Assembly (NCBI GenBank): GCA_963678675.1
Contig: OY783201.1
Coordinates: 17,291,769 to 17,355,768 of the forward strand
Reading direction: 5' to 3'
Source of the DNA: Xiphydria camelus
Taxonomy: Eukaryota; Arthropoda; Insecta; Hymenoptera; Xiphydriidae
Length of the DNA stretch: 64,000 bases
Positions within the stretch are counted from its first letter, which is position 1. Each line of letters begins with the position of its first letter. The notes beneath the pieces were generated by a model. The model did no database searches and was not told the origin of the DNA. It was given only the letters and a program-made list of their open reading frames with translations. This document shows positions 1 through 64,000 of this stretch, in pieces. Both the position numbers and the translations under genes were made by a program.

Positions 1-380
1 GGTACTTACGTACCTCGAATAAAAAGAACAATCATTTTGGACCATACTTGTGGTGCAGGACCATAGTTATGGGAAATTACGGTACCCTTAGTGCGGTATT
101 ACCGTTGTGAAGGTTTCGCATTCTCGACTCTCGACTCTCTACTCTCGGCTGTCTAGTACCGATCTTTGATTATGGTTAGTTTTAGTGACTCCCTTTGTTC
201 CGAGTGTGCCCGGTCAGACCCTGCGACCTTCCGTTATACGCTGGACGTAACCGGTGCGTGGTAACTCTCTCGAATAACGGCTATCGGGTTTATACTCGAT
301 TCGATGTTACCTTATTGCGTATTTCCGGTGTTCTCGTCGCGCGTGATCTCGGTGTTCGCGCCAGAGATGTCAGTAACTAG
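1..380. other. Window start, no gene recognised
   Basis: No coding signal seen. From about 300 to 370 there is a short stretch matching the 24-bp minisatellite at 10350-10600 (TTCGGTGTTCTC units), followed by CCAGAGATGTCA, which occurs in opposite orientation just before that minisatellite. The short open frame at 195-380 has no recognisable domain. Confidence 0.5.
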
Positions 381-960
381 TTACTTTTGTATCGAGTTAC
401 GCAAAAGTTACACGCTATAGGCTGTATTGGGAAACGGAATTCCTTACGTTACATTGCTACACAATTATCGAGGTATCGCTTGCTACTTGTTCCATTGATA
501 ACGAGGAACGAAGAAGTTCAGTTATTTGTTACACTTGTATCGAATAAGAAATCTTATTTCGTTACTCATTACATTTGTATCGAGTAACAATATGAAATTT
601 CGTTATTTATTTCTGTTCGTAGCATGTAATGAATTAAAATATCGTTACTCGAAACAAATATAACGAGTAACGCAATTAAATTGGTTACTCGATACAAACG
701 TAACGAGTAACGCAATTAAATTGCGATACTTGTTACATTTGTATCGAGTATCGCAATTAAATTGATACTCAATACAAATGTAACCAGTAACGCAATTAAA
801 TTGGTTACTCGATTAATAATCTCGGTCGAGATTATTGAATTAATAAAATAATAAAGTTGCACGGCAAAGTTACAAATGTAACGAGTAACGCAATTTAATT
901 AGTTACTCGATACACAAATGTAACAAGTATCGCAATGAAATTGGTTACAATTAATGATTA
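380..960. repeat. Palindromic TAACGAGTAAC repeat cluster
   Basis: Many irregular copies of a roughly 40-bp unit combining GTTACTCGATACAAATGTAA and its reverse complement with CGCAATTAAATT. The unit is itself nearly palindromic. A related cluster lies at 9950-10350, so the two flank the hAT-bearing segment. Confidence 0.75.
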
Positions 961-1012
961 GAATGTCAACATCCGGTACTGATATATTCATAAGAGACAT
1001 TTCTATGTATAT

Positions 1013-1020
<8 letters not shown>

Positions 1021-1066
<46 letters not shown>
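1021..1066. repeat. (AT)n microsatellite
   Basis: Uninterrupted AT dinucleotide run preceded by a short ACACAC stretch. Confidence 0.95.
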
Positions 1067-1068
<2 letters not shown>

Positions 1069-2740
1069 ATTAGACATTGTATATCCACCAACGTATGTGC
1101 AATGTATATGAAATGTATGTGCAAATGCTGTATGGGAAATTGGTTAGTAAACTTTATTTTTATTGTATGAAATGAATTTTTCTGATTTTCCTGTACATAT
1201 GATTTTTTATTTCCTACAACTTCTTTCTAGAAATGGATGGAAAGTGGCGAATTTTGGTTGTGTTTTCATATAAAAGTTCTGTATTACACATAAGAAGAGT
1301 TGAAGAAGTTACACATATGCCATAATCGATTTGTAAAACGATGTTGACTTCAGTATTTAGTGAGTTCGTGACATAGGTACATGTATAGAACATTAACGGT
1401 CATTCGCAAATACATCGAGTACGTTCTTCAGTCAGTGATATGAGGGGGATCGGAACAGAGTTATCACTCGCACACACACTGTCTTGCCGCCCGAAGGATC
1501 ATAATAAACAATCCGTGACGGTAGTAACGCGTCGGTTCCGCGACTTATAGGTCGGGTATGATTTAATGCGTTCGAGTGTCGTCTGTTTACATGGGACATC
1601 GTGCTATTATAGACACAATATTGAACTTAACTCGTGAATTCGATCGTATATTGTATACTGGTATTACAATATTCAGATATTGCCTTGTGATTTATTCATT
1701 ATTGCGTGGACATTGCGTGTGTGAATTTGAGTTATTCCAGTGAGCATCGAAGAGTCAAATTACGAAGAACCAAATTCTGTATAAGTGAAAGGTGATAACA
1801 TTAACGAACTTGAGGCAATCAATGCAGATGCGAGTGGATGAATTTATTAAGGTACGTTCATTTTGGTTTTTCTTCATGATTATTGTTTGTATAATGACGG
1901 TGGGTCTTCTGTTATATCAATATGATGCTAGTTGTGTAAAATTCCGAGAGCATGTTTATTACAGAGGTGTCAACCTCTGGATGCTTTGAAATACAATTGC
2001 CGTTGATTTTTGCTATAATTTATTAATTGTGGATTATTTTATAAAAGTGGTCTACAGTAATTGTAAGTGCATCTCTATTCCATACTGCTAATGATTATTT
2101 TTCCAGTGCATTGTGTGCACAAGCAGTGCATCCGGTGCACAAGCAAATATACCGTCCATAAGTATCGAGCGATACTTTCTGCCATACTCGTTATATTTAC
2201 GTTTTAGGATCATGCATGCACTGATAAAAAAAAGTAGAATTTTGCACATTGTTTCCTCACATTCTTCCTGTCAAAACTTCCTCGTCGAGGAAAAAAAAAT
2301 TGAAAACAAAACATGCTTCCTCATAGAGGTTGCTTTATAAACATTTAACAATGATGAGGACGTAATGTGCAACGTTCTACTTTTTTAATATGATTGCCAT
2401 AACTCTTAAACGCACTCCGATTTTTTTAAAATTTACTCGAAACAATTTGTATTATCTACGAGATGTTTGTATAGAAATATCAATGGCCGCTTCTCAAAAA
2501 TGTTCGGTCAAAATCAAAGTGAAAAATAAAATGGAAGCAATGTGCAAGATTTTACTTGACATCCTTTTACTTCCTCCTAGAGGATGCTTTGTTTTCGTGA
2601 ATTTTATTTCGAGATTTTGATGGACGGTTGCGGCTTTCCTGGTTGTCGTCGTCCCGAACAATCACTGCGGTTTAATGTAATGAGTCATTTATCTACATAG
2701 AATCAGTGTATATATATATATATATATATCTCTCTCGCTG
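1067..2740. other. Region with no recognised gene
   Basis: AT-rich sequence upstream of the hAT transposase. It could include the 5' end of that transposon or an untranslated exon: an AAG/GTACGT donor-like site follows a short ATG-led stretch near 1850. I could not identify hAT terminal inverted repeats. A short TA run lies at about 2708-2730. Confidence 0.4.
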
Positions 2741-4329
2741 GTGAAAGCAATATGTGTAACGTTGCCGATGATTCCTCCGCAACAACACTCGTCGAGAGAG
2801 GATACGGATATGGGGAACTCGGATATTGAGGAGAGTGATCTTGAGAGCCTTATAGAGGAATGCAACAAGCATGCCTTTTCCGATGGGGAATATTTTGAAA
2901 TCGATTTGGAAAATTCTTCGTTGCGTGGTACGCTTATCGGAGCTTGCAAGAAATGTGTGTCACATAAAACGATAAAAGGATCATTCAGATCACCATCAAA
3001 TTTTACAACGCACATTAGGGTATGTTTCATAAATAAATGTGCTTTAGCTACACATAAACTGTTAGTAACGTAAGCTTATTCTTTCCATTTTTTCGCGACG
3101 GAATTTACAGCGTAAACATGCAGATTATTATCAGGCTTTCTTGGATTATAAAAAGAGTAAGTCGCAAGCTCCAGTAATTCGAGATCGCGAACCTCGCGTT
3201 TCTTGTGAATTTTCTCAAAGAAGCTTCGAAATGAACATCACGAACTACGTTATAGAAAGTATGGCATCGCTTAGTACGGTCGAGATGCCAAGTTTTCAGA
3301 AAATGTTTGACGGTGAGTCCATCGTGAAAGTATTTAAAGCTTTTAATATCAAAAACTAAATCCAGCTTCATAGTTAAGTCGACCGCTGAAACAGCTCTCA
3401 TTCCAAAAAATATCTAACTGCATCATAATTTATTATTATTGGTGTTACTTTTACTGGAAGTTTTTAATGGTTGGGTCGGTTTTTTTAATTTCCTTTATTT
3501 TGCGCGTATTATCTTGTATTTTAAATTGCTTTATATATTTAGATTTTCAAATAAAGCAACGTAACAAAACGTTGAAGCATATTACGAGGAATACGCTTTG
3601 CAAACGGATCGAGGTACTGTACCAAAATAAAATGCAAGAGATACGAAGCAACCTCAATAACGACGCAATCTATGTCTGCACTACAGCAGACATATAGACC
3701 TCTAGGAGTCGTAGGTTTATAGGCGTCACAGCACATTGGGTGAGAAACCACTTAAAAGAATAGTTATTAGCGAAGACTAACATTTTTTTCAGCGATTGTC
3801 AATATTGTAGACAAATGCAAACACAATACACATTTTGTGGATTTGTAAATTATAGATCGAACCGAAGACGCTGATACTGAAGTCAATTGCGATCGCTTGT
3901 CGAAGATTTTCTGGCACCCATTCAGCGGAGAGAATAGCCGATGTTCTGATAGAAATAAATTCCTCTTTTAGTTTGAATGCCGAGAAAATAGTGGCAACAG
4001 TCACCGATAATGGATCGAATTTTGTGAAAGCTTTTCGCGAGTTTGGTATCCATGTAGCTAACAGTTTTTTGGGCGGTAAGAAAATACATGTTCTGAGATT
4101 ATTGCCCCCTTCACAATATGGTATATTCGAGATATGTTTAAGGAAAGAGCACACTGAAAAAAATTTTCAGGGAATTGAGCAATAATTCTGGCTGAACCAA
4201 CCAGAATTTTTAGCCACCGTGGCCACAGCCAGAAGTTTTCTTAAGACAACCAGACGAGTATGGCTAAGCTAATATGTTTAAAGTAACAATATCGTGATGT
4301 TTGTGTCAAGCTGCGCTGTACTGTTGAGC

Positions 4330-4536
4330 CAGTTATTTATTCTGATTGATTCAGACGTGCAGTATGCCTACGTACGCTGTACTGTATCGCTAAATTCCAC
4401 GGAAATTCTGGTTCATCTAGACAAGCAGTATAGCTGTGTCAGCTATACCGTATTGCTAAACTGCGCGGGAATTTTGGTTCATTTAGACAAGCAGTATAGC
4501 TGTGTCAGCTATACCGTATTGCTAAATTGCAAGTAG
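4330..4536. repeat. 66-bp tandem repeat, about 3 copies
   Basis: Two near-identical 66-bp units and an upstream degenerate one. Each full unit contains a perfect hairpin, GTATAGCTG-TGT-CAGCTATAC. The period is a multiple of three, so an open frame (4294-4536) runs through it, but I see no gene. Confidence 0.85.
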
Positions 4537-4544
4537 GATTTTGC

Positions 4545-4852
4545 AAAAAGGGGGCGCGCACGCCTATGCTGCCGCCTGCCAACCCGCCTACTATAGTGTC
4601 GGTTTTTTTTCCAACCCTACCGGGATTCGAATATTTTTTTTCTTTTTTATAGAAGGGGAAATGCATTTACGCACCATCCCCAGGTTTGGCTAGAAACCCG
4701 GAGGTGTGTGGAGCTCAGGTGATCCCGCGACGAGAAAGTGCAATGTCGCGGGGCCCACACCGGGATTCGAACCTGCGTTCCTTAGATGAGATGCTTCGAG
4801 ACTGGGAATGCTCGCTTTCTACCAATTGCGCCACCGACTCTTCAAGTGGTCT
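4545..4852 (-). mobile_element. tRNA-derived SINE, copy 1
   Basis: On the minus strand the head reads like a tRNA: A-box TGGCGCAATTGG (4822-4833) and B-box GGTTCGAATCC (4763-4773), which match RNA polymerase III internal promoter consensus. The spacing and extra arm resemble a class II (Leu/Ser) tRNA. The 5' GAGTCGG does not pair with the sequence after the B-box, so this is not a functional tRNA. The body continues leftward with GC-rich sequence shared with 5400-5520 and 40200-40330. A separate insertion splits it at 4632-4758. Confidence 0.75.
4632..4758 (-). mobile_element. Nested retroposon with 13-bp target-site duplication
   Basis: A 127-bp insertion in the SINE, flanked by the 13-bp direct repeat ACCGGGATTCGAA (4619-4631 and 4759-4771). 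On the minus strand it ends in an A-rich tail (CTATAAAAAAGAAAAAAAA). A tail plus a 13-bp duplication is the signature of LINE-mediated retroposition. The source family was not recognised. Confidence 0.8.
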
Positions 4853-4970
4853 TAGCTAAAATAGGCCTTTATATAATGCAACACTGAGATATCTCGGCAA
4901 AAATATTTAAATAAATATTTAATTTGCTATCGGGGTACCGACTCGACTTCTACCGTATGTCCCACTCTCT

Positions 4971-5274
4971 ACGGGCCAGTTTGAAGTTACCTTCGGGGAG
5001 GCTTGGTCGGTAATCGAAACATTTAATACCGGTAGAAGTCGAGTCGGTAGTTAGAGTTGGTGTCAATTCGGGAGATCGAAGCGTCTAATCTCGAAATTAT
5101 GAATTTGTGAATAATGACGAGTAATTTCCATTATTCACAAATTCATAATTTCAAAGTTAGACGCTTCGATCACCCGAATTGACACCAACTCTAACTACCG
5201 ACTCGACTTCTACCGGTATTAAATGACTCAAGTACCGACCAAGCCTCCCCGAAGGTAACTTCAAACTGGCCCGT
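4971..5274. mobile_element. Foldback MITE, family GATCGAAGCGTCTAA, copy 1
   Basis: Near-perfect inverted repeat with arms 4971-5116 and 5129-5274 and a 12-bp spacer. The arms contain AGTTGGTGTCAATTCGGGAG and end near the centre in GTGAATAATG. No coding capacity. It lies between a GCTATCGGGG end (4926-4935) and the CCCCGATAGCC start at 5283. Confidence 0.88.
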
Positions 5275-5282
5275 ACAGAGTG

Positions 5283-6572
5283 CCCCGATAGCCAGGTGGC
5301 TTTACAGTGGTGGCACTGTGGGACCACGCGGTGACTTTGAGAAACATTACAGTGATGTCTTGGTGCGTGCCACTGGGGTACCACTGTGGCATCACGCAGT
5401 GCACACGGTGGATAAAGTGGATAAAGTGGGATTTTGCAAAAGGGGAACTGCATGCAGTGACTTTACCGAGGTTTTTCACTGCAGTGCCGCCGCCTGCCAC
5501 CAGTCTAGTAGTGTCGCTTTTTTTTTCACGCCCTAACGGGATTTGAACCTGCGATCTTTAGAATACGAGATGCTTCGAAACTGGGAATGCTTCGCATTCT
5601 ACCAATTGAGCCACCGACTCTTCAAGCGCGATGTTGCTCCACTCCGGTCATAATATAGAAACCGGACATGACAGTGACTGCTTTCGAAAGTTCTCATTAA
5701 ATTTTTAAAAATAATTTGATCTTTTTCTTTTTGAAAATAAATGTCAACATAACCACGTAACATAAACAAAGAATTAGTAAATAAAAGTAGTTTTAAAAGT
5801 GCAAGTGCAATAATGCCGCTAGTGGAAGGAGAAGCGGTATTGAAAGCAGAGAGAGAGGGTTTGTATTTTCCTGCGGAATCAAAAAGAGAAACCAAAATGC
5901 AGTGAAAATCGTCGCTTCTTGCGTACAATCGTCACACATGGTACTATTTGCCCTACCGATTTACGTACAGAAGCGTTGCAAAAACATGTTTGCGTCTTCC
6001 TCTGGCCCAGCTGCACTTGCACGTTACTTCTTTATTGTTGTTTACTAGTAAGATGTTCACTTCAACTTCGTGAGGAGCACTTGTTACATGTGACGATTGT
6101 ACGCAAGAAGCGACGATTTTCACTGTATTTTGGTTTTTCTTTTTGATTCAGCAGGAAAATACAAACTGCTTTTTCAGTACCGCTTCTCCTTCCACTAGCG
6201 GCATTTTTGACTCTCCTAGAACTGACAAGATATCTTCGATATCGATATTCATCACTTATGAATTGGGTTTATTGCACTTGCACTCTTAAAACTACTTTTA
6301 GGTATTTACACAAATACTTTGTTTACGTTACATGGTTATCTTGACATTCGGTCCGCAACGACGGCCATCTTAGGAAGAACGAAACGCCACCATACAGCGG
6401 TGTCCGACGCGAATAAAAGTTCCGTACGGCGTCAGCGAATAGACCAATCAGGATCAAGTATTCCGTTCTGGCAAAAATTCGCACTCCGGATCCTCACTGT
6501 GGCATCAGAGTAACGTCACTCAGTGACGCCACCGCGTGACTTTTGGGTGAAAGTCACGCTTGGCTATCGGGG
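5283..6572. mobile_element. Non-autonomous DNA element with CCCCGATAGCC termini, copy 1
   Basis: Starts CCCCGATAGCCAGG and ends in CTTGGCTATCGGGG. Subterminal regions are rich in CACTGTGG and GTGACT repeats. A shorter copy is at 40078-40816, and a lone right end at about 57173-57191. Interior: a SINE (5400-5627) and an internal inverted duplication with arms about 5748-5940 and 6087-6342. No transposase is present. Confidence 0.8.
5400..5627 (-). mobile_element. tRNA-derived SINE, copy 2
   Basis: Same family as 4545-4852. The minus strand has A-box TGGCTCAATTGG (5602-5613) and B-box GGTTCAAATCC (5539-5549). Here the head is uninterrupted, which confirms that the 127-bp piece in copy 1 is an insertion. 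Confidence 0.75.
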
Positions 6573-6599
6573 TGGGACATACGGTACTGGTATTTCGTA

Positions 6600-6932
6600 T
6601 GCCTCGGGCACAGAACCGCACAGTTGCAGGGATCTCTTCGGCCGGGCTTGGTCGGTATTCGAGCCACTTTTACCGGCAGAAGTCGAGTCGAGAGTTAGAG
6701 TTGGTGTCAATTCGGGAGATCGAAGCGTCTAATCTCGAAATCGTGAATTTGTGAATAATGGAAATTACTCACCATAATTCACAAATCCACGATTTCGAAG
6801 TTAGACGCTTCGATCTCCCGAAGTGACACCAACTCTAACTACCGACTTGACTTCTACCGGTAAAAATTGCTCGAATACCGACCAAGCCCGGCCGAAGGGG
6901 TCCCTGCAACTGTGTGGAACTGCGCGAGGCAT
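6600..6932. mobile_element. Foldback MITE, family GATCGAAGCGTCTAA, copy 2
   Basis: Inverted repeat with arms about 6600-6760 and 6772-6932. It shares the arm core with 4971-5274 and 41212-41526, and the outer part (CAGTTGCAGGGA) with the latter. It abuts the right end of the CCCCGATAGCC element. Confidence 0.85.
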
Positions 6933-7519
6933 CCAGTAGGTATAGTCCACCCAGCCATACCGTTCAGTCACACTACACATAAGTTTACAGTTGGTGTAAA
7001 CATACGTTTCATAGTCCAGCTAACTATACCTATATACCTATATTACGTATAATCATACAGTTGGGGTAAGAATACGTCAATCTGCTTAGGATAACCTTTC
7101 TAGTATATTAAGTAATCAGATGCCATATTGCTGCATCAAACATATCTGTTAGCAATACTTGGACTGCTAACATAGCAATGCTGTATCTCAAACACAACTA
7201 ATAGAATTACTGTAATAAAAATATTTTTAGGGGGGAATGGCTAGAAAGTCTCAGCCAGAAATGTATTGCTGTGTTAAAACTAAAGATTCTTTTCAGTGCA
7301 GGAAGGCAAGAAGATAAAAGTGGCAGTCGCAAAAATTAGATAACACATTCCAGGAAAAACCTTGAAATTGACCTGGTATAATTGGTATACGTAACTCACA
7401 CGTGATACACACATATTGTTTTATATAACATATCCCAATATACCTTGTTTCCATTCGGGTTGGCTCATGGCTTCCGATTATATAAAACTTTATATGTCCT
7501 GTATTTTATTCGATTTTAG
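6933..7519. other. Rest of hAT intron 4
   Basis: AT-rich sequence with no gene or clear repeat, ending in the splice acceptor ATTTTAG at 7513-7519. Confidence 0.5.
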
Positions 7520-8715
7520 ATGGAGATTCAGATTTCGATGAAGATGAATCAATGGCTGTTAATTTACCTTCTACATTAGATTCGAATTTGGATAACGATA
7601 ATGTAGCCCCTGAGATCGATGAAGCGGTTCCCGAGGCGATCGGTAACCTCGGCTTGATGTTGCCTAAGCACTTGCGATGTGCAAGTCACAACTTGCACTT
7701 GATTGCATCAGTTGACATAATAAAAATAATAAAGGCCTCGAGCTATCTCTGTCCAATTCACTTTGGAGCTCTGGAAAAGTGCACAGCATTATGGAATGTC
7801 CTCCGGTCTCCAAAGTCATATGAAGTAATCAAAGATTATCTGGGGGTTGCCTTACCTCGTCCAGTCGTAACACGGTGGAACTCAATGTATAATTCTCTGG
7901 AGCGTATCGTAGCATTTAAGGAAAAAGTTGTGGAGATAAGTCTTCTTGTCGGAATATCAACTGTTCTAACCGAGAATGACTTCAGATACCTCGAAGTATA
8001 CCTGAAGATCTTAAAACCTCTGGCAGCAACAATCGATCTGTTGCAAGGGGAAACTTATTGCTACTACGGGGACCTTCTCCCGTCTTTAGTATCAATGAGA
8101 AGAAAGTTAAATGTACTGCAGCAATCAAATTCGAAGATAAGTACACGGTATATGCCACTGGTCACCGGTATTATTCAGGCGCTTGACGAAAGATTTGATG
8201 TATTCTTTGCGATCGACGATGATGTCGCTGGAGCAGCGATAGCCGCAGTCAGCCATCCGCGCTTTAAGACAAGGTGGCTCGCTTCTTTTCCTGACTCAAA
8301 GCGCCGGAAAGTCGACAATCTCTTTTTAAAAGCAGTCGCAGAGGAACGACGCAGATCAGAAGAAGCGATTCCGGAAGTAAACGGGCTTGAACACCAGGTG
8401 GATGATTTCTTTGACTTTGGAGACGGTGAGGCCGCTGCTCCCAGTGCAAGGGAAACCGAGAGCGTAGAAAATGCCAAGTATATGGCAAATTCGAATACTG
8501 ACTTGGACATGTTAAACGAGTACCCAATAATAAAAAATGTATTTATCAAATTTAATACTCCGCTGCCATCATCTGCCCCTGTCGAGCGTTTATTTAGTTT
8601 TGCTACAATGATGAACTTACCGAAATGGAATCGCTTATCAGAAGAGCATTTTGAGCAACGGGTTCTGATGAAGGCCAACGCTGTTAAAGCTTCAAATAAT
8701 GCTAATTCTTTATAG
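7520..8715 (+). CDS. hAT transposase C-terminal exon with dimerisation domain
   Basis: Last exon of the hAT gene, open for 398 codons including the stop. Visible hAT motifs: LPKHLRCASHNLHLIA, TRWNSMYNSLERI, KPLAATIDLLQGE with CYYGDLLPSL, and near the end the dimerisation block TPLPSSAPVERLFSFA followed by WNRLSEEHFEQRVLMKAN. The acidic stretch GDSDFDEDES at the exon start comes directly after the splice acceptor. It has no internal stop or frameshift, which is unusual for a TE in this window and suggests the insertion is fairly young or was recently active. Confidence 0.9.
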
Positions 8716-9949
8716 TGGGGTGATTACAAAAAAGTAGTATCACGAAAGACTGTAATATTTTATAGTCGAGTTATAACCACATTAACCAATCCTTCAGGCT
8801 GCCTTGTCAATACATTTACTGATCTTTCTGGTTGAGTTATCGCCATTTCCAATAATTAATATCTATGGCCGAGTTATCGCCACTTCGAATAATTGATATC
8901 AAATGGTGAAATAATTGCCACTTTTAGGACATTAATAATATTGGACATTTATCCGCCTGTTTATGTTCAAGTTTGAAACCTTCATAGAATATATATTTTG
9001 CGCCTGTTTTGATAACCTTATTATTAGTTTGTATATACAAGTAATATCGAGTTAAAGTATAGTTTAAATATCGACGTCAAAAAATTGGGATCGTAAATAG
9101 ATTGGATCTCCAGTATTTATTTAAACGATTTTTTCAGAAAAGCACGCTGGTACTGATTAATTTATTCCCCCCGTTTATTGAATAATTTATGCTTTTGTTT
9201 CTTGTGATCTATTATTTTGTTGCTCTGTATCAACTACTTTTTATTTATTTATTTATTTTCAATGTTATTTATTATTGTATTGTTCAATTTCTATAGATTT
9301 ATGTTAATTAATTTTTGTGATTATTTGTCGCGCTAGCAGTTTTTGGATTAAGCGGTCTGATATGAACGATGGAAACAAATTTAAGAAAATTATGATATAT
9401 TAGGCGCTATTATTTATATAGTTTATCACTACAAGCCTTCACCATTCATATGATATTGTCTGTAAAACAGCTACAAATATACATGTGTTAAAAAATTGTT
9501 TAATATATGAATGGAAGCAATATTTTAATAAATTATAATAATATTTGTAATAATTATAATGTCTGATATGTAAAGCAGCATTTCGTGCTGCCATTAATGA
9601 GATGGGTACCCGCTTAGTCATGCATTGGTTTGAATGCCAACTGTTGAGCAGAGGGAAATTCTTCCGAGGTTCTAGTGTTCTATAACAGAGACTCACAATC
9701 AGTAAAATATAGCCGACGGTATCCGCACAGGTTTTTCGTATGTTCTCTGTGCCCTAGGCGAATATGATACAGTGAGTTTAAAGGTTGATTCTCACTATAC
9801 GTTCCGTTTCCGTTCCATATCGGTTCCGTTCCGTTTACATTTATGTATTTTAATATCATGACATGAAAATAAGTGTAGGTATACACACTTTCCGCTCCGT
9901 TTAGATACCGTTTCCGAACAGTGCCGTAACTGCTTCAATTTGTCTCATG
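8716..9949. other. Region downstream of the hAT gene, no gene recognised
   Basis: Probably includes the 3' untranslated part and right end of the hAT element, but I could not identify a TIR. A short tandem duplication around CCGAGTTATCGCCA occurs at about 8834-8905. Open frames at 9439-9696 and 9680-9886 show no recognisable domain. Confidence 0.4.
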
Positions 9950-10349
9950 GAACGAATATCATTTCGTTGCTTGTTACATTTGTATCGAGTAACTCATTTT
10001 ATTTCGTTACTTATTACATTTGTATTGGGTCACGAATTTGCATCGAGAAGCGAATTTAATTTCGTTATTCGATATAAATGTAACGAGAAACTAAATAAGC
10101 TCCATAGTTTTTCCGAGTAGCGGAACAAATTTCGTTATTCGACACAAACGTATCGAGTAACGATTTTATTCCGCTGCTCCATACAAATGTAACGAGTAAC
10201 TAAACATCTTCGTTCTTCGGTACTATTGGATCAAGTATCTACTGTTACCTCGCTACTTGTATAACGAAGTAACAGGTAAATTGAGATATTTAATTACATT
10301 TGTAACTAGTAACAAGTATCGTTCTATACACGTTTTTGACATCTCTGGT
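9950..10349. repeat. Palindromic TAACGAGTAAC repeat cluster, second copy
   Basis: Same irregular units as 380-960 (GTTACATTTGTATCGAGTAA and its reverse complement). It ends next to TGACATCTCTGG and then the 24-bp minisatellite. Confidence 0.7.
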
Positions 10350-10600
10350 TCGCGCGTATTTTCGGTGTTCTCTCCGCGCGTATTTTCGGTGTTCTCTTCG
10401 CGCGTATTTTCGGTATTCCCTTCGCGCGTGATTTCGGTATTCTCGTCGCGTGTAATCTCGGTGTTCTCTCCGCGCGTATTTTCGGTGTTCTCTCCGCGCG
10501 TATCTTCGGTGTACTTCCGCGTATCTTCGGTGTTCTCTTCGCGCGTATTTTCGGTGTTCTCTTCGCGCGTGTTTTCGGTATTACCTCCGTGCGTTACTTA
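10350..10600 (+). repeat. 24-bp minisatellite, about 10 copies
   Basis: Unit CGCGCGTATTTTCGGTGTTC plus TCTC, with substitutions between copies. The period of 24 keeps a frame open (VFSVFSPR repeats in the frame 10257-10601), but nothing else suggests a protein gene. A single partial unit occurs near 330. Confidence 0.9.
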
Positions 10601-10936
10601 GGATATGTATCGTCCCTTGTAAGGGCTCTCGTCGATTATGTCGCGCTAATAGTCCTGGTATATTAGTGTTAGTAACTGTTATCGAAAGCCGATCCTGCCG
10701 TAGCCGCAGCGTTCTTATACCATATTATATCGCGTGAGTCAGTCTCTCAATAAATCAAAGTGTTATTTCTTTGTTATAAGCCGCCTCAAATTCATTTCTT
10801 TGTCTCACGACCCCGCCCCTCTACTTTACTGATACGGGGCTGAGCTAGTGGAGTTCCGTTTCCGCTTCACGTGATCTGACTGCTACCTATTTTGACTTTC
10901 TTTGGTGTTTCGGAACACCTGGCGCCGAACATATCG
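10600..10936 (+). mobile_element. Possible LTR retrotransposon 3' LTR end with primer-binding-like site
   Basis: Contains AATAAA followed by a C/T-rich stretch, like an LTR polyadenylation region. It is followed by GGAACACC and then TGGCGCCGAACA (10920-10931), resembling a tRNA-Lys-type primer binding site. No gag or pol frames follow. Neither the left boundary nor a second LTR was found, so the call is tentative. Confidence 0.3.
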
Positions 10937-10987
10937 TTATCTTACTACCTTGTCCGAGCGGGGCCAGTTAGAGAGCGTGCCGAAGTG

Positions 10988-11795
10988 TGCGACTACCCGG
11001 TAGGGGAGCCGGTGCCTGTACCGCCCAGCGTACCATTCCGCCCACCCCCATTTCTCGCTATTTTTGCTTAATATGAATGATTTGATGCTTTCTTCGTAAA
11101 TTATTATACCCCAATATTGATTTTATAAAGTCATTATTGACTGTTAATTAATTTTAATTGAGTAAAATATGCAACCAAAATTTTCCCCTCTTAACATAAA
11201 AAATGTGAGACTCCTAACTGAAGCTTTTTCATATACTTTTTTTATTATAAATTTACTACCAAGATTGAATTACAAACAATTGGAGTTTTAAGAATAGCTT
11301 AGAATTTTGATAGATTTTTTATTCAGTTATAAATAATATTAAAGACACTTTTATTAACGGTACGTCCATGTGTCCTGTACCGCCCGGTATAAGTTGTCAG
11401 TACCGACCAGTCTGTCTTACCGACATCCAGCCTGTCTTACCGACATAACCTATTTGTAGCTTACCGACATAACCTCTTTGTAGCGCGGAGAGTGGGCACG
11501 TGCTGTAGCGCGGACCCTATCCAAACTCTGAGCGGTCTACCTAGGCTAGGCCGCTCGGTGGACGGTACAACCAGCATTGGAGCCTAGACCGCTCACCTGC
11601 TTCGATTAATTTATTTTCCATTTTTCGAATGTTTTTTGTACTAATTTTAAGTAATAAATGGAGAAATCATGAAGACAAGACTCTAAGGTATGTCGACAAA
11701 ATGATTTTTCCTGCCTTAAAGTCACTGAAATTTTAACAAAGTCATTTTTGTCTTAGGTGGGCGGTATTCCCCCCGCCTCCCCTAGCGCCGGGTAG
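10988..11795. mobile_element. Non-autonomous element with imperfect TIRs
   Basis: Left end CGACTACCCGGTAGGGGAG and right end CTCCCCTAGCGCCGGGTAGCGTCG form imperfect inverted termini with CCGCCCA subterminal blocks on both sides. The interior is AT-rich, with short tandem copies of TTACCGACATAACCT at about 11440-11475. No coding region. Confidence 0.5.
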
Positions 11796-12761
11796 CGTCG
11801 TTACAGTATAGTATAAATATAATAATCATAAAACGTACTTACATAAACACATCGACGAGTCAAACACATTCTCATTATGCAAAACGTTATCGGCTTCAAT
11901 GTCGACATAGATTCTGCGTCATTCAACGTTATCATTGAGGTTCATACGATATCTTATTCGTGTTGTTTGAAACATACATGTCATTGATTCATTTCAATAA
12001 GTTTCATTTTTAATGTAATTGTAAGTACGTGTTTTGCTAAAATAATTAAAAACTGTATGAAATGTATATAAATAAAAATGTAGATATCGTTTCAGAAGAC
12101 CGTTTCGCTATTTACGTCAAAACGGCCTTAAAGTTCGAGGTTTTCTAAATTAAAAAAAAACGATACATAATAAACTGGGGATGTGTAAAACGAGGACATT
12201 GAGAGGTATTTTTACATAAACTTAAGAATACCAAAAACCCATTTATATGAGTCGGTGGTGGGGTAACTAAAAAAAATGTTTTTTCCAGAATTTTTTCACA
12301 CCAGTTTTATAGGTCGAGAAAAACCATAAAACTTTTATTTCAACTTTTTTCCCTTATCTTTCACCGTTCGGGAGTTATTCCGTGAAGAAGAAAAATCTGC
12401 ATTTTTTCCAAGGGATGATTTCACACCTTAAAACCGTAATACACACACCGCACCAATGAAATGTATTTTTGTATTACGCTTGAACTACTCTACTTGCACA
12501 CGGATGGCGGAATTTTCTGAATTTTCGGGTTCCCTAACTTCTTTTGTCAATTAAGTGTTGCTACTTAAAGAACATCGATCCAAATCATTTTCCCCGAATG
12601 TATAACACATGAAACGTTTTTTCGAAACTTTGTCAGGGTAGAACACATTTTATGCTACATATAAATACTATTTAGTATATTCTTGAAGCAAAACCAGTAA
12701 AGCGTTTAGTTGATAAAACATATCTAATTTTAATGTTACCTACTTTCTTATGTATAAGAGA
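11796..12761. other. No gene recognised
   Basis: AT-rich unique-looking sequence with no repeat structure clear by eye. Confidence 0.4.
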
Positions 12762-12930
12762 GTACCTATGTCATTAGGCGGAAATCCGAGGTTTTTTCAG
12801 ACTGTGTTTAATTAGGCCGTAACACGAGGCATGGTGAGGGAACGAGCCTCGTCCGCTCACCATGCCTCGTGCTACGGCCTAAACACAGTCTTAAGAATCC
12901 GAGGATTTCAGCCGAATGACATATAGGTAC
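12762..12930. mobile_element. 169-bp hairpin MITE
   Basis: Near-perfect palindrome starting GTACCTATGTCATT and ending AATGACATATAGGTAC, with ACGAGGCATGGTGAG near the centre. No coding capacity. Confidence 0.85.
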
Positions 12931-13988
12931 TATTTTTTCTCACGAATGCCTATTTCTCAAAACAAAACAAACAGAAGTATACACGGCTCTTTTCGCGTTG
13001 CGTTTATCAGTTTGGAAAAAGGACCCAGTTCGGACTAAGTAATCTTTTAACAGCCTGTGGACTCCCGGTCGGTGTCATGCGGGAAAAAAGTCATCTTACG
13101 GTCTAAAAATAGGCTGAAAAAGGCCTCAAAATGGGCATGAGTGAGGAAAAATCTTATTCGTTCAATGTAAAAGAAAGAATGAGAGCAATAAAAAAGAAGG
13201 AAAGCGGGAAAAGGAGGAAAAGTTTAAGAAAAAGCGTGATGAGAAGGAAGCGTGAATAAATGAATGATAGAACGAACAAAAATGGGAGAGAGAGTGAATG
13301 TAATTAGGATAGGAAGGAATGGTGGGATCTCGTACGGGATGGATGATGTTAGCTATGTTATTGTTATGTGTTGTGGTTTCGAAAGAAATGCGGCAGCACT
13401 TAGCGTTCAAGTAATCAAGATGATGATGAAAACCTATGTTTTTCCATCGACAACCTCGGATTTGTTATAATCGGGTTGGTTATAATAGTCGTGAGAAAGA
13501 CATTGAATAGACGACGATGTTCATATATCGAATTGAAACGAAGAGATTTCAATGAGCAATAGCTCAAAGAAGAGAAAGGTGAAGGCATAGAGAGTTAAGC
13601 AGAAATTGTAGGAATATAAATATAAAAACGAAAGCTTAGCGAAACGCTGTTTTTTTTATCAACCGAGACACTGTCTGAAAATCAACTTCAATTTTTTCGA
13701 GTAATAGGCTATTCACCGTTACGTTTGATGACCGCTATATAGTTGATATACACGTATTTGGAGGGAAATTTTGCTGAACTTTAAAGTGTATTGCGACTCT
13801 CTCTTTGAGAATATTCGCGTCTGTCTCTACCAGCTAGTTGAGCATTAGATGTTTCTCGACTCATAATTACTACTATATTATCATATAACTCTTCACTAAA
13901 TACCGCCAGCCATTTCCGACTAAATCCACACCGAAAACAGACCAATCATTCAAGTCACTCGACCCACCCTACACTGATCCAGCACCGC
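12931..13988. other. No gene recognised; purine-rich stretch
   Basis: About 13160-13270 is strongly purine-rich (GAAAGAAGGAAAG-type). It could be intronic sequence upstream of the exon at 14019. Confidence 0.4.
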
Positions 13989-14018
13989 GTGAGTAACTTT
14001 AGTATTGCTTGTTATAAG

Positions 14019-14777
14019 GAGCTCAAAGCGACGAACGAGACACTGAAGAGCCTCCAGACGCAGTTGGAGCTCGCTTATGCAACGACGGCTTCCTCCGGCG
14101 CCCCGATAGCCGGTTGCATAGGGGCCGGAAGCGTTAGCAGCACCGCCACTGTCCTCGGCGGGAGCGTCGCCGTTCCAGGCGGCGTACCCGGTAGTACAAC
14201 CTTGACTGCCATACTAGAGACGAAAGACGCACGCATACAAACGCTGGAGAAGGAGGTGAGTCTTCTTGAGGCAGAGCTCCAGCGGATACGGGACAGCGGC
14301 GGAAAATTAAGGGACTACCTCCTCAAGGCCATTGCATTCCCGAACCAATTACCTGTCTCAATATCGAACGCAGCCTTTAACGGACACTATGGTGCGAATA
14401 TGTTTTCTTATCAATCCTCCGTACCACCATCTGCATTCGCATTGGCTCGTGGGCCCTCCGTTATGACCTCTCTCGTGCCATACGATCAACCGATTATAAC
14501 CAACTCACTATTTTCCGGTGCTATGCCGAACATCGCGGGTGGTTCAAATTGCCTTACGGGCATTTCGACAGGCATAAGCACTGGTGTTGTCAATCCTTAC
14601 GCTGACTACCGATACTCGGAACAGCCCCAACACCAATACCAGCAACGACAACACTACCAAAACAATCAACTTAAGCAACAGCAACGTCATCTAAAACAAA
14701 TAGAGCCAGCTGCAGCCGGTGCTCTGGCCCTACACGCGCATACTTTCAACAAGCACGACTTGAACTTCAAACGCCAA
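14019..14777 (+). CDS. Probable internal exon of a host gene: coiled coil plus low-complexity protein
   Basis: An open frame from 13989 to 14828 lacks an ATG start. I place the exon between a plausible acceptor (TTATAAG/GAG at 14018) and a strong donor (CGCCAA/GTAAGT at 14777), giving 759 bp, phase 0 at both ends. Composition differs sharply from its surroundings (GC-richer, codon-like). Predicted features: an N-terminal helical segment (ELKATNETLKSLQTQLELA); a Gly/Ala/Ser/Val-rich linker; a heptad-like charged coiled coil (LETKDARIQTLEKEVSLLEA); Ser/Pro/Tyr-rich sequence; and a Gln/His-rich stretch (QHQYQQRQH...QQQ). A leucine-zipper-like segment before a disordered region, ending NFKRQ, is reminiscent of the N-terminal region of insect cGMP-dependent protein kinase (foraging). 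That is a weak resemblance from memory, not an assignment. No neighbouring exons were found. Confidence 0.6.
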
Positions 14778-14828
14778 GTAAGTTTCTTCATCAACAATGT
14801 GCGCATCGAAAAGAACGACGTCATCTAG

Positions 14829-16600
14829 GCGAGATGAGAATATGCAAACAGCTTCAAGGAATGGATACGATCGACAAAAGAATGCACTGTGAGCATTCAG
14901 GATCACTGCTCCATCTCTCGGTGCATTTACATATTAATTAGAAGACAATAAGAGAAAGAGAAAAAAAGGGCGAGTGTGGAGAGGGAGAATGGAAGAATGT
15001 AAGAGGAAGAGTGAGAATATGGGATTAAGTACAGGGTAAGGAGGGGGTAGAGAGAGAGAGAGAGAGGGAGAGAGAATAAATAGGAAAAAGGGGATAAGAG
15101 GTGAGAGTGAATGTCTGAGGTGTATGTATGTGTTCATATGCGTATGCGTACCTATATGCATGCGAGAGAGAAGACGAAGAATAACTTCTTGCACAACTTG
15201 GAAAAAATTACGTGTCGAATATTATACATAGTGTTTTCGTGTTGCAAAGTACATACATAATTATACAATTACGTGTATAAAGATACATATAAGCTACTCT
15301 TTACAAAATCGAATACCTCTAACGAGTCAGATTAAAATTTTGAAAGTGGAAACTTTTGTTCGTTCACCGTATAAAATAAGTGGACTCATATTTTTATATC
15401 CCTCAATTATTATGCATTAATTTTTTCAAAATTATAGCGAATTAAGGTTATGAGTTCAAGCTATAAGTACTGATTTTTTCATTTTAATATTCTCTAGGTA
15501 AGTCGGTGAAAATTAAAAAAATTTGCTAACGTAAGTCATGGGGATTCTTGATTTTTTAAAATATTTTTCTGATCACCTTGAAGAATCTATATTACTGAAT
15601 ATTTATTTATCAGATTTTACGATTTGGAGCATACAAACGTTTTAAAGTATATTAGTTTTTTACTGTTACAGCCAAGTCGCTGTCGATTACGTTCTTTATG
15701 TTAAAAATGTTTAGCACGAACAAAATTTATAAAAATATTACGACTGTTAAGCCCTATCACATGTTAGGGCGTAGATTCAATAAAAATAAGATCCTTTCTC
15801 AGAGATGGAAGAACGAAATGGTATTATTAATACGTTGTACTATATAATGTATAATGTTGTATATATTTTGTCTTTCATCAAGTTGTTCAGAAATTCATTA
15901 TGTTTATAATTAGAAAAATTGGAAAGGATTTAAAAAGTACTCACAATAGGAATTTTTCAAAGCATTCAAGAAAATTTTCTACAATTAATGGTACGGATCC
16001 CACAGTGTCATTATTATACGGTTAACAGTTTTTAATTTTTCATTAATTCATTTATAAGATATTGAATTATAAAGGAAGATAGTACTCTCCAGCTACTTTG
16101 TATTTTAGGTTTTGAATGTATTTTGAAGAAATTGAAATAAGTTTCATTTTGATGTCAAGTATGTACAGTAGGGACTGTATTGTAGTGCAATTCTGTCATA
16201 GCACCATTTCAAATTTTCTGCTTCTACTCCGAGTGCCTGGTAATTAGAAAAACCAAAGCTGAGGTACTCACCGTGGGCATATGCTTTTACACTTGAAATA
16301 CATGAAGTAGTATATGAAGTAGCTTATTTGCAACAGTAAAATAATGCATCATCGGATATCAGAGAGTATTGCCATTTAATGGCTCAAACCGAAAACGAGC
16401 ACGTTCTGTCATTTCCTACTTGTGATTGGTACCCCTACTTTATCGATATAGCATTTCCTCTTTTGTATTACTGTGAGTCCTGCTTGGTGCACTAACACAG
16501 TCACACATGAAATATACGTGCATTTCTACCATTTAGTATGCAAACCTTTGGATGTCTTTATTTACTAAAGCGCTGTGATGGGATGTATGTACGTCACGAG
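14829..16600. other. No gene recognised; possible intron
   Basis: Begins after the splice-donor-like site at 14778. About 14940-15110 is rich in GAGAGA. The rest is AT-rich, with no repeat or coding signal that I can support. Confidence 0.4.
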
Positions 16601-16639
16601 GCCGTGTAACGCTTCCCGTAAGAATTTCGGAATTCTGAT

Positions 16640-17855
16640 GAAATAAATATAGCAAGTCGACCACGGGCTACAACGTGGTAACTCTGATTTTTCGAAACTC
16701 TGGCGTTTTTAATTTTTTTTTACCAAATTTTCAATTTAGCGTAGATTGGGCTGAAAAGTTGTACTCGGGGGTTTTGGACCGCGCTGATTATGAATCTGAC
16801 TTTGAAATTGTTTGAAAATGACTTTATAAACCGGATTTTGTTTGTAATCTGTCAAATACAAATTTCTTTTGATCGGTTTTCGTATTTATAGCGAAATTAT
16901 TTATTTTCATATACGTAACGCTTTGTATTCTTACAAAATCAATATAGCAAATCGACTACGTGATAATTCTGAGGTTTAATTCTTTTTTATCGAATTTTTA
17001 ATTTAGCGTAGATAGAATTGAAAAATTGTACTCGGGGGTCTGACCGTAATGATTACGAATATGACGTTGAAATTTTTTGAAAATTACTTCACAAGCCTGA
17101 TTCTGTTTTTTAATATTTAAAATGTACATGGATTTTGATCGGTTTTCGCATAAATGTCAGTTTTTATTTGCGCTGAGAAAGAGCATACACATATAGTGAG
17201 AGAATAATTTGTAAATTTTTAAACACGATACGCCGTCCGATGTGGCAATTGAAACAGCGCTGAGCTAGATACTATGAGTTGAGAAAAATTGAAGGCAGTC
17301 TTCGACGAATACGATGTTTTTGCGTACATGTCAGTTTTAGCTATGAATGCGAAAACCGATATTATTATGAATACGATAAATACGACGATCTCTGGACGAC
17401 CGATGATGGAGCGAGCAAGGTAGCCACCTATTCCTAATGGAAGTGCGTCGCAGCGTCTGTATGGTGGTTCAGGCCGAAGAAGAGCGCTGTCCTGCTATGT
17501 ACGTAACGAAATCTTTGAGGCTGTGTACATAACGCTTTGTACTCGGGGGTTTTTGACCGCGCTGATTACGAATCTGACTTTTACATTTTTTTAAAATGAC
17601 TTCAGAAGCAGGACTATGTTTTTTAATGTTTAAAATGTACATGAATTTTGATCGGTTTTCGCGTACATGTCAGTTTTCATTTGCGCTGACTTCAAATCTG
17701 ACGTTCAAAATTTCGATTGGGGGGCGCATTTTGACTGCGCTGATAATTTAGAGTATATCAGTCTGAAAAATAGTAATCTGGGTTTTTTGACCGCGCTGAT
17801 TACGAATATTACGTTGAAATTTTTTAAAAATTACTTCAGAAGAGGGATTGTTTAC
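16640..17855. repeat. Degenerate dispersed repeat units
   Basis: At least three diverged copies of a unit containing GTACTCGGGGGT, a 'ttgaccgcgctgattacgaa' type block and 'gatcggttttcg', at about 16640-16900, 16920-17165 and 17510-17700, with a partial copy at 17775-17850. Near 17385-17475 lies a diverged copy of the 5' part of the frame at 17937-18203. Confidence 0.6.
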
Positions 17856-17936
17856 AAAGCAATACTTTCTCACACTACATGTGTATGTTCTTTATAGCTT
17901 CAAAAGAAACGAGGCGTCTTTGACGAATATGATGCG

Positions 17937-18520
17937 ATGAATGCGACGATCCTGGGACGAAAGATGATGGAGCAAGAAAGGCAGCCACCTATTCTTAGAA
18001 TAAGTGCATCACAGCATCGGTATGGTGGTACAGGACGTATTGAAAAATACAGAAAAAATTTGTATAAAGAAGAAAGAGAAGAAGAAAAGCGTAAAACTAG
18101 AGAAAGGGTAGCAGCTTTAAGAAGAGCAAGGAAAGAAGAAAAGTCATGTAGAATAATTAATGATTCAAAAATTGATTTTTTCGAAGAAACACAACAAATT
18201 TAAAAAATTTCAGACAACTGTGTAAAAAAAGTAGAAGAAATAATTCTTAGCGACGGTGACACCGAAGAATGTGTGTTGCCAAGAATTGGGGATTTACCTC
18301 TTTCGGTACTAATGCGTTTAATTAATGATGATAATGCGTGGATGGACGATGAAACATTATGTGCGTTTCTTAATGTAAACGTGTATGTGTTAGGTATAGC
18401 AAAAATACCTAACATTGACATAAGGATAGAACGACGCAGAATATTGTCTATCCTTAGAAACCTTGCTTATGAGTCATGCGAATATGGTATACGTTCACAA
18501 AGTGAAACTGGAATTTAAAG
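17937..18520 (+). pseudogene. Unrecognised TE-like coding relic
   Basis: Two consecutive open frames. The first encodes a highly basic and acidic helix-rich segment (YKEEREEEKRKTRERVAA). The second is acidic and hydrophobic (LPLSVLMRLINDDNAW). Stops separate them. A diverged copy of the first begins at about 17385. I cannot assign a family. Its position before a helicase-type relic at 18890 suggests both belong to one decayed element, possibly Helitron-like. Confidence 0.35.
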
Positions 18521-18611
18521 ATTCTATTAATAATTCAAAAAAATTGCCTATGACTCCTGCTGAAAATGAGATCAAAAATGACTGACGAAGAAAAATTATT
18601 TGAAAAAAAAA

Positions 18612-19384
18612 AAAATTATATTAAAATGAGTTGTCTGAAGGTTTTTTAATTTGTTGTATTTCTTAGAAAAAATAAATTTTTTAATAATTAATTGCAGCCT
18701 GAAAAATGCATATGATAAATGAAAATAAGAATAAGGAGGATAAAATAATTTTGAATACTTTCGATTCCTTACAAGTAATTGAGACATAACTTTTCATAAG
18801 AGTTACACAGGCATAAGTTTTTAATAAAATTTATCTTTGCTATGTAAAGAAAAAAGTAAAAAGTAGAAACATTTTATAAAATTTGGATTGATCTGAGAAA
18901 TGAAGTGTTTAGTCACGGACAAGTATACGTAGCATTATCAAGGGCATCATCATAGAAATGGATTAAAGTATTGTTTCAAAAAAGTAGGGAAAATATTAGT
19001 TAAACATATTTTTTGAAAGAAATACTGCTGTGAGGTATACGTAATTCTAATCAGTTTGCCGAAAAAATAATTTTGATTGTAGGAAATGCATTTCACTATA
19101 ATGTGTGAAATAATGGTATTAAGTATTAAATAATATAATTTATGTAAGCAATTAAAAGATATTCAAGTAAATTAGAATAAGCGTGCTGATCATAATGTTA
19201 AAAAATTTTATGAAGATATATTAAAATGAGTTGTTAGTTTTTAAAATTTTTGTCTCTTAGAAAAAATAAATTTTTGAATAATTAATTTCAGACTGGAAAC
19301 TGCTTATGATAAATGAAAATAAGAATAAGCAGGATAAAAGTAATTTGAATACTTTCGATTACTTATCCGTAATTGACACATATA
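18612..19384. repeat. About 180-bp direct repeat pair
   Basis: Two copies, about 18612-18789 and 19213-19384, both containing TATTAAAATGAGTTGT, CTTAGAAAAAATAAATTTTT and GATAAATGAAAATAAGAATA. The helicase relic at 18890-18990 lies between them. Confidence 0.75.
18888..18990 (+). pseudogene. PIF1-type helicase C-terminal motif relic (Helitron-like)
   Basis: Translates as DLRNEVFSHGQVYVALSRAS, then a stop, then KWIKVLFQK. FSHGQVYVALSRA is the conserved motif VI region of PIF1-family helicases, found at the end of Helitron Rep/Hel proteins and in cellular PIF1. Only about 30 codons survive, with one stop, so the origin within the PIF1 family stays open. Confidence 0.65.
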
Positions 19385-19691
19385 ATGCTACGAATCGCGG
19401 CCTCGGCCGCGGCGCATCACTAGTATAAATGTTATTAAGTCGCCAATTCTTCAATGGATGGCACCATAACATTGTTTCTATTGTATATGTATGGTGCACT
19501 ACAGTAAGGCCTGAGTATTGGCACGGTGTTCCGGAATACTGGGCCATTACTGAGGTAACTCATGGAGGAGCGGCTACTGTCTGAATAGATGAGGGTGTAA
19601 GTGCGCGCGCGCATCGATGTACATCGGTAACTCAGTATTAATAACATCAACCACATCCATACGCGCGCGCTTGGAAGAAGGCACGCATATA

Positions 19692-20936
19692 TTAGGTGTA
19701 CAAATAAGTTTTAGGACACTTCCATTCCGTGTCATAAAACTAATTCAAAGTTACCGCTCACATATGATATGGTGGCACTTGTTATGTAGTATCCAAACAT
19801 AAGGGAGTCATAGATATAACCTTTAAATTCTGTGAATAAAACATGCAGATTGATAAGCTTTTTATTAGACACCGCATTCGCTATAAATTCCATCAAGGAT
19901 AAAATGTTAGGAAAGCATGTGAATCGATATGTTCTGTTCTTGGGGACGACAATAAGTACATGTAAGTATTGGTATAAGAGATTTAAAGACGGTGATTTTG
20001 ATGTTAGTGACCATGAACGTACCGGGGCCCCTGTAAAGGTGGACGGCCAGGAACTGCAAGCGTTGCTGAACGAAAACTCTTGCCAAATGGAAAAATAACT
20101 TTCAAAACAGCTAGGAGTAACTTAACAAACTATTTCCTATCGCTTAGAAGAAATGGAAAAGATTCGAAAAGGAACAAAGTGGGTGCCAAACTTTTTGACT
20201 CAAGCAAATAAAAATAGCCGTCTTAACATATGTTTGAATCTTTACAACAAGTAACAAAGAAAGTCGTTTTTGTGGAAAATTATGATCGGCGATGAAATGT
20301 GGATTTATTTTGATAATCCGAAACGCAGATATCATTGGGTTGAACCCGGCGAGCCGACGACAGCGACGCCAAAGCGCAATATTCACCGTAACAAAGTCAT
20401 GTTGTGTATATGGTGGGGTACGAAAGGTGTACTCCATTATGAACTTCTGAAACCTGGCCAGACAGTTACTGTCGATTGCTGTCGTCAATAATTAATACGA
20501 TTGAACCAAGAAATTGACCGAAAGCATCCATTTACTGAAAATGTCCAGAAAAACTGCTTCATGATAACGCCAGGCCTCATGTGGGTTGACCGGTTAAGGA
20601 TACGTTAATGGCTCTTGGATGGGAAGTTGTACCACACCCGGCATATCCACCAGACTTAGCTCTAACTGATTGTCACTTGTTTTGAAAAAAGTAAAACGAA
20701 TTGTCTGATGTGCGATTCAAAACGTTTGAAGAAGTCCAAAAATGGGTCGATAACTTCCTCATCTTGCAAGATGAAACTTTCTTTGTGAAAGGCATCCGTG
20801 AATTGCCTAAAAGATGGCTAAAGGTCATTGAAAGTGAGGGAACTTATTTATTTTGATGAATAAATGTATTTTACTTTTTTCAAAAATAAATTTTGAATTT
20901 TTGCAAAAACGCCCTTAAAGTTATTTGTATACCTAA
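19692..20936 (+). mobile_element. Complete but inactive mariner element
   Basis: TIRs TTAGGTGTACAAATAAGTTT (left) and, inverted, TTAGGTATACAAATAAC (right), flanked by TA duplications. 1,245 bp, normal for mariner. It holds a broken transposase. Confidence 0.9.
19832..20857 (+). pseudogene. mariner transposase, stops and frameshifts
   Basis: DD34D transposase relic. The helix-turn-helix region includes TCKYWYKRFKDGDFDVSD. The catalytic triad is still encoded: [10 protein letters not shown] (Asp at 20291-20293), LHDNARPH (Asp at 20563-20565) and PDLALTD (Asp at 20668-20670). The last two are separated by 34 residues, the mariner spacing. In-frame stops interrupt after CQMEK, LGVT, LYNK and CCRQ, and at least one frameshift separates the first and second Asp. 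It cannot make a full-length protein. Confidence 0.9.
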
Positions 20937-21575
20937 TATGTTTATCAATGATGCCAACGTCCACTCGCAATTCCCCGCATTGAACGGTAAGTTTGGGATC
21001 AGAAAATCAAAAGAGTGAACCATTGCTCGAACGTGCCAAGACTCAGGCTCTACTGTAAATGTTGGTTTAACCCTTATCGACTATTTGAGAATATATTTTA
21101 TTCTTGAAAAGAAATACTTACTCAATACTTACTTCTTTTAGATTTTTATACAAAGGAGTATAAAATCTTAATGTTTAGATACAATTAATTTTTAAGAATT
21201 TGCAAATATATTCAATAGGCAATAACTTCCGTTCCATTAAAAATATCATAAAATCTGTACAGATCAAAATTATACCATAAAATAGAATTAAACCTCTTAT
21301 ACTAAAGTCATCTGGTAAATGCAACCATATGGTTTTTCTCGTGTAATTAACAAATTGTTCTCCCGCTAGATGATTCATTAAGTACGAGTATCTTTAAAGC
21401 TACTAGATCGTAAAGGTGATTAGTTAAAACGAATTGTAGTCGAGTTCCACAACCTACTAAAATTAAAAAGATTAATCGAATTGCTTGGCGCGATAACAAT
21501 TTGACAATTAAGCGACTTAATACCATTTATTCATAACAATCTCAATCGAGGATCAGCTGATCATCGGAGTGATAT

Positions 21576-21578
<3 letters not shown>

Positions 21579-21623
<45 letters not shown>
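21579..21623. repeat. (CA)n microsatellite
   Basis: About 22 uninterrupted CA repeats. Confidence 0.95.
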
Positions 21624-21626
<3 letters not shown>

Positions 21627-21941
21627 GTAGCAATTTTATGTTCTATAAAAATCGTAAGAACGTTTCCAGAGCAAATCTTATAGAGCAATGTTTGTTCTAA
21701 GAACATTTTCAAAACGTTCTTACAACACTTATAGGATAAGAATGGGCACCGTTCTATAGAACGTTTGTTCTTTAAGCTATTCTGTAAGGTCTGCAGGAAA
21801 AACTTATAGAATTGTTGTGTGTGTGTAAGTAAACGTTCTCACAGGTCTTAAAGAATCTTTATAACACAGTTACAAAGCAATCTCATAAAAATTCTATAGC
21901 AGTTCTAAAATGTTGTCTTAGAATTCTGGTATAGAACAAAC

Positions 21942-22332
21942 ACGCAACAGAAGTGAAACTTCACGCGTAAACCCACGAAATACTAAGATTGAACAACAAA
22001 ATTAGAAAAAAATAACATTGTAAAACAAAAGTAGGAAAAAAAAGGTAAGGTGAAAAAACAGAATAAAATGTAATCATGCAGTCAAGAAGGTGACGAGAAG
22101 TTTTGCGTCTGTTTATTTATTGATGATTATACCAATCCTCTGTTTATTTATTGATGATTATACGCAAAACTTCTCGTCACCTTCTTGACTGCATGATTAC
22201 ATTTTATTCTGCTTTTTTCATCTTACCTTTTTTTTCCTACTTTTGTTTTACAATGTTATTTTTTTTCTAATTTTGTTTTTCAATCTTAGTATTTCGTGGG
22301 TTTACGCGTGAAGTTTAACTTCTGTTGCGTGT
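21942..22332. repeat. Inverted repeat with tandem loop
   Basis: Arms about 21942-22115 and 22160-22332 (CGTCACCTTCTTGACTGCAT near the centre). The loop contains two direct copies of CTGTTTATTTATTGATGATT. Outer ends carry GAAGTGAAACTTC / GAAGTTTAACTTC. Confidence 0.85.
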
Positions 22333-22450
22333 ACCCTGTACACGTTTTTGTTTTTTTTTGCGGTTACCAACGAAGTTTTATATATTTGTTGTGTGTACTC
22401 TTTACAATGTGATTTCATACGGTAATCCTCCAATATTAATTACCGACATC

Positions 22451-23265
22451 TTATGTAGTTTTTGATGCACAAACGCCTCGCGGTAGTTGATGAACCATTG
22501 TGTCCACAGATACTGGTACGTTAATGACCTGTCCGTAAATTCCATATTGACCATGTACATGTCTCAATCGACGAATCTGCATAAAGGGGATTCGTGGAGA
22601 TATAAGTCGCTCTGATACCAAATCTAGTGGAGGTAAATGGTCGGGTATCGGTGGATATTTGAAACCGTTGTAAGCGGCCATTGCAGGGATAGTATTCTTT
22701 TTGAGTGCTTGACGATAGGTGTAGCAGATTTGAATGATTTCCCCATCAATCCGAGGGAGAATTACGTTCAAAATATCCTCTTGTTCACGAACGGAAATTT
22801 TTAAATCGTCTTGAAACAATAATCTATCACAAATAGAGCACGTATGACCGAAATAATTATTTATAAACTTTTTATTGAATTCCCTATGAGTGATTTGATT
22901 TCGGTTATAATGACTATATGGCAAGTTCTAACATAAATTATGTTCACGTGGTCCTGGTTCATTGCGTCGTAAATTGGATGGTCCTGGCTCGTCGCGGATA
23001 TCATTGTCAACAAAAGCGGGTTGAACCGAAGATGAATAGTTAGGAGCTAAAATATCATTTTCATTTTGCACATTATGATTTTCAGGTTCACTGGTTAATA
23101 ACTGATCGTCGGAAATTTGATTCACTCTGTTTCTCAGTTGTTTTCGTAACCTACTCTCCCTCATGCGTTGGGCCCGACTTTTTCACTTTTTTTTACACTA
23201 CTTGCATCCTTTTTACGTTGTCTCTCACGATATTCCTTACATTTCTGCGCATTTGATTTCGCCAT
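22451..23265 (-). pseudogene. Helitron Rep/helicase N-terminal fragment
   Basis: Starts at an ATG at 23263-23265 (MAKSNAQKCKEYRERQRKK, a basic Helitron-type N-terminus). It is frameshifted near 23170, then open from 23164 to 22451 except for one TAG at 22928-22930. The last part has a Cys pair (HTCSICDRLLF), then NGFKYPPIPDHLPPL and ERLISPRIPFMQIR with GQYGIYGQVINVPV. This is the block I know from Helitron N-terminal regions (DUF6570-type). It ends at LPR, before any Rep catalytic or helicase motif, so it is 3'-truncated. Confidence 0.85.
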
Positions 23266-23694
23266 TATAAATTAATTCAATTAAATGTCACTCAAAAATA
23301 GCACAAAACAAAACAAATGAATATCACTTACAGCACGCACACAAATGAAGACGCCATACTGGTCCCCAGTCAGCTGTATACGCAAGCGCCAAATTTATTC
23401 GGGGGGCCAGTGAGATCACCTAACTTACTAGGCTAACGTCCGCCGGTAATGGTAACCGCGATGTTACCGATCCTACATTCCTCCCTTCCCTCTCCAAACG
23501 CTCGACCCATGAGGCACAGTGATGACTCATGGTGTCGGATTTTTGTCACATTCCTGACTCCGGCAAAACCGATTCACGCCCAAGGCGCCTATAGAAGTTT
23601 CACTTCAAAAAAGAACTCTTATACAATTATTCTTTAGCAGCGCATATTGCTTCGTTATACAATTTTTGTGTTGCATAGGTGTTTTAGTAGTAGT

Positions 23695-23803
23695 TTATCT
23701 TTTCATTGTGAGTGATCACCCATCCAACTACAGTCCGCACTTTTTGCTGCTTAACTTCGTTGATCGGTCGGTGTCCTGGAGTCCTCATCTGCTGAACGCT
23801 CCT
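23695..23803 (-). mobile_element. 5S rRNA-derived SINE-like repeat, copy 1
   Basis: The minus strand reads ACCGACCGATCAACGAAGTT, then AAGCAGC and, after a gap, AGTTGGATGGGTGATC. These correspond to the 5S rRNA internal control region (A-box and C-box). The first third and the 3' stem do not match 5S rRNA, and the same chimeric sequence recurs at 47898-48007, so this is a dispersed 5S-derived repeat rather than a 5S gene. Confidence 0.75.
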
Positions 23804-24910
23804 GTGTGCATGGTGTTCTATTTAGAGAACTTTAAAATCGTTTAACTGTGTCTCTTAAAAACAAAATGTTTCTGTATCGCATCACAACGCTGCACATGTC
23901 AGAAATAATATGGATATACCAAGAACCAAGATGGTCTTAATCAACCTGCATAAGAGTACTCACATCATTATGAATTGTTTAGTTGGTTTGTATAGAGTCC
24001 ATCAGGGAGCAGTAAATTTTAATGCGGAAAAAGCTTTATCGTGAAATATATAGTACATAATAGTAATTTTTGACGCGTCCTCAGTTTACCTTATATTTCC
24101 TATGATGCTGGAAATTTAATAAAAAAAATGTTTTCTAAATTGATGAATTTAGCAATCAACTGTATGTAAAATAGTCAGAAAGTAAACATAATCCATACTA
24201 TTGATATCATTTTACCTATTTATATTGTAGGTATATATTAAAAATATTGCAATTGCACAAAACTCGTATACCCAACGCAACAAAATAAACTCTTAAAACA
24301 TGGCATCAAATAAAATGTGGTTATGGTATGGTAGTTCTATAGCGTCTTTTTTTTGTGGAACAAAAACGCTTGTATTAATACTTATTTACTCTATATAATG
24401 ATTTTATAACAACTGTATTATTATTCTCTATAACTGCCTTATAGAGCTTTTTCTCTTAAGTTCGATAGCAGCTTCCACACATATTCGTAATTTGTTCTCC
24501 GCAGCAAAATTGTAACTTAGCAACCTCTTACACAATAGTTCTATAAAGAAACAATAAGCGACATTACGGAATCATTTTATAAGAGTATCACAGGAGATGG
24601 TATAATTCTATAAGGCACTATTTTACATCGGTTTTACAGTAATTTGATTCTATAAGCACCGTTGCTGTAAAATTGTGTTACTGTACACTCTTATAGGGCT
24701 ACATTAGCAGTTATCTTATAAATGCTCTATAAATTATGCTCTAAGAACGTTCTTGCAACAAATTTAAAAAACAATTCAGTTTCTGAAGGCAAAATAGTCT
24801 CACGTGCCACATTAATGCAACAATTCAGTGCTCTAGATACAACTATAAAACATTAACAGAATATAAAACTCCTATTACTCTAAATTTATAGAACTTCTTT
24901 GCTAGCTGGG

Positions 24911-25137
24911 ATTCTATTGATATTGAAGCCTGATCACTCAGGCAATTTGTGGTCGTATATAAAACTTGCTAGTCACAGGAATATGGGAATTTCACTCTTT
25001 CGTTGTCTAGTTTCTCAAGAAGAATTGTATTACCTGCTCGAAATATTCTACTATTGATATATTAATGATATACCCTGCTTAAAGTTCATACCAACAAATT
25101 ATTAAATGTACTAAATCTGATATTGTATATAGGCATA
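24911..25137. other. Short spacer, no gene
   Basis: AT-rich sequence between the old TTCTATAA element and the pogo-type element. Confidence 0.4.
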
Positions 25138-26648
25138 GGGGAATATCGTCAGAGTTGGGCCACTGTCAGAGTTGGGCCACCACTGTATTTGGTATATGAC
25201 AAGTGCTGCCATCGGTGCAAATGCATGGAATTATTCGTCTCGATGACGGCTAACTTTTAAAAGTATTGACAGTCGCAGAAATTATTTCCAAAAAGTTTCA
25301 GGCCATCGTCTTGTTTTTGATAGTGTTGAAAGGTTTGTAAAACTCGAAAAAAAGTGCCCAGAACTCGGAAAAACCATGCCGCAATTGAAGTAAGTATATA
25401 ATAACATTGTTTGGTCAACCATTAACAAGTTTCCAAAAGGAAATTTTGATTCCTGAGCCTCTCCGGCTGTAGTGAGTTACGATAAAAAAAAAACGAATGT
25501 TGTTAGAGTTGGGTCACTCGTGTAGTCAGAGTTGAGCCACATCCTTTTCTTTTTCTAACAGTGAAATATTATTTCTTAGCATGGTTTTCGCACCGTTAAA
25601 CATTAAAATAATAAATTGTAGAAATAAAAGTCTCATTTCATCACTAAAAAATAAATAAATAACCATTTTTGCAATAACAAAGAATATGAAAATTTGAATT
25701 ACAGATAAAAAATGCTTTATTTCATGTTTTTCAAACCTTTAAACACTAGAATAAATTCTAGAAATAAAAGTCTTCTTGTATAACTTGAAAATAAATAAAT
25801 AACCATTTTGTCAATAACAAATAATATAAACATTTGAATTTTAGATAAAAAATTGCTTTTTTCAGTGTTTCTCGATACAAACGAGTCTCCAAAAGGGCCA
25901 ATTACAATGCAGAGGATATTTCCCTGGCCATTAAAGCCGTATTCGTGGGTCAAGATTCAGTGAGAGTTGCAGCAGATCAATTTAACGTGCCACGCTCAAG
26001 TTTGACGCGGTATATTGAAAAAGTGTCGGAGAAATATAATGACCTTCCCGCTGTCTCGTGACGACTCGAAGACGCCGCAAAAGCGTAAAATATCGAAAAA
26101 AAGCGGACGCGAAACCACCGGCGAAACGAGGCCGCCCACCGAAAAATGCACAAAAGAAAGTAACCTCTGATGACGATGCTGATGTCGATTTTTGCATCAT
26201 TTGTCTCGGACCAATGCCCTTGAAATTGACAAAAAATAATTCGATCGCTTGCATCGATTGCGGAAGAGAAGTGCACTTCAAGTGCGCGAAAATAACAAAA
26301 AGTTATTTTTTATGTCAAAATTGCGACTCAGATTAAATTAATTTTCTGAGTTTTTCATCGTGAATATGTCAAAATGTATAAAAACCAATAAAATATTGCA
26401 TACCATTCCATAAAAACCGGTTTCAGTACATATTTCATGTAATTTCAGTGGTGGCCCAACCCTGACTACTTTTTGTTTTGTTTCGTCAATAACTTTTTTT
26501 TCCGATGTCGCAGCAAGTTGCCATAAATATATGTTACAGATAAGGGTTTAAACTTTCGAATTAAAAAAAATATTTAGGAATATTCAAATTTTTGAAAAAG
26601 ATACAGAGAATAATCAAAAAGTGGCCCAACTCTAACGACATTCCCCTA
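25138..26648 (+). mobile_element. pogo-type element with internal deletion
   Basis: TIRs TAGGGGAATATCGTCAGAGT and, inverted, TAGGGGAATGTCGTTAGAGT, with TA ends as used by Tc1/mariner/pogo elements. The subterminal motif CAGAGTTGGGCCAC recurs near 25151, 25167, 25530, 26450 (inverted) and 26622 (inverted). It contains the start and end of a transposase gene but no DDE domain. Confidence 0.82.
25376..26336 (+). pseudogene. Deleted pogo-type transposase: Psq HTH joined to Cys-rich tail
   Basis: Exon 1 is tiny (25376-25389, MPQL plus two bases) with a GTAAGT donor. It joins in frame to an acceptor TTTTTCAG at 25865. Exon 2 encodes a Pipsqueak-type helix-turn-helix (NYNAEDISLAIKAV, RVAADQFNVPRSSLTRYI) and stops soon after. 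From 26058 a different frame encodes a basic linker (RGRPPKNAQKK) and a PHD-like tail with the pairs CIIC, CIDC, HFKC and CQNC, ending CDSD. In pogo-like insect transposons the DDE domain lies between these two parts; here it is missing, and the join is out of frame. Confidence 0.78.
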
Positions 26649-26737
26649 CTTATTCATTTTAATACCAGTACATTATTTAAAAGAAAGATACAACTTTGAC
26701 ATTCCATGGATCCAGGTAGAAAGATTTATATATAACC

Positions 26738-27557
26738 ATATACCGCATGTCCTATGGCCAACCGCGCAGGTGAGCTGCGACCTGAATTCTTGACTTCGGC
26801 AGTATTTATGGTACAGTTAGAGTGGGCTTCAGACGAGTGCGCTGCATAAGAACGAAAAGTGTCGACTGCTCTTCTAGTAGCTGTCAATTCGGGAGATCAA
26901 AGCGTTTCCTGTAACCTCAAAATCGTAAAGTTTTGAATTAGTAGTGAATAATGTGTAGAAGTGATGAGAAATAATCATAAATAATCTTCCGAATTGGCAC
27001 CTTAGGTATCGCTCACGCCACTTCGTAAAACTACTTCCTAGACACGCGCGGTGCTAGCGCGGAAATAATTTCTGAAACAAATAGGCATGAGGCGTGTAAT
27101 TCGGTTGGACATCGAAAAAACCCGAATGATTGTTAACTCTCACTTCTGAACATTACTTACCATTTATTCAAAGATTCACGATTTCGAGCTTAGACTTCGA
27201 TTTCCCGAATTGATAGCCATCGGGAGATCAGACGTTTCACACTTTTCGTAAGAACGCAGCGTAAGAGCGAAAAGCGTCATCTGATTTCCCGATGGCTGTC
27301 AATTCGGAAGATTATTTATGATTATTTCTCATCACTTCTACAAATTATTCACTACTAATTCAAAACTTTACGATTTTGAGGTTACACGAAACGCTTCGAT
27401 CTCCCGAATTGACAGCTATTAGAAGAGCAGTCGACACTTTTCGTTCTTATGCAGCGCACTCGTCTGAAGCCCACTCTAACTGTACCATAAATACTGCCGA
27501 AGTCAAGAATTCAGGTCGCAGCTCACCTGCGCGGTTGGCCATAGGACATGCGGTATA
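26738..27557. mobile_element. Foldback element with about 260-bp arms
   Basis: Starts TATACCGCATGTCCTATGGC and ends in the inverse. Arms about 26738-27000 and 27299-27557. The arm interior contains CTGTCAATTCGGGAGATC, linking it to the GATCGAAGCG foldback family. The 300-bp centre has further short inversions of the same motif. Confidence 0.85.
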
Positions 27558-27829
27558 GTGTACTGGATATAATCAGGTCTAAAATTTGTTTCTATCTGAT
27601 TATACAAGGTGTTTTGCCTAACTTGACCATTTAAAATATCATGGTTACTTTTGATGATAGGAAAAAATGCATAGAAAAAATTATTCGATATAAAAGTGCA
27701 AATATATTCTGATTAGCAAAAGATTATTCTAAAATTAGTTTTGTCATGAGTTACGAAAGTTATTTTAATAGTTTTAAATGAAACTCCATATTTTTATTCA
27801 CACAAAGGTCATAAAGCGCATTCAGATTT

Positions 27830-27830
27830 G

Positions 27831-27897
<67 letters not shown>
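27830..27897. repeat. Poly(A) then (TA)n microsatellite
   Basis: A short A-run is followed by about 26 TA repeats. Confidence 0.95.
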
Positions 27898-27899
<2 letters not shown>

Positions 27900-27939
27900 G
27901 AAATGCCTTTTTAATACACGACTTGTGAGGTATTATATC

Positions 27940-28070
27940 TCGAAGTACAAGAGTAAATTATTCTGCGTGCGAGTAGTACATAAGTTCGGAGTACATAGCC
28001 GTACTCCGAACTTATCTACTACTAACGCGCAACGTAACCTACTCTTATTTATACTTTGAGTAGCAATATA
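27940..28070. repeat. Short hairpin repeat
   Basis: Perfect inner inverted repeat TAAGTTCGGAGTAC...GTACTCCGAACTTA (27981-28016), extended by weaker flanking inversion (AGTAGTA/TACTACT). A MITE remnant is possible. Confidence 0.6.
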
Positions 28071-28319
28071 TCACAAACCAATCATTCAATGGGCACTTCA
28101 TCTTATACCTTTATTGTTACTCTCGACGAGCTCTATAACTCTTATACTCGTATAAATGAATATATCAAGTAGATATTATGACCAATTAAAATGGTCTTTG
28201 TAACTCGTAGACAAATGAATCCGAGAACAATTTTGTTTACTAATTGAAGTATTCATTGCTCTGTATTGAAGAGTATTCCTCTGAATCCTTTTACATTTGT
28301 ACCAACGAAGGCAACTATG

Positions 28320-28875
28320 ATAACACAGCTCCACAAAAAAATCGAACAAATGCTTCCTCTGACCAGACCAGTATATCTTTATGTTTTTGAGGTCGTTGAA
28401 TCCGAATCCAGTGTCCGTTTGTCTCCACCACGTCACGTTCAAGGTCATTTCAAGGTCAAATCCTGGAAAAATAGTAAAATCTATTGAAATTATTATTCCT
28501 ATATATTTTTGAGGTCGCTGAATCCAAATCCGATGTCCGCTTGATCTGATAAGGTCAAATTCAAGGTAATTTCAAGGTCAAATGTATTTATTCTGCCAAA
28601 AATGAATTTTTGACTGCAGATTCTAAAAGAACGGGAAATTTTGCGTCTAGATATGTATTCCATTTTTTTGATAAAAACCCCCAAGGTCATTTCAAGGTCA
28701 CTTCATATTATTGTATGGAAGGTTCGTATGACAATTGCAAAAATAAGAAAATGTGTCTTCACGGGAATAAACTACTACGTCAATATATTTTCGAGGTCAC
28801 TGATGTGAGTTAGAATCCGAGGTTCGCTGGCCTCTGTATGTTAGGGTCAAGTTCATTTAAAGGTCAAATTCAGCA
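28320..28875. repeat. Repeat rich in TCAAGGTCA half-sites
   Basis: About ten copies of AAGGTCA, most as TTCAAGGTCA, in loosely repeated blocks with TTTTTGAGGTCGCTGAATCC. An inverted partial copy is at 32990-33115 (starting AAATGACCTTGACG). No gene. Confidence 0.75.
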
Positions 28876-29143
28876 ATAATTATTCAACACAAAAAACCCC
28901 AAAGCCATTAAATTCTTAAACTCCATAGCCCATAAACCTCATAAACCCTTTACCCCATAACGCTGTAAGAAGGAGACTTGTATATTGTTAAACCTCGAAA
29001 CTTAGTATGTACGAGACATATGTGTACTTTAACCACTCAAACGATTTTCATAACACCATGACCTTCCAACCTCGTGACCCCATAACCTAGTAATTCATTG
29101 GCACCGTAGTCGCGTGTGAGGTAATGATATTTTATGCTAAACA

Positions 29144-29161
29144 CCCCCCCCCCCCCCCCCC
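29144..29161. repeat. Homopolymer C run
   Basis: Eighteen consecutive C. The sequence just after it (about 29165-29235) is related to the inverse of 33815-33900, in the centre of another element. Confidence 0.9.
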
Positions 29162-29341
29162 TACTATCAGCCTAACCCGGGAACAATGACGTGGACGTAG
29201 TAGGTTTCTGTTCCCTTGGGGTACTTTTTTAACGTGAGTTCTCCTTGCCTCTCACTAATAATAAGACCGATATAACAATGAATAAAAATAATAAAAATTG
29301 AATAAATACGAAAAGGAAAAAGAATAAAAGAAAATGTAACC

Positions 29342-30066
29342 CCTCAAAAACAGATTCTCTGTAAAAAAAGGCGGCATGTTCATTCAGTGCCAACAAAAAT
29401 TGATACGTAAAATACTCTCCAAAAAAGATTTGAAATCAATTAAGATCGCCATGTTCAAGATTTATGTATAAAAAGTAAAAGGCATCATTTGAAAGGAAAA
29501 TTATTGTAACTCGTTACTAAAAAATTCGACTAAAAAATGTAGGTATAAAGAAATTTTCATAAAAAAGAACTTGCCGCGTTTAAGTTTTCATATTTTGTCC
29601 ACTATACCGAATAATTTGCAGTGCTTGGACGGTGCTAGTGATTCATAAATTGCACTGCCGAAGTCAAATTCAGAGAAATTCAGAAGGCCCCCGCCTGATC
29701 GGTTTCTCGTGCGACGTTCGGTATACTGGTGGTATCATATAAGTGTATGAATTTATTTAAAATCTCTCATAAGTGCATAAACATCGAATGTAATTCTCTG
29801 TACATTTTTTATTTTGAAGGAAAAAACGCGGCAAGTTCTTTTTTATGAAAATTTGTTTATACCTAAATTTTTTTAGTCGAATTTTTTAGTAACGAGTTAC
29901 AATAATTTTCCTTTCAAATGATGCCTTTTACTTTTTATACATAAATCTTGAACATGGCGATCTTAATTGATTTCAAATCTTTTTTGGAGAGTATTTTACG
30001 TATCAATTTTTGTTGGCACTGAATGAACATGCCGCCTTTTTTTACAGAGAATCTGTTCTTGAGGGG
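29342..30066. mobile_element. Foldback element with about 240-bp arms
   Basis: Arms 29342-29580 and 29828-30066 are almost identical inverted copies (outer CAGATTCTCTGTAAAAAAAG; inner AAAAGAACTTGCCGCG). The 247-bp loop holds sequence bounded by CTATACCGAATAAT and GTTCGGTATACTGG, possibly a smaller nested element of the TATACCG family. Confidence 0.88.
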
Positions 30067-30574
30067 GGATTTCATTACTTTTTGAAATTTATTCATGAGG
30101 AGAATACGTACCTACATGTAGGAGAATAGCTTTTTATTACCACCAAATTAAAATCTCACATTTTATACCGATACGAGCTAATTAATTATAACCACGTTAC
30201 TTTTGATTTATTCTCGTGATATTTTGAAAGGGATTTATAAACTAGAGTGCCCTTATATTTTTCACTTTGATTTAGTATTTTGGAGAAATAAAACATACCG
30301 CTTTCGAATTTACAGGCCATCGGATTTTTCTTATATCTTGGTCGTCTTCAGAAATCCATGTAGACATTTTACCTTTAACTCTCTAACAATAAGTATACTC
30401 TTCCAATAACCGCGACGAATTGTTTCATCACATGTAAAGATACTACTTATGACAGTATATATGTTGTTACATATTAACTCGAGACGTTGGAATAGTTTTA
30501 AGAAATCCTTTTGCATGCACCGCTGAAATTTTGCCCTTACTCGTAAATAAATTTCTCAAGTCACTCGCAAAGTT

Positions 30575-30725
30575 ACGTATACGCATCTAAGCGAATAGAC
30601 CAATCAGGATCAAGTATTCCGTTGTGGTGAGAGAGGGTCCTGATTGATCTACTCGCTAAGATGCGTATACGTTTCCTGATACGGAATACTTGATCCTGAT
30701 TGGTCTATTCGCTAAGATGCGTGCA
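30575..30725. repeat. AGCGAATAGACCAATCAGGA repeat pair
   Basis: Two copies (one inverted) of a block that also occurs in the CCCCGATAGCC elements near 6434 and 40676. Confidence 0.8.
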
Positions 30726-30744
30726 CGCAAAGATACGAGCGAGT

Positions 30745-31925
30745 TCGAGAAAGGGGCCTCTGTCGGTAGCTGTCAACTCGGGAGATCGAAGTATCTAACC
30801 TCGAAATTGTTAATTTGTAAATAATAATGAATAATGTGTAGAAGTGATAAATAATTATTCGGGTTTCTTCGATGAGTTTCCCCAAGTGTTTAAAAATCGG
30901 TGTCCATAACTGTGGCTTCAACTTCCAGCGATTAAGTAAGTAATTACTGGAGAACGAGTAGGTTACAAGATTTTCATGAAGTTTTTGACGGTTTTCTTGC
31001 ATGTCCCCTTTCATAAGGTGCAAACAAAGAGGATGTAACTTCTGTTCTATCCTGAAGAAAATGAGTCCATCGACATCAGACATTGTCGAACTTATAACGG
31101 AGCGCCTTTCACCCACGGTATTTTCATTGCAATATGCGCTTTTCATTTCAACTATTCCTGCTTTAAATAACTTTCACTTCTTTCAAAGTATTTACCTCTT
31201 GTACGAATTGTTGATCGTAGGGGGCAGCAATCAATGATTGTGACTAATCGTAGACAAATTATTCCTGCGATGATGTTCCAGTTGCGAAGCATACACTAGC
31301 AAGTCAGCTTACAGCGTCCGATATTTAGTATCAACTTTACCTCTTTTGGAATGCCCATCACCCGAGCTAAATCACGATTACGTTAACGTTAATCGCCGAA
31401 TAGACCGTGAGCTTGGGCACATTATCGCAGTAGTAGTTCGGCACACTTGTCTACGACGAGTCGCTATTATTGATCGCTACCTCCTACGACGAACAGTTCA
31501 TAAAAGGTTATTAGCTTGAAAGAAGTAAAAGTTATTTAACCCTGGAATAGTTGAAACGAGAAGCGCGTATTGCAATTAATGTACCGCTCGATGACAAGTC
31601 TGACATTCTCCAATGTCCATCGAGTCATCTTTTTACGGACAGGACACGAGCTAGATCCGCTTCAGTTACACCTGTACGAGATGACATGTCAGAAAATCAT
31701 GAGTCTTCATGAAAATCTTCTAACCTACTCGTTCTGCAGTAATACTTAATAATATCACTGGAAGTTGAAGCAACAGTTATTGGCAAAAATCGGACACCGG
31801 TTTTTAAACACTTGGGGAATATCATCGAAGAAACCCGAATGATTATTTCTCACCACTTCTACATATTAGTAATCATTATTTACAAATTAACGATTTCGAT
31901 CTCCCGAATTGAAAGGTATCGGGAG
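30745..31925. mobile_element. Degenerate long foldback element
   Basis: Imperfect inverted arms about 30745-31260 and 31440-31925. Landmarks include CACTTGGGGAA/TTCCCCAAGTG, CGAAGAAACCCGAAT/ATTCGGGTTTCTTCG and CTCGGGAGATCGAAG. Many mismatches and indels point to an old element. No coding region was recognised. Confidence 0.75.
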
Positions 31926-32378
31926 ATCAGACTTTTGACACTTTTCGCTCAGCTCGTAAGACCGCAGCGCACTCTCCCGAAGCCAACTCTTAAAGCACCG
32001 AGCCAACCACTTCCAGCCAAATGTCAGGGAAATTCAAAATCAGGAGTTTTTGCCAGAGGACATTCGGTATATGTTGTTACATATATTAACTCGAGACGTT
32101 GGAATAGTGTTAAGAAATCCTTTTGCATGCACCGCTGAAATTTCGCCCTTACTCGTAAATAAATTTCTAGCACAGCATCGATATTTTGCTGCACCTGTAT
32201 TCTTCTGGGGCCTAAGAGATAATTATAAAAACCGCATATAATTCAACCCTGACAACTACAATCTTATCGAGCTGTACCTTATTCAGGAGATTTTTCGACG
32301 TAATGACTCCGAAACGTTTCTATGATGTTTTGCAACGTTCACGAATTTATCGAGAAATATATATTTCTAACATACGGT

Positions 32379-32985
32379 AATGTTCACGAATATTGTAAAA
32401 TATCGCAGAAATGTTACAGAAAAGTTATGATATTTTGTAATTTCCATCATTACACTAGAGGCGAAGAAGAGATGAAATAGAAGTGAGGTACACGTACACT
32501 TCACGTTTGACAGGTCGGTATATAAATTGGAACTTGTGATAGTATAATACAAAAGAGGAAATGTATCGATAAAGAAAAAATAATAATAAAGTAGTTACTC
32601 CATTATTGTAATCCAATAACATTGTGTATTACTTATTTTTCTGCCACGACTTTAATTGCTGATAGTGAAGAAAAATCAAATTTATTAGTTGATCCATCCA
32701 CTATCAACAATCAAAGTCGTGTCAGAAAAATAATGAATACGATGGAATTGGATTACAATAATGGAGTAACTACTTTATTATTATTTTTTCTTTGTCGATA
32801 TATTTCCTTTTTCGTATTATACCATCACAAGTTCCAATTTATATACCGACCTGTCAAACGTGAAGTGTACACGTACCTCACTTCTATTTCATCTCTTCTT
32901 CACCTCTGGTGTAACGATGGAAATTACAAAATATCATAACTTTTCTGTAACATTTCTGCGATATTTTACAATATTCGTGAACACT
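32379..32985. mobile_element. Foldback element with about 245-bp arms
   Basis: Arms about 32379-32620 and 32740-32985 (outer AATGTTCACGAATATTGT / ACAATATTCGTGAACA). The loop is itself inverted around CACGACTTTAATTG...CAATCAAAGTCGTG, so almost the whole 600 bp can fold. Confidence 0.88.
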
Positions 32986-32989
32986 ACCT

Positions 32990-33115
32990 TCTTTAAATGA
33001 CCTTGACGTGACGTGATGGAGACAAACGGACACCGGATTCAGATTCAGCGACCCCAAGAACAAAGATACTGGTCGGGTCAGAGGAAGCATTTTTTCGTTT
33101 TTTTTTTTGTGGAGC
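32990..33115. repeat. Inverted partial copy of the 28320 repeat
   Basis: The reverse complement matches 28320-28460, including CTTCCTCTGACC, CACAGCTCCACA and CAAGGTCATTT, with moderate divergence. Confidence 0.75.
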
Positions 33116-33295
33116 TGTGTAATTTAAGTTGTAAAGTTAGGTGAAACTTAACTTTTGACGTGAAATTTATGTATGATCATATAAATATATAAATACTCAT
33201 ATGTGTGATCAGATCTAACTGGAAATACCATAACCAGATCTCCTCTCAGTCTGATTATATACAAACATCCTTATGATCATATACAGATAATTATA

Positions 33296-34344
33296 CAGGG
33301 TGTCCGTAAAGTATGGAAACGGTTGAATATCTCGAAAAGTATGCTTCAGATCGAGAAACGAAAAAATACGTATCTGATATATTTTTAAAAAACTATCAAA
33401 TCACACCAAGATTGATCCCACACCCCAACCCCTGTGGGTGGGGGAGGGGGAAGCTTCAAAATCTTAAATAGGAACCCCCACTTTTGATTGCATATTCGAT
33501 TTCTACATTAGAAACTACATAACTTTTATTTGAAACATTTTTTTCGATTCGTGGCAGATGGCGTTATAATCGACGAAATTCAAATTTTTCGGTTTGTGTA
33601 CAAACAGCAGTGTACAAAACAAAACCTGTAAATGTCGATGAATTGAGAGAAAAAATAATACAATGCTCGCGCGAATATGATAACAGCAGAAACTTTGCAA
33701 AAGGTAAATGAAAACATATATGCACGATTTGGGACACTGTCAAGTAGCTGGAGAGGTGAGCATTTTCAACATTTAATTAATTAGGGGACTCATCTGAATC
33801 AAGCACCCCGATGGTGAGAGGCGAGGGGACTCACCTGAATCAAGCACCCCGAAGGGAACAGAAAACTATTATGTCCACGTCGTTGCTTCTGGGTTACGCT
33901 AAAAGTACTTCTTTACCAGATTTTTAAATGTCTAACGACAAAAGATTTACTGTAAATTCAAATTTGCAAAACAAAAATTACAGCAAATGTAAATTTCTAT
34001 CGCAATTGTATTGCAGAATCGAATAAATCGACTCTCAATTGCAAAAACCGAAAAATTTGAATTTCGTCGATTATAGCGCCATCTGCCACGAATCGAAAAA
34101 AATGTTTCAAATAAAAGTTATGTAGTTTCTAATCTAGAATGCGAATATGCAATCAAAAGTGGGGGTTCCTATTTAAGATTTTGAAACTTCCCCCTCCCAC
34201 ACCCACAGGGGTTGGGGTGTGGGATCAATCTTGGTGTCATTTGATAGTTTTTTTTAAATATATCAGATACGTATTTTTTCGTTTCCCGATCTGAAGCATA
34301 CTTTTCGAGATATTTTACCGTTTCCATACTTTACGGACACCCTG
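33296..34344. mobile_element. Foldback MITE CAGGGTGTCCGTAAAGTATG, TA-flanked
   Basis: About 305-bp inverted arms starting CAGGGTGTCCGTAAAGTATG, with TA on both outer sides as for Tc1/mariner-mobilised elements. A unique centre (33600-34045) contains two copies of GACTCA(T/C)CTGAATCAAGCAC. No transposase. Confidence 0.88.
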
Positions 34345-34445
34345 TATATATACTCTAGATGTCTGATATTAATATAGAACAATATCTTATGTTAATATCT
34401 ATATATTGTTATATGTTATCTTTATTATATTATACGTATATATAT

Positions 34446-35387
34446 ACGGGTGAGCCAAATGTATGGAAACGGTGGAATAACTTTCGAAGGAGACATTTTG
34501 AAGAAAAATATTTCAAACAAAACATTTAGGATTTTTCCCTGGCCATCCAATGGTGACCTTGAATCTGACCATGAACTCGACCTTGAAGGTCATTCCAAGG
34601 TCAAGGTCGCTTTTTTAAATGGGAACCCCTATTTTTTATGGCGGATTTGGAAGGAGCGGAAAATTTTACGTCCGAATATGACCTTTGACCTTGACCTTGG
34701 ATTCAAGGTAACCATGAATCTGACCTTGACCTCGACCTTGAAGTTCATTCCAAGTTCAAGGTATCTTTTTTAAATGGAAACCTACATTTTTTATCCACCG
34801 ATTTATCTGAAATTTGGTACGGGGGTTTTTTGGGTTGCTGATTACGATTCTGAAGATAGATTTTGAAAATACTTCAATACAAGATGACGGATCCAAGATA
34901 GTGGCAAAATTTTGGAATATCCACCGATTTATCCAAAATGTTGTGCTCATGTCACCTTGCCTTAAGTGGCCGGTTGCTAACACCATAAAAAATGTAGGTT
35001 GCCATTTAAAAAAGATACCTTGAACTTGGAATTAATTTCAAGGTCGAGGTCATGGTCAGATTCATGGTTACCATTAGATGGCCAAGGAAAAAACCTAAAA
35101 CTTTCCTATTTGATCTTTGACCTTTACCTTGAATCCAAGGTCAAGGTCAATGGTCATATTCGGACGTAAAATTTTCCGCTCCTTCCAAATCCGCCATAAA
35201 AATAGGGGTTCCCATTTAAAAAAGCGACCTTGACCTTGGAATGACCTTCAAGGTCGAATTCATAGTCAGATTCAAGGTCACCATTGGATGGCCAGGGAAA
35301 AATCCTAAATGTTTTGTTTGAAACATTTTTCTTCAAAATGTCTCCCTCGAAAGTTATTCCACCGTTTCCATACATTTGGCTCACCCT
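34446..35387. mobile_element. Foldback MITE GGGTGAGCCAAATGTATGG, half-site rich
   Basis: About 310-bp inverted arms; the TIR shares TATGGAAACGGT with the preceding element. Arms and centre contain many CAAGGTCA / TGACCTTG copies, some as tandem GACCTTGACCTTG. The centre also has GGGTTGCTGATTACGA and GATGACGGATCC, linking it to the repeat at 59660 and 63290. Confidence 0.88.
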
Positions 35388-35399
35388 GTATATATAGGT

Positions 35400-35560
35400 A
35401 TATATATATATATATATAGTCCGATCCGATCCGATCCGCTCCGATCCGCTTTAGATCCGATTATGTCAAACCATATATATATATTGTCCTATATCAATAC
35501 TAGATGTACAGATTCTGTATGATAATTATAATTATGGTTTGATATAATCGGATCTAAAGT
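35400..35560. repeat. TA run, GATCC minisatellite and small hairpin
   Basis: Short TA run, then GATCCGATCCGATCCG tandem pentamers, then an inverted pair TAGATCCGATTATGTCAAACC / GGTTTGATATAATCGGATCTA. Possibly a small MITE. Confidence 0.65.
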
Positions 35561-36183
35561 TTTTAAAATCGTTCAATACTAACTATAAACCAACCAATAT
35601 AAAATGGCAGACGACGCATTTAATAAACGGAAAAATGATTAATAAGTTATAGATGTTGGAAGAAATACACATGTATCGACGTATCTCAATCTACGTTGTT
35701 CGCCCTTTCCTTAATAAACGATTCTCATAAATATTTGAATCGCGTCATGCACAATATTCACGGCTATTGCACATTTATACGTATACGTATATTTTTCGTA
35801 TATTTTTAATATTTTATAAAGGAATAGTGTACGAAAATAGATGTTTCATTTAAAGTGCATATCAACGTTAAATAAACATCCCAGAATATCGTGTGTGTAT
35901 GTTACTGCCCTCCGAACCATTTCATCCACCCTTAATGAACGAGTATTATACATTAATCTATGTTTCATTCAAGATGGACGTCAATATTAAATAAAGGTCT
36001 AAGAATATAATTTAATGTACATATTTTAGAACCATTATATAGGTTAATCTACGTATCATTTAGTATAGTATGTTAGCTCTTTTCCTTTTCCATCTAATTG
36101 TGTTGTGCTTGTCGAGTTACCACAACAAATCAACACTCTATGCTGTTACAGCCACCTAACCGCTAGCCAGTTTCATATACGTA
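35561..36183. other. No gene recognised
   Basis: AT-rich spacer. Related phrases such as ACGTTAAATAAACATC and TCAATATTAAATAAAGGTC hint at an old duplication. Confidence 0.4.
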
Positions 36184-36239
36184 TTAGGGGGTTACATTGA
36201 ACGCCGCTGTTTTTGTCTTGTTTTTAACACATTATGTCG

Positions 36240-37185
36240 TAATAAAATGTTTAAATACCTCAATGGAAGTATTTGCCTTCGGAAGCTATAACTTTTTTCC
36301 ACTTTTCTGGCAGAAGTTGAATTCCGCGAAAAAAGAATCGTCTACTTTTTGAGCTAATCCGCTTAGCAACCCAATTTTTGACTTCTTAGTAATTATGGAA
36401 GTGTGCATCTTCCAAGTCGTGTTGCATCGATCTAAATAAATGATAATCACTCGCGGCCAGGTCTGAAGAATACGCAGAGTGCGGGAGAACTTCCTATTCA
36501 AGCTCCATCAATATTTCTTTCATGGTTTTAGCAACATGAGGCCGAATGTTGTTGTGAAGAAGAATCACTTTTCGGCGATTTCATGCAATCGATGGTCGTT
36601 TTTGCATCAAATTATCATTTAAACGCTCCAACTATTGTTGATAATGTTCGGTAGTAATTGTTTCATTCGGTTTCAACAGCTTATAATAAACGACACCTTC
36701 CACATATCCCACCAAGTTGAAAGCATTGTTTTATGACCATGGATGTTCCGTTTTGGTATCGACGTTGATGGTTGGCTAGGATCAACCCATGATTTTTTGC
36801 GTTTCGGGTTGTCGAAATAGATCCATTTCTGATTACTGGTTACAATACGCCATAAAAAACTTTTCTTTTTATGCTTTGCAAGCAAAGAAATCGAGATGTT
36901 CAGACGATTAGCATTGGCATTTTCGATCAATTCATGTGGCAGCCACTTTCCTTCTTTTTCAATCCTTCCCATGGCATGTAAAATGGTAGATTTATCGACT
37001 TTAAGCTGTTGAGCCAATTCTTTGAGCATTTGAGTAGGGTCTTCTTCCAGTAGAGCTTGCAATTGTTCATCCTCGAAGTTCTTTGTTTGACCTGGCCGCT
37101 GTGTGTCGTGAACATCACAGTTTCCACTTTTGAAGCGACGAAACCAGTCTCTACATACTGTTACTGATGCTGCAGCAGCACTTTA
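36240..37185 (-). pseudogene. mariner transposase, 5' truncated, two catalytic Asp changed to Asn
   Basis: Reading leftward: ASVTVCRDWFRRFKSGNCDV, the helix-turn-helix LLEEDPTQMLKELAQQL, HKKKSFLWRIVTSNQKWIYF, LHNNIRPHVAKTM, then YSSDLAASDYHLF. In mariners the catalytic Asp lies in GDEKW, LHDN and SDY. Here the first is Asn (36832-36834), the second is Asn (36551-36553), and the third is still Asp (36446-36448). The second and third positions keep 34-residue spacing. Stops and a frameshift occur after IISC and before the LHNN segment. The first 60-70 residues are missing: similarity begins just left of an A-rich run at 37185. A possible left end with CCCCCTAA-type sequence is near 36185. Confidence 0.85.
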
Positions 37186-37534
37186 AAAAAAAAATCAAAG
37201 TAGTATAGAAGTACACATCCAAAAAACAACTTTTCGCGTCCCGTTTTCTTTGGTTATAGACATAGACTTATATGAACCAAAAATGGCAGTTTAATGACTG
37301 AATCTTAATGACAAATGTTCATAATTTAAAGTGATATAAGAAGTATAGGGTATCTAGAAAGGGTAGGGGGTATTTATAAATTCAATTTTTTAAAAACTAC
37401 AAATAAGAAAGAAATTTTTTTGTTAATTTTTAGACAAAGTTTTGGAAAATTAAGTGCCAAAGATTGTTTTCCAAATGTTAACCCTCGCACTGCTGGCACT
37501 CCCCTAACCGAAAACGGAAATTAGCCGCCACGCG

Positions 37535-37890
37535 TTACATCTCTCTGGAAACGGCGGCCATTTCGGGGCTGATGTGCTTCAATTGCAGTAGAGTTCGTGG
37601 TTTGTTTGTATACACTTTCTCTAAAGAGAAAAGGTATCCTCATAAGAAATAATCAAGGGGTGTAAGATCGGGGCTTCTCGGAGGCCAGTTGATTGTGCCT
37701 GTGATCTCTCGTCGAGGCACAACATATCAACATATTGGCCTCCGAGAAGCCCCAATCTTACATCGCTTGATTATTTCTTATGGGGAAACCTTAAAGAAAA
37801 AGTGCATGCAAACAAACCACGAACTCTACTGTAATAATTGAAGCACAACATCCGCACCGAAATGGCCGTCGTTTCCAGAGAGATGTGTAT
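37535..37890. mobile_element. Palindrome built from inverted copies of a transposase 3' end
   Basis: Arms about 37535-37690 and 37730-37890. The right arm on the plus strand encodes WPPRSPNLTSLDYFLWG followed by KEKVHANKPRTLL and TEMAVVSRE. The left arm encodes the same on the minus strand (WPPRSPDLTPLDYFL, KVYTNKPRTLLQLK, with a stop replacing the Trp). This is the C-terminal catalytic block of IS630/Tc1/mariner-type transposases found in insects. The two copies face outward from a short centre. Confidence 0.82.
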
Positions 37891-38581
37891 ATATGGGGCA
37901 TTCCATGTCAACTTTTAGTAGTAGAAACTTTTGGGTCTCCGATTTAGTTGTTGATTTTTTTCAAGTATCTTTAATCAATATAAAAACTGGCCTAAATTTT
38001 CCGAGCGATTCCATAAGTCGTTCAATTGTTATTAAATTTTATATTTCTCATTTTTTATCTTTTCATCGCGATTTACGGCTTAAATTAACAAAATATGCAA
38101 AAAATGACCCATATGAATTTTTTTTATTTTTTTTTTGAAGATTTCGAGAAAATTTTTAAAATTTTTTTATATTGCGTTTTTTATTTAAAATCTAAACGAA
38201 AAGTGTTGTATCTCAAAACCGACATTTTTAATTGTAATTATTTTTTTACCCTAAATTTCTACATCTTTTACGGTAATTTTGAGAGCACTTAGAAAGTGGG
38301 GCCTCCCATAGAAATTTTTTAATGAATTTTTTTGTGATTTGAAATGTCAGAATTGACTATTTATGCTAGCTTAGAATGGATTTTTTTGCCCTGCTAAAAT
38401 GTAATTCCAATACATGATTTTATAAAATTGTACAAAATTTGTTATTAACATGCTGACTGTCCCCACAAAGAATATTTTCCATCCCACGACGTCCAAAAAT
38501 GAAATCACCATGCACACGGCAATGGCAAATGAATCACATATGTCTCATGGACGTACAGCGACATTTCTGTATGAATCATAT

Positions 38582-38703
38582 CGAGTGCTACACGGCAGGA
38601 CCTCGTAACTCACATTTCAGTGATTTTCTGTTTAATATTATATATTATATTAAACAAAAAATCACTGACATGTGAGTTACGAGGTCCTGCCGTGTAGCAC
38701 TCG
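38582..38703. mobile_element. 122-bp hairpin MITE with ATAT duplication
   Basis: Starts CGAGTGCTACACGGCAGGAC and ends in its inverse. Flanked by ATAT on both sides (38578-38581 and 38704-38707). The opposite arm has the uninterrupted site with a single ATAT at 43150-43153, which confirms the insertion and its target duplication. Confidence 0.92.
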
Positions 38704-38819
38704 ATATGTGACTCATGGGACAGTCAACGTGTTAATATGACAGATCGAATTATTAAAAATGTAATCCTATAAATATATGGGCCTTTTAAGTATCTAAAAA
38801 TGTCTAATGCATTAATATG

Positions 38820-38960
38820 TTTATGGTAGTGTATTGCAGTAGTATTCGGTCTCACACGTGGATAACTCGGGTTCGATTCTCACTGACAACCGAAACTTTT
38901 TCAAATAATTTTACAGCAAATATCTTGTAAGTTTTAAATTTTAATTATTTTTTTGATGTG
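38820..38960 (+). mobile_element. tRNA-like (Pol III-type) sequence in the left arm
   Basis: Reads TGGTAGTGTATTGCAGTAGT, then CACGTGGATAACTCGG and the B-box-like GGTTCGATTCT (38870-38880), in a tRNA-like layout. The mirror copy on the minus strand is at about 42860-42965. No acceptor-stem pairing is visible, so SINE head is the better call. Confidence 0.55.
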
Positions 38961-39102
38961 AAACATCTAATGGCGCGCTACGGCGCTGAACGCGACTGTT
39001 AGCCGAGCGATTCCTGGCGTCGCAGGCATGGCAGTCACAAAACTCGGGACGCATCGGCTCTCGCCGCCCCGACTCGGCGGTCCCCCTTCCCCGAGCACTA
39101 GC

Positions 39103-39915
39103 GTCAAGGTGTGGTTAAAGTAGTATGGTCATGAATCGATTTCCAAGATTTAAATATGAAATAATTATGTATGCAAGCTAATATAAATAGAAACCTCCTG
39201 GTGCAATTTGGGGTAGATTGACCGTTTAGTATGTCTGATAAAAATTAATTACCGAGTAGAAAATAACCCAGAGTCTTATGGGTAAGACACATTTCTTTGG
39301 GTTTGTATGTAAAATCCAAGATTAAAATATAAAAAATATACCAAAAAACGGGGGAAAAAACAAAAATTTACACCCATTGATGAAAATTATTGACCGTTTG
39401 ATACTTTAGTTATAACTAATTTCTGCTTCTCGGTGTTCGGAAATAGCGCGTCGAGTAGATGCGGCAGCGTCGCGTCAGTGGAGTGGGTTCAAGCGTGCAT
39501 TTCAGATCTCGTTTTCCCCACGACACACTCAAACGTTTGAGTGTATCGTGGTTTTATCTACTGGGCCACGAGCCCATTGATAATATGCGTTGCCACACAT
39601 AAAAAGACGCTAGTCAAAGGAGGCACATTATTTGAATAATAAGTGAAAAATAATCAAAATAATTGACTAATTCTTATGGTCATAAATTTTATAATTCACA
39701 AAGAGAATTTTCAATTATAAATCATAGTTTTTTGATGACTTTTTTTACGGACACCCAACGATCACTTTGGAGAGTAACCATACTACTTTAAACGACCTGT
39801 GATAGCGCGAGCCGAGCCAAGTTCGCGCGATCCATCGTTTGTCGGTTTTTCGACACGGATCAAAGGCGCGCGCGGCGCGGCTCGCGCTATCACAGGCCGT
39901 TTAACCGCACCTTGA
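39103..39915. mobile_element. Element with TCAAGGTGYGGTTAAAGTAG termini
   Basis: The left end TCAAGGTGTGGTTAAAGTAG matches the inverted right end (ACTACTTTAA...CCGCACCTTGA) once the nested 109-bp MITE is removed. The interior is AT-rich with one small hairpin (AAACGTTTGAGTG). No coding region. Confidence 0.75.
39792..39900. mobile_element. 109-bp MITE with TTAA duplication
   Basis: TIR ACGACCTGTGATAGCGCGAG, inverted at the right end as GCGCTATCACAGGCCGT. Flanked by TTAA at 39788-39791 and 39901-39904. TTAA targeting is characteristic of piggyBac-mobilised elements. It sits inside the right TIR of the 39103 element. Confidence 0.85.
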
Positions 39916-40077
39916 GACTTACTACTACATGCTCACTGTATCGGTGTACGAAGCAGTACGGAGCGTTCTCTATAGGGCTCATGCATGCCCGAGTGGTGGC
40001 GCGGCAGTACGCCATATTCAGTGCTACAGTGGCCGTCAACAGCATTAAATACGGTACAAAGTGTGCCATTACCGTAT

Positions 40078-40816
40078 CCCCGATAGCTAGGTGGCTTTAC
40101 AGTGGTAGCACTGTGGGACCACGCGGTGACTTTGAGAAACATCACAGTGATGTCTTGGTGCGTGCCCACTGGGGTACCACTGTGGCATCACGCAGTGTAC
40201 AAAGCGGATAAAGTAGGATTTTGCAAAAGGGGAACACACGCAGTGACTTTACCGAGGTTTTTCACTGTGTGCCCGTGCAGTGCCGCCGCCTGCCACCCGC
40301 CTAGTGGTGTCGCTTTTTTTTTCATACCCTATCCGCCCTACGTGACGATTGTATGCAAGAAGCGACAATTTTCACTGCATTTTGGTTTCTCTTTTTGATT
40401 CCACAGGAAAGTACAAGCTGCTTTCAATACCGCTTCTCCTTCCACTAGCGGCATTTTTGACTCTCCTAGAATTGACAAGATTTCTTCGATACCGATATTC
40501 ATCACTTATGAATTGGGTTTATTGCACTTGCACTCTTAAAACTACTTTTATTTACAAATACTTTGTTTACGTTACATGGTTATCTTGACATTCGGTCCGT
40601 AACAACGGCCATCTTAGGAAGAACGAAACGCCACCATACGGCGGTGTCCGACGCGAATAAAAATTCCGTAAGGCGTCAGCGAATAGACCAATCAGGATCA
40701 AGTATTCCGTTGTGGCAAAAACTCGCACTCCGGATCCTCACTGTGGCATCACAGTAACGTCACTCAATGACGCCACCGCGTGACGTTTGGGTGAAAGTCA
40801 CGCTTGGCTATCGGGG
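40078..40816. mobile_element. Non-autonomous CCCCGATAGC-terminated element, copy 2
   Basis: Starts CCCCGATAGCTAGGTGGC and ends CTTGGCTATCGGGG. Compared with 5283-6572 it lacks the tRNA-like SINE head and the left half of the internal inverted duplication. The two copies otherwise remain closely similar. Confidence 0.85.
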
Positions 40817-40825
40817 ATGTTTCAT

Positions 40826-41173
40826 CCCAAACGAAACAAGCTTATATACCTACAGTGCTGAAACTTTACCGACGGTCAAGAATTTGATAGTTAGAGTTGG
40901 CTTCAGAAGAGTGCGCTGTGTGTGTTGCGTGAGAGTGGATAGTGTCAAACGTCTCATTTCCCGATAGCTTAATTTGGGAGATCGAAGTGTTTCGTCTATT
41001 ATTCAATATTTCAATCTCCCGAATTGACAGCTATCGGGAAATCAGACGTTTGACACTTTTCGCTTTCACGCAGCACACACAGCGAACTCTTCTCAAGCCA
41101 ACTCTAACTATTAAATTCTTGACGGTCGGTAAATTTTTGGCACTGTAGGTATGTAAGCTTGTTTCGTTTGGGA
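40826..41173. mobile_element. Foldback element, distant member of the GATCGAAG family
   Basis: Outer ends CCCAAACGAAACAAGC / GCTTGTTTCGTTTGGG. Arms contain GTTAGAGTTGGCTTC and GGGAGATCGAAG near the centre. It directly follows the CCCCGATAGC element and precedes the next foldback. Confidence 0.82.
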
Positions 41174-41211
41174 CGCAACATACGGTAAACAGGATGTCCC
41201 GCGCAGAACCG

Positions 41212-41526
41212 ACCAGTTGCAGGGACCTTGAAATTTACCTTCGGCCGAGCTTGGTCGGTACTCGAGTCATTTCTACCGGTAGAAGTCGAGTCGGTAGTTA
41301 GAGTTGGTGTCAATTCGGGAGATCGAAGCATCTAACCTCGAAATCGTGAATTTCTTAATAATGGAAATTACTCACCATTATTCAGAAATTCACGATTTCG
41401 AGGTTAGACGCTTCGATCTCCCGAATTGACACCAACTCTAACTACCGACTCGACTTCTACTGGTATAAATGACTCGAGTACCGACCAAGCCCGGCCGAAG
41501 GTAAATTTCAAGGTCCCTGCAACTGT
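41212..41526. mobile_element. Foldback MITE, family GATCGAAGCGTCTAA, copy 3
   Basis: Arms about 41212-41363 and 41376-41526, outer ACCAGTTGCAGGGACC. Highly similar to copies 1 and 2 in the inner 100 bp of each arm. Confidence 0.88.
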
Positions 41527-41527
41527 G

Positions 41528-41700
41528 CGGACTTTCTAAAATGTTATTTTTAAACATATTAGCCAATGAACAATTACTTCTCATGCCCTCATTAGCTACG
41601 GTGGCGTTTACCCTCATTAATGAAAGCATAAGAATTGATTAATCATTGGTTAGTACGTTTAAAAACAACATTTAAAAAATTCCGCAGCGACAGAATCCGA
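41528..41700. mobile_element. Small inverted-repeat MITE
   Basis: Arms with AAAATGTTATTTTTAAAC, GCCAATGAACAATTA and TTAATGAAAGCATAAGAATT. Related to 58210-58455 (shared GCTAATGAAAGCAT, CATTGGTTAGTA and GGTGTACATGG). Confidence 0.7.
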
Positions 41701-41861
41701 GACGCCAGGTGTACATGGTGAAGTAAATTAATTAATTATTTATAGAAACATGGAAAAGTTTATCTCTTTCGGATTCTTTCCAATTAACGAAAATTTCCTT
41801 TGGGAAACCGTGAGAACGAAAAGAAAAGAACTATCTGACGAGAATCATGTGAGAATAGTAT

Positions 41862-41988
41862 ATTGTGTATCAAGTGCGGGAAGTTGGCGATTACTGACGA
41901 GTGTGAAGTATGCCGTATGAGCCGAAGGCGAGTATCGGCATTCACACGAGTCAGTAATCGCCAACCCGCACTTGATACACATCCTATT
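41862..41988. mobile_element. Hairpin MITE
   Basis: Near-perfect palindrome: TGTATCAAGTGCGGGAAGTT...AACCCGCACTTGATACA, with AGTGTGAA/TTCACACG nearer the centre. Confidence 0.8.
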
Positions 41989-41989
41989 T

Positions 41990-42219
41990 TTTGTAACACC
42001 TGTAATGGAAAAATTCACTTCTGCTTCTAGGCAGTTTGCGTGGTCGTAGTCACCACTTGTCTCGTCCGATGGCGCTCTGACTAGCGTTAGATAATAAATA
42101 TTACCTAACGCTTCAGCCAACTTCCCACACGCTCTCTACCCGGCGCAGTAATCGGCCACTTCGCGCACATTCTATCGTACGCGAAATCGAACTTCCCATT
42201 CAGGTGTTACAAAAATGTT
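41990..42219. mobile_element. Candidate 230-bp element with TTTTTGTAACACCTG termini
   Basis: TTTTTTGTAACACCTGTAATGG at the left and CCATTCAGGTGTTACAAAAA at the right form 17-20-bp inverted termini. The interior is moderately GC-rich. No gene is supported, although an open frame crosses it on the minus strand. Confidence 0.55.
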
Positions 42220-42404
42220 GTTGAATTACAACGACCCGGTGAATGCTTCATAATTATAGGCAGAGTACTGCCGCAAACAAGTATCAAGGAATCAAAATAT
42301 AAAATAGATTTAAAAGTATGCCACATATACTTCTTCTTTTTCAGGGCGATTTTTATACCCCACTATGCAACACTATGGTCTCGACTTCGACATAATGAAA
42401 AAAC

Positions 42405-42712
42405 ACAAAATGCGTCACGGGACGCCTGTTAGATGTGAAACATCGAAATTCTTCTTTGTAGAAAGTATGCGATAGGAAGGATGGACCACGCGTCCGTCGA
42501 AAGAACACGTGCGCCAGTGCCCATTTGTATTTATGACTGTGATACTACATATTAAACGGTACGAACCGTTGTGTCTAATTCAAAAAGTGCATTTAGTTTA
42601 CTCTCTCTTAACTCTGCCATCGGTCGCTGTTCCGTCTCGCGATAAACGGAATACAAAGAATTTCGATGTTTCACATCTAACAGGCGTCCCGTGACGCATT
42701 TTGTTTTTTTTT
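42405..42712. mobile_element. Inverted-repeat element near the right arm
   Basis: Outer arms ACAAAATGCGTCACGGGACG and its inverse, with GATGTGAAACATCGAAATTC inside. The GATGTGAAACATC motif also marks the inner edge of the left large arm (about 38956). Confidence 0.75.
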
Positions 42713-43276
42713 AATTCCATTTCACTTATTGGTTCACCTCACTATACAAATTTTCTAAATTTAAATAGGCAGATAAAATTAAATAGACAAGGGTTTCAAT
42801 TTCTAGATATTATTATTATCGCTTGGAAATAATTAAATTTTTTAATTTACCAGATATTTGCTCTAAAATTTGTTGAAAAAGTCGACTGTCAGTGAGAATC
42901 GAATCCGAGTTATCCACGTGTGAGATCGAATACTAATGCAATACAGTAGTATAAACATACTAATGCTTAAGACATTTTTAGATACTTAAAAGGCCCATAT
43001 TTATAGGATTACATTTTTAACACATTGACTATCCCCATAAGGAATTTTTTCCATCCCACGACGTCCAGAAATGAAATCATCATGCATACGACAATGGCAA
43101 ATGAATCATATGTCTCACGCGGACGTACAGAGACGTTTCTGTATGAATCATATGTGACTCATGGGACAGTCAATGTGTTAATAATTCGATCTGTCATATT
43201 AATAACAAATTTTGTACAATTTTATAAAATCATGTATTGAAATTACATTTTAGCAGGGCAAAAAAATCCATTTTAA

Positions 43277-43798
43277 CCCTTAATTTGGGAGACGTTAATA
43301 AAACATTTTTTAGTGGGATAATTATGTTTTTTTTTAATCAATTGGGGCTTACTAAACACATTTATGATAAAAAATTGTTGTTTAAACCGATAGGAATAAA
43401 TTTATTAATTGTATGTATAGAAATAAATTTATTAGCTGCAAGAAAATAATTTGACAATATATTGTATATTATTGGATAGATTGCTTAGTTTGAAGTAAAA
43501 CTACAAAGTTCATGAATCAATTGTTTAATTCACGCGTTAAATACCCAAAACTTACCTATGGCGTGCACCACTAAACTAACCTATAGCATGCACCACCCGC
43601 TGCAACTAGCGTCCATGTTTCTTCACTGACATGTAGTTACCGTGGTTGATACTAAATGGAGCAATGAACTATTTGTGGGTATATCTATTAAGCTATTTAA
43701 GTACCTAGACTAGAAAATGTATGAGGTTAAGAATTTTTAGTATGTTTTGAGTTAAGAAAAAACAATGTATCCTACGAGATACACTGCAAAATTAAGGG
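43277..43798. mobile_element. 522-bp TTAA-flanked element
   Basis: Starts CCCTTAATTTGGGAG and ends CTGCAAAATTAAGGG, preceded by TTAA and followed by CTAA (one base changed). The left large arm (about 38360-38390) shows the site without it. TIR and target are piggyBac-like; there is no transposase. Confidence 0.7.
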
Positions 43799-43976
43799 CT
43801 AAGCCCTTTAATTAATTATTATTTAATTAAGAAATAAAGTCAATTCTGACATTTCAAATCACAAAAAAATTGATTAAAAAATTTCTGTGGAAGGCCCCAC
43901 TTTCTAAGTGCTCTCAAAATTACCGTAAAAGATGTAGAAAATTAGGGTAAAAAAATCATGAAAATTAAAAATGTCG

Positions 43977-44154
43977 GTGTGGCGAAAAGGATGTGGTCGT
44001 CATCTAATCGGCGGAGCGTTTCGTCCCGGAGTCGGCCTGTGAACTCGTCAGTAAAGCTAGGCCGACTCCTGCCTTAGACGCTCTGTGGTCCTCGGTGAGA
44101 GACGGGCAGTTGCGGTCTTATATAGAAACTTGCCCGTTGTTGGACCACTAATAG
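43977..44154. other. Spacer between two inverted repeats
   Basis: Contains a GC-rich imperfect inversion (GGAGTCGGCCTG...AGGCCGACTCC). No gene. Confidence 0.4.
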
Positions 44155-45915
44155 TCTAAGATCCGAACTAGAGACGTTCTTCACCGATCTGCTTACCGGA
44201 TGAAAAGTATTTTTTATCAAACATAATACGTCAATGAACATATCGCGTATGGGTAAGCTAATAAAATATGCTCAAGACTATCCTTAAAACTATATAAACA
44301 GGTGAGCTGATATGAGCAATTTGCACCGATCTGCTTACCAATTAAACTATATATGAAAATAAAGATAATTTTATTGCAAACACGATGGTATAACCCTACC
44401 TGCAAAAAATCGGTCATGAATCAGGGTTGTAAGGCTTTGAAATTTATCGGAGCTAGCCAAGATGCGCGTACTACAGGGAAATTTGCTACAGGACGCAACG
44501 TAGGAAATGGGCGCGACGCGACGGTTAGATGAGAGAGAGTGCGTACATGCTGCTTCCTCGTACGATTGACAAAGATAGCACTACTAAAATGCCGAGAAAA
44601 AGCGACTGCGAGCGACTCGCTGTTTACATCCCTCAGTTTGCGGAAAAATACGTGCTCCCCATTATGACATAAATGTAATGTAGTATCTTTTTCAATCGTT
44701 ATTTTTTTCAATCAATTACTGTTGGATCCCTGGTAAAATTATTTTCGTTCAAGATTCAACTAACTTTGCATTTTTATTTTTGCCTGTCTGGAGAAGGGAC
44801 AATTTATTACTTTATGGCTCTTTCTCGAAAGTACAGAAAAAGGGGAAAAACGTTCTTACCGGGTTTTCGAGTGAAAGTTTTTTCCGAACATGTGATAAAC
44901 AGACAGTCGAGGCGATGGCTCATGGGGTGGGTTTGTAACGCATTAAAAATATCTGAAGGTAAAGACGAAATTCTAGACTTTTCCTCTAAGCGAGATTTCA
45001 TAAGTTGAAATGATAAATTGTTAAGAAAAATTCTTCTTGGAGTCTTTGCGTTGTTTAGGTTACTGTTATATAAAATCTGGGCACTCTTATTCCAGCAACA
45101 TACAAGTTTTTGGAAGGCTATAATATTGTATTTGTTGTAATATTGTTATAATCTTTGTAAAGATTGTTATTGTATTCATTGTTTTATAATAGAGTTTTTT
45201 TACACCGTCAATTTGTTAATGATTTTTTATCGCTCTCTAAAAAATGTAATTTTTCTGTTTGTTTGCTGTGGTATTTTTATAGAATAGATAAAATTTATCG
45301 AATAATTATTACTAACATATTATTATTCTGTGTGATAGAAATATTAATATTTCCCCATCCATATATTTAGTTGAAAATATTTGAAAAATCTTTCACATTT
45401 TAATATTTTATATTTAATTTAAAGTAATTAAAAGTTTACTGCCAGTACCTACTCCATTGTAGTCGCTTTTTCTCGGCATTTTAGTAGTGTTATCTTTGTC
45501 AATCGTACGAGGAAGCAGCATGTACGCACTCTCTCTCATCTAACCGTCGCGTCGCGCCCACTTCCTACGTTGCGTCCTATAGCAAATTTCCCTGTAGTAC
45601 GCGCATCTTGGCTAGCTCCGATAAATTTCAAAGCCTTACAACCGTGACTCATGACCGATTTTTTGCAGGTAGGGTTATACCATCGTGTTTGCAATAAAAT
45701 TATCTTTATTTTCATATATAGTTTAATTGGTAAGCAGATCGGTGCAAATTGCTCATATCAGCTCACCTGTTTATATAGTTTTAAGGGTAGTCTTGAGCAT
45801 ATTTTATTAGCCTACCCATACGCGATATGTTCATTGACGTATTATGTTTGATAAAAAATACTTTTCATCCGGTAAGCAGATCGGTGAAGAACGTCTCTAG
45901 TTCGGATCTTAGACT
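44155..45915. mobile_element. Large inverted repeat with nearly identical 450-bp arms
   Basis: Arms about 44155-44608 and 45463-45915 differ at only a few positions by eye. Outer edge TCTAAGATCCGAACTAGAGA; inner edge CTCGGCATTTTAGTAGTG / CACTACTAAAATGCCGAG. The 854-bp centre is unrelated and contains the frame 44766-45008 (basic, WVCNALKISEGKDEILDF), which I do not recognise. High arm identity suggests recent formation or gene conversion between arms. Confidence 0.88.
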
Positions 45916-45984
45916 ATAACAAGAAGCCGAGAGCCGTGAGTCGGAGGGTCGGCGCCACCTGGCCGCAGCGCCGAAGCGCGACGG

Positions 45985-46240
45985 GTCGCCACTGTAAAAT
46001 TTGCTCCTGCTTTGATGGCCAGAGCCCATTCACTGGGTAGAAGCTATGGCATTTAAAATAGGGTCTTCTTGCGAGTCGAAATTTTGCCCTTACTTTGATG
46101 GCCACAGCACCTCTACTAGGTAGAAGCTATGGCATTTAAAATAGGGTCTTCTCTTGCGAGTCGAAATTTTGCCCCTACTTTGATGGCCACAGCACCTCCA
46201 GTGGGTAGCAGCTATGGCATTCAAAATAGGGCCTCGTCGA
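45985..46240 (+). repeat. About 87-bp tandem repeat, 3 copies
   Basis: Unit contains TTTGATGGCCACAGC, AGAAGCTATGGCATTTAAAA and GCGAGTCGAAATTTTGCC. An inverted single relative lies at about 48430-48465 (GCCATCAAAATAGGCGCAAA), on the other side of the Helitron at 46638-47789. Confidence 0.85.
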
Positions 46241-46637
46241 GAGAGAGAGAGAATTACAATTTTCCTTCTTATGTTAGAGTTTCGGACTTAGAATATTTTC
46301 AACATGACGAACGGAACTTACAAAAATTTCGGTCTCCTGCATATAGGGGCTTGAAGATTTATTTGTGAATAAATGGACAAAAATTGTAATTTGTTCAATT
46401 ATTAAAACAATAAATTATTTTATTTCGAGTCTCCAAAGTTTGCTGAGCAAGTTATAAACTATACTGTTTATTAAAAAGCACAGATTATTATCGTAAATTA
46501 AAGACAATCAATTAATGTAGGATGAATAAACATTCATATAATTATTTATATATTAATACCAACCTGCATCTATGCAAGAATATTTATCAAAAGATATAAT
46601 CATAAATTTAGAAAAATGTTGAAAAAAAATAATACAA
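46241..46637. other. No gene recognised
   Basis: A short open stretch ends YRGLKIYL at 46368 but is unrecognised. The rest is AT-rich. Confidence 0.4.
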
Positions 46638-47346
46638 TCTCTCTATTATATAAAATAGTTTTCGAATAAATGCGTATACAAAACCGTGTCGCCATAAACC
46701 CCGGCGACTTCGAAACGGATGCGCGAAGCACGGACGATTGTTGGAGGAGGAGGAGGAGGAGGAGGAGGTCAAGGACGACGACGTCGAGGACGGCGACAAC
46801 GAGGATGGCGACGACAAGAACAACGACGATGAGGACGGCGACGATGAGAACAATAACGACGAGGACGGCGACGATGAGGACGGCGATGACGAGAACAACG
46901 ACGACGACGATGACGACGAGGACGAGGACCAGGACGACGACGACGAGGACGGCGACGACGAGGACGACGACGACGACGATGAGGACGGCGACGACGAGGA
47001 CGGCGAGGACGAGGACGGCGAGTACGGCGACGATGGTAACAACGACGACGAGGACGGCGACGACAAGGATGGCGATGATGAGGACGGCGACGATGAGAAC
47101 AATAACGACGAGGACGGCGACGATGAGGACGGCGATGACGAGAACAACGACGACGACGATGACGACGAGGACGAGGACCAGGACGACGACGACGAGGACG
47201 GCGACGACGAGGACGACGACGACGACGATGAGGACGGCGACGACGAGGACGGCGAGGACGAGGACGGCAAGGACGAGGACGACGAGGACGGCGACGATGG
47301 TAACAACGACGACGAGGACGGCGACGACAAGGATGGCGATGATGAG

Positions 47347-47393
<47 letters not shown>

Positions 47394-47789
47394 CGAGGAC
47401 GACGAGGACGACGAGGACAACGACGACAAGGACGGCGGCGATGAGGACGGTGACGATGAGAACAACAACGACGATGATGTCGGTGACGACGAGGACGACG
47501 TCGAGAACGGCGACTACGAGGACGGCGAGGACGGCGAGGACGAGGACGGCGACGACGAGGACGTCGATGACGAGGATGACGACGACGAGGACGACGACGA
47601 CGACGATGACGACGACGAGGACGGCAATGACAAGGACGGCGAGGATGGCGACGACGACGTATTGAACGGAGATGACAGCAACGACGTGATACTGCTGCAA
47701 AAGCTTGGGGGTGCTCCGCTATAGTGGCGCAGGGACAATAGCCCTCCGGGGGTTGACGAGCGAAGCGAGTAAGGGGCGAAGCCCCCTAG
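46638..47789 (+). mobile_element. Non-autonomous Helitron with recognisable 5' and 3' ends
   Basis: The 5' end reads TCTCTCTATTATATAAAA after a host A. The 3' end has the hairpin GGGGC-GAA-GCCCC immediately followed by CTAG (47786-47789) and then a host T. These are the hallmarks of Helitrons, which insert between A and T without target duplication. The 1.15-kb interior has no Rep/helicase and is almost filled by a GAC/GAG/GGC satellite. Confidence 0.85.
46738..47690 (+). repeat. Acidic-codon satellite inside the Helitron
   Basis: Imperfect GAC/GAG/GAT/GGC trinucleotide array, about 950 bp. It has a higher-order duplication of 249 bp: GATGAGAACAATAACGAC at 46843-46860 recurs at 47092-47109, with a long identical continuation. 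Because it lacks T-starting stop triplets, several frames on both strands stay open (Asp/Glu-rich, Thr/Arg-rich, Ser-rich, Val-rich). There is no ATG-led gene structure, so I treat it as satellite and not as a protein gene. Confidence 0.85.
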
Positions 47790-47897
47790 TAATTATAAAA
47801 TCTTATTTATTCGAGCTCTTTCTTATTGACTGGAAAAGCAACGTACGTTTGTTCATCAAACTTCATATGAATACCAATGGTAATAATTTGTTAATCA

Positions 47898-48007
47898 CAG
47901 GAGCGTGCAGCAGATGAGGACTCGAGGATACCGACCGATCAACGAAATTAAGCAGTAAAAAGTGCGGACAGTAGTTGGATGGGAGACCGCTCACGATGAA
48001 AAGATAT
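47898..48007 (+). mobile_element. 5S rRNA-derived SINE-like repeat, copy 2
   Basis: CAGGAGCGTGCAGCAGATGA, then ACCGACCGATCAACGAAATT, AAGCAG, and AGTTGGATGGGAGACCGC. The last two correspond to the 5S A-box and C-box regions. Same chimeric sequence as 23695-23803 (minus). Confidence 0.75.
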
Positions 48008-48540
48008 ACGAATAAAATTGTTAAAATCGTAAAAGCCATTACATTATCAGTATTATTACAGGCTATTAAGAATTTCTCACTACTCTAACTATAAATATCT
48101 CCAGTGGCCACATAAATATTTTGACAGTTCAATTTGATAGTTGCTATTAATTGATTAATATCGTTACTAATTAATTAAATATTATTATTAATTAATTAAT
48201 AAAAATCAATATACCAATGAACCTAATTTTCATTCCCAAAATAATAATAATAATATGCAGGGATTGGATATTAGGGGTTATGGCGTTCAAATGAAGTTCA
48301 AAATTTACCCCTACTTTGAAGCTAAAAGTGGAATATACGGAAATTTCTCCCATCTTTAGCTTCAAAGTAGAAGCAAAATAATATAGAGCGAGAACCTGCT
48401 TTGGATGCCTTAGCTTTTACTTAATGGAGAGGCTGTGGCCATCAAAATAGGCGCAAAATTTCGACTCGTGTAATGAATGTGATAATGAATATAATCGTAT
48501 AAAGATATTATTGACATGCAAATTGTAGAAGACAATGATA
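48008..48540. other. No gene recognised
   Basis: AT-rich. A small inverted pair CTACTTTGAAGCTAAA / TTTAGCTTCAAAGTAG occurs at 48312-48370. The block GGCCATCAAAATAGG near 48438 is the inverse of the tandem unit at 45985. Confidence 0.45.
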
Positions 48541-48575
48541 AAATATAGACTGCAGATATAGATGAAAACTTACAA

Positions 48576-49269
48576 GTGTGCACAAAAGATTTTGAAGAAA
48601 TATCTCACAATTATAAAGCAAAAGCTGTAGAATTCTGGAGAAGTGGAACTACAAAAAATCTTGCATTAAGAACTATACAAAATAGGTTCCGGAAAGTTCA
48701 ATCGATAACCCAATTAAAATGCTGGGCACATACGCTAAATAAAGGAGGAACTTGTAGAGAAAAAATAGGAAGAATCTCTACATTTGTTTTGGAAAATTTA
48801 AAAAGTGCTATTGATGCCGGTCATATTATACATGACAGAGATTTGCAAAAATGGGCTTTACAGGCGCAAAAAGATATCGGAAATGAATATTTACGTTTCA
48901 AAGCTTCACATCAGTGGGTACATAATTTTTAAAAAGCCCATAGAATTGTGAGCAGAAAAATAAATAAATTCGTTACTAAAAAACGCTTGAAGGTGCTGAC
49001 TATTTACAAAGAAAAGCTGATGCTTTTGTAGCTGAAACTAAAGAAGTAATTCAAGAGAAAGGTAGAGAGAACGTTTTTAATTCAGATCAGAGTGGGTTTC
49101 AGTTAGAAATACATTCTAGACGGACTTTAGCAGTTGAAGGACAAAAACAAATTCAATGTTTAGTACAGTCTATTACTTCAACGACCCACAGTTACACCAT
49201 TCAGCCAATGGTATCAGGTGATGGAAAGCTCATGTCACCACTTTTTATTGTACTGATTTTTTTTTTTTA
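48576..49269 (+). pseudogene. pogo/Tc1-superfamily DDE transposase fragment
   Basis: The first open frame (48576-48932) encodes KAVEFWRSGTTKNLALRTIQ and LQKWALQAQKDIG, a helix-turn-helix / CENP-B-like DNA-binding region. After a stop and a frameshift a second frame (about 48987-49269) encodes ENVFNSDQSGFQLEIHS and TTHSYTIQPMVSGDGKLMSP, matching the start of a DDE domain; the Asp of NSDQSGF is the likely first catalytic Asp. It ends at a T-run after SPLFIVL, so the second and third catalytic residues are absent. Confidence 0.75.
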
Positions 49270-49985
49270 AATTAGCCCCAAAAAATGTATAAAGTTGTTA
49301 AACAATTTTTTAAGTGTTATAATTAATCGGAACACCTCCAATTCTTTTCTCATTTTTTTCTTTGGAATGTCCTTAATATCATAATTTTTCCAATTTCATC
49401 GGAAGTGTACCCCACTGAAAAATATTAACAAATGTACACGGCTCATCACCTACCTTCTATATATATAAGCCGAAGCGCACTGCACAGCGACTGCGTACAC
49501 GCCATTTCGTGTTAATAAGTAGGTGTGAACGACTGTTAGCAAGTTGGAGACTTCGTGAGTCGGCTATTTAATTATCGCCTTGTTTTATTTCTGCCGTTGT
49601 ATCTGATTTTTTTTTCAAAGGACTAATAGTAATACCTCTCCTTCGGTAGATTTTAAAGCTCCCCAACATTCCAAGAAGTCAGCCCTGAGACCGTCTTTCG
49701 GAATTAATTCTATTACTAAATTTTCAGTAAGTCATTTCACTCTGTGAGTGACGTATTAATCTTTCCACCTAACAATCAGTGGGAAAGGTTACAATAGGAA
49801 AATATACCATTACCGTAAAACTGCATAACTGTCCATTCTCTAGATCGTAAATAGTAATGAGCATCACGTGCGATTTTTTAAATTTAGTAATACATTTTTG
49901 GACGATTTAATAAAACAACCGCGCACTATCGGCCTTGTAATATTGTAGTTCAATACGATCGATTAAAATTGATTTCGGTGCATAA
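49270..49985. other. No gene recognised
   Basis: AT-rich spacer before the left arm of the next long-TIR element. Confidence 0.4.
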
Positions 49986-49989
49986 AAAT

Positions 49990-52410
49990 AAACAGGGAAA
50001 GTAGTCCAGTCGTGAGGTATTTTGAGGTCGAAAAAACTCCTACAAAATGTTTTATTGGCTGAATCTGTTCTTTGAAAGGTCAATATGTAGAAATAGAAAA
50101 ATAATACTCGAACTCGTCCCGGAACCGATTGTTTAAACAAGTGAAGTGGACACTTTTTAGGTTTTTTACGAATAACTCGAAAAATATCAATTTTAGAATA
50201 AAAATAGTTATTATCAATTTTATTTCTTGATAAATTTTCTATAAAAACGTTTCTACACTTTTTTACACCCGAACAATAGTTTACGAGATACGGCTCTCGA
50301 ATTGCGTGAAACTTTGTGGGGCTTCCGTATTTTTAAGTAATATACACATTCAGGTTTTATCAACGTCCATATGAAGCAGTAAAATTTATTATAATATAAA
50401 ACAGGCAGAACCTTTTGATTTTTAATTAGAAATTAATCTGAAGCAAAAAATTTGGAAACATGAAGAATAAGTACTTTTTTTTGTTAAAAATACATTTAAA
50501 TCGGTTAAATAAATCTGTTGTTACATATTTCAAATTTTTCTTCTTTTGGGAGCTGGTGAACGAAGGTTTGAACCAGAATCACTCTCATCTGTACTTGCTT
50601 CTTCTTCTTCTATTTCCACGGAAAGGAATTGTTCAACATCGATGTCTATCAACTCATCGATTTCTTCTTCAATGTCAATATTGTTATCAGTATTAGAGCA
50701 GCTTTTCCCTTGGCAATTTAGACAGATCATGGAACAGTGCAGCCCAACTTTGCGGCAGCTACAGTTGCCTGTACAGCCTTTAAGACATTTACAGCAAATG
50801 GTTTGTAATAATTCTTCTGAGGCAGCAGGAGAAGTGGTGGTACAGGGTAGTAAGCTATTCACTGTTTGTCTCCAATCCCAATCGACAGGATTCAAATTAT
50901 TACCACTCCAGCTTTGGATTTGGTGATATACCCGGAGAGCATGTAGCCTTGTAGCATCTCGAGTTGGAGGTAAAGATGCCAAATTAAATGAATTTTTGGT
51001 GGAAGCTTTGCGAAACACTGAAACCGAAATTGATCCAAATACATTAGAGTGTTTTTTTTGGCTCCATATAAAGCCAAAATGAATTTTTGAGCTGCAAAAT
51101 CGAGGTGATCGGGATGTGTACAAAAAAATTGTGAGATAATTTTCTGCAGATCATTATCACTTTCTAATAACTTGACGTATTTTGTTTTACCCATTCGAAA
51201 AAATGCTAAAGTTGTGTTACAACCACTGAAAGCGTGAAAGAACAGTAGGAACTTGCGAATCGATTGAAATTGAAAACTTTCAGTTGTATATAATTTCTCT
51301 TGAGCTTTTCCTTTACTCGGTTTTAAGAAGTAGATATTTTCATGAACAGGGTCAAGCCCTCTCATAAGAACTAATAAATCGATGTCTTCACCAACAATTA
51401 TCACAGCTACGTAATTTTGTGCTATTTCTTTAGCAGAAGTAACTATCAAACTATCTGCATCTTCGTATGCTTGTTTGGTAGTAAAACCCGCACTGCCGAG
51501 TTTATCATTCAATGCTGTAATGAGTCTGCTTTTATTAGTGTCATAACTCAAAAATGTATTTTGTGAAATCGTCACTTTCATTGTTAAATCAAATATAAGA
51601 TCCACCGAGGTTTGTTTCTGCTGCCTTCTCAATCGTTCAGCGTATTTCTTGCTTTTCATACAGGCATCATGTGGGTTTCCATCGAAGACAATAATTATGC
51701 TGTGAGGTTGAAAATGCCTTTGCATGTATTGCACATACTTATTCGTGATTTCTTCGAAAGTTTTATTCTGTTGCCATAGTACCCGATGAAGAAAGTATCC
51801 ACCATCCACAACATGTATCGTTTTATTAACTGGTAATTGAGTATTGGATGGTGTGAAATATTCGTATAAAGTAGACTTCTTTGTTTTGCGCATACCTAAT
51901 TCATCAAACAATGATAAAGGATACGGTGCCAATTCATAGTCAAACTCTAAATCCTACGTTCCTTCAATATACCTGGCAGGTCAGAAACATGAATTTAGTC
52001 ATGGAAAAATGTAGCGGAGGTATCTTGTTAAAACCATATAATAAAATATTTAGCATAGAGCGTCGGATATTGCAGTGCTACCATGACTACTCGCATCTCG
52101 GGGCTGTATCTCGTATAGTTCGTACGTAAAAAAGTGTACAGAGTTTTTTGTAGAAAATTTATAATAGAGCAAAATTGATAATAACTATTTTTATTCTAAA
52201 ATTGATATTTTTCGAGTTATTCATAAAAAACCTAAGAAGCGTCCATTTCACTTGTTTAAACAATCGGTTCCGGGACGAGTTCGAATATTATTTTTTTGTT
52301 TATTAATATTGACCCCTTAAAGAACTGATTAAGACAATAAAACCTTTTGTAGCAATTTTTTCGTGATTTCTATGTTTTTTTGCTCTGACGCCTGGACTAA
52401 AGAGATATTT
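49990..52410 (-). mobile_element. Long-TIR element encoding a PIN/FEN1-like nuclease (element 1)
   Basis: Inverted arms of about 300 bp: about 49990-50305 and 52100-52410. Landmarks: CTTGTTTAAACAATCGGTTC / GAACCGATTGTTTAAACAAG and ATTTTTCGAGTTATTC / GAATAACTCGAAAAAT. The arms are moderately diverged. The only gene, on the minus strand, lies between them. No transposase of a known class is present. Element 2 (52826-56356) has the same architecture and a related gene. Confidence 0.75.
50530..51932 (-). pseudogene. PIN/FEN1-like nuclease with Cys-rich tail, one frameshift
   Basis: Two overlapping frames (51932-50892, then 51123-50530) make one protein of about 500 residues with a one-base frameshift near 51000, between QCFAK and ASTKNSFNLASLPPT. 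The first part shows spaced acidic motifs of a PIN/XPG-like nuclease: VVDGGYFLHRVLW (Asp about 43), VFDGN (84), EDADSLIV (158-160), GEDIDLLVL (182-185). The HAFSGCNTT motif has Asn where related proteins have Asp (GCDTT). Then come LPPTRDATRLHALRVYHQIQ and DWDWR. A Cys-rich CXC/tesmin-like block (CCKCLKGC, CSCRKVGLHC, CLNCQGKSC) is followed by an acidic stretch and a basic end (APKRRKI). I remember such proteins only as uncharacterised invertebrate proteins; biochemical activity is inferred. No ATG precedes 51932; Met at about 51893 is a likely start. Confidence 0.78.
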
Positions 52411-52825
52411 CGGGACTATGTACTGATTGATTTCTGCCAATTTTGCCAACATACAATAATGTTGAAAGACGCTCCTTAAAATACCATTCCCTTTCGAGTC
52501 TGAACTAGTCTAAATAGTTTTGCCGTGTCCCTAATGTTCGCTCTTTTGCATGAGAGTTGTGTTTCGTTTCTAGTAGAGTTTAGTTGAAGATCGGTCCCTT
52601 TTCGAGTTTTCTGTGAACCCTGTGGCTCTCTGGCGTTTCGTAATGCCTAGCGCCCAAGTTTTTTAGTCTTGAGCGGACCGACACGGCGAAGGTGTGTATT
52701 TCCTGCAGGGAAGAAGATTTCGCGTCACGATATATTACTTTCAACAAATACATCACAAAAAGTTAGTACTTTCAATATTATATTGGATATCTTGAAGTAA
52801 ATATGCACGAAACGTATAAGAATAT
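52411..52825. other. Spacer between the two PIN-nuclease elements
   Basis: No gene or clear repeat. Confidence 0.4.
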
Positions 52826-53165
52826 TTTAGTTCAGGGAAATAAGACTTCCTCTGCGGAATAAGAGAAAGCAAGCTGGATTTTTGCAGAGATCTCCGTTTT
52901 GATGTTCTAATGAAGCACCAAAAAGTCTCATATACTCACCCTTGTGCGTCTCGAGATATCAAAGGTCAAAGGTCATGAAAATCAGTTTTTTGCGAAAATC
53001 TCGCTTCCGGTTAGTCTGATGTCTTAAGAAGTTTTAACAAAATTTACGTAAAACAGCATTCTCTACAAGTTTAATTCTATACATTTTTTTCTACGATCAA
53101 CCGTTTTCGAGATATAGCGTGAAGAAGCGGGAGCGCGCATTTTTGAATAGGTAATACTGTATATA

Positions 53166-53400
53166 CTGCCCAACTATGGAAAAAGGCAGTAACTAGCAAA
53201 ACGAATCGAAGTGCGTTTCTTGATACCATTGAATATCTTGAATTACTTTGTACCCAAATTTTGTACCCTTTCGTAGTGTTAAAGGTAGATTTTGTTAGTA
53301 ATCTGTCTTGGAAACCCTTCGGCAAAAGGCATCGAAGTTAAAGTTGATTTTCCACAAATTTGTCGGTTAGCAATTACTGCCTTTCTCCATAGTTGGGCAG
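53166..53400. mobile_element. 235-bp MITE with TATA duplication
   Basis: TIR CTGCCCAACTATGGA...CCATAGTTGGGCAG, with TATA at 53162-53165 and 53401-53404. The other arm of element 2 carries the uninterrupted site (AGCAGTATATACAG, about 56004-56017). Confidence 0.88.
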
Positions 53401-53639
53401 TATACTGCTTAGCTATAACTATAAATGCACTTTTCTTAGTAGTTATACTAAAAAATCGAATTCCTATTATTATTTCAGTTAAAAGTTTGTTCATTTATAA
53501 AAAGAATATAATAAATAATTAATAACAAAAAATGCATCCTTTTCTGCACCACTTTTGAAGTAGAATGCAAGGCGCATTTTTTTAGACATGGTTTCTGAAC
53601 AGTAACCGATTCACGTATTTCGCAATTGCCAGCGTGCTT

Positions 53640-53780
53640 TATGTTTCCTCTTCTTCGTCCTCGTCTTCCTCAGGTTCCTCAAGTAGTTCTACCACAATAT
53701 TGTTTTCATCATCACACGCTTCCGCTGTATCTAATTGCAAAATCTCTTCAGGCTCATGGCCACTGAAGTCTTCAATCTAA
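53640..53780 (-). pseudogene. Inverted copy of nuclease C-terminus in the left arm
   Basis: On the minus strand this encodes EDFSGHEPEEILQLDTAEA, then an acidic run (EEPEEDEDEEEET) and a stop, without interruption. The right-arm version in the main gene (about 55566-55692) has a small deletion that introduces an early stop, so the left-arm copy keeps the better version of the C-terminus. Confidence 0.8.
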
Positions 53781-53789
53781 GTTCTAACA

Positions 53790-55692
53790 TAATTGTTATA
53801 TTTGACGGTTAGTCAGACAATTCTAAAAATATAAAAGCAATGGAGCAATTAAGACGAACTACTGCACTGTCTACATCTTATGAAGTTCGCTTTGATGCAA
53901 CAATGAATGTGCCAATCAGCCAAGAAAAGTTCTTATCAAACCGATGCAACAAAAACATTTTTATTGAAATGCTTATTGAACAACTACAAGCTGCTAACAT
54001 CGCTACAATATAAGCCAAGGATGATGCGGATGTCCTAATCATCGAAACAGCCATCGAAGTATCGGAAAGAGAAAGAACCGCCGTCATCAATAGAGAAGAC
54101 ATTGATTTGCTTGTTCTTTTAGGGGGGGGGGGTCTAAAAATCAATTTTTTAAATTGCCTTTTCTTATAGTAAAACATTTAAAGAATGTTGCTTCCAAATT
54201 TCAAGTCAATCGGAGCAGAACTCTCAGTCATAGATCTTTAAGTCTCCGCTCCTCTAATACTGCGGAGCAGTAAGAACTCGGCGCTTTAAACGCTTGTTTC
54301 TCGAGAGAGAAACCAAGTTTTAAAAGTCCGTGGACATCGTCATTTAAAAACTACTGCCCCGATTCTTTTCCAATTTTGTACACACTTTCTACATAAAAAA
54401 TACCATACCCCTACGTTTTTCTTTTTCTTTTTTTGTTGCATTAAGGTGGTTTTACAGCAACAAAATGACTGATTTTTTCGTGAAAAATCGCAATTTTTAC
54501 TTCAAACAACCACCAAAAATTTAAAAATGGAAAAAAAATTAAAGAAAAACGTAGAGGTCTAGAAAAACATCTGTTTTTTAACTAAATTGCTTTGATTTTT
54601 TGATTTGAGATAGTTCTACACGGAAATATAGTGTCCACCGCAAATCATCTTTTCTAAAACGCGTCCTCGAAAATGCTTCGTCACCGGCTTATTTCTCAAT
54701 ATTTTTCTACAAAAAAATTACAAAATGTTCGAATGATGCTTTGTAATATGCGAAACATTAGAATATATCTGCTTCAACAATAGCTCTTAAAAAAATTCGT
54801 AAAAATAGAGTTATTTTCCACGCGTTAGACCCTACCCCCCCCCCCCCCCCCCCTCTTAATAGGACGAACTCAGTCACATCAGCGACAAATTTTCGTAAAG
54901 AAAATTGGCAAGGGTACTACATCAACACCAATTTATTCATCTAAAAGTTTCGACAAATATCCTCTTTGCAAAGAACATATTTTGTTTTTGCCTGCCTTCA
55001 CTGAATGCGACCCTACCTCTGCACTATTCAATAAAGGAAAACTTCAGATTATGAAAATGTTTGAGAAACATCCCAATTTGAATCGCTCGGCTCAGATATT
55101 TCAAGAAGAAAACTGCCCGCCAGATACATTATTTGAAAACGGAAAGCGTTTTCTATTAGCCATGTATAGTGCTCCAAAAGAAGAAGTAAACATTGATAAC
55201 TTTAGGTATACCCATTTCATCAAATCAACACGATTTAATAAACTAGTTAATTTGTCATCTCTTCCACCTATCAGTGAAGCAGTTCAACAGCATATCTACC
55301 GGGTCTACTACCAAATACAGATTTGGCTAGGAAAAAATCTACAACCCGAAGAATGGGGTTGGGATATAAAAAACGAGATGCTCTAGAGCCGAAAACAACA
55401 CTATTGCCACCTGCCCCAGATGAACTATTAAACACAATCTTCTGCAATTGTAAAAAAAGGATGTGGTGCGCAGTGTGGATGTAGAAAAGTAGGACTACCA
55501 TGCTATACAGTTTGTGGTTAGTGTCACGGACAGGCATGCCTGAATCCTTCCTCAGAATTGCAAGACATTGAAAACTTCAGTGGCCATGAGCCTGAAGAGA
55601 TTTTGCAATTAGATACAGCGGAAGCGTATGACGATGAAGACAAAACTACTTAAGGAACCTGAAGAAGACGAGGACGAAGAAGAGGAAACATA
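53790..55692 (+). pseudogene. PIN/FEN1-like nuclease, second copy, truncated and interrupted
   Basis: Homologous to the gene at 50530-51932. Starts without an N-terminus at IVIFDG, followed by TAG at 53810-53812. It continues VPISQEKFLSNRCNKNIF, KDDADVLIIETAI and REDIDLLVLL. Then about 740 bp of foreign sequence (54122-54863) interrupts it. It resumes at GRTQSHQRQIF and reads FLPAFTECDPTSALFNKGK, SSLPPISEAVQQHIYRVYYQ, WGWD, then after a stop and shift GCGAQCGCRKVGLPC and CHGQACLN, and the acidic end. Here the ECDPTSA Asp is kept (Asn in element 1), while the GEDID Gly is Arg. The gene is clearly dead. Confidence 0.8.
54122..54863. mobile_element. Insertion in the nuclease gene bounded by G-run and C-run
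   Basis: Begins with ten G followed by TCTAAAAATC and ends ...TTAGACCCTA followed by a long C-run, consistent with inverted termini GGGGGGGTCTAA-type. It separates LLVLL from GRTQSHQRQIF of the nuclease frame. The interior is AT-rich with no gene. Confidence 0.6.
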
Positions 55693-56356
55693 AAGCACGC
55701 CGGCAACTGCGAAAGACGTGAATCGGTTACTGTTCAGAAACTTTGGTTAATATCGAAAACATGGATTAGGCCAGTAGGGTAAACATGGATTAGGGTAGTA
55801 GGTACATGTGGTTGTAGTAACATATCTTAAAAAAACGCGCCTTCCATTGTACTTCAAAAGTAGTGCGGAAAAGGATGCATTATTTGTTATGAATTATTTT
55901 TATATTTTTTTTATAAATGAACAAACTTTTAATTGAAACAATAATAGGAATTCAATTTTTTAGTAACTACTAAGAAAAGTGCATTTATAGTTATAGCTAA
56001 GCAGTATATACAGTATTACCTATTCAAAAATGCGCGCTCCCGCTTCTTCACGGTATATCTCGAAAACGGTTGATCGTACAAAAAATGTATATAATCAAAC
56101 TTGTAGAGAATACTGTTTTACGTAAATTTTGTTCAAACTTCTTAAGATATCAGACTAGCCGGAAGCGAGATTTTCGCAAAAACTGATTTTCATGACCTTT
56201 GACCTTCGATATCTCGAGACGCACAAGGGTGAGCATTTGAGACTTTTTGATGCTTCATTAGAATATCAAAACGAAGATCTCTGCAAAAATTTAGCTTGCT
56301 TTCTCTCATTCCGCACACAGATAGGGTTTTTATATACCTTATTTCCCTGGACTAAC

Positions 56357-57172
56357 TTGTTACGCGTCGTTATCACTTCACTTATATTCCCAGCATAGCT
56401 CGGTCGTTCGCAAGAGCCTCTTCGATGTCCCGGAGCTCCCGAGGCGGCTTCTCGCGAGGGTCGCTCGTCCGGTGTCTCTCTGCTGGCCTTTGCGGTTCTT
56501 CGTCAACCGACGCTACGTAGTGGCGGCCATGATGGCGTTCGTGCCACGAGGGAACTCGACACGGCAGACTTCGTAATCGTCAAATAACTCCTAAACGCCG
56601 GCCTCGCCGCACTTCCACTTCACTCAGTGATGCTTCGCACTGCTCCGCGAACACCACCATGCACTTTTTATCGCACTCACTCGTGAAAAACCCGACTAAA
56701 GTTCCGAATTTTGCAGGAGCGATCCGCCACACGTTGCACTGCTCGACCACCTAACCTTTAAATTTAATTACGAACACGTTCCCTGCGTATTAAAATGATT
56801 GAATTAACCCCTGTACTAAAATCTTGAAATTTTCGTAAAACTATGTTGGCGTGCCGCGGGAGCCGCGTGATCCTCCCAGGGGACACAGCCACCTCACGCG
56901 AGAGCCGCTTGTTCCGCAGCGAACGTGTTAACAATTTTGTGAAGACAGTGAAGTTACCGATATTCATGGTCGGTAAATGTATGATGTGTGCATGTCGAAA
57001 AGGCACGGTGTCTGCACTGAGTGTAAACACTGTGTCTTCACGCCGTGAACCACTAAGTGTGTCCACTGTGTAGCCACAGTGCTTTTAGCTTGTGTACGCC
57101 ACGCGATCATGCCACGGTGAGACCACACTGATGCCACTACGTGGCAGCACTGCGTGCGGCTAGCGTGTGAAT
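56357..57172. other. GC-richer region, no gene recognised
   Basis: 56400-56760 is GC-rich without a supported reading frame. From about 57020, CACTGTG-type repeats appear that belong to the right end of a CCCCGATAGC-type element. Confidence 0.4.
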
Positions 57173-57191
57173 CCACGCTTTGCTATCGGGG
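57020..57191. mobile_element. Lone right end of a CCCCGATAGC-type element
   Basis: Ends CACGCTTTGCTATCGGGG, as in the elements ending at 6572 and 40816, and is preceded by CACTGTG and CCACAGTG subterminal repeats. The matching left end was not found nearby. Confidence 0.6.
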
Positions 57192-57639
57192 AAGTGATGC
57201 ACAGTGGGTTTCCAAAAACTGATTGGTTTACGTGCATTTATTTTCAAGTTAATCTATAAGTTACAGAATTTTTTTCTGTAGTCACATTGAAACTGTCATT
57301 CTCCTGGTAAGTAATAAGTAGTTCTAGTGAATATTGAAATTATATTAGGTTTGTTCCTGCAGGAGTCAGAGACTGTCAGCGGACGTCAGGCGCATGCGCA
57401 TTAAGTTTCTATGCGTTCCAGCAAGAAGTACGTGACAGTCACTGATTCCAAATCCGCTGTTCCAGCAGAAGTCAGACGAATTTGCTGACAGTCAGAAAAG
57501 TTTGCGGATTGTCAGGAAACTTTTAGTCCGACGCAGGCGTACTAGCTGCTCGTACGAATGAGGGCGGGTTTTACAAACACAGTATAAACGCGGTATAGCG
57601 CTATACTGAGAATAACCAGCACGCAAGCGTTTTACACAA

Positions 57640-57962
57640 GTACCATATGTCCGCGATCAAAGCACCCATAGCAAAATTGCGAGTTTTGCATGAGCACCCC
57701 TGTGAGTCTCCTCGTCCAATAGAATCACCGGAGAAGCGTGATGCGCATGCGTAGTCCACGCCATTGTTGGCCTGTCAGCAAATTCAGATCGGTTATCGAA
57801 ATAACCAATCTGAACACTCTTGCTGACACGCCAGCACTCGCGGATGACTACGCATGCACATCACGCTTCTCCGGTGATTCTATTGGACGAGGAGACCCAC
57901 AGGGGTGCTCATGCAAAACTCGCAATTTTGCTATGGGTGCTTTGATCGCGGACATATGGTAT
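57640..57962. mobile_element. Foldback MITE, about 155-bp arms
   Basis: Arms about 57643-57800 and 57806-57962, ending ACCATATGTCCGCGATCAAA and the inverse, with almost no spacer. Very few mismatches. Confidence 0.9.
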
Positions 57963-58209
57963 GGTATAAGGCTGGAATAGGAGAAATGCATTAATCTAAA
58001 ATAACTGTCCTAATTTGTTGTAGGATATTGTGTACACCCTGGTCGAAGTAAAACTGCCCCCCCTCTCTTAATTTGTTAATTGTTATTTTTACTGTTCAAA
58101 AACCGAATCCATTATTTCTGCTATAGATGTTGATGCTAATGTTAGAAATTTGAATGAGTAATTAATATATAGGGTACCTATAATAGAAACATTTTGCAAA
58201 AGTAACCAG

Positions 58210-58455
58210 AAGAAGAATCCGTGGCCCCGGGTGTATACCCGGGTTCACGGATTCTGAACATAATGACTTTTCAAAATGTAATTTTAAAACGTAACAGCCA
58301 ATTAGCAATTAAATGTCAAACTTTCATTAGCTAATGCGGCTTTTGCCCTGGCTAATGAAAGCATGATAATTAATTATTCATTGGTTAGTATATTGAAATA
58401 TGACATTTTGAAAAGTCACTATGTTCAGAATCCGTGAACCCGGGTGTACATGGCA
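58210..58455. mobile_element. Inverted-repeat MITE, relative of 41528-41700
   Basis: Arms GGGTTCACGGATTCTGAACA and inverse, then ATGACTTTTCAAAATGT. The outer left end has an extra short palindrome CCCGGGTGTATACCCGGG. Confidence 0.82.
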
Positions 58456-58629
58456 AGCCAGGTATCAGATTTACACGGTTTTCTATGGAATCCGTTATTT
58501 CTCCCCTTTACAATCTGAGTTAGTATTCCATGTATAGCTGTATTTATTAAGTTGGCCCCTGCGGGGATGGCTTACTCCGATCCGTCCGGCAATTAGCCTT
58601 CCATGAACGACGTGAGATTGTAAGTATAG

Positions 58630-59165
58630 TCTGTTAAGTAAGAGCGTGTACGGCGTTATTCATGAAAACATTATTCAACAATGTTTCTTTCGACATACAT
58701 ACGTTTGATATGGTCCGAGGCAATGCACAATTTGGTTAATAATGAGTTCAATCACCACCATCGATTATTGCTTGGCATCTCCGAGGCATACTATCCATCA
58801 AATTTTCGGCGTGTCTACGGGGAAGTGCCTCCCAAATGTGTCGAATTTCTCGGGATAGCTGCTTCACAGTGAAGACACGTTTTCGTCGAAGCTTCTGCTT
58901 GTTTATGAAAACGTGTCTTCACTGTGAAGTAGCTATCTTGAGAAATTCGACGCGTTTGGAAGGCACTTCCCCGCGAATACGTCGAAAAATGGGTGGATAC
59001 TATGCCTCGGGGATGCCAAGTGATTGTCGATGGTGGTGATTGGACTCATTATTAACATAATTGCGCATTGCCTTGGAACATGTCAAACGTATGTATGTGG
59101 AAAAAAACATTGTTGAATAATTTCTTTATGAATAATGCCATACACGCTCTTACTTAACTGACTGT
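58630..59165. mobile_element. Palindrome built from inverted copies of a Tc1-type transposase 3' end
   Basis: Arms about 58630-58895 and 58905-59165. The plus strand of the right arm encodes RVWKALPREYVEKWVDTMPR followed by GCQVIVDGGDWTHY. This resembles the C-terminus of Tc1-type transposases (W..IP.E....LV.SMPRR...VI...GG.T.Y). The left arm carries the same on the minus strand. Arms continue into flanking 3' non-coding sequence. Confidence 0.8.
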
Positions 59166-59465
59166 ACGTTTGCAACCCTTGTTCGCCAAACCGTATTACC
59201 TTTCTATTGTTTGTACCTGAGTTTTCATCCATATTTTTGTTACACTACTAGTAGTGTATAAAACAAAATAACAATAACCTTAGTCGAAAATTAAGAAGGT
59301 TAGGTTTGCTCTCTTCTAAAATTAATTACTGTCGTCACCACTAGAGTACAGTGTGTTCGATGTTCCAACAGAAATCCCTGACTAGTCAAAGTCCGCACAT
59401 GCGCACTACGTACAAATCACCAACTGTCAGGGATTAGTCACGGATTCTCTGCAGGAACAAACCTA

Positions 59466-59659
59466 TTGTGAACTAGAAGAGTCAATAATTAAGGTTAATA
59501 TTAATATATTTTTGGGTATAAGCCTTATAACGACGCTCAGCCCTTTCAAATTTAATTGAAAATAATCTCATATTTTGTCATTCCCCTGGTGTCGTTCCCC
59601 TCGAAAAACAGTTCCAGGGGAATGATGTTTCTACAGAGAAATGAGCATTATGAAAGGTA
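59466..59659. other. Spacer
   Basis: No gene. Two copies of a CCAGGGGAATGA / TCATTCCCCTGG-type phrase occur near 59580-59625. Confidence 0.4.
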
Positions 59660-60150
59660 AGCTCGTAAGTAGGGTATACTTTTGATGTGCGATATATGTT
59701 ATCCATATTAATTTTGCCTCCTGATCACGAATCCGGTGTCAGAATTTGTCCATCACATCACATTTTTGTTTTAATCTCAAAAAACCAGCCAGAGATCATG
59801 ATTTTCAAAAAGTTAATGAACTTAAACCAAATTCGGTATAGGGTTTTTTTTGGGTCGCTGATCACGAATCTGAAGTCAGACTTCAGAAATTCAAAATGGC
59901 GGATCAAACATGGCGGACGAGATTTTCGAAAGTTTTAATTTTTGCAAATATAACCATATTTGTGATCAGCGATCCAAAAAAAATCCTGTACCAAATTTGG
60001 CATAAATCCGTCGATTTTCGAAAATCTCGTCCGACGTATTGGATCTGCCATCTTGAATTTTTGAAATCCGACTTCAGATTCGTGATCAGCGACCCAAAAA
60101 AACTCCTATTCCGAATTTGGTTAAGTCCATTAACTTTTTGAATGATTCCC
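59660..60150. repeat. ATGGCGGATC repeat family, copy 1
   Basis: Contains GGGTATACTTTTGATG, TCCTGATCACGAATCCGGTG, inverted blocks of CTGATCACGAATCTGAAGTC, and AAAATGGCGGATC / GATCTGCCATCTTG. A longer second copy runs from 63285 to the window end. Open frames here are short and unconvincing. Confidence 0.75.
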
Positions 60151-60350
60151 CTGCTGCTAAATTTAAAGAAAAGCTAAATAAAATAAAAAATAATGACAAA
60201 AATGAACTGTCTCCTGTAAATATTTGTTTTTAATTGGTAAACCAAGCTTCTATTCTAGTTTTCTCTCAAAAATATTGTTTTTTTTTTGTGACCAAACTGG
60301 AAAGCTGTTTTGTTTCATTTCCGAGTATTCACCATTATATTAAAATTATT

Positions 60351-60662
60351 ATGGCAAAAACAGGAAAACAACGGGTAAAAGAGTTTCATGACAGGCAACG
60401 TGTAAAGAAAGCAATGACGAAGGCACTAGCTAAAACTGATGCAGAACGAAGTCGAAAATGGAGAGAGAGAATTAAATTAACACAATCAAATATTGCTATA
60501 TCTGCTAATGCAGATCAACACCAGTCCCAAACCCTGGAGAATGTAACAGATTTTCAAGTTCCTGGAGGATCCAATATCGGTGAAAATACATCCCGTGAAT
60601 ATGATATTCCTTACACTACATTTTATGCCCATAAAACAATTCATATTGAATTCAACAAAAAA
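60351..60662 (+). pseudogene. Helitron N-terminal fragment
   Basis: ATG at 60351 starts MAKTGKQRVKEFHDRQRVKK, a basic Helitron-type start comparable to the fragment at 23265. It goes on to RSRKWRERIKLTQSN and ends HKTIHIEFNKK, equivalent to THREFNKKFI in the other fragment. It is cut off by the hairpin at 60663. No Rep or helicase motifs. Confidence 0.65.
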
Positions 60663-60888
60663 AAACACACAAAACGTGTGGCCGCCACGCGCGGAAGAAG
60701 TGAAACTTCGATTCCAGTTTCTCTGAATTTGATTTCGGTGGTATTAGTTTCAATTGGCTCTATACAAGTCTTTTACAATGCTTCTTCGTAGAGCCAATTG
60801 AAACTAATACCACCGAAATCAAATTCAGAGAAACTGGTATCGAAGTTTCACTTCTTCCGCGCGTGGCGTCCACACGTTTTGTTTTGCA
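60663..60888. mobile_element. Hairpin MITE, about 95-bp arms
   Basis: CACAAAACGTGTGG...CCACACGTTTTGTTTTG outer ends, with GAAGTGAAACTTC / GAAGTTTCACTTC and CCAATTGAAACTAATACC inside. It interrupts the Helitron-like frame. Confidence 0.88.
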
Positions 60889-60959
60889 TCTCTGAACATT
60901 TCTGGATTTTGGAGTCTTACCCTTTTTCCCCTGTACCCTTCAAATCTGATTTCTACTAT

Positions 60960-61420
60960 ACCTGCCGATGAAAACGAACGATATGAACTCTTTTTCGGTA
61001 ATTTTTTTTACGAGTCATAAAATAATATGTTATCTCAGAAACCTCAAATTGAAAGCCACTGGAACAGTTAGGGAGGAGCAGGACAGGAAAATGTCCTTTG
61101 ATTTCTACAAAACAAATGGAAAAGGAAAAGGAACGAGGTTTTTTTGACTATCGGTTTGACCAGGCAAATGAAATTCTGATACTCAAATGGCATGATAATA
61201 AGCTGGTTTCTCTTGCAACTAATTATAGTTACATTGAATCATTGAGTCACACACATGCTAGACGATATTTACGTAAAGAGAAGAAACAAATACAAATTCC
61301 TATTCCTAAGCTCATACAGGAATACAATTGTCATATGGGCGGTGTTGATATGCTAAACAAGCAGGTTTCTCTTTACAGAAGTATTATAGAATAGAAAGTA
61401 GTAGTAGTAGTAGTAGTAGC

Positions 61421-61478
<58 letters not shown>

Positions 61479-61875
61479 CTGGTAGTAGTAGTAGTAGTAT
61501 AGAATTCGATCCAAAAAATACTGGTGGCCGTTATTCACCAAACTCTTGGACATTTCTGTTGTGGACACTTGGAGATTGTATCAGATTCTGCATCCAGAAG
61601 AAAATATAACTCTTTTGGATATACGTAGAAAAATTGCGATTACATATCTTTCCAAAACAACATCTGCTCTAAGGAGACCCGGTCTACGGAGGTCTAAGTT
61701 CGTAGGAGGAGGAGTAAATTTTTATGTAAGATATATGATGGAATAGGACATTTGGTGATACCGATAAAGACTCAACGAAGATGTACTCTGTGTGTCAAGA
61801 AAAAAACAAGAATTTGCAGCAAGTGTGATGTGCCTTTGCATGACATATATTTAGCTTCTTTCCATACAAAATAAA
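60960..61875 (+). pseudogene. piggyBac-type transposase, C-terminal half
   Basis: Begins near KLKATGTVREEQ (61045), then after a frameshift KERGFFDYRFDQANEILILK, WHDNKLVSLATNYSYIE, EYNCHMGGVDMLNKQVSLYR. A (TAG)n tract replaces the next residues. It resumes at KYWWPLFTKLLDISVVDTWR, and ends after a further shift with RRCTLCVKKKTRICSKCDVPL and FHTK. The MGGVD Asp is the last catalytic Asp of piggyBac transposases; the Cys-rich end is the family's C-terminal zinc domain. The N-terminal half with the other catalytic Asp residues is absent. Confidence 0.85.
61396..61500. repeat. (TAG)n microsatellite
   Basis: About 33 TAG/GTA repeats with a few interruptions, inside the piggyBac-type coding relic. 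In one frame it gives continuous stops. Confidence 0.95.
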
Positions 61876-62129
61876 ATATTTTCATTACTTCGTCTAAAAT
61901 AGTCAAACATATTGTTAATTTTTAATAAATGTGTGTTTCATGCATTTTTTTCGTTTTTACTTAACTGATACAATGTCTTCTACTGTCAGCCAACGTCCCA
62001 AAAATGGGACATGTTTTTTTTCAGTGATAAAGGAAAATTTGGTGTAATTATTTACAAAAATAGTTTATTTATGATATATATGTATAGCGTGTTGGAAACA
62101 AAAAAACATTGGTTTTCATTCGACTGAGT

Positions 62130-62356
62130 TATGGCTGGTACTGGTATTTTGACAGCTTCACAGTTTTCCTCTCTTTGACGTCGATGTTCAACGATTCAAC
62201 AAACTTATTCAATTTTTCTTCTTCTTTTGTTATGCGTAATATCGAACATCTGCGAACGCCGTACTCCTTAGCAACTACACATTGCAATGTCCCGGAATCT
62301 CTTTCTTTTAATATTCTTAGTTTATCACACATTGGAATCTTTCCATCTTTCACTTT
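62130..62356 (-). pseudogene. Tigger/pogo-type N-terminal helix-turn-helix fragment
   Basis: Minus-strand frame with PMCDKLRILKERDSGTLQCV and VAKEYGVRRCSILRITKEEE, matching the CENP-B/Tigger-type N-terminal DNA-binding domain (K...L..LE.G.....A.EYGV..STI..I...KE). It stops after KLSKYQYQP. No CENP-B second domain or DDE domain nearby. Confidence 0.65.
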
Positions 62357-62399
62357 TTAAATTAATATTTAGCTCATTGTGTACGATCTAATTAAGCAT

Positions 62400-62863
62400 G
62401 TATGACAGCCCACGTGCTTAACGAAGGTAGCTATCGGTTCCACAAACCGATGGCGCTACGGATATGCATGTGTATAGCCGTGCACGCTCACTGGAGTATA
62501 ACAATGTTTTTACGCATGGAGCGATAACATGTCACCGATGATAAAGCAGTGTACCATCGGTACATTATGTATTATCGGTTTTATCAACAGTGATCACATA
62601 TATATGTATCTTGGGGATAGGAGTGTTCATCTGCAGTGGGTCGTTCCAACTTCGGTTCCCCTCGTTATGAAGAACCGGAGTGAGGTCAGCAAAGTCGGGG
62701 AGGAGGTTATTTGAGAAGTGCGCTATTTGAGAGTCTTCTGTAATTCGGACATTTTTCACAAATTTTTTAAATTGCAGGTTCAAAAATTTGGACACAATTA
62801 TTTACCCTGTATTTTTATCATTTCTTATTTTTGGCCTAATTTAAGCTGAAAAACGATATTTAA
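62400..62863. other. No gene recognised
   Basis: Mixed-composition spacer. The open frames here are short and unrecognised. Confidence 0.4.
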
Positions 62864-63125
62864 CCCTTCGCTTGTAACGTCTTTTTCGGCACCTGTAACT
62901 TGTAACGTCGGGTCACTCGTGTCCGACGCCTAAAAAATACTTTAGTATTCTTAAAAAATCTGAAAAAATTCATGTTACCTTATTAACTACCTTACTTTAA
63001 GGATCAATTGCTATACTACCGATTTTTTCATCTGTTTAAACAATATATTTATATAAACCCTTCGAGCTAAAGGAACAGTCACTTTCGCCAGGGCACGAGT
63101 GACCCAACGCGTTACAAGTTAAGGG
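62864..63125. mobile_element. 262-bp piggyBac-like MITE with TTAA duplication
   Basis: Starts CCCTTCGCTTGTAACGTC and ends GCGTTACAAGTTAAGGG, flanked by TTAA at 62860-62863 and 63126-63129. Internal repeats GGGTCACTCGTGTCCGACG / GCACGAGTGACCCAACG. No coding sequence. Confidence 0.88.
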
Positions 63126-63284
63126 TTAAAAATACAGTTACTGCATCGTCTCGTAAGATCAACTCTCTCGCACTCGTGACTTGGTGTAAGTGCATGTCTT
63201 TGACTTTCCGATGATGTCAAAATCTTGTAGAAAGAAACGCACTTATAACTTTGTAAATAGTTACACAGTCATACAAAAAAAAAG

Positions 63285-64000
63285 TGGGGTATACATTTGA
63301 TGCGATATATGTTATCCGTAGTAATTTTGCCTCCTGATCACGAATCCGGTGTCAAAATTTGGCCATCACATCACAATTTTTTTCTAATCACAAAAAACTA
63401 TGCACAGTCACACAAAAAAAGTGGGGTATACTTTTGATGCGATATGTTATCCGTTGTAATTTTGCCTTCTGGTCACGAATTCGGTGTTACAATTAGGCCA
63501 TCACATCACATTTTTTTTAAATCTGAAAAAACCAGCCAGAGATCATGATTTTCAAAAAGTTAATGGATTTAAACCAAATTCGGTATAGGAATTTTTGGGG
63601 TCGCTGATCACGAATCTGAAGTCAAATTTCAAAAATTCAAGATGGCGGATCAAATATGGCGCACGAGAATTTCGAAAATCGACGGATTCATGCTAATTTG
63701 GTATGGGGGAGTATTTTGGGTCACTGATTACGAATATGAAGTTATATTTGCAAAAATTTTAAAATTTCGAAAATCTCGTCCGTCATACTGGATCCGCCAT
63801 CTTGAATTTTTGAATTATAACTTCAGATTCATGATTAGCGATAAAAAAAAACCTCTATACCAAAGGCATGAATCCGTCTATTTTCAAAAATCTCGTCCAC
63901 CATATTGGATCCGCCATCTTGAATTTTTGAAATCCGATTTCAGATTCGTGATCAGCGGCCCAAAAAACTCCTTATACCGAATCTGGTTTAAATCCATTAA
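63285..64000. repeat. ATGGCGGATC repeat family, copy 2, cut by window end
   Basis: Starts with two tandem copies of the first about 125 bp (GTGGGGTATACATTTGATGC at 63283 and a variant at 63421). It then follows the same order as 59660-60150, with additional inverted GATCCGCCATCTTGAATTTT blocks. Confidence 0.8.

Follow-up and report, generated by a model that had tools for sequence, protein, structure and literature searches.

Two defective transposons in the genome of Xiphydria camelus, probable deletion derivatives of a DDE transposase–nuclease group that is most likely AcademX

Introduction

The AcademX lineage of DNA transposons was reportedly defined in Kojima 2020; its nuclease is 'XPG'. 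The target-site duplication (TSD) of the P element is 8 bp long. AcademX elements are described as carrying a DDD/E transposase and an encoded nuclease and as having TSDs of 3 or 4 bp, and AcademH elements as having a helicase and TSDs of 9–10 bp (PMC10045372); the passage of that paper on AcademX names the 'nuclease' without its fold. The mean length of Academ elements is 5,565 bp (PMC10294476), and C/DxxH is given as the signature of the P superfamily (PMC9587614). Here we describe two adjacent elements, A and B, in a 64,000-nt stretch of the X. camelus genome (the window), which with high probability are defective copies, carrying internal deletions, from a group of cut-and-paste DNA transposons that encode a DDE transposase and a nuclease; the group is most likely AcademX.

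Results

Structure of elements A and B

Alignment of the arms, together with blastn in the case of A, confirmed that the window contains two elements bounded by inverted repeats, as a sequence-only reading of this DNA had proposed, and that they encode the same type of protein in opposite orientations, on the minus strand in A and on the plus strand in B (Table 1). The arms of A are terminal inverted repeats (TIRs) of about 300 bp, identical in 260 of 302 aligned columns (blastn E 5e-83). The arms of B agree in 665 of 710 aligned columns, but its left arm of about 0.9 kb, which had likewise been taken for a long inverted repeat, is partly an inverted duplication: positions 53591–53776 repeat, in inverted orientation, the 3' end of B's own reading frame (55567–55741), so this arm is a rearranged one rather than an ordinary TIR. 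The flanks of B, ATTT and ACTT, contain no TSD. The termini of the two elements are alike, both starting with 5'-TAGTYCAG and finishing with its complement. Compared as DNA, A and B gave no match at E ≤ 1e-3, and their protein identity is 32–40%, which indicates that they represent two different families.

Table 1. Features of elements A and B (positions in the window)
Feature	Positions	Strand	Description or evidence
Element A	50002..52399	gene on -	transposon copy of 2,398 bp with internal deletion; termini TAGTCCAG / CTGGACTA
A target-site duplication AAG, left	49999..50001	.	flank comparison
A left TIR (3' side of gene)	50002..50294	+	blastn, alignment
A second frame	50530..51150	-	encodes the C-terminal part, with the LPPT..RVYHQ region, the Cys-rich tail and an acidic and basic end
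A Cys-rich CXC-like block	50692..50796	-	CCKCLKGCTGNCSCRKVGLHCSMICLNCQGKSCSN; read from translation
A open frame	50892..51953	-	353 residues, FEN1/EXO1-like nuclease domain
A right TIR (5' side of gene)	52103..52399	-	blastn, alignment
A target-site duplication AAG, right	52400..52402	.	flank comparison
Element B	52828..56354	gene on +	3,527 bp, with internal deletion and rearrangement; termini TAGTTCAG / CTGGACTA
B left arm	52828..53776	+	TIR and inverted copy of reading frame 3' end, MITE nested
MITE in B left arm	53163..53403	.	31-nt TIRs, TA target; B right arm is the empty site
B nuclease fragment 1	53774..54106	+	FDG motif to DLLVLL, in-frame stops; tblastn
Insertion in B reading frame	54118..54859	.	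~0.73 kb (approximate boundaries), just after DLLVLL; poly-G / poly-C ends
B nuclease fragment 2 and Cys-rich C-terminal part	54859..55644	+	tblastn
B right arm	55567..56354	-	reading frame 3' end and TIR

Both reading frames are broken. That of A is truncated at its 5' end, its 353-residue frame beginning at about residue 1,005–1,016 of a full-length protein of about 1,500 residues, and changes frame near position 51,000; a nuclease Asp is replaced by Asn (GCNTT), while Asp is present in 59 of the 64 relatives with a letter at that position. In B, the frame is interrupted by stops, the element holds two nested insertions, and the first nuclease fragment starts at the equivalent of residue 1,088–1,096 or so of long relatives. 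When 83 long relatives, each represented by its N-terminal 950 residues, were compared with positions 49000–57500 by tblastn, only the nuclease region and chance matches were returned, in agreement with the earlier observation that neither element has a known transposase gene. Pfam searches of the window frames identified only 5_3_exonuc_N for the A nuclease (E 3e-4, below the cut-off), and the CXC-like block of A drew nothing at E ≤ 1 beyond a weak hit attributable to chance.

Several other features of the window were recorded. At 57641–57961 lies an inverted repeat whose arms, each of 116 nt and separated by 89 nt, are 98% complementary. On the other side of the two elements are a fragment (48549–48932) with a weak match to a Tc5-type transposase DNA-binding domain (PF03221, E 0.0043, below the cut-off), a long tract of low complexity with several frames open on both strands (46600–47720), and a 409-residue frame (7486–8715) without a Pfam hit at E ≤ 0.01, which, by eye, we take to resemble the end of a hAT-type transposase.

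Full-length copies in the genome

A search of the genome (357 Mb, 38 contigs) revealed at least 121 matches to the nuclease of A and at least 112 to the DDE half, several of each being located in frames of more than 1,300 residues. Full-length copies are 5.6–6.5 kb long, each encoding a single protein of about 1,400–1,500 residues. One of them, C17 (pieced from loci L035, L037 and L004), is 5,575 bp long, is flanked by a CTG duplication and has arms 90–94% identical to those of A; it encodes the DDE half, itself broken by stops. The 6,486-bp copy C28, with a GTA duplication and ends TAGGCCAGTCG, contains a single frame of 1,498 residues from the first Met, in which the D, D and E residues and the nuclease and Cys motifs are all present. 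Copy C29 (5,986 bp) has a 4-bp duplication, TTCA, and both halves of the protein in a 1,505-residue frame.

Among the eight copies with both ends in one locus, A included, six have a 3-bp duplication, and no exact TSD was found for L005 and L018. With the pieced copies, all three of which have a duplication, the count is nine of 11, B being counted apart and L017, whose right end has 3 mismatches, lying outside it; the chance of equal flanking 3-mers in the window is about 0.02. No TIR was seen at L031, on the 5' side of L009. In the genome-wide check suggested along with the sequence-only reading, the TIRs of A recurred at many loci with 3-bp TSDs. This recurrence refutes the proposal that host nuclease genes were captured between unrelated inverted repeats, by chance or as foldback structures, which could draw on the partial inverted duplication in the long arms of B but is contradicted also by the occurrence of the same fused protein in the many genome matches and in many arthropods, an octocoral, and a rust fungus; such a capture is barely conceivable. 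No relatives were found in viral contigs, prokaryote genome contigs, or phage records.

Domain organisation and relatives of the protein

According to sequence and predicted fold, the full-length protein consists of an N-terminal CxxC..HxxC motif, a DDE transposase, a FEN1/EXO1-like nuclease, and a Cys-rich tail. The DDE half was modelled as an RNase H-like fold with a helical insertion. The nuclease half has the FEN1/EXO1 fold in the model and contains the conserved acidic residues of the XPG/FEN1 superfamily, so that the PIN/XPG-like motif set first noticed in the sequence is borne out as a nuclease of the FEN1/XPG type. Regular-expression searches of the 108 long relatives new in the protein search detected the DDE triad in 103, the six nuclease Asp in 96, and both in 94; the CXC pattern was found in 65 (58 having it together with the triad and the nuclease Asp) and the N-terminal CxxC..HxxC in 78. 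For the 103 proteins covering both domains, DDE and nuclease identities correlate (r 0.76; 0 of 999 shuffles as high), which indicates that the two halves travelled together, and the nearest neighbour is the same for both domains in 67 of them.

Relatives bear the database name 'Tesmin/TSO1-like CXC domain-containing'. The DDE half matches the uncharacterised Pfam family DUF6589, of which no mention was found in the literature searched, only below the cut-off of that model, and no helicase model was hit in six long relatives. PDB sequence searches yielded one chance hit for the A frame, none for the long profile, and EXO1 at E 0.5 for the nuclease profile. Relative to the FEN1, EXO1 and XPG nucleases, with which it shares 13–14% identity, the nuclease differs in being fused to a transposase and in having the Cys-rich tail. 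No transposase was among the best 50 matches listed by Foldseek for the long model; among solved transposases, that of the P element (PDB 6pe2) alone appeared in the fold listing, in one row at rank 43, with a Z at the level which helical folds can reach by chance.

The deletion subfamily of element A

In 5 of the 25 nuclease-bearing loci of A's subfamily, the DDE half is located within 1.5 kb of the match, while in the other 20 it is not; the loci were found by the nuclease query, nuclease-less copies being outside the sample. Except for L009 and L016, the copies have about 91–97% DNA identity to A. In L006, L010, L014 and L020, A positions 396 and 456 are spaced identically, 274 bases apart, and in L012, L019, L025, L029 and L030 the spacing is similar, which fits the multiplication of one deleted founder. 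Deleted copies have their own 3-bp TSDs.

The dN/dS ratio, calculated without L026, L009 and L016, was 0.90 among 18 deleted copies (153 pairs), 1.16 for A against the other deleted copies (17 pairs), 0.79 for deleted against full-length copies (72 pairs), and 1.29 among four full-length subfamily copies (6 pairs). There is no visible maintenance of the nuclease in the deleted copies, nor in the full-length copies of this decayed subfamily, few as they are, and the test does not separate the two classes.

The sequence-only reading had proposed the nuclease alone as the mobility protein, or the cargo, of a poorly described group. Its notion of a TIR-bounded DNA transposon with a nuclease stands; that of nuclease-only mobility or cargo does not, because C17, a full-length copy with the same TIRs as A, encodes the DDE half, which is one of the outcomes that this reading had itself named as refuting it. 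A subfamily that multiplied while keeping its nuclease half, each deleted copy with a TSD of its own, is what elements relying on the nuclease as mobility protein or selected cargo would look like, but C17 refutes this as an account of the group, and the ratio among the deleted copies, though not set apart from that of the full-length ones, also argues against it; we consider it very improbable.

Discussion

AcademX, the lineage of the Academ superfamily that encodes a nuclease, is the most likely identity of the group. This assignment, which we infer from architecture and TSD by comparison with the published description rather than with sequences, relies on the DDD/E transposase and accompanying nuclease of full-length copies and on TSDs of 3–4 bp, which fit the account of AcademX in PMC10045372; the length of the copies is also near the Academ mean. 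A and B themselves differ from AcademX in being deleted copies without the transposase half, and B also in its flanks. AcademH, which would belong to the same superfamily if the Academ assignment holds, was rejected, since the group has a nuclease and short TSDs in place of a helicase and TSDs of 9–10 bp.

It is rather unlikely that the group is instead a separate, unnamed DDE superfamily, more closely related to P elements than to Academ and likewise fused to a FEN1-like nuclease. The P-element row of the fold listing and the uncharacterised state of DUF6589 would favour this, as would a comparison with Academ made by description only; however, the combination of DDE transposase, nuclease, 3–4 bp TSD, and a length of about 5.6 kb has already been published for AcademX/Academ, and the P-element row shows a shared fold only. 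Moreover, the C/DxxH signature is not obvious in the DDE half, where, by eye, the His conserved downstream of the second Asp lies in GGFH. No FEN1-like domain is named for the P element transposase, and its TSD differs in length.

A and B have lost the first ~1,000 residues of the full-length protein. Cutting and joining of the ends would most likely be performed by the DDE part, and the nuclease would probably act on flapped or branched strands, trimming or cutting them either at the ends of the element or at post-joining gaps; no account of its role in transposition was found in the literature searched. The deletion subfamily of A multiplied, with transposase presumably supplied in trans by full-length copies with the same ends. 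We assign only a small probability to the alternative that either a nuclease-retaining, transposase-less subfamily was amplified, its FEN1-like enzyme aiding all elements with the same ends in trans, or the group is distinct from Academ.

Insect TIR elements that appear 'nuclease-only' can thus be deletion derivatives of a transposase–nuclease fusion, and the complete copies, which have open frames, TIRs and TSDs, provide material for testing the role of a FEN1-like nuclease in transposition.
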